Source: an uncultured Gemmatimonadota bacterium
GTDB lineage: Bacteria; Gemmatimonadota; Gemmatimonadetes; Gemmatimonadales; Gemmatimonadaceae
Direction of reading: 5' to 3'
Assembly (NCBI GenBank): GCA_903900795.1
Contig: CAIUOO010000545.1
Span: 1-38,415, forward strand
DNA: 38,415 nt
This document shows positions 1-38,415 of the stretch, piece after piece. Made by a program: the position numbers and the translations under genes. Under the pieces are notes generated by a model that did not search any database, had not been told where the DNA came from, and worked only from the letters and a program-made list of their open reading frames with translations. How positions within the stretch are numbered: the first letter of the stretch is position 1; each line of letters starts with the position of its first letter.

Positions 1-189
1 GCGCCCGGCGTCACGTCGGCTCTGATTGGCGACCGGGTCACCGCGGGGGTGCTGCAGTGGCACGGCCCGCGACGTGACGCCGCCGCCGCACTGCGCTCCG
101 TGGTCCGCGAGGGCGACGTGGTCGTGACCATGGGTGCCGGGGACATCACCAAGACGGGCCCCGAACTGCTCGAGGCGCTGCGCGGCTGA
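1..189 (+). CDS. murC: UDP-N-acetylmuramate--L-alanine ligase, C-terminal end (partial)
   Basis: The window opens inside an open frame that reads APGVTSALIGDRV and ends in VVTMGAGDITKTGPELLEALRG, then TGA. The VVTMGAGD segment near the C-terminus is typical of the last domain of Mur ligases, and MurC in particular. MurC adds L-alanine to UDP-MurNAc in the cytoplasm, the first peptide-forming step of peptidoglycan precursor synthesis. Only about 62 residues are present; the ATP-binding and substrate domains lie off the left edge. The stop codon overlaps the ftsQ start (TGATG), and murC directly before ftsQ is a usual dcw order, which supports the call. The fragment alone could fit another Mur ligase, but the context favours MurC. 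Confidence 0.85.
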   Translation, partial: APGVTSALIGDRVTAGVLQWHGPRRDAAAALRSVVREGDVVVTMGAGDITKTGPELLEALRG

Positions 190-953
190 TGGCCACCGCC
201 GAGTTTGACCCGGGCGAGTCCTCGGCCAGAACGGCGAAGCCGAAAACGGCACCGAAGGCCCCTCGCCCCACCTGGCTGCGCTGGGTTCGGGGCGTCGGAT
301 TTCTGGTGGCGGTCGGCATCGTGGTGGGCGCCCCGTGGTGGGGCCCCCAAGCGCTTGCACGGCTTGACTACTTTCACGCCCGTCGCGTCGTCTTCGAGGG
401 CGTGCGGTACGCCCGTCCCACCGAGCTCGTGGCCCGACTCAAGGTCGACACCCTGCAATCGGTGTGGCAGCCGCTGGAGCCGCTGGCCGAGCGCGTCGGC
501 GCGCATCCCATGGTGGCGTCGGTGGTCGTAGAGCGACAGCTCCCCGGAACGTTGCTCATCCGCGTCGTGGAGCGCGAGCCGGTGGCCTACGTGCCTCGCC
601 GGGGACGGCTCGAACCGGCCGATGGGACCGGACGTCCGCTGCCCATCGACCCCGTGCGCTATCCGTTGGACGTGCCCGTGGCCGCTTCCGCCGACAGCGC
701 GCTCCTGCACCTCTTGGACGGGCTGCGCAAGGATGCGCCGCGCCTCTATGCTCGGGTCTCCCACGGCGAGCGGGCCGGAACCGAGGAAATGCGCTTTAAC
801 TTGGGCGGCGTCACGGTGCGAACGACGCCCGACGTGACCGTAGCGCGATTCAGGGACATATTACCTGTGGAAGCGGACCTCGCGCGGAATCATCTGCGTG
901 CGGTGGAGCTTGACCTCCGCTTCCGTGACCAGGTGATCGCCAGACAGCCATGA
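189..953 (+). CDS. ftsQ: Cell division protein FtsQ
   Basis: A 254-residue bitopic inner-membrane protein. A proline- and lysine-rich cytoplasmic tail (about 1-30) is followed by one membrane segment (about 33-50, GVGFLVAVGIVVGAPWW). A POTRA domain follows (about 62-130: FEGVRYARPTELVARL, then VERQLPGTLLIRVVEREPVAYV), then a beta domain. FtsQ links early and late division proteins and binds FtsB/FtsL in the periplasm. The ATG overlaps the murC stop, and the gene ends with ATGA overlapping ftsA, so murC, ftsQ and ftsA are probably translationally coupled. Length and domain order are normal for the family. The sequence is divergent, as FtsQ usually is, so position in the cluster is part of the evidence. 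Confidence 0.9.
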   Translation: MATAEFDPGESSARTAKPKTAPKAPRPTWLRWVRGVGFLVAVGIVVGAPWWGPQALARLDYFHARRVVFEGVRYARPTELVARLKVDTLQSVWQPLEPLAERVGAHPMVASVVVERQLPGTLLIRVVEREPVAYVPRRGRLEPADGTGRPLPIDPVRYPLDVPVAASADSALLHLLDGLRKDAPRLYARVSHGERAGTEEMRFNLGGVTVRTTPDVTVARFRDILPVEADLARNHLRAVELDLRFRDQVIARQP

Positions 954-2203
954 CTTCCGAACCCATTGTCGCCGCCCTCGATATCGGCACCGCCCACACC
1001 ACCGCCATCGTTGCGGCCGTGCACGGCGATTTGCCGCGCACGCCGACGCTGCGCGTGCTCGGGGTAGGGCACACCCGCACGATGGGCCTGCGCCGCGGTG
1101 TGGTCTCCGACATCGAAGAGGCCACGCGCTCCATTCGGAAGGCCGTCGAGGAAGCGAGTCGCGTGGCCGGGGTCACGCCCGATTCGCTGTACGTCGGCAT
1201 CGCCGGTGAACACGTGCGCGCAATGTGCTCCACCGGCGTCGTGGCCATCAGCGGCAATGAAATCCTGCGCACCGACGTCGATCGCGTGAATGAAGTCGCG
1301 CGCGCGATGGCCATTCCGCAGGACCGCGAGCTGTTGCATGCGATCCCGCAGGAGTATCGCGTCGACAAGACCGATGGGATCCGTGATCCGGTGGGCATGA
1401 TCGGCACCCGCCTCGAGACGGAGATGTATCTCGTCACGATCGGCAGCTCGCCCGCGATGAACCTGCGCAAGAGCATCGAACGTGCGGGCTACAAAACGCG
1501 CGAGCTGGTACTCGAGCCGCTCGCCAGTGCGCTCGCCGTGCTCACGGAAGAAGAGAAGGAACTCGGCGTCATTCTGCTCGAACTCGGTGCCGGCACCACC
1601 GATCTCGCCGTGTTTCACGAGGGTAAGATCCGCCACCTCGGTACGATCCCGTACGGCGGCAACGCGGTCACCAGTGACCTCGTGCAGGGACTCGGCATCA
1701 CGAACCATGACGCCGAACAGATCAAGGAAGCGTACGGCTGCGCCTACGAGCCGATGGTCGATTCCGAACAGGTGATCGCCATGCCGGCGTCGGCGTCGCA
1801 CGGCGAGCGGCACATCTCGCGCGAACTGATGACGCACATCATCCATCAGCGCATGGACGAGATCTTTGACAAGGTACAGCGCGAAGTGCAGACGGCCGGC
1901 TTCGCCGGTCGCTTGAATGCCGGTCTCGTGCTCACCGGCGGTGGGGCGTCGCTCGAGGGCGTGAGCGAACTCGCCGCCGACGTGTTTGGCCTCGGCGTGC
2001 GCGTCGGTGTGCCGGGCGACAGCGTGGGCGGACTCGTGGAGCAGATCGCCGAGCCGCGCTTCGCCACGGCGGTGGGGCTGGCGCTGTATGGCGCGCATCG
2101 CGTCGCGCTGGGTGGGGTGATCGCGCGCCGTCCGTCGCTCACCGGTGCCGGTGTCGACAAGCTGGCCACGCGTGTGAAGACGTGGTTGCAGGACTGGTTC
2201 TAA
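950..2203 (+). CDS. ftsA: Cell division protein FtsA, actin-like membrane anchor of the Z ring
   Basis: A 417-residue actin-fold ATPase. The phosphate-1 motif is ALDIGTAHTTAIVAA at the N-terminus, the phosphate-2 region is LELGAGTTDLAVF (about 205-217), and the adenosine motif is GLVLTGGGASLEGVSELA near 325. The extreme C-terminus, TRVKTWLQDWF, is an amphipathic helix of the kind that tethers FtsA to the inner membrane. FtsA binds the FtsZ C-terminal peptide and recruits later division proteins. The start overlaps the ftsQ stop (ATGA). FtsZ normally follows at once, but here a large peptidase gene and a terminator-like palindrome intervene, so the two genes are probably not simply co-transcribed. 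Confidence 0.96.
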   Translation: MTSEPIVAALDIGTAHTTAIVAAVHGDLPRTPTLRVLGVGHTRTMGLRRGVVSDIEEATRSIRKAVEEASRVAGVTPDSLYVGIAGEHVRAMCSTGVVAISGNEILRTDVDRVNEVARAMAIPQDRELLHAIPQEYRVDKTDGIRDPVGMIGTRLETEMYLVTIGSSPAMNLRKSIERAGYKTRELVLEPLASALAVLTEEEKELGVILLELGAGTTDLAVFHEGKIRHLGTIPYGGNAVTSDLVQGLGITNHDAEQIKEAYGCAYEPMVDSEQVIAMPASASHGERHISRELMTHIIHQRMDEIFDKVQREVQTAGFAGRLNAGLVLTGGGASLEGVSELAADVFGLGVRVGVPGDSVGGLVEQIAEPRFATAVGLALYGAHRVALGGVIARRPSLTGAGVDKLATRVKTWLQDWF

Positions 2204-2222
2204 CCGCAACAGCGAAGCAACG

Positions 2223-2310
2223 AGTATGGCGTACGGGGTACGGAGACGGGTGTCTCGGTGCCCCGTCCTTGCTTCCGTCCTACTCCGTACTCCCTACTCC
2301 GTACTTTTTT
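2223..2310 (+). terminator. Word-repeat palindrome with T-run after ftsA (GTACTCC/GGAGTAC type)
   Basis: Arms at 2223-2245 and 2283-2305 are complementary at 19 of 23 positions by hand count. Both are built from GTACGGAG-like words. The right arm runs straight into six Ts (2305-2310). This fits an intrinsic terminator for the murC-ftsQ-ftsA transcript. The ribosome binding site of the next gene begins at 2311, directly after the Ts, so the structure could instead be a 5' leader or attenuator for the peptidase gene. Confidence 0.6.
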
Positions 2311-2315
2311 AGGAG
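2311..2315 (+). promoter_or_regulatory. Ribosome binding site deciding the M14 peptidase start
   Basis: AGGAG lies 7 bases before GTG at 2323. This supports that start over the longer open frame from 2182, whose first 47 codons would cover the end of ftsA and the palindrome. Confidence 0.8.
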
Positions 2316-2322
2316 CTCTCCC

Positions 2323-5244
2323 GTGAACGTCGGTCTCTCCCGCTTCCGAACACTGCGCCATGCGCTTTCGCGCCATGCGCTTTCGCGCCATGCGCTGCTG
2401 CTCGGACTTACCCCCTTCGCGTCGCTCGCTGCCCAGCAGCTCACCACCGAAGCGCGCGATCCCAATCAGAAGCAGGATCCGACGTTCACGCAGAGCTATC
2501 AGGAATGGCTCGCCAATCCGAAGCACGGCAGCCCGTTGGTGGATCACCTGCCACTGGTGGCGGGCATTCCCACGCCGCGCGATGTGCTGGGCTATCACAT
2601 CGGTGCGCCGCGCAAGCTCACGTACTACGCCGATCAGCTGAAGTACTATCGCGCACTCGCGGCCGCGTCGCCGCGCGTGAAAATCGAAACCATCGGTCGT
2701 TCCGACGAAGGGCGTGAACTCGTGGTGGTCTGGATCTCGTCCGAGGCGAACATGCAGCGTCTCGACCAGAACCGGAAAAGCCTCGCGAAGATCGCCGACC
2801 CGCGCGGCATGACCGAGGCGCAGGTGAAAGCGGTGCTCGCCGATACGAAGCCGCACTACCACTTCATGGGCGGACTGCACAGCGGTGAAACCGGTCCGTC
2901 GGAAATGCTGATGGAACTGGCGTATCGTCTGGTCACCGAAACCTCGCCGCTCGTGAGTCAGATCCGCGAACAGCTGTACGTGTCGATGACGCCGGCCGCC
3001 GATGCCGACGGACGTGATCGGAACGTGGACTGGTTCTTCCGTGGACTCGACATGGCGGCCGCGATTCCGGCGCCGGCGATCACTGCGGGCGGTGGCGGTG
3101 GCGGTGGCGGCTTCGGTGGCGGTGCCGGTGTGCCGTACTGGGGCAAGTACGTGTACCACGACAACAATCGCGACATCAACATCAAGCTGGTCCAGATGCG
3201 CGCGATCATCGAATGGTACTTCACGGCGTATCCGCCGATCATGCACGACCTGCATGAAGCGCAGCCATTGCTGTACACGTACACGGGTGGCCCGCCGCAG
3301 AATCCGAATCTCGATCCGATTCTGTTCGCTGAACTGCCGTGGTTCGGCAACTGGGAAATGGCCCAGATGACGAAGTGGGGCATGCCCGGCGTGTACACGC
3401 ACGCGTTCATGGATGGGTGGTCACCGGGGTATCTCGGGTCGGTGGCGTACAACCACAACGGTCTCATGAAGATGTACGAGACGCAGTCGGGACGTGATCT
3501 CGACAGTACGGCCATCGCGAATGCTCGGCGTGGCATTGCCAGCGGTGCGCCCGCGCCCGGCGGCGGACTTGGGGGACGCGCCGGTGCCGTGCCGACGGGT
3601 CGTGGTGGCGCGCAGGATCGCGAGTGGTATCGCGGCAATCCCATCGGCTTCAACGACATCGCGACCTTCACGCGTCGCTCGAACACGAACTACATGCAGA
3701 CGGGCGTGCTGTCGGCGCTGCAGCTGGCGTCGATGTTCCCGGCCACCGTGCTCGAGAACTTCTACATCAAGACGCGCAACAGCATTGAAGAGGGCAAGGT
3801 CAAGGCGCCGTATGGCTTCGTGATTCCGTTGCAGCGCGATATGACGCGCGTGGCGGAGTTCGTGAATTTGCTGCGCGTACAGCGCATCGAAGTGGGGCAG
3901 GCCACCGCGCCGGTGAAGGTGGGCGCCATCACCTATCCCGTCGGCTCGTACGTCATCAAGCGCGATCAGCCATATGGCCGTCTGGCCAAGAATCTCATCG
4001 AGCGGCAGCAGTATCCCGACGCGCGTCTGAACACGTACGACGACAGCGGTTGGTCGATGGGGCTCGCGATGGACGTGGACGTCGTCGAGATCGCCGACGC
4101 GAGCATCCTTAAGGCGGCCGTCTCGCCGGTGGCCAAGGTCGTGCTGAAGGGCAGCACGCGCGGCAGCGGCAGCGCCGCCATCGCCGTGGCACACACCGGC
4201 TCGAACCACATGGTCACGCTGCGCTACCTGCTGCGCACGGTGCCGATGAAGGTGGCCGAGCAGCGCTTCGCTGCCGGTGACACCACGTTCCCGGCTGGGT
4301 CGTTCGTCATCGACGGCAAGTACGCCGCGCGCGTGCGCTCGCTGGTGGATTCGCTCGGGCTCACCGCCGCGATGCTGGACCGTGTACCGGCGGTCGCGTT
4401 GCATGAGGCCGACGTGCCGCGGATCGCGATCTATTCGCAGTGGAGCGGTACGCAGAATCTGGGCTGGTATCGTCTCACCTTCGACGAGTTCAAGATCCCA
4501 TACGACTTGATCTACAAGGAGCGCGTGGTGCAGGGCAATCTGCGCCGCGACTACGACGTCATCCTGATGGCCGAGCAGAACTTGAGCCGGCAGACCGTGA
4601 TGCAGGCACCGGCGGCGCGTCCGCAGCCGTATCTCAAGAACGACAAGTACCAGTTCCTCGGCATGTATGGCGAGACCAAGGATCTCACCGGCGGCTTCGC
4701 TCAGCCCGGCGTCGCCGCGGTCGCCGCGTTCCTCGCGTCAGGTGGTACGCTCATCGCGATCGGTGAGTCCGCGCGGCTGCCGATTGAGTTCGGCTGGGCG
4801 CGGACGGTCGACAAGGCCACCGTACCGGGACTCACGTCGCAGCGCCCCCTGGTGGAAGCCACCATCACGCGTCCCGAGCACCCGGTGTTCTACGGCTTCG
4901 GCAAGACCGTGATCCCGGTGAAGTACGTGGGCGGCACGCCGTTCAAAGTCGGTATCGCCGACGAGGGCAACGTGCTCGCGCGCTACGTCGGTGGTGACAA
5001 GGCGGTGTTGTCCGGCCTGATGACCGGCGCGGACTCGCTCAAGTCGCGTCCCTTCGCCGTCGACGTGTCGGGCGCCGTGAAGGGCAACGGTCGCGTGATC
5101 ATGTTCGCCAACAATCCGATCTACCGGTGGCAGAACCACGGGGAGTTCAACATGGTGTTCAACAGCATCATCAACTGGAACGACGCCGGCGGCGTCGCCG
5201 AGGTGAAGCCGGCCGCCGCCACGACACCGGCCGGCCGCCGCTAG
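2323..5244 (+). CDS. Secreted M14-family zinc carboxypeptidase-like protein
   Basis: A 973-residue protein starting at GTG 2323. It has a signal peptide (hydrophobic LLLGLTPFASLAAQQ, predicted cleavage near AQQ). The M14 zinc site is visible as HSGE (H186, E189) and a third histidine in MHDLHEAQ (H308 or H311). HDNNRD resembles the substrate-binding Asn-Arg pair, and E386 in YETQSGRD is a candidate catalytic glutamate. Two glycine-rich low-complexity inserts (GGGGGGGGFGGGAG and PGGGLGGRAGAVPTGRGG) interrupt the catalytic half. The C-terminal half, about 450 residues, is not a classic M14 part; YDVILMAEQNL and later strands suggest an alpha/beta domain. It likely trims peptides in the periplasm or outside the cell. 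Its position between ftsA and ftsZ is unusual; a role in cell-wall peptide turnover is possible but not shown. Confidence 0.85.
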   Translation: MNVGLSRFRTLRHALSRHALSRHALLLGLTPFASLAAQQLTTEARDPNQKQDPTFTQSYQEWLANPKHGSPLVDHLPLVAGIPTPRDVLGYHIGAPRKLTYYADQLKYYRALAAASPRVKIETIGRSDEGRELVVVWISSEANMQRLDQNRKSLAKIADPRGMTEAQVKAVLADTKPHYHFMGGLHSGETGPSEMLMELAYRLVTETSPLVSQIREQLYVSMTPAADADGRDRNVDWFFRGLDMAAAIPAPAITAGGGGGGGGFGGGAGVPYWGKYVYHDNNRDINIKLVQMRAIIEWYFTAYPPIMHDLHEAQPLLYTYTGGPPQNPNLDPILFAELPWFGNWEMAQMTKWGMPGVYTHAFMDGWSPGYLGSVAYNHNGLMKMYETQSGRDLDSTAIANARRGIASGAPAPGGGLGGRAGAVPTGRGGAQDREWYRGNPIGFNDIATFTRRSNTNYMQTGVLSALQLASMFPATVLENFYIKTRNSIEEGKVKAPYGFVIPLQRDMTRVAEFVNLLRVQRIEVGQATAPVKVGAITYPVGSYVIKRDQPYGRLAKNLIERQQYPDARLNTYDDSGWSMGLAMDVDVVEIADASILKAAVSPVAKVVLKGSTRGSGSAAIAVAHTGSNHMVTLRYLLRTVPMKVAEQRFAAGDTTFPAGSFVIDGKYAARVRSLVDSLGLTAAMLDRVPAVALHEADVPRIAIYSQWSGTQNLGWYRLTFDEFKIPYDLIYKERVVQGNLRRDYDVILMAEQNLSRQTVMQAPAARPQPYLKNDKYQFLGMYGETKDLTGGFAQPGVAAVAAFLASGGTLIAIGESARLPIEFGWARTVDKATVPGLTSQRPLVEATITRPEHPVFYGFGKTVIPVKYVGGTPFKVGIADEGNVLARYVGGDKAVLSGLMTGADSLKSRPFAVDVSGAVKGNGRVIMFANNPIYRWQNHGEFNMVFNSIINWNDAGGVAEVKPAAATTPAGRR
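2356..2396 (+). repeat. 15-bp tandem repeat inside the M14 signal-peptide coding region
   Basis: CGCCATGCGCTTTCG occurs twice perfectly (2356-2370 and 2371-2385), followed by 11 bases of a third copy. In frame it encodes RHALS repeats in the positively charged n-region of the signal peptide. The unit is a multiple of three, so copy-number change would keep the frame. Confidence 0.9.
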
Positions 5245-5276
5245 GCCGACACCCGCGAAGCCGATACCGTAGAACC

Positions 5277-5369
5277 GATCACGCAGAGTTGGTAGAGAGC
5301 GCAGAGAACGCAGAGGTCATCGTTTGACTCTGCGGCCTCTGCGCTCTCGGCGTCTCCGCGTGATCTTTT
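5277..5369 (+). terminator. CTCTGCG-word palindrome after the M14 gene
   Basis: Nested inverted repeats: GATCACGC (5277-5284) with GCGTGATC (5358-5365); GAGAGCGCAGAG (5295-5306) with CTCTGCGCTCTC (5337-5348), perfect over 12; and GCAGAG (5310-5315) with CTCTGC (5328-5333). Four Ts follow the outer arm. Its place 32 bases after the peptidase stop fits a terminator. The arms are made of degenerate repeats of the word CGCAGAG. Confidence 0.6.
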
Positions 5370-5523
5370 CGCCGAAACAGCGCCCGCACGGAGCCCACGT
5401 GCAGCGGCCCCATTCACGAATGTCACAAGCCGTCGCCGTGAGGTGGATTGTGGATAAAATGGACCTTGTTTCGCGCCGCCCGACATCGTGACACATTCGT
5501 CCAACTTCAACGGATTGCACGGG

Positions 5524-5551
5524 TTGCGCTGCACTCTCGAAGGTGTATTCT
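5524..5551 (+). promoter_or_regulatory. ftsZ: Possible ftsZ promoter (weak)
   Basis: TTGCGC and TATTCT are separated by 16 bases, roughly like a housekeeping sigma promoter, about 170 bases before the ftsZ start. Both boxes deviate from consensus and Gemmatimonadota promoters are poorly known, so this is only a candidate. Confidence 0.25.
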
Positions 5552-5720
5552 AGGACAGCGTTCGCATTGTGCGGCATGATATTCCACATCCCTGAGAGTC
5601 CGTGCGCGGACCGCCGATGTCGGCGGAGCTCGCTGCAAAGGACTCGCGGCACCCCAGCCTGTCGCTGGGTTGCTGTGCGACCACCCTGAGCCCGTAAAGC
5701 CCCGTATGGAGCTCCCCCGC

Positions 5721-6980
5721 ATGACCTTCGAGTTCGAAGAAAGCGCGCCCCAGAACGCCCGCATGAAGGTGGTGGGTGTGGGCGGCGGTGGTGGTAATGC
5801 CGTCAACCGCATGATCGAGGAGCACCTCGAGGGCGTCGAGTTCATTTCGGTGAACACCGACGCGCAGGCGCTCATGAACTCCAAGGCCGACGTCAAGATT
5901 CAGATCGGCAAGAAGCTCACACGCGGACTCGGCGCCGGCGCGCGCCCCGAAATCGGGCGACAGGCCATCGACGAGAACCGCGAAGACACCAAGCGCGTGC
6001 TTGGGAACGCCGATCTCGTCTTCGTCACCTGCGGCATGGGTGGCGGTACCGGCACCGGTGCGGCGCCCGTCATCTGTGAACTCGCCCGCGAAGCCGGCGC
6101 ACTGACGGTCGGGATCGTCACGCGGCCATTCCTGTTCGAAGGACGCAAGCGGATGCGCCAGGCGGAAGAAGGCATCGCCGAAATGCGCAAGCACGTGGAC
6201 ACGATGATCATCGTGCCCAACGAGCGACTGCTCGCCGTGGTCGGCAAGGGAATCCCGTTCCACGAGGCCCTGAAGAAGGCCGACGAAGTGCTGCTCCACG
6301 CCACGCAGGGTATCTCGCTGCTCATTAGCGAGACGGGCCTCGTGAACGTCGACTTCGCCGACGTGCGCACCGTCATGCAGAACGGCGGATCGGCCCTCAT
6401 GGGGACTGGCATCGGTCGTGGTGAGAACCGCGCCATGGAAGCCGCCCAACAGGCGATCGCCTCGCCGTTGCTTGACAACGTTTCGATCTCCGGTGCCACC
6501 GGCGTGCTGGTCAACATCACGGGTGGTGAAGACCTCACCCTCGGTGAAGTCACGCAGATCAACGACATCGTGCACGATGCCGTCGGGGACAACGCCGAAA
6601 TCATCTTCGGCGCCGTGCATGAGCCCGCCATGATGAACGAGATCCGGGTCACGGTCATTGCGACCGGATTCGACCGGCAGATGCAGGGCGGCCTCGGTAA
6701 CGGTGTGGTCCGGAACGTGCCGCTGGGCACCACGGCCCCTTCCGGCCAGCACCAGCCGACTGCATCTTTTCCGACGACGGGTGCCGCGAAGCCCGGTCCC
6801 TCAGTGCTTCCGTTCCCCTCCAAGGAGCGGCCCGCAACGAGGCCGGCGTCTGCACCTGCTCGTCCTGCTCGAGAAGGCGCGCCACCACGGCCGCCACGCG
6901 TTCCTCCGATTTCCTCGTCGGCCAGCGTTGGCCTCGACGACATGGAAATCCCGACGTTCATACGGAGACAGATGGATTGA
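5721..6980 (+). CDS. ftsZ: Cell division protein FtsZ (tubulin-like GTPase)
   Basis: FtsZ polymerises with GTP to form the Z ring that organises division. The N-terminal nucleotide loop [15 protein letters not shown] and the tubulin signature [12 protein letters not shown] (about residues 105-115) are intact. [13 protein letters not shown] and the T7 synergy loop region also read normally. A proline-rich linker of about 75 residues leads to the C-terminal peptide [12 protein letters not shown], the conserved site that binds FtsA and other partners. I chose ATG 5721 (419 aa) because GGAG lies 9 bases before it. ATG 5706 and the track start at 5670 have no such site. The gene ends overlapping the M23 gene (TTGA). 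FtsA is separated from it by a peptidase gene and two palindromes. Confidence 0.97.
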
Positions 6981-8272
6981 CCAGCGCTCGTGCACGGCTC
7001 CTGATAGCTACTGTTTGTGCCGGTATCGGAGCCACCGCTATTGCGTTGGGACCTCCCATCCTCGAGCGCCCCGCAGCGACAGTCCTTGCTGCGGGGTCTC
7101 GTGTTTCGGTCGCGTCCAAGTGGCGCGTCCGCGTCGACACGGTCAAATGGGGTGAGCCGCTCGTCGCCGTGATGGAACGTGCCGGCGTCCCCCGCGACGA
7201 AGCCGCTCGGGTATTGATGGAGTCGCAGGCCATCGACGCCAGAAAGATCCGCGCCGGCACCACCATCACCTCCAGGGTCAGCCCCGACTCCGGCGCCTCC
7301 GAGGTGGTCCTCCAGCTCGCAATCGACCGGCTCGTGCGGTTCACGCGCTCGACCACGGCGGGTTCACGGTCGGGATGGCTCGAAAAGGAAGAGACGCTTC
7401 CCTGGACCACCGACACCGTGGTCGTGGGCGGTGTGGTCTCGTCCACGCTGACCGCCGCCATTGCGCAGGTCGCCGACGCGTTCCCGGCCAATGTGCGTAC
7501 CGACGTCGCGTACGCACTGGCGGACATCCTCGAGTACCGCGTCGACCTCAGCCGTGATCTGCGCGAGGGCGACACCATCACGGTGCTCATGGAGCGTCAG
7601 CGGGCGCCCAACGGCGCGGTTCGCCCCCGTAACGTGATTGCCGCACGTCTCACCGTTGATGGTCGTCGGGTGGAGACCATGCGGTTCGCGCAGGGGACGA
7701 AGGCGAGCTATTTCGATGGCGAAGGCAAGGCGATGCGGGCGGCCTTCCTCCGCGCCCCGCTGGCCTTCCGACGGATCTCGAGCGTGTTCGGCTTGCGCCG
7801 TCACCCGATCCTCGGCACCGTCCGCGCGCACCAAGGCATGGATTACGCGGCCGCGCGCGGGACGCCCGTGCGCGCGCTCGGAGACGGCGTGGTCATCTTT
7901 GCCGGCTGGAAGGGAGGCTACGGTCGCGTGCTCGAGATTCGCCACAACAACGGGTTCGTGACGCGCTATGGCCATCTCAATGGGTTTGCGGCGGGAATCC
8001 GTCGCGGCACCAAGGTCTCGATCTCACGCACCGTCGCGTTCGTGGGCACCACAGGACTGTCCACCGCCCCGCATCTGCATTTTGAAGTGCTCGTAAACGG
8101 AAAGCACCGCGACCCGCGGGTCGCCCTGCGTAACGTCACCGGAGAGCCGCTGGCGGCCGCCCAGCGCGCCAGCTTCGCGGAGCTCAAGGCGCGACTCTTC
8201 GCCCGTCTTGATGGCGCCCGCGCTGCGCGCACGGCCGCTGGACCGGTCGCGACTCGCGTCGCTGGCGACTGA
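6977..8272 (+). CDS. M23-family peptidoglycan metallopeptidase (murein hydrolase)
   Basis: A 431-residue exported protein. An N-terminal hydrophobic segment (about 7-25) acts as signal or anchor. A middle region (about 45-250) has an OapA/LysM-like stretch ([17 protein letters not shown]) and strands typical of M23 proteins. The catalytic domain carries HQGMD (H285, D289), YGHL, and HLHFEV (H366, H368), so all expected zinc and catalytic residues are present. It should cut peptide cross-links of peptidoglycan, or activate another hydrolase by binding. The only plausible start is TTG 6977, which overlaps the ftsZ stop, so it is probably translated by coupling with ftsZ. This suggests a role in septal wall splitting. 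A hairpin follows the stop. Confidence 0.9.
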
Positions 8273-8295
8273 ACTGATCGGCAGGCTTCCGCGTC

Positions 8296-8327
8296 AAGGG
8301 CAAAGAGGCTCCGGCTTCTTTGCCCTT
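8296..8327 (+). terminator. Hairpin terminator after the M23 gene (TTTGCCC type)
   Basis: AAGGGCAAAGA (8296-8306) pairs perfectly with TCTTTGCCCTT (8317-8327) across a 10-base loop, 23 bases after the stop. The right arm word TTTGCCC is repeated once more just downstream. The track's TTG at 8320 for the next gene falls inside this stem, so it is not a believable start. Confidence 0.7.
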
Positions 8328-8343
8328 TGCCCTTTCTCCCATC

Positions 8344-10236
8344 GTGCCGATCAATGACGTTACTGTCGTGATTCGCTGGATACTTGCCCTCGCGCTCGGC
8401 ATCGCCGCGGCCTGGCTCGCCTATGGGCGTGTCGGTGCGCTCGCGCGTTCCCGTGCAACCCTGCTCGGCGCCCTGCGCGCCCTCGCCGTGACGATCGTTG
8501 CGGCCATCCTGTTCGGCGCCCCCTCGGCGCCGCCGCGGCCCGCCGCGCCGCTCGTGGCGATCGACGTGTCGGCCTCCTCACGCCGCGCCGTCGGCGACGA
8601 GAACTCGGTGGTCAACGCCTGGCGGGAACGCCTCGCCGAGGCCGCCAAGCGCGACGCACCCGGCACCGATGCCTTCGTGATCGTGGGCGACTCGATCCGC
8701 GATATCAGTGCCTCAGACATGGCCGCGCTGCGCTCCGATGATCAGGGCTCGCGGGTGCGCGCGGCGGTCGATCGGGCGGCATCGCTGGGACGTCCGCTCG
8801 TGCTCCTCACCGACGGTGAGGTCGACGATGCTGAGTCGCTCGCGGAAGCGCCGGCCGGCTCCATCGTGCGCGTGCTCGCGAATACGCCACGCACCGACGG
8901 CGCGATCGCGGACATGGCGGTGCCGAGCAATGCCACGGCGGGTGACACGATCAGCGTGGCCGCCACCGTCACGGCGGGGGCCCTGGCCACGCCGGACGCG
9001 CAGTGGCGCGTGGCGGTCGAAGGGCTCGCGCCGGTCGTGCTTCCGGTGCCGGCGCTTGCCGCGCTCACCTCGACGCGGGTGACCACCACGATCACGCTCC
9101 CGCGCGGTGCCCGGTCGGCCATTGTACGCGCGGTGTTGCTCGTGCCCGGCGATGCCGAGCCGCGGAATGACACACTGTCCAGCACGATCGACATTGGTGA
9201 TCGGCCGTCGGCGGTGTTCGTTTCGACGGCGCCCGACCTCGACGTGCGAGAGGCCCTCGTCGTCCTGCGCGGTGCGCTCAACGTGCCGACGCGGGCCTTC
9301 CTGCGCCTCGCGCCGGGCGTCTGGCGCGTGGAAGGCTCCCTGGCGCCGATCAGTGAAGACGACGTGAAGACGCAAGCCGGTGCCGCGGGCATGCTCATCG
9401 TGCACGGTGACACGGCCTGGCGACCGCGCGCGGCCATCCGAAGCGCGACCGGTGCCAGGGCGCTCTGGATTCCCGCACCGCCGACGGCGATCGCACGGGC
9501 AGGGGAAGTGGCGAGGACGCCGGAGTGGTATGCGTCGGGCGTGCCGGCATCGCCGCTGGCTTCCGCGTTGGCCGGCTTGCCGCTCGATTCGTTGCCGCCG
9601 CTCACGCTGGCCGGTCCCGCCAAGGGCTCGATGCCGCTGCTCACCGCGCAACTGGGCAAGCGTGGTGAGGCCGTACCGGCGATCGCCGCCCGCACCGAGA
9701 ACGGCGTGCGCACGATCGTCGTGTCGGGCTCGGGATATGCCGGGTGGGCGTTACGCGGTGGCCGTTCGGCCGAGGCGTTCGGTGCCCTGTGGGGCGCGAT
9801 TTTTGACTGGCTGGCGGCTGGGCGCGGCGATGTGCGCGCGGCCCGACCAATGGCGGCGCTACTGCGCGCCGGAGACGCCGTGGCGTGGCGCCGTGGTGGT
9901 GCCGACTCAATCGTCTCGGTGCAACTCCGCCGTCGCGGCGACGCGGGCGTTGATTCACTCACACTCCGCTTTGCCGGCGCGAGCTTCGAAACGACCTCTC
10001 CCGCCCTGGCGGCTGGGGTGTACGATGTGCAGGCCGAGGGTGGCCCCAGCGTGTTGGTGGTGAACGCATCGCGGGAATGGGTGCCACGCGCCCCGACGGT
10101 GCGCGACGGAGTGCTGTCGCGCGGTGCCCTCTCCTCCGATGCCCCGCGACTGGCCGATGCCGGTTGGCCGTTCGTCCTCGCGCTACTGCTGCTCTGCGGC
10201 GAATGGATCGGTCGCCGCGCGGCCGGCTATCGCTGA
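8344..10236 (+). CDS. Membrane-anchored VWA-like protein of unknown role
   Basis: About 630 residues. Two N-terminal membrane segments (WILALALGIAAAWLAY and ALAVTIVAAILFG) are followed by a von Willebrand A-like domain. That domain has an incomplete MIDAS motif (AIDVSASSRR, residues about 72-80) and LLTDGEVDD. A long beta-rich region follows, then a C-terminal membrane helix (WPFVLALLLLCGEWIGRRAAGYR). This layout resembles BatA-type and other aerotolerance-like or glutamine-amidotransferase-like membrane proteins, but no exact family is recognised. Most of the chain should lie outside the cytoplasm. The start is uncertain: GTG 8344 or GTG 8368, neither with a clear ribosome site. ftsY follows 46 bases downstream on the same strand. 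Confidence 0.7.
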   Translation: MPINDVTVVIRWILALALGIAAAWLAYGRVGALARSRATLLGALRALAVTIVAAILFGAPSAPPRPAAPLVAIDVSASSRRAVGDENSVVNAWRERLAEAAKRDAPGTDAFVIVGDSIRDISASDMAALRSDDQGSRVRAAVDRAASLGRPLVLLTDGEVDDAESLAEAPAGSIVRVLANTPRTDGAIADMAVPSNATAGDTISVAATVTAGALATPDAQWRVAVEGLAPVVLPVPALAALTSTRVTTTITLPRGARSAIVRAVLLVPGDAEPRNDTLSSTIDIGDRPSAVFVSTAPDLDVREALVVLRGALNVPTRAFLRLAPGVWRVEGSLAPISEDDVKTQAGAAGMLIVHGDTAWRPRAAIRSATGARALWIPAPPTAIARAGEVARTPEWYASGVPASPLASALAGLPLDSLPPLTLAGPAKGSMPLLTAQLGKRGEAVPAIAARTENGVRTIVVSGSGYAGWALRGGRSAEAFGALWGAIFDWLAAGRGDVRAARPMAALLRAGDAVAWRRGGADSIVSVQLRRRGDAGVDSLTLRFAGASFETTSPALAAGVYDVQAEGGPSVLVVNASREWVPRAPTVRDGVLSRGALSSDAPRLADAGWPFVLALLLLCGEWIGRRAAGYR

Positions 10237-10282
10237 TCGTCGCCACTCGTTCGACACTTCGTTTCTCTTCGCCTGGTCAAGA

Positions 10283-11212
10283 ATGGCTCGCCTGTTTCGC
10301 CGGAAGGATGAAGCTCCCAAACGCTCGCTCTGGCAGCGCTTCAAGGACGTGGCATTCACCGACGTGTCGGTGCTCTTCAAGGGCGTCGATGAAGGATCGC
10401 TCGAGACGCTCGAGACGCTCCTCATCGAGTCCGATTTCGGCGTGACCACGTCGCTGGCCCTGGTGGCGGACGTCGAGTTTCGGGCCAAGCGCGGTGAAGT
10501 GAAAACCGAGGCGGAGTTCCGTGGTGCATTGGCCAAGGGCATCGAGGCCGCGCTACGAAAGGGCAATGCCGACCCGGCGCTGTTCCGCGCGGCCACTGGC
10601 CCCACCGTGGTCCTCGTCATCGGCGTAAACGGCGCGGGCAAGACGACCTTCATCGGCAAGTTGTCCGCGCAGTTCAAGCAGGAAGGGAAGAAGGTGCTGC
10701 TCGGAGCGGCCGACACGTTTCGTGCCGGCGCTATCGATCAGTTGCGCGTGTGGGCGGAGCGGGCCGGCGTGGACTTCGTCGGCGGCGCCCCGGGATCCGA
10801 TCCCGCGTCTGTGGCCTTCGACGCGGTCGATGCCGGGATCACGCGTGGGGCGGACGTCGTCATTGTGGACACGGCCGGGCGTTTGCACACGAGTGACGAT
10901 CTCATGACGGAGTTGCGCAAGATTCATCGCGTGATCATGAAGCGACTGCCCGACGCGCCACACGAAGTGCTGCTCGTCCTCGACGGAACGATCGGCCAGA
11001 ACGCGCTCTCACAGGCGCGCACCTTCTCGGCGGCCGTTCCGGTCACCGGCATCGTGGTCACGAAGCTCGATGGTACCGCCAAGGGCGGTATCGTGGTGGC
11101 CGTGCACGAGGCCCTGAACGTGCCGATCAAGTTCGTCGGTCTCGGCGAGCAGATCGGCGACCTCGAACCGTTCCATGCGGGTGACTACGCCAAGGAGCTG
11201 GTGGAGGCGTGA
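10283..11212 (+). CDS. ftsY: Signal recognition particle receptor FtsY
   Basis: A 309-residue SRP-type GTPase that docks ribosome-SRP complexes at the membrane. It has a short helical N domain (WQRFKDVAFTD, then LETLLIESDFGV), P-loop GVNGAGKTTFIGKL (from about 114), the insertion-box motif LLGAADTFRAGAIDQL, G3 DTAGRLHT (about 196) and G4 TKLDGTAKGG. GLGEQIGDLEPF closes the G domain, as in FtsY rather than Ffh, and the M domain of Ffh is absent. The start is ATG 10283 (MARLFRRKDEAPK), whose basic stretch may touch lipid; the long acidic A domain of E. coli FtsY is missing, as in many bacteria. The track start at 10124 would run into the upstream gene. Its stop overlaps the recG start. Confidence 0.96.
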   Translation: MARLFRRKDEAPKRSLWQRFKDVAFTDVSVLFKGVDEGSLETLETLLIESDFGVTTSLALVADVEFRAKRGEVKTEAEFRGALAKGIEAALRKGNADPALFRAATGPTVVLVIGVNGAGKTTFIGKLSAQFKQEGKKVLLGAADTFRAGAIDQLRVWAERAGVDFVGGAPGSDPASVAFDAVDAGITRGADVVIVDTAGRLHTSDDLMTELRKIHRVIMKRLPDAPHEVLLVLDGTIGQNALSQARTFSAAVPVTGIVVTKLDGTAKGGIVVAVHEALNVPIKFVGLGEQIGDLEPFHAGDYAKELVEA

Positions 11213-13341
11213 TGGCGTTCGGCGGCGATCGTGACCCGCAGGAGCGGAAGCGACGTCCGCCTGCGCGTCCGGCGCCGAGGCTCACACTCGATACGCCGGT
11301 CACGTACCTCAAAGGCGTAGGCCCGGTCCGCGCCGAGTTGCTGGCACGGATGGGCATCACGATGGCCGGCGATCTGCTGCGTCACGTGCCGCACCGGTAC
11401 GAAGACGCGAGCACGGTTACGCGCATTGCGCAGGCGGTCGTCGGCGCCGACATCACGGTGCTGGGGCAGGTCATCGCCAAGGGGGTGCTCCCCACCCGCA
11501 AGGGTCTGCGAGTCTTCCAGGCCGTCGTGCAGGATGCGAGTGGCATGATCGAGGTGGCGTGGCCGGGACAGCCGTTTCTCGATCGCACGATCAACAAGGG
11601 CGACTGGCTGCTCTGCACCGGACAGGTCCGCTTCTTCCACGGTCGCCGGCTGCAGCCGCGCGAGTTCGTGAATCTCGGGCCGGAAGAAGAGGGGACGAAC
11701 GAAGGGCGCGTGCTGGCGGTGTACCCCAGCACGGAGGGGCTGTCGGTCCGCGTCCTGCGCGCGATGGTGCAGCAGCATCTCGATCAGCTGCTCCCGTTGG
11801 TGCTGGAGACGCTGCCGCGCGAGATCCTGGCGCAGGCCGCGGTGCCGACGCTCCCCGACGCGTTGCGGATGGTGCATCGGCCCACGTCGGTGGATGAGGC
11901 GCTCCGTGGGCGCGCCCGACTGGCGTTCGAAGAGTTGCTCTGTGTGCAGTTGCTGCATCGGAAGGCGAATCAGGTGGCCCGTGAAGCCCGGGGCGGCACC
12001 GCGTTCGTGAATCGTCGCGATCTGACCACCAAGCTCCGTGCCGTGTTGCCGTACACGCTCACCGGGGCACAGGTCCGGGCGGTGCGCGAGATCGTGGCTG
12101 ACATGGAGAGTCCGCGCCGCATGCATCGCCTGCTGCAGGGCGACGTGGGCGCCGGGAAAACGGTGGTGGCGGTGTTCTCCGCGCTGCTCGCGATGGAGAA
12201 CGGGGCGCAGGTCGCGCTGATGGCGCCCACCGAGTTGCTCGCGGAGCAGCACGCACGCAGCATCGGCGCGCTGCTGGCCCCGCTCGGCGTTGCGCCCGTG
12301 CTGCTGACCGGTCGCCTGGGTGCCAAAGACCGTCGCGCGGCGCTGGAACGATTGGCCGCGCGCGAGCCCGTGCTGGCCATCGGCACGCACGCCCTGATTC
12401 AGGGCGACGTCGCATTCGCCAATCTCGGACTTGCCATCATCGACGAACAGCATCGGTTTGGTGTCGAGCAGCGTGCCACCCTTGGATCGAAGGGGAAGGC
12501 CCCCGACGTGTTGCTCATGAGTGCGACGCCCATCCCGCGGTCGCTGGCCCTCACGTTGTACGGCGACCTCGATGTGAGCGTGCTGGACGAACGCCCACCG
12601 GGGCGCCACCCGATCACCACCGTTGTGCGCCCCGAATCGGGCCGAACGAAAGTGTTCGAGTTTGCCAACACACAGCTGGATGCCGGACGTCAGGTGTATG
12701 TGGTGTACCCACTCATCGAGACCTCCGAGAAGATGGAGCTCAAAGCGGCCACGGTGATGTTCGAGGAACTCGTGAGCGGGCCGTTTGCGAAACGTCGGGT
12801 GGCGCTGCTGCATGGCCGCTTGCCCGCCGACGAGCGCGACGGCATCATGCGCGCCTTTCGTGATGGCGAGATAGACGTCCTGGTGGCCACGACGGTCATC
12901 GAAGTGGGCATCGACGTGGGCAACGCCACCGTCATGATCATCGAGCACCCGGAACGCTTCGGGCTGTCGCAGCTGCACCAGCTGCGCGGACGCGTGGGGC
13001 GCGGTGCCGAGCAGTCGTATTGCATTTTGCTGGGCGACGTCGGCGTCGAGGCGGCCGAGCGCCTCGGGCTCTTCGCCGGGACCGAAGACGGCTTCGAGAT
13101 CGCGAGGGCCGACCTGCAGTTACGTGGCATGGGCGACTTGTTCGGTGCCAAGCAACACGGGCTCCCGGCGTTCCGGATTGCCGATCCGCTCCGCGACGAA
13201 GCTCTCAATGAGACCGCCCGGATGGTGGCCGAACGCGTGCTGCGGGACGACCCGGAGCTGGCGGCGCCCTCGCATCAGGGGCTCCGCCATGTCCTCACGG
13301 TGGGCTATGCCCGCGCCTTGGAGCTGTTCCGGGTGGGGTAG
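11212..13341 (+). CDS. recG: ATP-dependent DNA helicase RecG
   Basis: A 709-residue superfamily 2 helicase that remodels stalled replication forks and branched recombination intermediates. The N-terminal wedge/OB domain begins with TPVTYLKGVGPVRAELLARMGI. The helicase core has Walker A GDVGAGKTVVA (about 310), DEQHRFGVEQR (about 411), MSATPIPRSLALTLYGDLD, and motif VI HQLRGRVGRG. RecG has DEQH where most relatives have DExH, so the family call is firm. Size is normal. I prefer ATG 11212 because GGAGG (11203-11207) sits 4 bases upstream; GTG 11209 would leave one base. The start overlaps the ftsY stop (TGATG), which implies coupled translation. Confidence 0.97.
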   Translation: MAFGGDRDPQERKRRPPARPAPRLTLDTPVTYLKGVGPVRAELLARMGITMAGDLLRHVPHRYEDASTVTRIAQAVVGADITVLGQVIAKGVLPTRKGLRVFQAVVQDASGMIEVAWPGQPFLDRTINKGDWLLCTGQVRFFHGRRLQPREFVNLGPEEEGTNEGRVLAVYPSTEGLSVRVLRAMVQQHLDQLLPLVLETLPREILAQAAVPTLPDALRMVHRPTSVDEALRGRARLAFEELLCVQLLHRKANQVAREARGGTAFVNRRDLTTKLRAVLPYTLTGAQVRAVREIVADMESPRRMHRLLQGDVGAGKTVVAVFSALLAMENGAQVALMAPTELLAEQHARSIGALLAPLGVAPVLLTGRLGAKDRRAALERLAAREPVLAIGTHALIQGDVAFANLGLAIIDEQHRFGVEQRATLGSKGKAPDVLLMSATPIPRSLALTLYGDLDVSVLDERPPGRHPITTVVRPESGRTKVFEFANTQLDAGRQVYVVYPLIETSEKMELKAATVMFEELVSGPFAKRRVALLHGRLPADERDGIMRAFRDGEIDVLVATTVIEVGIDVGNATVMIIEHPERFGLSQLHQLRGRVGRGAEQSYCILLGDVGVEAAERLGLFAGTEDGFEIARADLQLRGMGDLFGAKQHGLPAFRIADPLRDEALNETARMVAERVLRDDPELAAPSHQGLRHVLTVGYARALELFRVG

Positions 13342-13425
13342 GTGGCGCCGCGGGCGGTGCGTCAACTCTTGGAGCGCGAGCGGCCATCGGTGTAGCTTCA
13401 CGGCTCTCCTTCAACTCGCCGTCCG

Positions 13426-14727
13426 ATGAACCAATCCAGCACCCGCATTGCCGACCTCAAGCACCACGTCGGCGCCGTCGTCACCGTTCGCGCGTGGGTC
13501 ACCCACCTGCGCTCCAAGGGCAAGGTGGCCTTCGTCGTGGCCCGCGATGGCACGGGAATCCTGCAGGCGGTGCTGGTGAAGTCCGAGGTGCCGGAGGCGT
13601 CGTGGGATGCATTCGCCACGCTGACGCAGGAAGCGTCGGTGGCGCTCACGGGTGAGGTCCGCGCCGATGCCCGCGCCCCGGGCGGTTTCGAAATGGGCGT
13701 CCAGTCGCTCGAGATTATCGGTACGAGCCCGAACGACTATCCGATCCAGCCGAAAGAGCACGGCATCGACTTCCTGCTCGACAACCGTGCCTTCTGGCTG
13801 CGCAGTCAGCGCCAGGTCGCGATCATGCGCGTGCGGCACGAGCTCGAACAGGCGGTGCACGACTTCTTCTACGCGCGCGATTTCATCCGCTGCGACACGC
13901 CCATTCTCACCGCCGCCATCGGCGAGCGGGCCGGCCTGTTCAGCACCGACTACTTCGACGAAGGCACCGCTTATCTCGCGCAGACGGGACAGCTGTACGG
14001 CGAAGCGCTCGCCGCCGCCTTGGGGCGGATTTACACGTTCGGCCCCACGTTCCGCGCCGAGAAGTCGAAGACGCGTCGTCACCTCACCGAGTTCTGGATG
14101 ATCGAACCCGAGATGGCGTGGTATGATCAGGACGACAACATGGATCTGCAGGAAGCGTTCGTCCGCTATCTGGTGGAGCGCGTGCTGGAGCGTCGGCAGG
14201 AAGAGCTCAAGGTGCTCGAGCGCGACACGAGCAAGCTCGATTGTGTGTCACAGCCGTTTGTGCGGCTCGATTACGGCGATGCCGTGAAGCTGGCGCAGAG
14301 CAAGGGCAGCGACATCGTGTGGGGTGATGACCTCGGTGCCCCCGACGAAGCGCTCATCGTCGACGAGTATCAGCGCCCGGTGTTCGTGGTGAACTATCCG
14401 AAGGAAGCGAAGGCGTTCTACATGAAGGAGAACCCCCTCGATCCACGAACCGTCCGCTGCGCCGACCTGCTCGCCCCCGAAGGGCGTGGTGAGATCATCG
14501 GCGGCTCACAGCGCGAAGACGACTACGACAAGATCCTCGCGCGGCTCACGCACGAAGGACTCCCGGTCGAGGCGTACGGCTGGTATCTCGACCTCCGCAA
14601 GTACGGCACGTTCACGCACTCGGGCTTCGGCCTCGGTCTCGAGCGCACGATCGCGTGGATCTGCGGCATCGAGCACATCCGCGAAGTCATCGCGTTCCCG
14701 CGCATGATGGGCCGGCTGGCGCCGTAA
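13426..14727 (+). CDS. asnS: Asparaginyl-tRNA synthetase
   Basis: A 433-residue class II aminoacyl-tRNA synthetase that charges tRNA-Asn. The N-terminal OB anticodon-binding domain (about 8-100) includes VTVRAWVTHLRSKGKVAFVVARD. Motif 2 is FRAEKSKTRRHLTEFWMIEPEMAW and motif 3 is GFGLGLERTIAWICG. IGGSQREDDYDKI is typical of AsnRS. The C-terminus FPRMMGRLAP differs from the FPRTPG ending common in bacterial AsnRS, and the motif 2 wording recalls Thermus or archaeal-type enzymes. An AspRS alternative is disfavoured by the GGSQRE segment and the lack of the bacterial AspRS insertion domain. No clear ribosome site precedes the ATG. The gene converges on mazG with a large palindrome between. Confidence 0.93.
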   Translation: MNQSSTRIADLKHHVGAVVTVRAWVTHLRSKGKVAFVVARDGTGILQAVLVKSEVPEASWDAFATLTQEASVALTGEVRADARAPGGFEMGVQSLEIIGTSPNDYPIQPKEHGIDFLLDNRAFWLRSQRQVAIMRVRHELEQAVHDFFYARDFIRCDTPILTAAIGERAGLFSTDYFDEGTAYLAQTGQLYGEALAAALGRIYTFGPTFRAEKSKTRRHLTEFWMIEPEMAWYDQDDNMDLQEAFVRYLVERVLERRQEELKVLERDTSKLDCVSQPFVRLDYGDAVKLAQSKGSDIVWGDDLGAPDEALIVDEYQRPVFVVNYPKEAKAFYMKENPLDPRTVRCADLLAPEGRGEIIGGSQREDDYDKILARLTHEGLPVEAYGWYLDLRKYGTFTHSGFGLGLERTIAWICGIEHIREVIAFPRMMGRLAP

Positions 14728-14733
14728 CAAGCG

Positions 14734-14817
14734 CGTGAGTTTCGAGTGCTGAGCGAAAGTGCGGAGTCATGAGGGCACTCACGACTCCCAACTTCCACTC
14801 ACCACTCACAACTCACG
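14734..14817. terminator. 40-nt-arm palindrome between convergent asnS and mazG (ACTCAC type)
   Basis: Arms 14734-14773 and 14778-14817 are complementary at 32 of 40 positions by hand count, with a 4-base loop. The right arm is a run of ACTCAC/ACTCCC-like words, and the right end contains the 12-base perfect palindrome ACTCACGTGAGT. It lies between convergent genes and overlaps the last codons of mazG, so it probably serves as a two-way terminator. No long T-run is seen on either strand. Confidence 0.6.
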
Positions 14818-15585
14818 TGAGTCTTGCCCAACACGCTCGGCACGCTTGACCGCGTCCCAGTACCGGTCCTGGTCCTCCAACGACAGCGCCGTCAGTTCCA
14901 CCCCATCCGCCGTCGCCAGCGCTTCCATCGCGGCGTAGCGCCGCACGAACTTCGCGTTCGTCCGGTCGAGCGCCAGCGCGCCGTGTACACCGGTCTTGCG
15001 CGCCAGGTTCACGACCGCGAACAGCAGATCGCCCAGCTCGGCCTCGAACGCGTCCTGTTCGGCCACGGTACCATCCGCGTTCACGTGCGCGGCCAGTTCG
15101 TCGATCTCCTCGCGCACTTTCTCCAGCGGCCCGAGGGCGTTCGGCCAGTCGAACCCCACCCCCGCCGCGCGGTCCTGCAACCGGTGCGCCCGATGCAGCG
15201 ACGGGAGCCCCGACGGGAGCCCCTCCTCCAGCGTTGAGCGCTTGGCCTTGGCGGCCTTCATCGACTCCCACGGGCGCTTGATCCCGTCGCCGTACAGGTG
15301 CGGATGCCTCGCCTGCATCTTCGCCACCAGCGCGCCCGCCACATCCTGCATCGTGAACGCGCCGCGCTCCTCGGCCACCACCGAGTGGAACAGCACCTGT
15401 AAAAACAGGTCGCCCAGTTCATCGCGCAGCGTGGCGTCGTCCCCCTGCGCGATCGCGTCGTCGACCTCGTGCGCCTCCTCGATGAGATACGGTCGGAGCG
15501 AGCCGTGCGTCTGCACCCGGTCCCAATCGCACCGGGCCCGCAGATCCCGCATCAGGGCCAGCGCGTCGTCCATCGTCCGTTGCAT
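14806..15585 (-). CDS. mazG: Nucleoside triphosphate pyrophosphohydrolase MazG
   Basis: A 259-residue tandem-domain MazG that hydrolyses nucleoside triphosphates to monophosphates and pyrophosphate, cleaning abnormal nucleotides or tuning (p)ppGpp metabolism. The first domain has LRARCDWDRVQTHGSLRPYL, EEAHEVDDAI and DELGDLFLQVLFH, with the EExxE plus ExxD metal site. A second copy has EKVREEIDEL and EAELGDLLFAVVNLAR. I chose ATG 15585 because GGAGA lies 4 bases upstream and family members start near this point; the track start at TTG 15636 would overlap alr. The last codons (DSREL-stop) lie inside the right arm of the 14.8-kb palindrome, so the C-terminus appears rewritten by that repeat. Confidence 0.93.
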   Translation of the reverse strand: MQRTMDDALALMRDLRARCDWDRVQTHGSLRPYLIEEAHEVDDAIAQGDDATLRDELGDLFLQVLFHSVVAEERGAFTMQDVAGALVAKMQARHPHLYGDGIKRPWESMKAAKAKRSTLEEGLPSGLPSLHRAHRLQDRAAGVGFDWPNALGPLEKVREEIDELAAHVNADGTVAEQDAFEAELGDLLFAVVNLARKTGVHGALALDRTNAKFVRRYAAMEALATADGVELTALSLEDQDRYWDAVKRAERVGQDSREL

Positions 15586-15617
15586 CGCTTCTCCGTACGT
15601 CGTTGGCTGCTTAGGAT

Positions 15618-16766
15618 GTGCGAGTGACCGCGACAATATATCCTGCCACCGATCGTGCCTGGCTCGACGTCGATCTCGAGGCGGTGCGCCACAACGTGCG
15701 TCAGCTGCGCATGCGTGCCGGCGTGCCGCTGATCGTGATGGTCAAAGCGAACGCCTACGGCGTGGGGGCGGTTCTGGTGAGCCGCGCGCTCGGCGTGCCC
15801 TTCGACCGCACGCCGGCGGCCGCTGATGCCCCCTGGGGGCTCGGGATCGCCTCCCTCGACGAGGCCGCCGAGCTGCGTGAGGCCGGGTGCCGTGGGCGGA
15901 TTCTCTGTCTCACGCCGCTCCTCGCCTCAGAGCTGCCGCGCGCGTATGCGTTGGGGGTGCGTCCGGCCTTACACCGCACGCCCGACGTGCGGGCCTGGGC
16001 CGCCGCAGGGCAGGGCGGCGAGTCGCGCCCCTACCATTTGGCGATCGACACCGGCATGGCCCGCGCCGGTGTGCGCTGGGATCAGGTCAAGGCCCTCCGG
16101 GACGTGCTGCGCGAACATCCCCCCGAGGGCGTCTTCACGCACTTCCATTCGGCTGACGAAGACATCGACTCGCGCGACGAACAGGACGCGCGGTTCGTGG
16201 ACGCCATGCTGGCCCTCGGTGACGCGCTGCCGGCGGCGGTGCTCCGACACAGCGATAACAGCGCCGGGATCGCCAGTCGCACGCGTCTCTCGCCCGGTGC
16301 ACTGGCCCGCCCCGGCATCGCGGTGTACGGCGGCATGTTCAGCGAGCTGCTCGGACTGCGGCAGGTGGTGCACTTACGGGCCCGCCTCATCGATATCCGC
16401 GACGTCGCGCCCGGCGAGACCGTCAGCTACGGCGCTACATGGACCGCCGCGCGCCCGTCGCGCATCGCGACGATCTCGGCGGGGTACGCCGACGGCTATC
16501 GACGGCACCTGTCCAATCGCGGAGAGGTGCTGATCGATGGGGTACGTTGTCCCATCGCGGGTCGCGTGACCATGGATATGATTATGGTCGATGTCACCGA
16601 CGTCCCGTGCGCCGTCGGCGATGTGGCGACGCTCATCGGCACCGATGGCGCGGCCACCGTCAGCACCGAGCAGGTGGCCGAGATGGCCGACCTGTCGCCG
16701 TACGAACTCTTGGTCGGACTCGCCCTACGCGTGCCGTCCCGGCCACTCTCATCGAGTCCACCATGA
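15618..16766 (+). CDS. alr: Alanine racemase (PLP enzyme)
   Basis: Alr makes D-alanine for peptidoglycan. The 382-residue protein has the PLP lysine in VMVKANAYGVG (K43) at the start of the TIM barrel, DTGMARAGVRW, the HSDNSAG segment, catalytic tyrosine in VSYGATW (Y271), and SAGYADGYRR. The C-terminal beta domain has RVTMDMIMVDVTDVP and SPYELLVGL. Length is typical. The start is GTG 15618 or GTG 15624, without a clear ribosome site. It is divergent from mazG with a gap of only 32 bp, so at least one promoter must overlap coding sequence. The stop overlaps deoB (ATGA). It seems to head a six-gene operon. Confidence 0.95.
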   Translation: MRVTATIYPATDRAWLDVDLEAVRHNVRQLRMRAGVPLIVMVKANAYGVGAVLVSRALGVPFDRTPAAADAPWGLGIASLDEAAELREAGCRGRILCLTPLLASELPRAYALGVRPALHRTPDVRAWAAAGQGGESRPYHLAIDTGMARAGVRWDQVKALRDVLREHPPEGVFTHFHSADEDIDSRDEQDARFVDAMLALGDALPAAVLRHSDNSAGIASRTRLSPGALARPGIAVYGGMFSELLGLRQVVHLRARLIDIRDVAPGETVSYGATWTAARPSRIATISAGYADGYRRHLSNRGEVLIDGVRCPIAGRVTMDMIMVDVTDVPCAVGDVATLIGTDGAATVSTEQVAEMADLSPYELLVGLALRVPSRPLSSSPP

Positions 16767-17944
16767 CCGATACCACGAATCGCCGCGCGCTGTTGCTGGT
16801 GCTCGACGGCGTGGGATGCGGTGAGGCCCCCGACACGGCGGCCTACGGCGATGCCGGGAGTGATACGATCGGCAACGTGGCGCGGGCGGTGGGTGGTCTC
16901 GATCTGCCGAATCTGGCCCGACTCGGGCTTGGGCACGTGGCGCCCATTCTGGGCGTCGAGCCGGCGGCTCATCCCATCGGGGCCTGGGGGACGCTGATCC
17001 CCCGGTCGATGGGAAAGGATTCGACGACCGGGCACTGGGAGCTTGCCGGCCTCCACCTCGTGCAGCCGTTTCCCACCTATCCGCACGGGTTCCCCCCGGC
17101 AGTGATCGAGGCGTTCGAACGGGCCACCGGTCGTCCCGTGATGGCCAACTGTGTCGCCAGCGGGACGGCGGTGATCGCCGATTTTGCCGAGCAGGCTCGG
17201 GATGCCGGGGCGTGGATCGTGTATACGTCGGCCGACTCCGTCTTCCAGATCGCTGCCCATGAGGAGTGGATCCCCCTCGAGGAGCTCTACCGCGCCTGCG
17301 AAATCGCCCGCGCGCAGTTGGTGGCCCCGCACGACGTCTCGCGCGTCATCGCCCGCCCGTTCGTGGGGACCTCGGGCGCGTGGACGCGTACTGCCAACCG
17401 GCGTGACTACGCCATTCAGCCTCCCGATGTCACGCTGCTTGACGCCCTCGCCGAGGCGGGCATCCCCCGGAGCGGGGTCGGGAAGGTGGACGACCTGTTC
17501 GCCGGCCGCGGCATCACCTCCCGGCATACCGTGGATAACGCCGACGGGGTGTCGGCGATCCTCGAATGGCTGAATTCGGCGCCTCGTGGGTTCTGCTTTG
17601 CCAATCTGGTAGATTTCGATCAGTTGTTCGGACATCGCAACGATGTCCGTGGCTTTCAGGGGGCGCTCGAAGCGTTCGATCGCGCCCTGCCGAGCCTGTT
17701 GGCCGCACTTCGGGAGGACGACCTGCTGTTCATTACCGCCGACCACGGCAACGATCCCACCACGCCATCAACCGACCACGCGCGCGAGCGCGTGCCGCTG
17801 CTGGTGGCCGGCGCACGGGTGCGCGGTGGGAGCGTGGGATCGCGCGATACGTTCTCTGATCTGGGCGCGACGGTGGCCGAGTGGTTCGGTCTGTCGTGGC
17901 GCGGCCGCGGCACGTCGTTTTTGTCGGGCCTGTTGCACGCATGA
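16763..17944 (+). CDS. deoB: Phosphopentomutase
   Basis: DeoB interconverts ribose or deoxyribose 1-phosphate and 5-phosphate, linking nucleoside breakdown to central carbon metabolism. The 393-residue protein belongs to the alkaline phosphatase fold. LLLVLDGVGCGEAPD carries the first metal-binding aspartate, MGKDSTTGHWE contains the phosphorylated threonine, and HTVDNADG and FITADHGNDPTTPSTDHARE carry further metal ligands. The ATG at 16763 overlaps the alr stop; the long upstream frame in the track (from 16439) is a shadow over alr. It is followed by cdd in overlap, a sensible nucleoside-salvage pair. No nucleoside phosphorylase is present in this window. Confidence 0.95.
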   Translation: MTDTTNRRALLLVLDGVGCGEAPDTAAYGDAGSDTIGNVARAVGGLDLPNLARLGLGHVAPILGVEPAAHPIGAWGTLIPRSMGKDSTTGHWELAGLHLVQPFPTYPHGFPPAVIEAFERATGRPVMANCVASGTAVIADFAEQARDAGAWIVYTSADSVFQIAAHEEWIPLEELYRACEIARAQLVAPHDVSRVIARPFVGTSGAWTRTANRRDYAIQPPDVTLLDALAEAGIPRSGVGKVDDLFAGRGITSRHTVDNADGVSAILEWLNSAPRGFCFANLVDFDQLFGHRNDVRGFQGALEAFDRALPSLLAALREDDLLFITADHGNDPTTPSTDHARERVPLLVAGARVRGGSVGSRDTFSDLGATVAEWFGLSWRGRGTSFLSGLLHA

Positions 17945-18339
17945 GCATCGACCATCTGCGCACCGCGGCCGACGCCGCGCGTGCCAATGCCTGGTGCCCG
18001 TACTCGCACTATCCCGTGGGCGCCGCGCTGGAAACGGACGACGGGCGCGTGTTTGCGGGCTGTAACGTGGAGAACGCGTCGTATCCGGCCGGGATCTGTG
18101 CCGAGCGCGTCGCGCTTGGCGCAGCGATTGCCGCCGGGGCGCGTCGGTTTGTACGCATCGTGATCACGTCGGCGGCCGTTGCGCCGACCCCACCATGTGG
18201 AATCTGTCGACAGGCGCTGGTGGAGTTCGCCCCAGCGCTCGAAATCTTCGCCGTGACGCCCAATGGGCTCACGGCGCGCTGGTCGCTGGCGGAACTGTTG
18301 CCCGCGCCATTCACGCCTGCTTCGCTCGAGAATGCCTGA
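17941..18339 (+). CDS. cdd: Cytidine deaminase
   Basis: A 132-residue zinc enzyme that deaminates cytidine and deoxycytidine to uridine forms. Zinc and catalytic residues appear in CNVENASYPAGICAERVA (Cys-Ala-Glu) and PPCGICRQAL (PCxxC). The N-terminal SHYPVGAALETDDGRVFAG is typical of the small tetrameric class, and the length matches it. The ATG overlaps the deoB stop (ATGA); the track start at 17881 lies inside deoB. Together with deoB it forms a short pyrimidine nucleoside salvage segment. The last 8 bases overlap the next gene, a putative lipoprotein. Confidence 0.95.
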   Translation: MSIDHLRTAADAARANAWCPYSHYPVGAALETDDGRVFAGCNVENASYPAGICAERVALGAAIAAGARRFVRIVITSAAVAPTPPCGICRQALVEFAPALEIFAVTPNGLTARWSLAELLPAPFTPASLENA

Positions 18340-19627
18340 GCGCGTTCGATTTACCTCGTGGCCGCGTTTTCGTGGCCCTCTCCTGCTGTGCGGACTCGTC
18401 CTCGCGGCCGTTACCGCTGCGGCGTGCACGGAGTCCCTCGATGGTGGCGCGACCTGCCCGTCGTTGTGTCCGTCGAAGGCGGAGTCCTTCCGCGACACCA
18501 TTGTCGATGCGGTCGTCCTCGACAGCTCACTCGGTGGATATCCGGCGCTCGGCCTGTCGCCATTCGTCTTGATCGCCAATCGCCCCGACACGGTCGTCAC
18601 CAGCGCCATCCTCCGGTTCGATGCGTTGCCGGCGGTGTTCAGTCCGAACAAGGGGGCCACGGTCGACTCCATCACGGCCGTCGACTCGGTGTACTTGCGA
18701 TTCCCGCTCGATAGCGCGGGCCGTCGCGGCAACACGCCCGTGACGCTCGAGGTGTACGACGTCGATACCACGGCGTCCGACTCGGTCGCCGCCGTCGTGC
18801 GGTCGCTCTTCCGGGCGGATCGCAGGATCGGTTCGTTGGTGGTCACGCCCTCCGCGATCGGTGACTCGCTCCGCATTCCGTTTTCCAAGACAGTGATGGC
18901 CGCCAAGATTGCCGCGAAGGGTCGACTGCGACTCGGCGTGCGTATCCGTGGTGGCTCCGGTCAGCTCCGCGCGGTGGCTTTCGTGTCCGGCGTCGGTGCG
19001 CCGACGGTCGTCTTCGATCCGAGTACCGACACCACCTACGCGCCGCAGCAGATTTCGCCCAGCACAATCGTGCCCAACTCGACGGCCGACGCCGAGCTGG
19101 CGTACGCGGTCTACATGTTGAGCGATCTCTCGTCGCCGCCGCCCGGAGCGAACACGTTGGTGGTAGGCGGGTTCCCCGCGTACCGCTCGTACCTGCGCTT
19201 CAGCGTGCCGTCGCGCATCACCGATTCCAGCACGATCGTGCGCGCCGAGGTGCTGCTCACCCAGCAGCTGTCGCGCTTCGGGAATGCGGCGGATTCGGTC
19301 GGTCTCTTCGCGCTGGTGCCGACCACGACCAATCTCGTCACCGACCTGCGTCGTATTCTCGATCTGGCCGCGGCCGGTTCGTTTGCCGGCGTCGACTCCA
19401 CGCTGCTGGTGCCGTCGTCGGCCGGCGTGCGGGCGGTCAATGTGCTGGCGCTCGCGCGCACCTGGCGTACGTTGCCCACGAACGTCCCGCGGGCGATCGC
19501 CTTCAAGATCGGTCTTGAGGGCGCGCAGCCCGCTGAGCTGCGCTTTTACTCCAGCGAAGCGCCGGTCAGTCTGCGCCCGCGTCTGCGAATCACTTATCTC
19601 CCGCGTTCGGAGTTTGTCCTCCCGTGA
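18332..19627 (+). CDS. Putative secreted lipoprotein with two beta-sandwich repeats, unknown function
   Basis: A 431-residue protein from ATG 18332, which overlaps cdd by 8 bases. The N-terminus is basic, then hydrophobic (PLLLCGLVLAAVTAAAC), giving a possible but non-ideal lipobox with Cys near residue 30. The body is beta-rich with two similar segments: ILRFDALPAVF with VYLRFPLD, and SYLRFSVPSRITDSSTIVRAEVLL. These resemble the DNRLRE/CBM96 or DUF4270-like repeats of surface lipoproteins. No catalytic motif is seen. The gene sits between cdd and an outer-membrane barrel gene with which it overlaps (GTGA), so the two products probably work together at the outer membrane. I do not recognise a named family. 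Confidence 0.75.
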   Translation: MPERVRFTSWPRFRGPLLLCGLVLAAVTAAACTESLDGGATCPSLCPSKAESFRDTIVDAVVLDSSLGGYPALGLSPFVLIANRPDTVVTSAILRFDALPAVFSPNKGATVDSITAVDSVYLRFPLDSAGRRGNTPVTLEVYDVDTTASDSVAAVVRSLFRADRRIGSLVVTPSAIGDSLRIPFSKTVMAAKIAAKGRLRLGVRIRGGSGQLRAVAFVSGVGAPTVVFDPSTDTTYAPQQISPSTIVPNSTADAELAYAVYMLSDLSSPPPGANTLVVGGFPAYRSYLRFSVPSRITDSSTIVRAEVLLTQQLSRFGNAADSVGLFALVPTTTNLVTDLRRILDLAAAGSFAGVDSTLLVPSSAGVRAVNVLALARTWRTLPTNVPRAIAFKIGLEGAQPAELRFYSSEAPVSLRPRLRITYLPRSEFVLP

Positions 19628-20790
19628 TCCGCACTCGACTCCGATCCTTCGTTGCGCCTGCCTCGTGGGCACTGCTTGCCGCCATGCTGGTGTCGCCGTC
19701 GGCGAGCGCGCAGGGCTCCATCAGTATGCAGGGCTTCGGGTATCCCGTTGGCGGCGGCAGCGTGCGCACCAACGCGACCGGCGGCGCCTTCGCGGAGTTC
19801 GACGCGCTCACCCCGACTAATCCCGCCGCGCTCGGTGGCCTCGGCCGCACTGTCATCACCGCGCAGGTCGAACCCGAACTGCGCAAGCTCACATTGAATG
19901 GTGTGAGTGAGAAGAGCGCGCTGCAGCGCGTGCCGCTCCTCATGCTGATTTTCCCGGCGCGCTATGGCGTGGCCGTCGGCATCAGTGCCACGAGCTTTCT
20001 CGACCGCACCTTCGCCACCACCACGACCGGCAGTGCGGTGATCGATGGCAAGTCCGTGCCCACCAGCGATCAGACCGAGGTGCGCGGGGCCATCAACGAC
20101 CTCCGCGCCGGCGTCGGCTGGCAGATTTCGGCGCGCTTCCGCGTGGGTGTCGCCGGACATCTCTACACCGGTGAGAACAAGGCCACGCGCGAGCGCACGT
20201 TCGCCGATACGCTCGCCTTCGGCAGTGTGCTCGACTCCTCCCGCGTCACCTACTTCGGCACCGCGTTGTCGGTCGGTGGCGAAGCCACGCTGGGCAAGGG
20301 ATTCACGGCGCTCGCGTCCTATCGCCGCGGCAACGAACTCAACGCGCGCATTCGCGACACGATTGTGTCGAAGGCCGGCGTGCCCACGCGCACCGGCGTC
20401 GCGCTGCGCTATAACGGCATCGTCGGCTCGGTGTTTGCGGTCGGTATGGAGCAGATCGCGTGGTCCGAGATGACCGCTCTCGGCTCGTCGTCGACCTCCG
20501 CCACCGATGCCACGAACTGGCACGCCGGTGCCGAAGTGGCCGGTCCCAAGCTCCGCGGCCTACCGCTGCTCGTGCGCGCCGGGTACGCCCGCAATGAGCT
20601 GCCGTTCGGCGTTCTGGGGCAGATCGCCAAGGAGAACCGTCTCACCGCAGGACTCGGTGTCCCGGTGGCTGGCGAAGACGCGACGCTCGACCTCTCGGTG
20701 CAGCGCGCGAACCGCTCGTTGTCCGGCAGCGGCGTCAAGGAATCCGCGTGGCTGCTTGGCATCGGCATCCAGATCCGTCCGCGGAACTGA
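19624..20790 (+). CDS. Outer-membrane beta-barrel protein, FadL/PorV-like
   Basis: 388 residues with a clear signal peptide (SWALLAAMLVSPSASAQ, cleavage after ASA). The mature start GSISMQGFGYPVGGG leads to GGAFAEFDALTPTNPAAL, with the NPAAL motif seen in FadL and PorV/PorQ-type barrels. Alternating strands fill the rest, ending in WLLGIGIQIRPRN. FadL-type proteins move hydrophobic compounds, while PorV-type proteins help secreted proteins reach the surface; the sequence does not tell which applies. The GTG start overlaps the stop of the putative lipoprotein gene. miaB begins 2 bases after its stop. Confidence 0.75.
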   Translation: MIRTRLRSFVAPASWALLAAMLVSPSASAQGSISMQGFGYPVGGGSVRTNATGGAFAEFDALTPTNPAALGGLGRTVITAQVEPELRKLTLNGVSEKSALQRVPLLMLIFPARYGVAVGISATSFLDRTFATTTTGSAVIDGKSVPTSDQTEVRGAINDLRAGVGWQISARFRVGVAGHLYTGENKATRERTFADTLAFGSVLDSSRVTYFGTALSVGGEATLGKGFTALASYRRGNELNARIRDTIVSKAGVPTRTGVALRYNGIVGSVFAVGMEQIAWSEMTALGSSSTSATDATNWHAGAEVAGPKLRGLPLLVRAGYARNELPFGVLGQIAKENRLTAGLGVPVAGEDATLDLSVQRANRSLSGSGVKESAWLLGIGIQIRPRN

Positions 20791-20792
20791 CC

Positions 20793-22190
20793 ATGAGTGA
20801 CACGCCCGTAGGCGGGGCCTCGGTGATCGCCGGCGCCGCGACCGGCGCTCCGCGCCCGACCGTGTACATCGAAACGTACGGCTGCCAGATGAACGTGGCC
20901 GATTCGGAACTCATGTACGGCAAGCTCATCGCCAGCGGCTATGACGCGGTCGATGTGCCCGACGGCGCCGACGTCATCCTCGTGAATACTTGTGCGATTC
21001 GCGAGAACGCCGAGACGCGCGTGATCGGTCGGCTCGGTGAGCTCAAGAAGTTCATGCGTGCCGGCAGTGTCATGGGCGTCACCGGCTGTATGGCGCAGCG
21101 CCTCGGTCCCCGTGTCCTCGAGCAGGCGCGGCATGTCTCGATCGTCGTCGGTCCCGACGGGTATCGCGCGTTGCCCGAGCTGCTCGACGGCGCGCGGCGT
21201 GGTGAAAAGTTCACCGCCACCGATTTCGACCTCGAAGAACACTACGAGGACGTCGTCGCGCGTCGATTCGAAGGCGTGAAGGCGTGGATCCCGGTGCAAC
21301 GTGGCTGCGACTATCGCTGCACGTACTGCATTGTGCCGACCACGCGCGGCCCCGAACGGAGCCGCAAGCTTCACGAGGTTGTGCGTGAAGTAAACGAGGT
21401 CGTGAATCAGGGGCTCACCGAAGTGGTGCTGCTCGGGCAGACGGTCAATTCGTACAACGATGGCACGCATGATTTCGCCGACCTGCTGCGTGCCGTCGGT
21501 GCGGTCGATGGCATCCGTCGTGTGCGCTATACGAGCCCGCATCCCAACGACTTCTCCGATCGCGTGATCGCCGCCATGGCGGAAGTGCCCACCGTCTGTG
21601 AGCACATCCACCTACCCATGCAGAGCGGCTCCACGTCGATGCTCAAAAAAATGCTGCGCCGCTACTCGCGCGAGGACTATCTCGCCTGCGTGGAACGGAT
21701 GCGCGCGGCGATTCCGGGCCTGGCGCTGACCACCGATATCATCGTCGGCTTTCCCAGTGAGACCGACGAAGAATTCGCCGACACGCTGTCGCTGTGCCAG
21801 GAAGTCCGCTTCGATGACGCGTTCATGTTCAAGTTCTCGCCGCGCGAAGGAACGCCGGCCACGCGTATGCCCGCCGAGTGGACGATCCCGGACGCGCTCG
21901 TGGCGACCCGCTTCGAGCTGCTGCTGAAAACGGTGCGCGGCATTTCGCGCGAGAACAACATGCGCCGGCTCGGCGACACAACCGAAGTGCTGATCGAGAA
22001 GGTCGCCCGCGACGGCGCACTGCTGCAGGCGCGCTCGCGCGACTTCAAGACCATTATGGTGCCCGCCGATGCCGGATCGATCGGCGATTATCTCACGGTG
22101 AAGCTGAGTGGCACGACCGGGGCCACCTTCATGGGCACGCCTGTCGTGGCGCAGTCGGAGCGCAAAGCGCTGCCGATGATGGCCGGGTAA
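20793..22190 (+). CDS. miaB: tRNA-2-methylthio-N6-dimethylallyladenosine synthase MiaB
   Basis: A 465-residue radical-SAM methylthiotransferase that adds a methylthio group to i6A at position 37 of tRNAs reading UNN codons. The N-terminal domain has three cluster cysteines (ETYGCQMN, VNTCAIRE, TGCMAQR). The radical-SAM motif is GCDYRCTYCIVPTTRG (CxxxCxxC). The MiaB-specific segment LPMQSGSTSMLKKMLRRYSREDY follows, and a C-terminal TRAM domain binds tRNA. All expected cysteines are present. ATG 20793 is used; the track start at 20748 lies inside the barrel gene. It is probably the last gene of the alr-deoB-cdd operon; 96 bases separate it from comEC. RimO and MtaB are less likely given the MiaB-type motifs. 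Confidence 0.95.
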   Translation: MSDTPVGGASVIAGAATGAPRPTVYIETYGCQMNVADSELMYGKLIASGYDAVDVPDGADVILVNTCAIRENAETRVIGRLGELKKFMRAGSVMGVTGCMAQRLGPRVLEQARHVSIVVGPDGYRALPELLDGARRGEKFTATDFDLEEHYEDVVARRFEGVKAWIPVQRGCDYRCTYCIVPTTRGPERSRKLHEVVREVNEVVNQGLTEVVLLGQTVNSYNDGTHDFADLLRAVGAVDGIRRVRYTSPHPNDFSDRVIAAMAEVPTVCEHIHLPMQSGSTSMLKKMLRRYSREDYLACVERMRAAIPGLALTTDIIVGFPSETDEEFADTLSLCQEVRFDDAFMFKFSPREGTPATRMPAEWTIPDALVATRFELLLKTVRGISRENNMRRLGDTTEVLIEKVARDGALLQARSRDFKTIMVPADAGSIGDYLTVKLSGTTGATFMGTPVVAQSERKALPMMAG

Positions 22191-22286
22191 CGGCGCGCTC
22201 GCTCGCGGGCTCTGTCTGGCGTTCCTGTGCGCCTGCGCGTGTAGTTTCGATGCGGCATCACCAACGGGAGTCCGACACCGTGTGTG

Positions 22287-24758
22287 ATGCCGCTGCTCAT
22301 TCATGCCACTGGTTGGTGGGTCCTCGGATTGTTCGCCGGCGCCCTGCTTGGCGAACCGACGACGCGTCCGGCGTGGCTCGCGTGGGTCGTGTCGGCGCCG
22401 ACTGTCGCGGGCGTGGTGCTGCTCGCGGGCATCGTGTCGCTATGGGCATGGCGCACACGGCGTCGGCGTTCGTTCACGGGCGTCTCGTTTGCGGGCATCG
22501 GTCTCGCCGGCGTGCTGGCCAGCGTGTCCGCGGCCAGCGACGCACGCCTCTGTCGCTCAGCGGCGGTCGAGCGGATGGCTCGCGGCGAATGGGTGTCACT
22601 GCGGTTCGACGGCGCCATCACGGAGCGCGCAGACCGTCCCCGTCCTCGGCGCCGGCGCGTCGCCGACGACGCGGGAACCGCGCAGGCGCCCGAGCAGGCC
22701 TCCGGCATGCGCGGACGAGGCACCGTGCGATTCGAGCTGGCAGCGCGCCGCTGCGCCGTCGCAGCATCGGTGCGGCTGCCGGCCACACTGCGCGCCGGCG
22801 ACATCGCCGCTGTGCACGGCCCCGCCATGGCGACCGATCGTGGCGTCCGGATCGCGGTCGACTCGGTCCACGCGCCGACCGGGCGTGACTGGCTGCGGGC
22901 GGCCCGCGGACGCGCCGGCGATACCATCGATCGGCTGTTCGGCGAGCGGGCGCCGCTCGTGCGCGCGCTGGTGATCGCCGATCAGGACGGCATCGCGACC
23001 GTGGTGCGCGACCGGTTTGCCGACGCGGGGCTGGTGCACCTGCTGTCGGTCTCGGGCATGCATGTGGCGATCATCGCCTCGGCGTTGCTCACGATGACCG
23101 CCGCGATGCGCGTCCCGGCGACGGTCGGCGCGGCGACCTCGTTCGCCCTTATTCTCGCCTACGTCGCGATGCTGGGGGCGCCGGCGCCCGCGGTGCGCAG
23201 CGCCGTTATGCTGCTCACGGTGATGCTCTCGACCATGTGCCAGCGTCCGCTACACGAATGGACTGCGCTGGCGCTGGGCGCCGTGATCCCCACCGTGCAG
23301 CCGCTGGTCGTTCTCGACCTTGGCTGGCAGCTCAGCGTGAGCGGCATGGCGGCGCTGGTGGCTGCCAGAGCCATTCTGCGCCGCTGGCAGCCCTACGCCC
23401 TGTCGCTGCCCAGACCGTCGCGCGGCGGCCCTTTGGGGGCCTGTGCCGAGGCGCTCCGTCAGACCCAACGCTGGCTTGTCACCCGGCGCGGCCTGTCACG
23501 TTGGCTCGTGCGGGAAACGATCACCGGCGTTGTCGCCACCATCGTCACCGCCCCACTCATTTCGTGGACCTTCGGCCGCGTCAGCGTGCTCGCGCCGGCT
23601 ACGAACATTCTGGCCGGGCCCATTGTCGCGTTTCTGCAGCCCGCGCTGTTTCTGGCGCTGCTGGCCAGTCCGCTCGATCCGATCGCCCAGGTCATCGCCG
23701 ACGCCAGCGCGCTCCCCATCGCGCTCCTCGATCACATCGCTGCTGCGGCCGCCGCGCTCCCGTTTGCCGTCGTGCATGTCGCTCCCACGTTGCCGGCTGC
23801 GATCGGCGCGGGACTCGCCTCGGTGGCGGTGGTGCGAGCCACGGCTGCCCGCCGTACGGGCCCCTGGCTGCGAATGGCCGCCGTGGCGCTGGTCGTGGCG
23901 GTCTGGTGGCCTACGGTGCGCAGGGGACCGGGGGTGCTCGAAGTGCACATGATCGATGTCGGACAGGGTGACGCCTTCGCGCTCCGGACGCCGCGGGGCC
24001 GATGGGTGCTCATCGATGCGGGCCCCTCGTGGGATGGTGGCGACGCCGGTCGCCGCGCGGTCGTTCCGTACGTCCAGCGCCGTGGGGGGGCGGTGGCGCT
24101 GATGATCCTGTCGCACGCCCATGAGGATCATGTGGGTGGGGCCGCGAGCGTGATTGCCGCGCTCATGCCAACGCAATGGTGGGAACCGGCCTTCGTGACG
24201 TCGAGTTCGGGGTATCGCCGCGCGCTGATGGCGCTGCGTGCAGGCGGCCAGCTCTGGCGCCGTGTGCATCCCGGACAACGTTGGGAACTCGACGGCGTGT
24301 TGATCGACGTGCTGGCCCCCGATTCCAGCTGGACGGCGGCGCAGCACGACGCCAACGAGACCTCCGTCGTCGTCCGCGTTGGGTACGGCCGTCGTCGCTT
24401 CCTGTTCATGGGGGACGCCGAAGGCGACGAGGAAGCCTGGCTGTTGTCGCGCCTTCCCGCCGAGGCCCTGCAGGCCGACGTGTTGAAGGTGGGGCATCAC
24501 GGTAGCCGCACCAGCTCAGGAGCGGCGTTTGTGCGCGCCGTCAATCCGCTGCTGGGGCTGGTGTCGGTGGGCGCCGGGAACCGCTACCGGCACCCGTCGC
24601 CTGAGGTGCTTGAACGATTCGCCGATCGGCAGGTGCCGCTGCTTCGCTCGGACCTCGAGGGCTCGGTCGTACTGTCCACGAACGGCCACTGGCTCGAGGC
24701 CGTCGCCCATGGCGACCGGTGGCGTCTCCCCGACCGCTCGACCATTGGGCGTCCCTAG
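22287..24758 (+). CDS. comEC: ComEC/Rec2-type DNA uptake channel
   Basis: An 823-residue polytopic membrane protein. An N-terminal membrane region and DUF4131-like domain (about 1-200) precede the Competence domain with HLLSVSGMHVAIIASAL and many membrane helices (about 220-520). A C-terminal metallo-beta-lactamase domain follows: MIDVGQGDAFALRTP, SHAHEDHVGG (metal site), FMGDAEGDEE and LKVGHHGSRTSSG. ComEC passes single-stranded DNA through the inner membrane in natural transformation, and the lactamase-like domain may degrade the second strand. All three domains are present, so it looks intact. Start is ATG 22287 or GTG 22284. No other competence gene lies in the window, so competence is only suggested. 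Confidence 0.94.
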   Translation: MPLLIHATGWWVLGLFAGALLGEPTTRPAWLAWVVSAPTVAGVVLLAGIVSLWAWRTRRRRSFTGVSFAGIGLAGVLASVSAASDARLCRSAAVERMARGEWVSLRFDGAITERADRPRPRRRRVADDAGTAQAPEQASGMRGRGTVRFELAARRCAVAASVRLPATLRAGDIAAVHGPAMATDRGVRIAVDSVHAPTGRDWLRAARGRAGDTIDRLFGERAPLVRALVIADQDGIATVVRDRFADAGLVHLLSVSGMHVAIIASALLTMTAAMRVPATVGAATSFALILAYVAMLGAPAPAVRSAVMLLTVMLSTMCQRPLHEWTALALGAVIPTVQPLVVLDLGWQLSVSGMAALVAARAILRRWQPYALSLPRPSRGGPLGACAEALRQTQRWLVTRRGLSRWLVRETITGVVATIVTAPLISWTFGRVSVLAPATNILAGPIVAFLQPALFLALLASPLDPIAQVIADASALPIALLDHIAAAAAALPFAVVHVAPTLPAAIGAGLASVAVVRATAARRTGPWLRMAAVALVVAVWWPTVRRGPGVLEVHMIDVGQGDAFALRTPRGRWVLIDAGPSWDGGDAGRRAVVPYVQRRGGAVALMILSHAHEDHVGGAASVIAALMPTQWWEPAFVTSSSGYRRALMALRAGGQLWRRVHPGQRWELDGVLIDVLAPDSSWTAAQHDANETSVVVRVGYGRRRFLFMGDAEGDEEAWLLSRLPAEALQADVLKVGHHGSRTSSGAAFVRAVNPLLGLVSVGAGNRYRHPSPEVLERFADRQVPLLRSDLEGSVVLSTNGHWLEAVAHGDRWRLPDRSTIGRP

Positions 24759-24980
24759 CGCGGCTCTTGCCTGAGGTTGCCCACGCAGGCGAGTTTGCAT
24801 GGTGCGCGACCGGGGGTCCGGAATCGCGGCACGCCGCGACACCTCGTCTTCGCGTACGCCTGACGTTTCGCGGTGCGTGCGTCAATCGTCTTTACTGCGC
24901 CTCGCTCCATTCCTTCCCGGATACGGGCGAACCTCTGCTGCTGCGCTCCTGCGCGCCCGTCTCTCCCCAGGAGTAGAACC

Positions 24981-26072
24981 GTGGTCAGGCATACTGCGAC
25001 CTCCGTCGTCACGATCGAACGTTTCATCATCGAGCAGGAGCGCATGTTTCCCGAGGCGACCGGCGAATTGTCCGGCATCCTCTATGACATGGCCCTCGCC
25101 GGCAAAATGATTGCGAACAAGGTGCGAAGCGCCGGACTCGCGGACATTCTTGGCGCCACCAGCGATGTGAACGTGCAGGGTGAGGTGCAGCAGAAGCTCG
25201 ACGTGATTTCGAACGAGATCATCGTCAAGGCCTTTGATCACGGGGGCCGGTTGTGTGCGATGGCCTCCGAAGAGGAGCCGGACATCATCCACATCCCGGA
25301 AGGCTTCCGCGCCGGCAAGTATGTGTTGCTGTTCGATCCCCTCGACGGGTCGTCCAACATCGACGTCAACGTGCCCGTCGGCACGATCTTCTCGGTATAC
25401 CAGAAGATCACCCGCGGCGCGCGTGGGGAGATGGAAGACATGCTGCAGCCTGGTCGCCGTCAGGTGGCCGCGGGCTACGTGATCTACGGATCGAGCACGA
25501 TGCTGGTGTACACCACGGGGCAGGGGGCGCACGGATTCACCCTCGATCCCTCGATCGGCGAGTTCCTGCTGTCGCATCCGAACATCCAGATCCCCAAACG
25601 CGCACGCTATCTGTCGGTGAATGACGCGTACGAGCAGGATTGGCCGGAGCCCACACGTGCCCTCATGCGTCGCTATCGCGGGTTGGACGGTCAGCGGTCG
25701 CCGCTGAACGTGCGCTACGTGGGATCGCTCGTGGCCGACTTCCATCGCAACCTGCTGGGCGGCGGCGTGTTCTGCTATCCGGCCAACGAGAAGGCGCCGA
25801 AGGGGAAGCTGCGTCTGCTGTACGAGGCGAATCCGTTGGCCTTCATCGCCGAGCAGGCGGGCGGTATGGCCACGAACGGGTACGGCCGCATTCTCGATGT
25901 GCAGCCCACTGAGCTGCATGAGCGGACCCCGCTGTACCTCGGGAGCAAGGCGGAAGTGGAAACCGTGGCCGAGTTCCCGCTGCCGCAGTACGTCGCGCCG
26001 GGAATTCCCGAACGGCGTGGCACGCGACCCGCAACACCGGCTCCGACATCGGCTCCGACACCGGCGTCCTGA
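24981..26072 (+). CDS. fbp: Fructose-1,6-bisphosphatase class I
   Basis: A 363-residue enzyme that removes the 1-phosphate of fructose 1,6-bisphosphate in gluconeogenesis or the Calvin cycle. Metal and substrate motifs are [23 protein letters not shown] and [20 protein letters not shown], the class I signature. The N-terminal part includes GDxQ-like and SEE segments. The start is GTG 24981, preceded by AGGAG at 24969-24973 (spacing 7). The track start at 24873 adds a basic extension without support. The C-terminus has an extra tail of about 25 residues rich in Pro, Ala and Thr ([15 protein letters not shown]). The gap to comEC is 222 bp, so it probably has its own promoter, which I could not identify. 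Confidence 0.95.
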
Positions 26073-26088
26073 TCGCTACATTGGAGGG

Positions 26089-27684
<1,596 letters not shown>

Positions 27685-27687
27685 AAT

Positions 27688-27822
27688 CGAAAAGCAACAG
27701 CCAGAATACGGATGACACCGACCACACAGCACCAACACGGATAAGCATAAAAATCGCTGTTTGCTTATCCGTGTTGTTGTCCGCGTAATCGGTGCAATCC
27801 GTGTTCTGGCTGTTGCTTTTCG
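27688..27822. repeat. 135-nt nested palindrome (ATCCGTGTT and GCAACAG words)
   Basis: Outer arms of 19 bases are perfect inverted copies (27688-27706 and 27804-27822). Inside are ACGGAT/ATCCGT (27708-27713, 27797-27802), CACCGA/TCGGTG (27716-27721, 27789-27794), and a perfect 15-base stem CAACACGGATAAGCA (27733-27747) with its complement (27762-27776) over a 14-base A/T-rich loop. It starts 3 bases after the mutase stop. It could end transcription, but no T-run follows the outer arm directly. Confidence 0.85.
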
Positions 27823-27869
27823 CTGTTGCTTTTCGCTGTTGCTTTTCGCTGTTGCTTTTCGCTGTTGCT
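27809..27869 (+). repeat. 13-bp tandem repeat, four copies plus a partial
   Basis: GCTGTTGCTTTTC is repeated perfectly at 27809, 27822, 27835 and 27848, with a 9-base fifth copy to 27869. The first copy is also part of the right outer arm of the palindrome, so the tandem looks like slippage expansion of that arm. There are no unique spacers, so it is not CRISPR. Confidence 0.95.
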
Positions 27870-28069
27870 GTCGCCGGTTCTGTATTCGTGACCGCGTAAT
27901 CACCGTCGCCTCCGGCTCGAGCGTGATCGTGACGAACCACCGGGAGCGCGTTACGTTCATACGGATGACTCCAATGAGATGGACCTTCTGAGCCCCGCGA
28001 CCATGCCTCTCGTTTCGAGCCCCCGCAGCACACCGTGTGCCTGGGCCGCGCTCGCCTACTGGCGTGCGC

Positions 28070-29203
28070 ATGGCTGATACGCCGCGGCCGCTGCCGGTGG
28101 TGCGCGCCATGATCGACGCGCTCGATCGGGACCTGTTGCAGATCATGGCGAAGCGCATGGCGCTCGTGGCTGAGGTCGCCGCCTACAAACGTCAGCATGG
28201 GCTCAAAATTCGCGATGCGGGTCGCGAGCGCGAACTGCTGCGTGACCGGCATGAGCGCGCCAGGGAACTTGGCCTGCCCAGCGAGGAGATCGAGTCGATC
28301 TTCCGGCTGCTCATGCGGTCGAGCCGCGATCACCAGGCCGCGCTCCGGGCCGAAGTCCCGATGGACGCCGCCTCCTATACCATCGCCATCATCGGCGGTC
28401 ACGGCCGCATCGGCCGCGTCATGGCGCGGCTCTTCGGCGACTTGGGCCATCGGCTGCTGCTCGTCGACACCGACACCGCGCTGCGCGCCGAGGAAGCCGC
28501 CGCCGTGGCCGATGTCACGATCGTGAGTGTACCGATCGACGCCACCGATGCCGTCATTCGTGCCGTCGGCCCGCACGTGCGCGCCGACGCGCTGCTCATG
28601 GACGTCACCAGCGTGAAGGAAGCGCCCATGCAGGCCATGCTCGAGGCCACCACCGCCAGCGTGGTCGGCACCCACCCGATGTTCGGCCCCAGCGTGCATA
28701 CGCTGCAAGGCCAGCGCATGGTGATCTGTCGTGGTCGCGGTGATGCCTGGGGAGATTGGGTCGCGCAGTCGCTCGCCGCCCGTGGTCTCATGATCACCGA
28801 AACCACGGCAACGCAGCACGATCGGGCCATGTCGGTGGTGCAGGTGCTCACGCATTTTCAGACGCAGGTGCAGGGACTCACGCTCAGCCGCCTCGGGTTA
28901 CCCTTGGCGGAGACGCTGCCGTTCACGTCACCGGCTTACCTGCTGGAGCTGTACGTCGCGGCCCGCCATTTCGCGCAGGATCCGGCCTTGTACGGCTCTA
29001 TCGAGATGCGAAATCCACGCACCGCCGACATCACGTCGGCCTTCGGGCAGTCGGTGCACGACGTCGCTGACATCCTCGCGCGCGGCGATCAGGCGGCGTT
29101 CGCGCGGCTCTTTGCCGACGTGCGTGAGTTCTTCGGCGACTTCACCGCCGAGGCACTCGAGCAGTCCAGCTTTCTCATCGATCGCATCGTGGAGCGCGCC
29201 TGA
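28070..29203 (+). CDS. tyrA: Bifunctional chorismate mutase / prephenate dehydrogenase (T-protein)
   Basis: A 377-residue fusion catalysing chorismate to prephenate to 4-hydroxyphenylpyruvate, the tyrosine branch. Residues about 1-90 form an AroQ chorismate mutase domain (IDALDRDLLQIMAKRMALVAEVAAYKRQHGL, DAGRERELLRD). Residues about 100-377 form the dehydrogenase: nucleotide loop IIGGHGRIGRVMARLF, THPMFGPSV, HFQTQVQGLTLSRLG and SPAYLLELYVAARHFAQDPALYGSIEM. These closely recall the E. coli TyrA segments, and the length (E. coli 373) fits. No ACT domain is seen. ATG 28070 is chosen; no strong ribosome site. The stop overlaps the next gene (TGATG). Fused T-proteins are best known from gamma-proteobacteria, so its presence here is notable. 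Confidence 0.92.
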   Translation: MADTPRPLPVVRAMIDALDRDLLQIMAKRMALVAEVAAYKRQHGLKIRDAGRERELLRDRHERARELGLPSEEIESIFRLLMRSSRDHQAALRAEVPMDAASYTIAIIGGHGRIGRVMARLFGDLGHRLLLVDTDTALRAEEAAAVADVTIVSVPIDATDAVIRAVGPHVRADALLMDVTSVKEAPMQAMLEATTASVVGTHPMFGPSVHTLQGQRMVICRGRGDAWGDWVAQSLAARGLMITETTATQHDRAMSVVQVLTHFQTQVQGLTLSRLGLPLAETLPFTSPAYLLELYVAARHFAQDPALYGSIEMRNPRTADITSAFGQSVHDVADILARGDQAAFARLFADVREFFGDFTAEALEQSSFLIDRIVERA

Positions 29204-29649
29204 TGTCCGACCTCGCACGGCCACAGCGTGCCGGCATGAAGGTGACGATCTGGGCACGACTCACCCGCGTACCGCCCGTGCGCTGGTTCCTGGCGATCGA
29301 GGACGGCGTGTTCCGTGTGGCCGGCGAAGCCGAGTATCGGCTCGGGATCACGCCGCGCACCACGAAGATCGTGCCCGGTCCGTTCGATCGACTCGTCATG
29401 CGCGTGGTGCTGCTCTTCGTGCCGGTGCTTGTCGGGACCTTCGTCACCACAACGGGCGCCACGCGAACTCGCACCCTCTTGGCCATCATCGGCGTCGCGG
29501 TGCTGCTCTTCACCGCGATGTGGGTCGTCGAAGGCGTGCGAGCCGACCGCGGCACCAATCGGCGACCGCCCAACCCACGTCAAAGCGCTCCAGCTCCTGC
29601 TCGGCCTCCTGCTCGGCCTCCTGCTCGGCCTCCTGCTCGCCGTCCCTAG
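29203..29649 (+). CDS. Small membrane protein with proline/arginine repeat tail, unknown function
   Basis: 148 residues with two likely membrane helices (VMRVVLLFVPVLVGTFVT and LLAIIGVAVLLFTAMWVVEGV). The N-terminal part is soluble (about 1-60), and the C-terminal tail PARPPARPPARPPARRP is encoded by a 12-bp tandem repeat. The ATG overlaps the tyrA stop, so it may be co-translated with tyrA, though no metabolic link is apparent. No family is recognised. The tail could vary in length by repeat slippage. Confidence 0.65.
   Translation: MSDLARPQRAGMKVTIWARLTRVPPVRWFLAIEDGVFRVAGEAEYRLGITPRTTKIVPGPFDRLVMRVVLLFVPVLVGTFVTTTGATRTRTLLAIIGVAVLLFTAMWVVEGVRADRGTNRRPPNPRQSAPAPARPPARPPARPPARRP
29597..29644 (+). 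repeat. 12-bp tandem repeat at the 3' end of the small membrane protein gene
   Basis: CTGCTCGGCCTC is present three times perfectly (29597-29632), with a degenerate fourth copy (29633-29644). In the gene's frame it reads ARPP repeats; in another frame it would read leucine/glycine repeats (LLLG). Slippage by one unit keeps the frame. Confidence 0.9.
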
Positions 29650-29682
29650 TTTTCCTGTTCGTCCCCCGACACGGAGTCTCTC

Positions 29683-30126
29683 ATGCCCCGCCGCACAACT
29701 TTTCGCTGGATGGCGCTCGGCGCCGCACTCATTGGCAACAGTGCCGTCCTCTTCGCCCTTGCCCGGCCGCTCACCGACTACGCCGCCACGCTGATCGGCA
29801 AGGACGGACGCAAGGCGCAGGGCACCGCGACCGTCACGCCAACCAAGGATGGCACCGGGACCGAGATCGCCGTCACGCTGGCCGACGACACCCCCGGGGC
29901 CACGCGTCCGTGGCACATCCACACCGGGACCTGTGAGAAGAGCGGTGGGGTAGTGGGCGGTGGACGTGCCTACGCGCCGATCGTGATCAACGACAAGGGG
30001 CAGGGCGCGGGCAAAGCCACCTTGGCCGTGGTCTTGGCCGACACCACGACGTACTACGTGAACATCCACGACGCCGCCGCCGCTATGGGGACCATCGTGG
30101 CCTGCGGTGACCTGAAGAAGAAGTAG
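29683..30126 (+). CDS. Secreted CHRD / Cu-Zn SOD-like domain protein
   Basis: 147 residues with an N-terminal signal or anchor (WMALGAALIGNSAVLFALA). The body is a small beta barrel: GTATVTPTKDGTGTEIAVTL, RPWHIHTGTCEK, YYVNIHDAAAAMGTIVACGDL. HIH, the paired cysteines (TC...ACG) and NIH recall Cu-Zn superoxide dismutase and CHRD domains. The other copper and zinc histidines of SOD are not evident, so SOD activity is doubtful. GGAG lies 8 bases before the ATG. It is likely periplasmic or surface-exposed, with unknown role. Confidence 0.7.
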   Translation: MPRRTTFRWMALGAALIGNSAVLFALARPLTDYAATLIGKDGRKAQGTATVTPTKDGTGTEIAVTLADDTPGATRPWHIHTGTCEKSGGVVGGGRAYAPIVINDKGQGAGKATLAVVLADTTTYYVNIHDAAAAMGTIVACGDLKKK

Positions 30127-30192
30127 GCGCCTGAACCCCATGCCGCCTGTCCAGTACACGGAGTGGAGAGCGTGTCTCGCTATGATGAAGCC

Positions 30193-31062
30193 ATGAGCAA
30201 AACGTCCGTATCCCCGTCGCGCGTCCGACACTATCTCGCCGTGGGCGCGCTCTGGAGTGTCCCCTTCTTCGCGACGAATCTCGGCGCCCAACAACGCACC
30301 ACGGTACTCGATCGCGCCGCGCAAGAACGCGAGCGCGCGGAAGCATCCGCGCGTCGACTCGCCGGTGCTCAGTCGGTCATCGATGGCGTCGTGACCGACA
30401 CGCTGCTGCGTCCACTTGTCAGCGCCGACATCTCGGTGGTGGGCACGTCCGCTCGCGTCGTGACCGGGGACAATGGTCGCTTCCGGATGCTGCAGGTGCC
30501 GCCCGGTCAATACTTGGTGGTGGTCCGACGCATTGGTTACGCGCCGACGTCCGGCATTATCGATGTGCCGGACAAAGACACGTTGCGGCTCTCCTACACG
30601 CTTCTACGCTCCAACAACCTGCTCGACACCGTGCGCGTGCGCAGCAGCCGCGTCACCATGCGCATGCTCGACTTCGAGAGGCGCCGACAGCAGGGGCAGG
30701 GGCAGTTCATCACACAGGAGGAGATCGAGCGGCGCGGGTCGATCCAGACCTCCGACTTCCTGCGCTACATGCGCGGGGTGGAGGTGTCGCAGGTGACAAC
30801 CCAGGCGTTCGCCGGCACCCAGGTCTACTCGCGACGTGAGGCCGGTGGCTTCACCGACTCCCAGCAGCAGCAATCCTGCGCCATGCAGGTCATCCTCGAC
30901 GGCATCATTTTGCCGCGCAACTTCAACCTGGACCTGCTGCCACCACCCAAGCAAATCTCGGGCATTGAGGTGTATTCGGGCGCGGCCACGGTGCCACCGC
31001 AGTTTGGCGGAGTCGACCGACGGTGTGGGGTGGTGGCGTTCTGGACGCGCGACGGATACTGA
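30193..31062 (+). CDS. Secreted TonB plug-domain protein without a beta barrel
   Basis: About 289 residues. A signal peptide (AVGALWSVPFFATNLGAQQ) is followed by a carboxypeptidase-regulatory-like domain (about 60-140: IDGVVTDTLLRPLVSADISVVGT, FRMLQVPPGQYLVVVRRIGY). A TonB-receptor plug-like domain follows (about 170-289: ITQEEIERRGSIQTSDFLRYMRGV, QVILDGIIL, QISGIEVYSGAATVP). The frame then stops, so the roughly 22-strand barrel of a receptor is absent. The end VDRRCGVVAFWTRDGY matches the normal end of a plug, so this looks like a designed stand-alone protein, not a truncation. ATG 30193 fits the signal peptide better than GTG 30163. It converges on the susD-like gene. Role unknown. Confidence 0.8.
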   Translation: MSKTSVSPSRVRHYLAVGALWSVPFFATNLGAQQRTTVLDRAAQERERAEASARRLAGAQSVIDGVVTDTLLRPLVSADISVVGTSARVVTGDNGRFRMLQVPPGQYLVVVRRIGYAPTSGIIDVPDKDTLRLSYTLLRSNNLLDTVRVRSSRVTMRMLDFERRRQQGQGQFITQEEIERRGSIQTSDFLRYMRGVEVSQVTTQAFAGTQVYSRREAGGFTDSQQQQSCAMQVILDGIILPRNFNLDLLPPPKQISGIEVYSGAATVPPQFGGVDRRCGVVAFWTRDGY

Positions 31063-31110
31063 GAGTGGTAGGAGTACGTGGTAAAGAGTACAGGGTAGGG
31101 AGTACTCATC

Positions 31111-31151
31111 ACTCCCAACTTCAACTCAAAACCCACCACTCACGTGAGTCT
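31111..31151. repeat. Second copy of the ACTCAC-word repeat
   Basis: Contains ACTCCCAACTTC (31111-31122) and ACTCACGTGAGTCT (31138-31151), both identical to words at 14784-14795 and 14811-14824. The spacer between the words differs. It lies between convergent genes, as does the first copy. Confidence 0.85.
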
Positions 31152-31200
31152 CGAGTCTTGAGGAGAGAAAGCGCCCCAATCCCCGAGCCACCCACAAAGG

Positions 31201-31237
31201 AAAAACGCCCCCGTGAGATTCTCACGAGGGCGTTTCC
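31201..31237. terminator. Bidirectional intrinsic terminator between the plug gene and susD
   Basis: AAACGCCC pairs with GGGCGTTT and CGTGAG with CTCACG over a 3-base loop, with one C/A mismatch. Flanking As on the left and Ts on the right suit termination on both strands, as expected between convergent genes. Confidence 0.85.
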
Positions 31238-31240
31238 TTG

Positions 31241-31260
31241 TACTCCGTACTCCCTACTCC
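31241..31260. repeat. Exact 20-bp copy of the repeat after ftsA
   Basis: TACTCCGTACTCCCTACTCC is identical to 2281-2300, 29 kb away. It abuts the susD stop codon (31262-31264). A related inverted word (GTAGGGAGTAC) lies near 31096, so these copies also form an outer palindrome around the terminator. Confidence 0.95.
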
Positions 31261-31261
31261 C

Positions 31262-32722
31262 TTAGCAGCCCGGTCCGGCCAGCGCACCGGTCTTACCCGC
31301 ACGCACCAGGCACTCACCCTGCGGCAACGGTTGCACCCGCGCCACAAAGTGCGCGTTCACCCCCGAGGTGAGGTCCCGCGGCAGCTGGTTGAGCCGGCCA
31401 TAGCGGCGCATGTCAACCCACCGGTGTCCTTCGAGCAGCAGCGAGTAGCGCTTCTGCACGAGGATTTCGGTCACGATATCCGCGTCCGGCGATGACGCGG
31501 TGAGCGTGCTGGGCGCAAGGCCACCCGAGTTCACGCGGATGTTGTTGATCATCGTGAGGGCCCCAGCCTTATCACCGGTCGCCAACAGGATCTCAGCGCG
31601 GAGGAGCATGAGCTCTTCGTTGCGGATGATCGGGATGGACGTGGTGATGGCCGGATAGATCTGGAAGCCCAGCGACGACGGGGCACCCAGCCCCTGTGGG
31701 GCATTTCGCACTGGCCGCGCTCCGATCTTGGCCAGGAAGCGGTTGTCCTTGGTGCCGTCGGCCTTGAGGGGCGCGTCGGCATCGATGGACATGTGCGCGT
31801 ACAGGTCCGTGTTGGTGGCCGTCGCCAAGGGGTTGGTGACGTCGGGAGCCGCCGCAAACGGGTGGTATACGCCCACATTGTAGGCCGTCGCCGAGGTCGC
31901 GTTCACGTTAATGAACGAGGCATCGAGCGCCGTACGGGCCCGCGTCCACGCCGCGGCCCCGCCACCAGCCGTGGCATGATACGCCGCTGCCCGCGCCGCC
32001 ATCGCGCGATTGAACTGGCGGAACGTGGCCGGCGTGTTAAAGCCGGTGAATCCCGAGTTCAGGTTGAACGGGAACGCCGCTCCGCCTGCCGCCAGATCGG
32101 CCGCCGCTTCATCCAGCACGTTCTGGAGGAACCGGTAGACGGAGTCACGCGACACAAACGGCGCGAGGTCCGTCGCTTCCTTGTTGATCTGCACCACCGC
32201 GCCGATGGTGTCGCGGGTGGCGATCACCGTAAGCAGCTCGATGCCTTCAATGGTTTTGGCGAAACCCAGAGCGGCGCGCTTCTGTTCCGCTGTGAGCGTC
32301 GACCCCGCCACCGTGTTCTTGAAGTTGAACACGTCGCGCAGGTTGCCGTACGGGCCGCCCCAGCTGCCCACAGCAAAGCCGGCCGGATCGAGCCGGTTCT
32401 GTCCGGAAATGCCGATGAGGTACGCCGACGTGTTGCGCCCTTCCGACGGCGTATACACGTAGGCCTCACGCCCGAACCGGCCAGTCTCGGTGATGAAGCC
32501 GCCGCGGCTGTTACGGTTCTGCCGGAGCAGGCCGGTGGCCAGCAGCTGCAGCGCCTGCGGGTCGGCGCTGGCACCGGCAACCGTGGGCGTGTTGGGGTTG
32601 GTGATGTTGAGCGTGTCCTTGCTGCATGCAGCAAGCGACAGCGACGCGAGGCACAGCGCGCCCAGAGTGCGCATGGTCTGCTTGGTCATCCGCGAAGCGC
32701 CGGAATTATGAGTGGTCGTCAT
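31262..32722 (-). CDS. SusD/RagB-family outer-membrane lipoprotein
   Basis: A 486-residue lipoprotein with signal peptide and lipobox LSLAAC (Cys about 33). The mature part begins SKDTLNITNPNTPTVAGASADPQAL, has helical TPR-like regions, and carries the common C-terminal pattern (IRNEELMLLRAEILLATGD, LLLEGHRWVDMRRYGRL). SusD-like proteins bind oligosaccharides or peptides over the SusC channel at the cell surface. The gene lies directly after the susC-like gene (3-base gap) and is surely co-transcribed with it. ATG 32722 is taken; ATG 32689 is possible, neither with a good ribosome site. The substrate cannot be told from sequence. Confidence 0.92.
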   Translation of the reverse strand: MTTTHNSGASRMTKQTMRTLGALCLASLSLAACSKDTLNITNPNTPTVAGASADPQALQLLATGLLRQNRNSRGGFITETGRFGREAYVYTPSEGRNTSAYLIGISGQNRLDPAGFAVGSWGGPYGNLRDVFNFKNTVAGSTLTAEQKRAALGFAKTIEGIELLTVIATRDTIGAVVQINKEATDLAPFVSRDSVYRFLQNVLDEAAADLAAGGAAFPFNLNSGFTGFNTPATFRQFNRAMAARAAAYHATAGGGAAAWTRARTALDASFINVNATSATAYNVGVYHPFAAAPDVTNPLATATNTDLYAHMSIDADAPLKADGTKDNRFLAKIGARPVRNAPQGLGAPSSLGFQIYPAITTSIPIIRNEELMLLRAEILLATGDKAGALTMINNIRVNSGGLAPSTLTASSPDADIVTEILVQKRYSLLLEGHRWVDMRRYGRLNQLPRDLTSGVNAHFVARVQPLPQGECLVRAGKTGALAGPGC

Positions 32723-32725
32723 GGC

Positions 32726-35700
32726 TCAGAACCCCACGTCGACGCTGAAGAAGAACTGACGGCTCGGCGGGAACGGCGCGAGGTCGATGAACCGATTGAA
32801 GTTCGTGTTGCCGAAGTTGTTGAACTCCGGATCGAAGCCCCAGTAATCGGAGAAGAGTGCGAGATTACGGCCGCTGAGGTTGAAGCGCAGCGACTTGCCA
32901 CCCGGGATCTTCTGGGCCCACGAATCCGGCGCCTGATAGTTGATCGTGATTTCACGGAGCTTCACGTACGACGCCTTCTGCATGTAGACGCGCGTATCAC
33001 CGGCGTTGAAGGTGTTGAAGCGGCACAATCCCAACGTCTCGTTCGCGGCGCACGGACGCGAGCCCGGGAGCATGGAAGTCGGCGCCACGTCATCGTAGTC
33101 GCGTGCCTGCTTGCCTTCGTCCCACAGGTTGTTCGTCATGTTCGACACGTAACCGCCCGCCCGCCAGTCCAGCAACGCCGAGAACGTGAAGCGCTTCCAC
33201 GTGAAGTCGTTGTTGAACGTGGTGGTGTGAATCGGGTTCGCGTCCCCCGTGATCGTGTCACGCACCGCGCCATTCGGACCCAGCGGCGCATTCGACCAGA
33301 TGTACGTGGACCGGAGGTTCGGCGTGATGCGATTCCGGCCGTACGCCGCACCGAACGAGCCGGGCACCGGGAAGGCCGGAACCGGGATATCGTTGGTGTA
33401 CTGCACGTTGGCGTTGTAGATGATGCGGCTGGTCCATTCGAAGTTGCCACGGCGGATCGGCACCAGCGAGAGCACGCCTTCGGTTCCCAGCACCGACAGC
33501 TGACCACCATTGATGATCTGGTTACCCAACCCCGACGACGGCGGCAGCGGGAAGGTGAGCAGCAGGTCGGTGATCTTCCGCTGGTAGCGCGTGACTTCAA
33601 CACCAACGCGCGAACCGAAGAGCTGCGCGTCCATACCGAACTCCAACTCGTTCATGACTTCCGGCTTGATGCCCGTGTTGCCGAGCAACCCGTTGGAGAC
33701 GAGCGAATTCTGTCCGCCGATCAGACCACCGTCGGCGTACAGGATGTCGCGATCACCATAGCGCGGACGATTGCCCGACTGTCCCCATGCGCCGCGGAAC
33801 TTGACTTCGTCGATCTTGTCCGTGAGCGGCTTCACGAAGCGGTACGAGCCCGAGTACTTCGGAAACAGGTAGTACGTCCCCCGGTCGCCATTGGCGCTCG
33901 AGCGGTCGGCACGGAAGCCCACGTTGAGGGCCATCTTTTCGTCCAACAACAGCACCTGCTCGTTCACGTAATACGATTGGTCGCGGAACTCGGTGCGCGT
34001 GTCTTCGGTCGCGATGTCCTGCGCGCCGGCCGCAATCCGGCGGGTGGGGAGCAGACCACGGCCACGGATGCGGTAGATCTCCTGCTTCTGCCGCTCATAG
34101 GTACCACCCACCGAGGTGGTGAACGACGTCACCAGCTTGGTGGCGGGGGTCCAGGTCCACACCGCGTTCAAACCGGCGTTGGTCTGGAGGCTTGAGACGT
34201 TGTTCTGACCGGCCGTGCCCAGGAAGCCGTCGGCAGGTTCAAACTGCAGGTAGTTGGGCGAGTACTGTACGCCTTCCTGCTGGAAGCGGTCCACGCCGGT
34301 GAGACTCGAGATCTGGACGCTGTGACGGGCCGTGCTCAGCGCCGTGTAGTTGAGGCGGATGTTACCGGCCTGACGGAACACCGATTCATCGCTCTGAATG
34401 TCACGGATCACTTCAAACGGATTCGCGATCCCAGACCCACCACCGTAAAACGGCATATTGGGGTAGCGGCCGTTCTCAAGCTTGGTGTTCAGGTCGATGA
34501 TCGCCGGCGTGTAACCGAACACGTACGTCGGGCTGACACCGGCGTTGTTGTTGTTGCCGAGGCCGCGCTGGAGGAAGTTGCGCGTAACGTCGAGGCCCAT
34601 GCTGGCGGTGAGCTTGCTGCCGAGCGTCTGGTCGAGGTTGATGCGGCCACCGGTGCGCCGGGCGCCGGTGTTGATCATGATCCCCGACTCCTGCCGGTCA
34701 TTGAGCGAGGCGAAGTAGCGGGTGTTCCCCGAACCGCCCGACGACGAAATGAGCGTCTCGAACGACGGATCGGTGCGCCCGTACAGCTCTCCCTGCCAGT
34801 CGTAGTTCGTGCAGTTGGGCGTGCACGCTGCACGCGCCGCTGCCTCGCCCACCGGGCCACCGACAAACGGCAGCACGTCGGTGAGCGTGGCGTACTGACG
34901 ATGGCCCAGCGAGCGCATGAGCTGCTGGGTGCCAACGCGTTGCGTCACGTTCCACTTGGGCTGACCGGCGGAGCCCTTCTTCGTGGTGATCACCACCACG
35001 CCGTTGGTGGCGCGCGACCCGTAAATGGCCGTCGCCGCGGCCGACTTCAGCACTTCAACGCTCTCAATGTCGTTCGGATTGAGATCGGCCAAGCGGTTCA
35101 CCACCTGGTCTTGGCTCGAGCCCGTGGAACCACTCGCGCGCGAGATCGCGGAGGCGCCCGACGAGACACCCGCGTTGGAGACGATGACGCCGTCCACCAC
35201 GTACAGCGGGTCACCCTGACCCAGCACCGACGTCGCGCCGCGGATCTGCACCTGAGCACCACCGCCCGGCGCGCCGCTGTTTTCGAAAATGCGAGCGCCC
35301 GCCACCTTACCGGCCAGGTTGCTCTCAATGGAGCGGGCCGGAACGCGATTGAGTTCCAGCGAGCTCACGGAGGCCACGGCCGTGGCCGCCACGCGGCGAT
35401 CCACCGTGGTTGCGGCACCGGTGACCGTCACGCCTTCCAGCTGCAGCACGTCCTTTTCGAGCACAAAGTTGGCGACGCTCTCCGTGGCGCTCAGGCGGAT
35501 CGTCTGGCGCTTGTACCCCAGCTGGCGCGCCAGCACGACCACTTCGCCCGAGGGCACACGCATGCGGAATTCGCCGCGTTCGTTGGTGCGGACACCAACC
35601 TGCTGTCCGACGATGCTGACGGTCACGTCAGCGATGGGGGTGCCAACGACAGCCTGGGTCACCTTACCCGAGATATCTCGGGTTTGCGCGTCCGCGCGTA

Positions 35701-35752
35701 GCGGCAGCACGGCAACCGCGAACGCGGCGGCGAGTGAGAACAACCTACCCAT
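32726..35752 (-). CDS. SusC/RagA-family TonB-dependent outer-membrane transporter
   Basis: A 1008-residue transporter. A signal peptide (LFSLAAAFAVAVLPLRADAQ) is followed by a carboxypeptidase-regulatory-like domain (about 26-100, DISGKVTQAVVGTPIADVTV). The plug has the SusC signatures PLYVVDGVIV and NPNDIESVEVLKSAAATAIYGSRATNGVVVITTKKG (to about 250). The barrel then runs to the terminal FFFSVDVGF, which ends in aromatic Phe as outer-membrane barrels do. It imports ligands delivered by SusD using TonB energy. GGAG lies about 8 bases before ATG 35752. The leader contains a strong 14-bp hairpin and an A/T-rich patch that may be its promoter. The M1 aminopeptidase gene lies upstream on the same strand, which hints at peptide use. 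Confidence 0.95.
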   Translation of the reverse strand: MGRLFSLAAAFAVAVLPLRADAQTRDISGKVTQAVVGTPIADVTVSIVGQQVGVRTNERGEFRMRVPSGEVVVLARQLGYKRQTIRLSATESVANFVLEKDVLQLEGVTVTGAATTVDRRVAATAVASVSSLELNRVPARSIESNLAGKVAGARIFENSGAPGGGAQVQIRGATSVLGQGDPLYVVDGVIVSNAGVSSGASAISRASGSTGSSQDQVVNRLADLNPNDIESVEVLKSAAATAIYGSRATNGVVVITTKKGSAGQPKWNVTQRVGTQQLMRSLGHRQYATLTDVLPFVGGPVGEAAARAACTPNCTNYDWQGELYGRTDPSFETLISSSGGSGNTRYFASLNDRQESGIMINTGARRTGGRINLDQTLGSKLTASMGLDVTRNFLQRGLGNNNNAGVSPTYVFGYTPAIIDLNTKLENGRYPNMPFYGGGSGIANPFEVIRDIQSDESVFRQAGNIRLNYTALSTARHSVQISSLTGVDRFQQEGVQYSPNYLQFEPADGFLGTAGQNNVSSLQTNAGLNAVWTWTPATKLVTSFTTSVGGTYERQKQEIYRIRGRGLLPTRRIAAGAQDIATEDTRTEFRDQSYYVNEQVLLLDEKMALNVGFRADRSSANGDRGTYYLFPKYSGSYRFVKPLTDKIDEVKFRGAWGQSGNRPRYGDRDILYADGGLIGGQNSLVSNGLLGNTGIKPEVMNELEFGMDAQLFGSRVGVEVTRYQRKITDLLLTFPLPPSSGLGNQIINGGQLSVLGTEGVLSLVPIRRGNFEWTSRIIYNANVQYTNDIPVPAFPVPGSFGAAYGRNRITPNLRSTYIWSNAPLGPNGAVRDTITGDANPIHTTTFNNDFTWKRFTFSALLDWRAGGYVSNMTNNLWDEGKQARDYDDVAPTSMLPGSRPCAANETLGLCRFNTFNAGDTRVYMQKASYVKLREITINYQAPDSWAQKIPGGKSLRFNLSGRNLALFSDYWGFDPEFNNFGNTNFNRFIDLAPFPPSRQFFFSVDVGF

Positions 35753-35794
35753 AGAGGGTCTCCGATGGAGGGGAAGGCGGAGCGGGAGGGGGCG

Positions 35795-35838
35795 CTGACC
35801 GCACGACGCACCTGCATCGTCGTGCGGTCAGGTTTTTT
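35795..35838 (+). terminator. 14-bp perfect hairpin plus T6, reading on the + strand, in the susC leader
   Basis: CTGACCGCACGACG (35795-35808) pairs perfectly with CGTCGTGCGGTCAG (35818-35831), followed by G and six Ts. As DNA it is a textbook intrinsic terminator for rightward transcription, yet no rightward gene precedes it. On the minus strand it becomes an A-run followed by a hairpin in the susC-like 5' leader. Confidence 0.8.
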
Positions 35839-35880
35839 GATGTCAGACTGGGACGAAACAGTCACCCAACCGAGACACCG

Positions 35881-35910
35881 GTATGTGCGACAAAAATATT
35901 AACAATCAAT
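35881..35910 (-). promoter_or_regulatory. A/T-rich promoter candidate for the susC-susD genes
   Basis: A strongly A/T-rich patch in GC-rich surroundings reads, on the minus strand, TTGATTGTTAATATTTTTG. It includes TATTTTTG, which fits the Bacteroidota -7 pattern TAnnTTTG, but no well-spaced -33 box is clear. It is about 130-160 bases before the susC start. Confidence 0.4.
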
Positions 35911-35964
35911 GCCCCCCAGCTAGGTCACACATGGAGATCGTTCGGTCTTTGGGGGCTGGGGGGC
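35911..35964 (-). terminator. GC-rich hairpin after the M1 aminopeptidase gene
   Basis: GCCCCCCAGC (35911-35920) and GCTGGGGGGC (35955-35964) are perfect inverted copies with a 34-base loop. They lie about 40 bases after the aminopeptidase stop and are followed, on the minus strand, by T-rich sequence. Likely a terminator, though the loop is long. Confidence 0.45.
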
Positions 35965-36005
35965 GACTGGATCCGCCACGGGTCGCGGCGGGGGGACGCT
36001 CTCGA

Positions 36006-38415
36006 TCAGGGACGAACTGCCCCCGCCGCGAACGCCTGCCGGATGCGTACCGTACGCTCGAGCTCGTCACGGCTCTGGCGGATCTTCTGCTGGAGGTCCG
36101 TCGCCAGCGCCGGATGGGCCGCCAGCCAACCATCGATCTGCCGTAGCGCCTCGGCGTCCCCCTGGCCACCGATCGTCGCCCCCAGCCAGCTGCCCAGGAA
36201 AAAGATGCGGCGGTTTTGCTGAATCCAGGGCAACGTGTCGAGCGCGGGCACGAGGTACGGCAGGGTCATGGCCGACTGATCCGCGTCGTGGAAGCTGCGC
36301 AGGCTCGACGTCACCCACTCTTCGTTCAACGCCGCGTCCGCAAACCACCGCGCAAACAGCGCCCGCTTGAGGGCGGAATCGGGTCGCGCCGCCTCGGCCA
36401 CGAACGCCTGACGTTGCCCTTCACTGGTGGAATCGCGACGCGCCTCGGTCGCCAACCGCGTCGCCGCCGTCGGCGCCGTGCGGGCCACCAACCGGGTCAC
36501 GATCGACCACCGCGTGGGCGGACGGAGCGCCAGCCCGGCGGCGGTGTCCCCGTCCAACCAGCGATCCAGCCGTTCCAGCGAGGCCGTGGAGCGCGCCACG
36601 CCAATTGCCGCGTCAAGCTGCGTCTTGCGCTGACCATAGCTGCGCGCGCTGTCGGCGGCGCCCGCCAGCAGCAGCGGCTCGGCCCGCGCCAGCAGCGCCT
36701 CACGCGTGGCGTCATCGCTGTAGCGCCCGATCACGGTCACCAGGCGTCCTACCAGCGTGCCGGTGATCTGCTCGTCGCGTTCGGTGGGCAAGGCGCGCAG
36801 TACCATCTCCGCATAGCGCGTCGGCGACAGACGCGCCTCACGCACCAGATCCCACAGCGCCCCCCACAACATCGCCCGCAGGAAATCGTCGTCCACGCCG
36901 TCGATATGCTGCTCGAGCCACTGTACGCTCATCGAATCGGGGAGCACGATCGCGTACCCATAGTCCCCGTCGTTCGCGAACACGAAGTCGGGGGCTGGTC
37001 GCCCGGCCGCCGCGGTCACGATCGTGGTGTCGCCACGCATTTCCACCGGCAGCCGCACCGCCGGCTGGTTGGCGTAGTACAGCAGCACCTGCACCTTGAG
37101 CGGCCAGGCACCACGCCCCGACAGCGCCGGCTGTGCCGCCCGCTGCACTAACGCCAGTCGCTGCACCACGCCGTTGCGCACCGTGAGGCGCTGCTCCACC
37201 AACGGCATCCCGGGGCGCAGCATCCACGCCTGTCCCCATACCGTGAGATCGCGATGCGCCGCGCGCCCCACGCTGCCCAGCAGCTCACGCCACGTGCCGT
37301 TGCCATAGGCGTGGCTGCGTAGGAACTGCTGCACACCACGCTGAAACGCCGTTGCGCCCACCAGATACTCCAGCTGCTTCAGCACGCCCGGCGCCTTGTT
37401 GTACACGATCGGACCGTAGTTGCTCTTGGCCTGATCGAGGTTGCCGAGCTGCTGCCAGATCGGGGTGGTTCCCGCCGTCGCGTCGGTCGCGTACGCCACC
37501 GGCTTGTTGCGCAGGTAGAACGTCTTCCACGCGTTCGACGTGGGTTCGAGATCGGCTTGCATGCGGGCCGCCATGTACGTGGCAAAGCCCTCCTTCAGCC
37601 ACAGGTCGTCGAACCAGCGCATCGTCAGGTAGTCGCCGAACCACTGGTGCGCGACTTCGTGAAACGTCGTCGCCTGTCGGCCAAGCAACTGCGACACCGT
37701 GGCGCGCTCGCGGTAAATGAAACTCTCCTCGTTGTAGAACACCGCGCCGGGATGTTCCATGCCGCCGAACGGAAACGCCGGGGCCAGCAACGCGTCGAAC
37801 TTGTGGAACGCGTAGGGAATGCCGAACCAGTCGCCCAGCCAGCGCAACGCCCGCGCGTTCATCTCGATCAACGTGTCGCTCTCCGCTTCGGCGCGGCGCG
37901 ACTGCCGCATCCAGAGCGACACCGGCACCGGCGCCGCCGCCGTGCTCGTGGCGACGGTGCGCGTCACGCTGGCCCACGGTCCGGCCGCGAAGGCGATCAG
38001 ATACGTGCTCAGGCGCTCCGTCTCGCGGAAGCGATGCCGGACCGACGGCCCCACGGTATCCGCGCCGACTTCGGCCCCGTTCGCCAGCGCCCGCCACGCC
38101 GCCGGCGTGGTGAGCGAGAGCCGCACTTTGGCTTTGAGATCGGGCTGATCGAAGCAGGGAAAGAGCAGGTTGGCATCCGACGGCACGAGCAGCGTGTACA
38201 GATACACGTTGCCGTCGGTCACATCGCGGTGGCGGATGATGCTGGCGCCGGCTTGGGCGATCGGCGTGGCGAACGCCAGTTCGACCGCGTTCCGGCCGCG
38301 GCGCAGGCGGGCCGCCGGAATCACGAGGTGATGCCGATTCCAAGCGGCGCCAAGCGCCGGCCAGGCCGCGCCGTTGATCCGCCCGTCGCTCACCGACAGC
38401 CCTCGGAAGTCCAGC
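36006..38415 (-). CDS. M1-family zinc aminopeptidase (5' end beyond the window)
   Basis: At least 803 residues; the frame runs open through the right edge (LDFRGLSVSDGRINGAAW), so the track's start at 38393 is not the true start and the signal peptide is missing. The N-terminal beta domain is followed by the catalytic domain with GGMEHPGAVFYNE (a variant of the GxMEN exopeptidase motif) and the zinc site HEVAHQWFGDYLTMRWFDDLWLKEGFATY (HExxH with a distal Glu). A helical C-terminal domain (about 480-800) resembles those of ERAP/APN-type enzymes. It removes N-terminal residues from peptides. The His in place of Asn in GxMEN may affect amino-terminus recognition. It lies upstream of the susC-susD pair on the same strand. 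Confidence 0.92.
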   Translation of the reverse strand, partial: LDFRGLSVSDGRINGAAWPALGAAWNRHHLVIPAARLRRGRNAVELAFATPIAQAGASIIRHRDVTDGNVYLYTLLVPSDANLLFPCFDQPDLKAKVRLSLTTPAAWRALANGAEVGADTVGPSVRHRFRETERLSTYLIAFAAGPWASVTRTVATSTAAAPVPVSLWMRQSRRAEAESDTLIEMNARALRWLGDWFGIPYAFHKFDALLAPAFPFGGMEHPGAVFYNEESFIYRERATVSQLLGRQATTFHEVAHQWFGDYLTMRWFDDLWLKEGFATYMAARMQADLEPTSNAWKTFYLRNKPVAYATDATAGTTPIWQQLGNLDQAKSNYGPIVYNKAPGVLKQLEYLVGATAFQRGVQQFLRSHAYGNGTWRELLGSVGRAAHRDLTVWGQAWMLRPGMPLVEQRLTVRNGVVQRLALVQRAAQPALSGRGAWPLKVQVLLYYANQPAVRLPVEMRGDTTIVTAAAGRPAPDFVFANDGDYGYAIVLPDSMSVQWLEQHIDGVDDDFLRAMLWGALWDLVREARLSPTRYAEMVLRALPTERDEQITGTLVGRLVTVIGRYSDDATREALLARAEPLLLAGAADSARSYGQRKTQLDAAIGVARSTASLERLDRWLDGDTAAGLALRPPTRWSIVTRLVARTAPTAATRLATEARRDSTSEGQRQAFVAEAARPDSALKRALFARWFADAALNEEWVTSSLRSFHDADQSAMTLPYLVPALDTLPWIQQNRRIFFLGSWLGATIGGQGDAEALRQIDGWLAAHPALATDLQQKIRQSRDELERTVRIRQAFAAGAVRP

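Follow-up and report, generated by a model that had tools for sequence, protein, structure and literature searches.

A clade-specific family of long intergenic palindromes at gene 3′ ends in Gemmatimonas

The locus

The window, by which we mean the whole stretch of 38,415 nucleotides that was analysed, from an uncultured Gemmatimonadota bacterium, carries a nested imperfect palindrome of 135 nt in the gap between a methylmalonyl-CoA mutase family gene and a co-directional gene of the TyrA type. The palindrome begins 3 nt beyond the TGA stop codon of the mutase gene (27682–27684) and its right arm runs into a 13-bp tandem. The features of the region are:

26089–27684, plus strand: upstream gene, methylmalonyl-CoA mutase family (PF01642)
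27688–27822, no strand: nested imperfect palindrome, a copy of the CACGGAT-word family, with its conserved core at about 27694–27816
27688–27706, no strand: left outer arm, CGAAAAGCAACAGCCAGAA, the perfect complement of 27804–27822
27707–27732, no strand: middle part of the left arm, with the words ACGGAT, CACCGA and CACAG, pairing with 27777–27803
27733–27747, no strand: left arm of the inner 15-bp stem, CAACACGGATAAGCA, the most conserved (apical) word of the family
27748–27761: loop of the inner stem, which differs among family copies
27762–27776, no strand: right arm of the inner 15-bp stem, TGCTTATCCGTGTTG
27804–27822, no strand: right outer arm, TTCTGGCTGTTGCTTTTCG
27809–27869, no strand: 13-bp tandem, GCTGTTGCTTTTC x 4.7, an expansion of the arm-terminal sequence
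28070–29203, plus strand: downstream gene, chorismate mutase/prephenate dehydrogenase (TyrA-type; PF01817, PF02153, PF20463)

The outer arms (19 nt) and the inner stem (15 nt) are both perfect, and between them lie two 6-nt stems, ACGGAT/ATCCGT (27708–27713 paired with 27797–27802) and CACCGA/TCGGTG (27716–27721 paired with 27789–27794). No longer inverted repeat was found in the 38-kb window. Its fold reaches -94.5 kcal/mol on the plus strand (z -10.1) and -102.6 kcal/mol on the minus strand (z -14.1), none of 200 dinucleotide shuffles being as good in either case. TRF reports 4.7 perfect copies of the 13-mer at 27809–27869. Arms, stems, tandem and fold scores on both strands, the check that had been proposed, all agree with the original prediction of a 135-nt nested hairpin joined to a 13-bp tandem, which was exact.

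A repeat family confined to one clade

When the genome of origin was searched with the hairpin, 101 matches at about 45 places were obtained. The element had been singled out as the most elaborate of its set, its membership of a genome-wide family having been overlooked; apart from the unusual length of its tandem, it is typical of that family. What was a single hairpin can now be studied as a repeat family that occupies about 45 places in one genome and orthologous sites in related genomes, and whose function can be tested.

Aligned copies share the core GCAACAGCCAGAACACGGA-...-CAACACGGATAAGC-loop-GCTTATCCGTGTTG-...-TCCGTGTTCTGGCTGTTGC, which in the window copy spans about 120 nt (GCAACAGCC...GGCTGTTGC, approximately 27694–27816); the outermost part of the window palindrome, CGAAAA/TTTTCG, is local and lies outside this core. 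Family palindromes measure about 120–150 nt and their arms are strings of words of about 10 nt (CACGGAT, CACCGAT, CACNGAA). Conservation is highest at both ends and in the apical word, with a variable middle and loop, and the same ends of about 20 nt recur with the apical word at some 45 unlinked places of one genome. Loops reach tens of nucleotides in some copies, and others are widely split or stand inside-out in tandem arrays. Element and gene end have been amplified together in tandem at C451, C82, L115 and site E of G020. At C451 of G000 (L009 1–900) a unit of about 228 bp recurs about four times; it combines the element with what appears by eye to be the tail of an MsrA-like gene. At L115 (3700–5400) there is a seven-fold array of about 254 bp with the arms inside-out.

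Further copies are present in nine related genomes. The family is carried by 10 of the 61 nearest genomes, all of one genus, and across the phylum by 7 of 298 genomes, from 1 of 119 genera. When 85,462 species genomes were scanned for its pattern, the named matches were all Gemmatimonadota MAGs. The genus is Gemmatimonas, a name borne by one member MAG, and the family is confined to one clade within it. No match was found among the plasmid and phage records searched, a literature search with the repeat sequence returned only papers on unrelated subjects, and no paper on Gemmatimonas repeats was found in the literature searched. On the G029 chromosome most copies lie within 3.1–5.2 Mb and few elsewhere; a replichore cause for this uneven spread was considered and dropped, as neither origin nor terminus could be clearly placed from the GC skew sampled.

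This is a dispersed, non-coding, clade-specific palindrome family at gene 3′ ends, and it belongs to the known class of intergenic stem-loop repeats, since a single genome holds multiple similar copies that can form the same stem-loop, placed between genes with a preference for 3′ ends. Like the SLS families, ERIC and similar repeats (PMC2267715, PMC1590033), the copies occupy 3′ ends and convergent gaps; unlike them, they are restricted to a clade, have word-iterated arms and a self-iterating base, and form a sequence family that was not found in the papers open to searching.

Placement at gene ends

Both neighbours are known, from a home-made codon-usage gene caller, for 49 copies, of which 20 lie between convergent genes, 26 between co-directional genes, after the stop codon, and 3 between divergent genes, as against 15%, 48% and 36% of intergenic bases across 400 kb sampled from G029. 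Convergent gaps are enriched (p 1.5e-5) and divergent gaps depleted (p 1.6e-6) in binomial tests that overstate independence, the copies being related by descent. Because some of the loci are orthologous, G000 and G029 were also tested alone, and the direction was unchanged in each (G000: p 0.017 for convergent and 0.0005 for divergent gaps; G029: p 0.0007 and 0.05, respectively). The nearest stop codon is a median of 30 nt away. Among gaps of 60–500 nt in the G029 sample, a fold z below -6 was found in 59% of convergent, 4% of co-directional and 0% of divergent gaps, in agreement with the general 3′-end bias of bacterial stem-loops (PMC1590033). Such a bias could also reflect purging from promoters instead of function.

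Two further families of word palindromes occur in the same genome, unrelated in sequence to the CACGGAT family and alike in placement. One, which consists of CGCAGAG/CTCTGCG words and has outer ends resembling GAACTGATCACGCAGAG, is found at 5278–5372 of the window and at about 20 genome places (7 convergent, 5 co-directional, 1 divergent). The other, with GAGTT/CTCAC words around CTCACGTGAG, is found in the window at 31060–31165 and 14777–14824 and likewise at about 20 places (8 convergent, 4 co-directional, 0 divergent).

Orthologous sites across species

The original prediction had proposed a comparison of orthologous mutase–tyrA gaps, in which unrelated sequence with no palindrome would have counted against function; the comparison did not turn out that way. 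The hairpin occupies this site in five species (G000, G015, G017, G024 and G027), and in two others the palindrome is shorter or altered: G014 retains the outer arms around a shorter, different inner hairpin in which both arms have changed together, and G020 has a longer, altered palindrome. The element is absent from the site in G026 and G021, where short GC-rich terminator-like hairpins were recognised by eye, and no such hairpin was seen where tyrA begins 16–114 nt downstream (e.g. G028, G022, G005 and G009).

At six more sites (A–F), for which the upstream gene ends were followed in 15 genomes, most relatives within the clade have a copy at the same place. The family is mostly old and vertically inherited at given sites, because 31 of 45 copies are nearest to the same-site copy of another species. 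Individual sites nevertheless differ between species. Site A holds the CACGGAT type, with a longer subtype in G024 and G029, a GAGTT/CTCAC-word palindrome in G011 and G014, and other word palindromes in G021, G028 and G016; site D holds a CTTCGCG palindrome in G029 and no palindrome in G024. Collapsed copies that have lost parts of their arms are present at site F (G024, G026) and site B (G015).

Tandems and arms

At the mutase–tyrA site the tandem comprises 4.7 units in the window species versus about 1.6–2 in the four other carriers, where it reads GCTGTTGCTTTTCGCTGTTGC (about 1.6 units) or slightly more. That arm and tandem share sequence, one deriving from the other, had been anticipated; because four orthologues with the same hairpin hold so few units, the window tandem is a late expansion of the arm end, younger than the hairpin, which slippage of the arm-terminal GCTGTTGC unit at the hairpin base would have produced. 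Most family copies (37 of 57) have a flanking tandem of their own, and tandems occur in 43 of 114 flanks versus 11 of 769 control stretches; within the left arm of the G027 mutase-site copy, a 9-nt word is duplicated. Such variable tandems could serve as strain markers for freshwater Gemmatimonas. In flanks without a hexamer tandem, a CGATCTCGC motif stands close outside the arms (12 of 114 flanks versus 0 of 474 controls; L004, L009, L019, L025, L038, L059 and L094) and may mark where the element originally ended.

The two arms change together. Cells in which both arms differ number 66 versus 48.5 in shuffled alignments (a value reached in 1 of 500 shuffles) and 10–18 when the arms are slid, counts that relatedness inflates. 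In transcript orientation 43 G-U pairs and 70 A-C mismatches were counted; since G-U should outnumber A-C under selection on a transcript, and do not, no such selection can be read here. In REPs, by comparison, frequent G-T pairing has been taken to indicate transcription (PMC3733652). Covariation is better explained if one arm is copied from its partner at the DNA level, and template switching during replication would then be the main reason why the arms stay complementary. Template switching at quasipalindromes is a known process (PMC7202029, PMC8604942) in which the arms of an imperfect inverted repeat are likewise made alike by copying; in this natural family, unlike in those studies, it is deduced from comparison only.

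A putative role at transcript ends

We regard the element as a probable bidirectional transcript-end structure, either a degenerate terminator or an exonuclease block, whose arms are templated at the DNA level. Read from either side, it would fold into a single large hairpin whose short tail is weakly rich in U, and this hairpin would terminate the flanking messages or protect their 3′ ends. A 3′-end role is suggested by the location of the copies, by their standing as the lone hairpin in convergent gaps (no other hairpin of at least 8 bp in any of 20 element-bearing gaps), by an excess of T going outward on either side (0.5 over the nearest 4 nt and 0.25–0.42 over the following 12, against a background of 0.19), by the terminator-like hairpins of relatives and by the like placement of two unrelated families. 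Among the three possibilities raised in the original prediction (structured RNA, terminator, small non-autonomous element), a terminator-like role fits the genomic placement best, but the window lacks a canonical T-run after the hairpin, and a terminator scan of 27500–28200 found no canonical intrinsic terminator. TTTT occurs no more than 15 nt away in 13 of 57 right flanks and 15 of 57 left flanks, and a GC-rich stem followed directly by a U-tract is wanting in the window copy and in most others. The element resembles bidirectional intrinsic terminators in being a single hairpin between convergent genes with T enriched outward on both sides, and in standing where relatives have GC-rich hairpins; it differs in mostly lacking a proper U-tract, in a stem that far exceeds the usual terminator length and in forming a dispersed homologous family.

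The main rival is that of a non-autonomous mobile palindrome, MITE- or REPIN-like, for which gene ends are merely harmless insertion spots and which has no role in the host. We consider this reading rather unlikely. In its favour, the repeat is multi-copy, its ends are near-identical and its loops variable, tandem clusters take in flanks (C451, C82, L115) as in REPINs (PMC3116915), and close relatives hold different subfamilies at one site (site A). The earlier suggestion of a small non-autonomous element survives as far as origin is concerned, but neither a partner transposase nor a target-site duplication was found. Direct repeats at the ends show no clear excess (3.64 versus 3.44, sd 0.15), the tandems blurring the ends, and within the loci and transposase types examined, a part of the genomes, no partner transposon sharing the terminal repeats was seen. 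The nearness of most copies to same-site copies elsewhere indicates little recent movement, and plasmid and phage records hold no match. The tests run speak against a RAYT/REPIN product in particular: the PF01797 transposase is absent from the single-contig G029, which has at least 25 copies, and RAYT, where found in element-bearing genomes, is flanked by a different REP. None of 8 RAYT loci has a family copy; C145 of G000 (L109 1170–3220) bears a RAYT-type Y1 transposase gene with its own palindromic flanking repeat, TTCAACGACTCTGACCCCTTGAA. With the REPIN/BIME/RAYT-REP systems (PMC3116915, PMC3733652) the family shares a dispersed extragenic palindrome with conserved ends, a variable spacer and compensatory arm changes, some tandem clusters with flanks, and, in line with reports on REPs, a location mainly in gaps that are convergent or unidirectional; unlike them, it has no RAYT link, no GTAG/CGTC tag recognised by eye, much longer stems, mostly vertical inheritance and flanks that hold expanded terminal units. 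An identity as integron attC sites, suggested by the nested arms and arrays of the family, was rejected on inspection, as the ends misfit the attC core and the genes ahead of the copies are ordinary chromosomal ones.

A purely mutational account, in which gene-end palindromes arise and grow by slippage and template switching where nothing selects against them, is improbable. It would explain the words iterated inside the arms, the symmetric hexamer arrays at flanks, the shortened versions in which both arms change together (G014 mutase site, G015 site B) and the unrelated palindrome families in the same orthologous gaps, but local mutation cannot alone yield the same ends of roughly 20 nt and apical word at about 45 unlinked places of one genome. 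A structured non-coding RNA or riboregulator, as had also been suggested, is very improbable: the fold is highly stable on both strands and its pairs covary, but no Rfam family reaches its gathering score (sub-threshold matches being mostly to eukaryotic microRNA models), a G-U excess is absent, loop length and sequence vary freely and no promoter-like site was found.

Word palindromes at fixed positions

The family offers a view on the rise, shrinkage and replacement of long palindromes at fixed positions, and bears on whether transcript-end structures can swap their whole sequence yet keep position and fold. It is a speculative idea, which we hold to be doubtful, that several unrelated word-palindrome families replace one another at orthologous 3′ sites as renewable, fast-evolving bidirectional transcript ends, kept up by template switching and slippage without a transposase.

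Two observations may be added. At site D (L019, L215, L220) the stretch that separates the element site from the following gene holds a conserved GC-rich hairpin, which reads GGGGTGCAACTTCCGTTGCACCCC in G017. More gene-end families of word palindromes, with CTTCGCG, TTAGCGC, TACTCCGTACTCC and CCTCCTCCC words, occur in the G029 sample (L136, L141, L140, L131 and L127).
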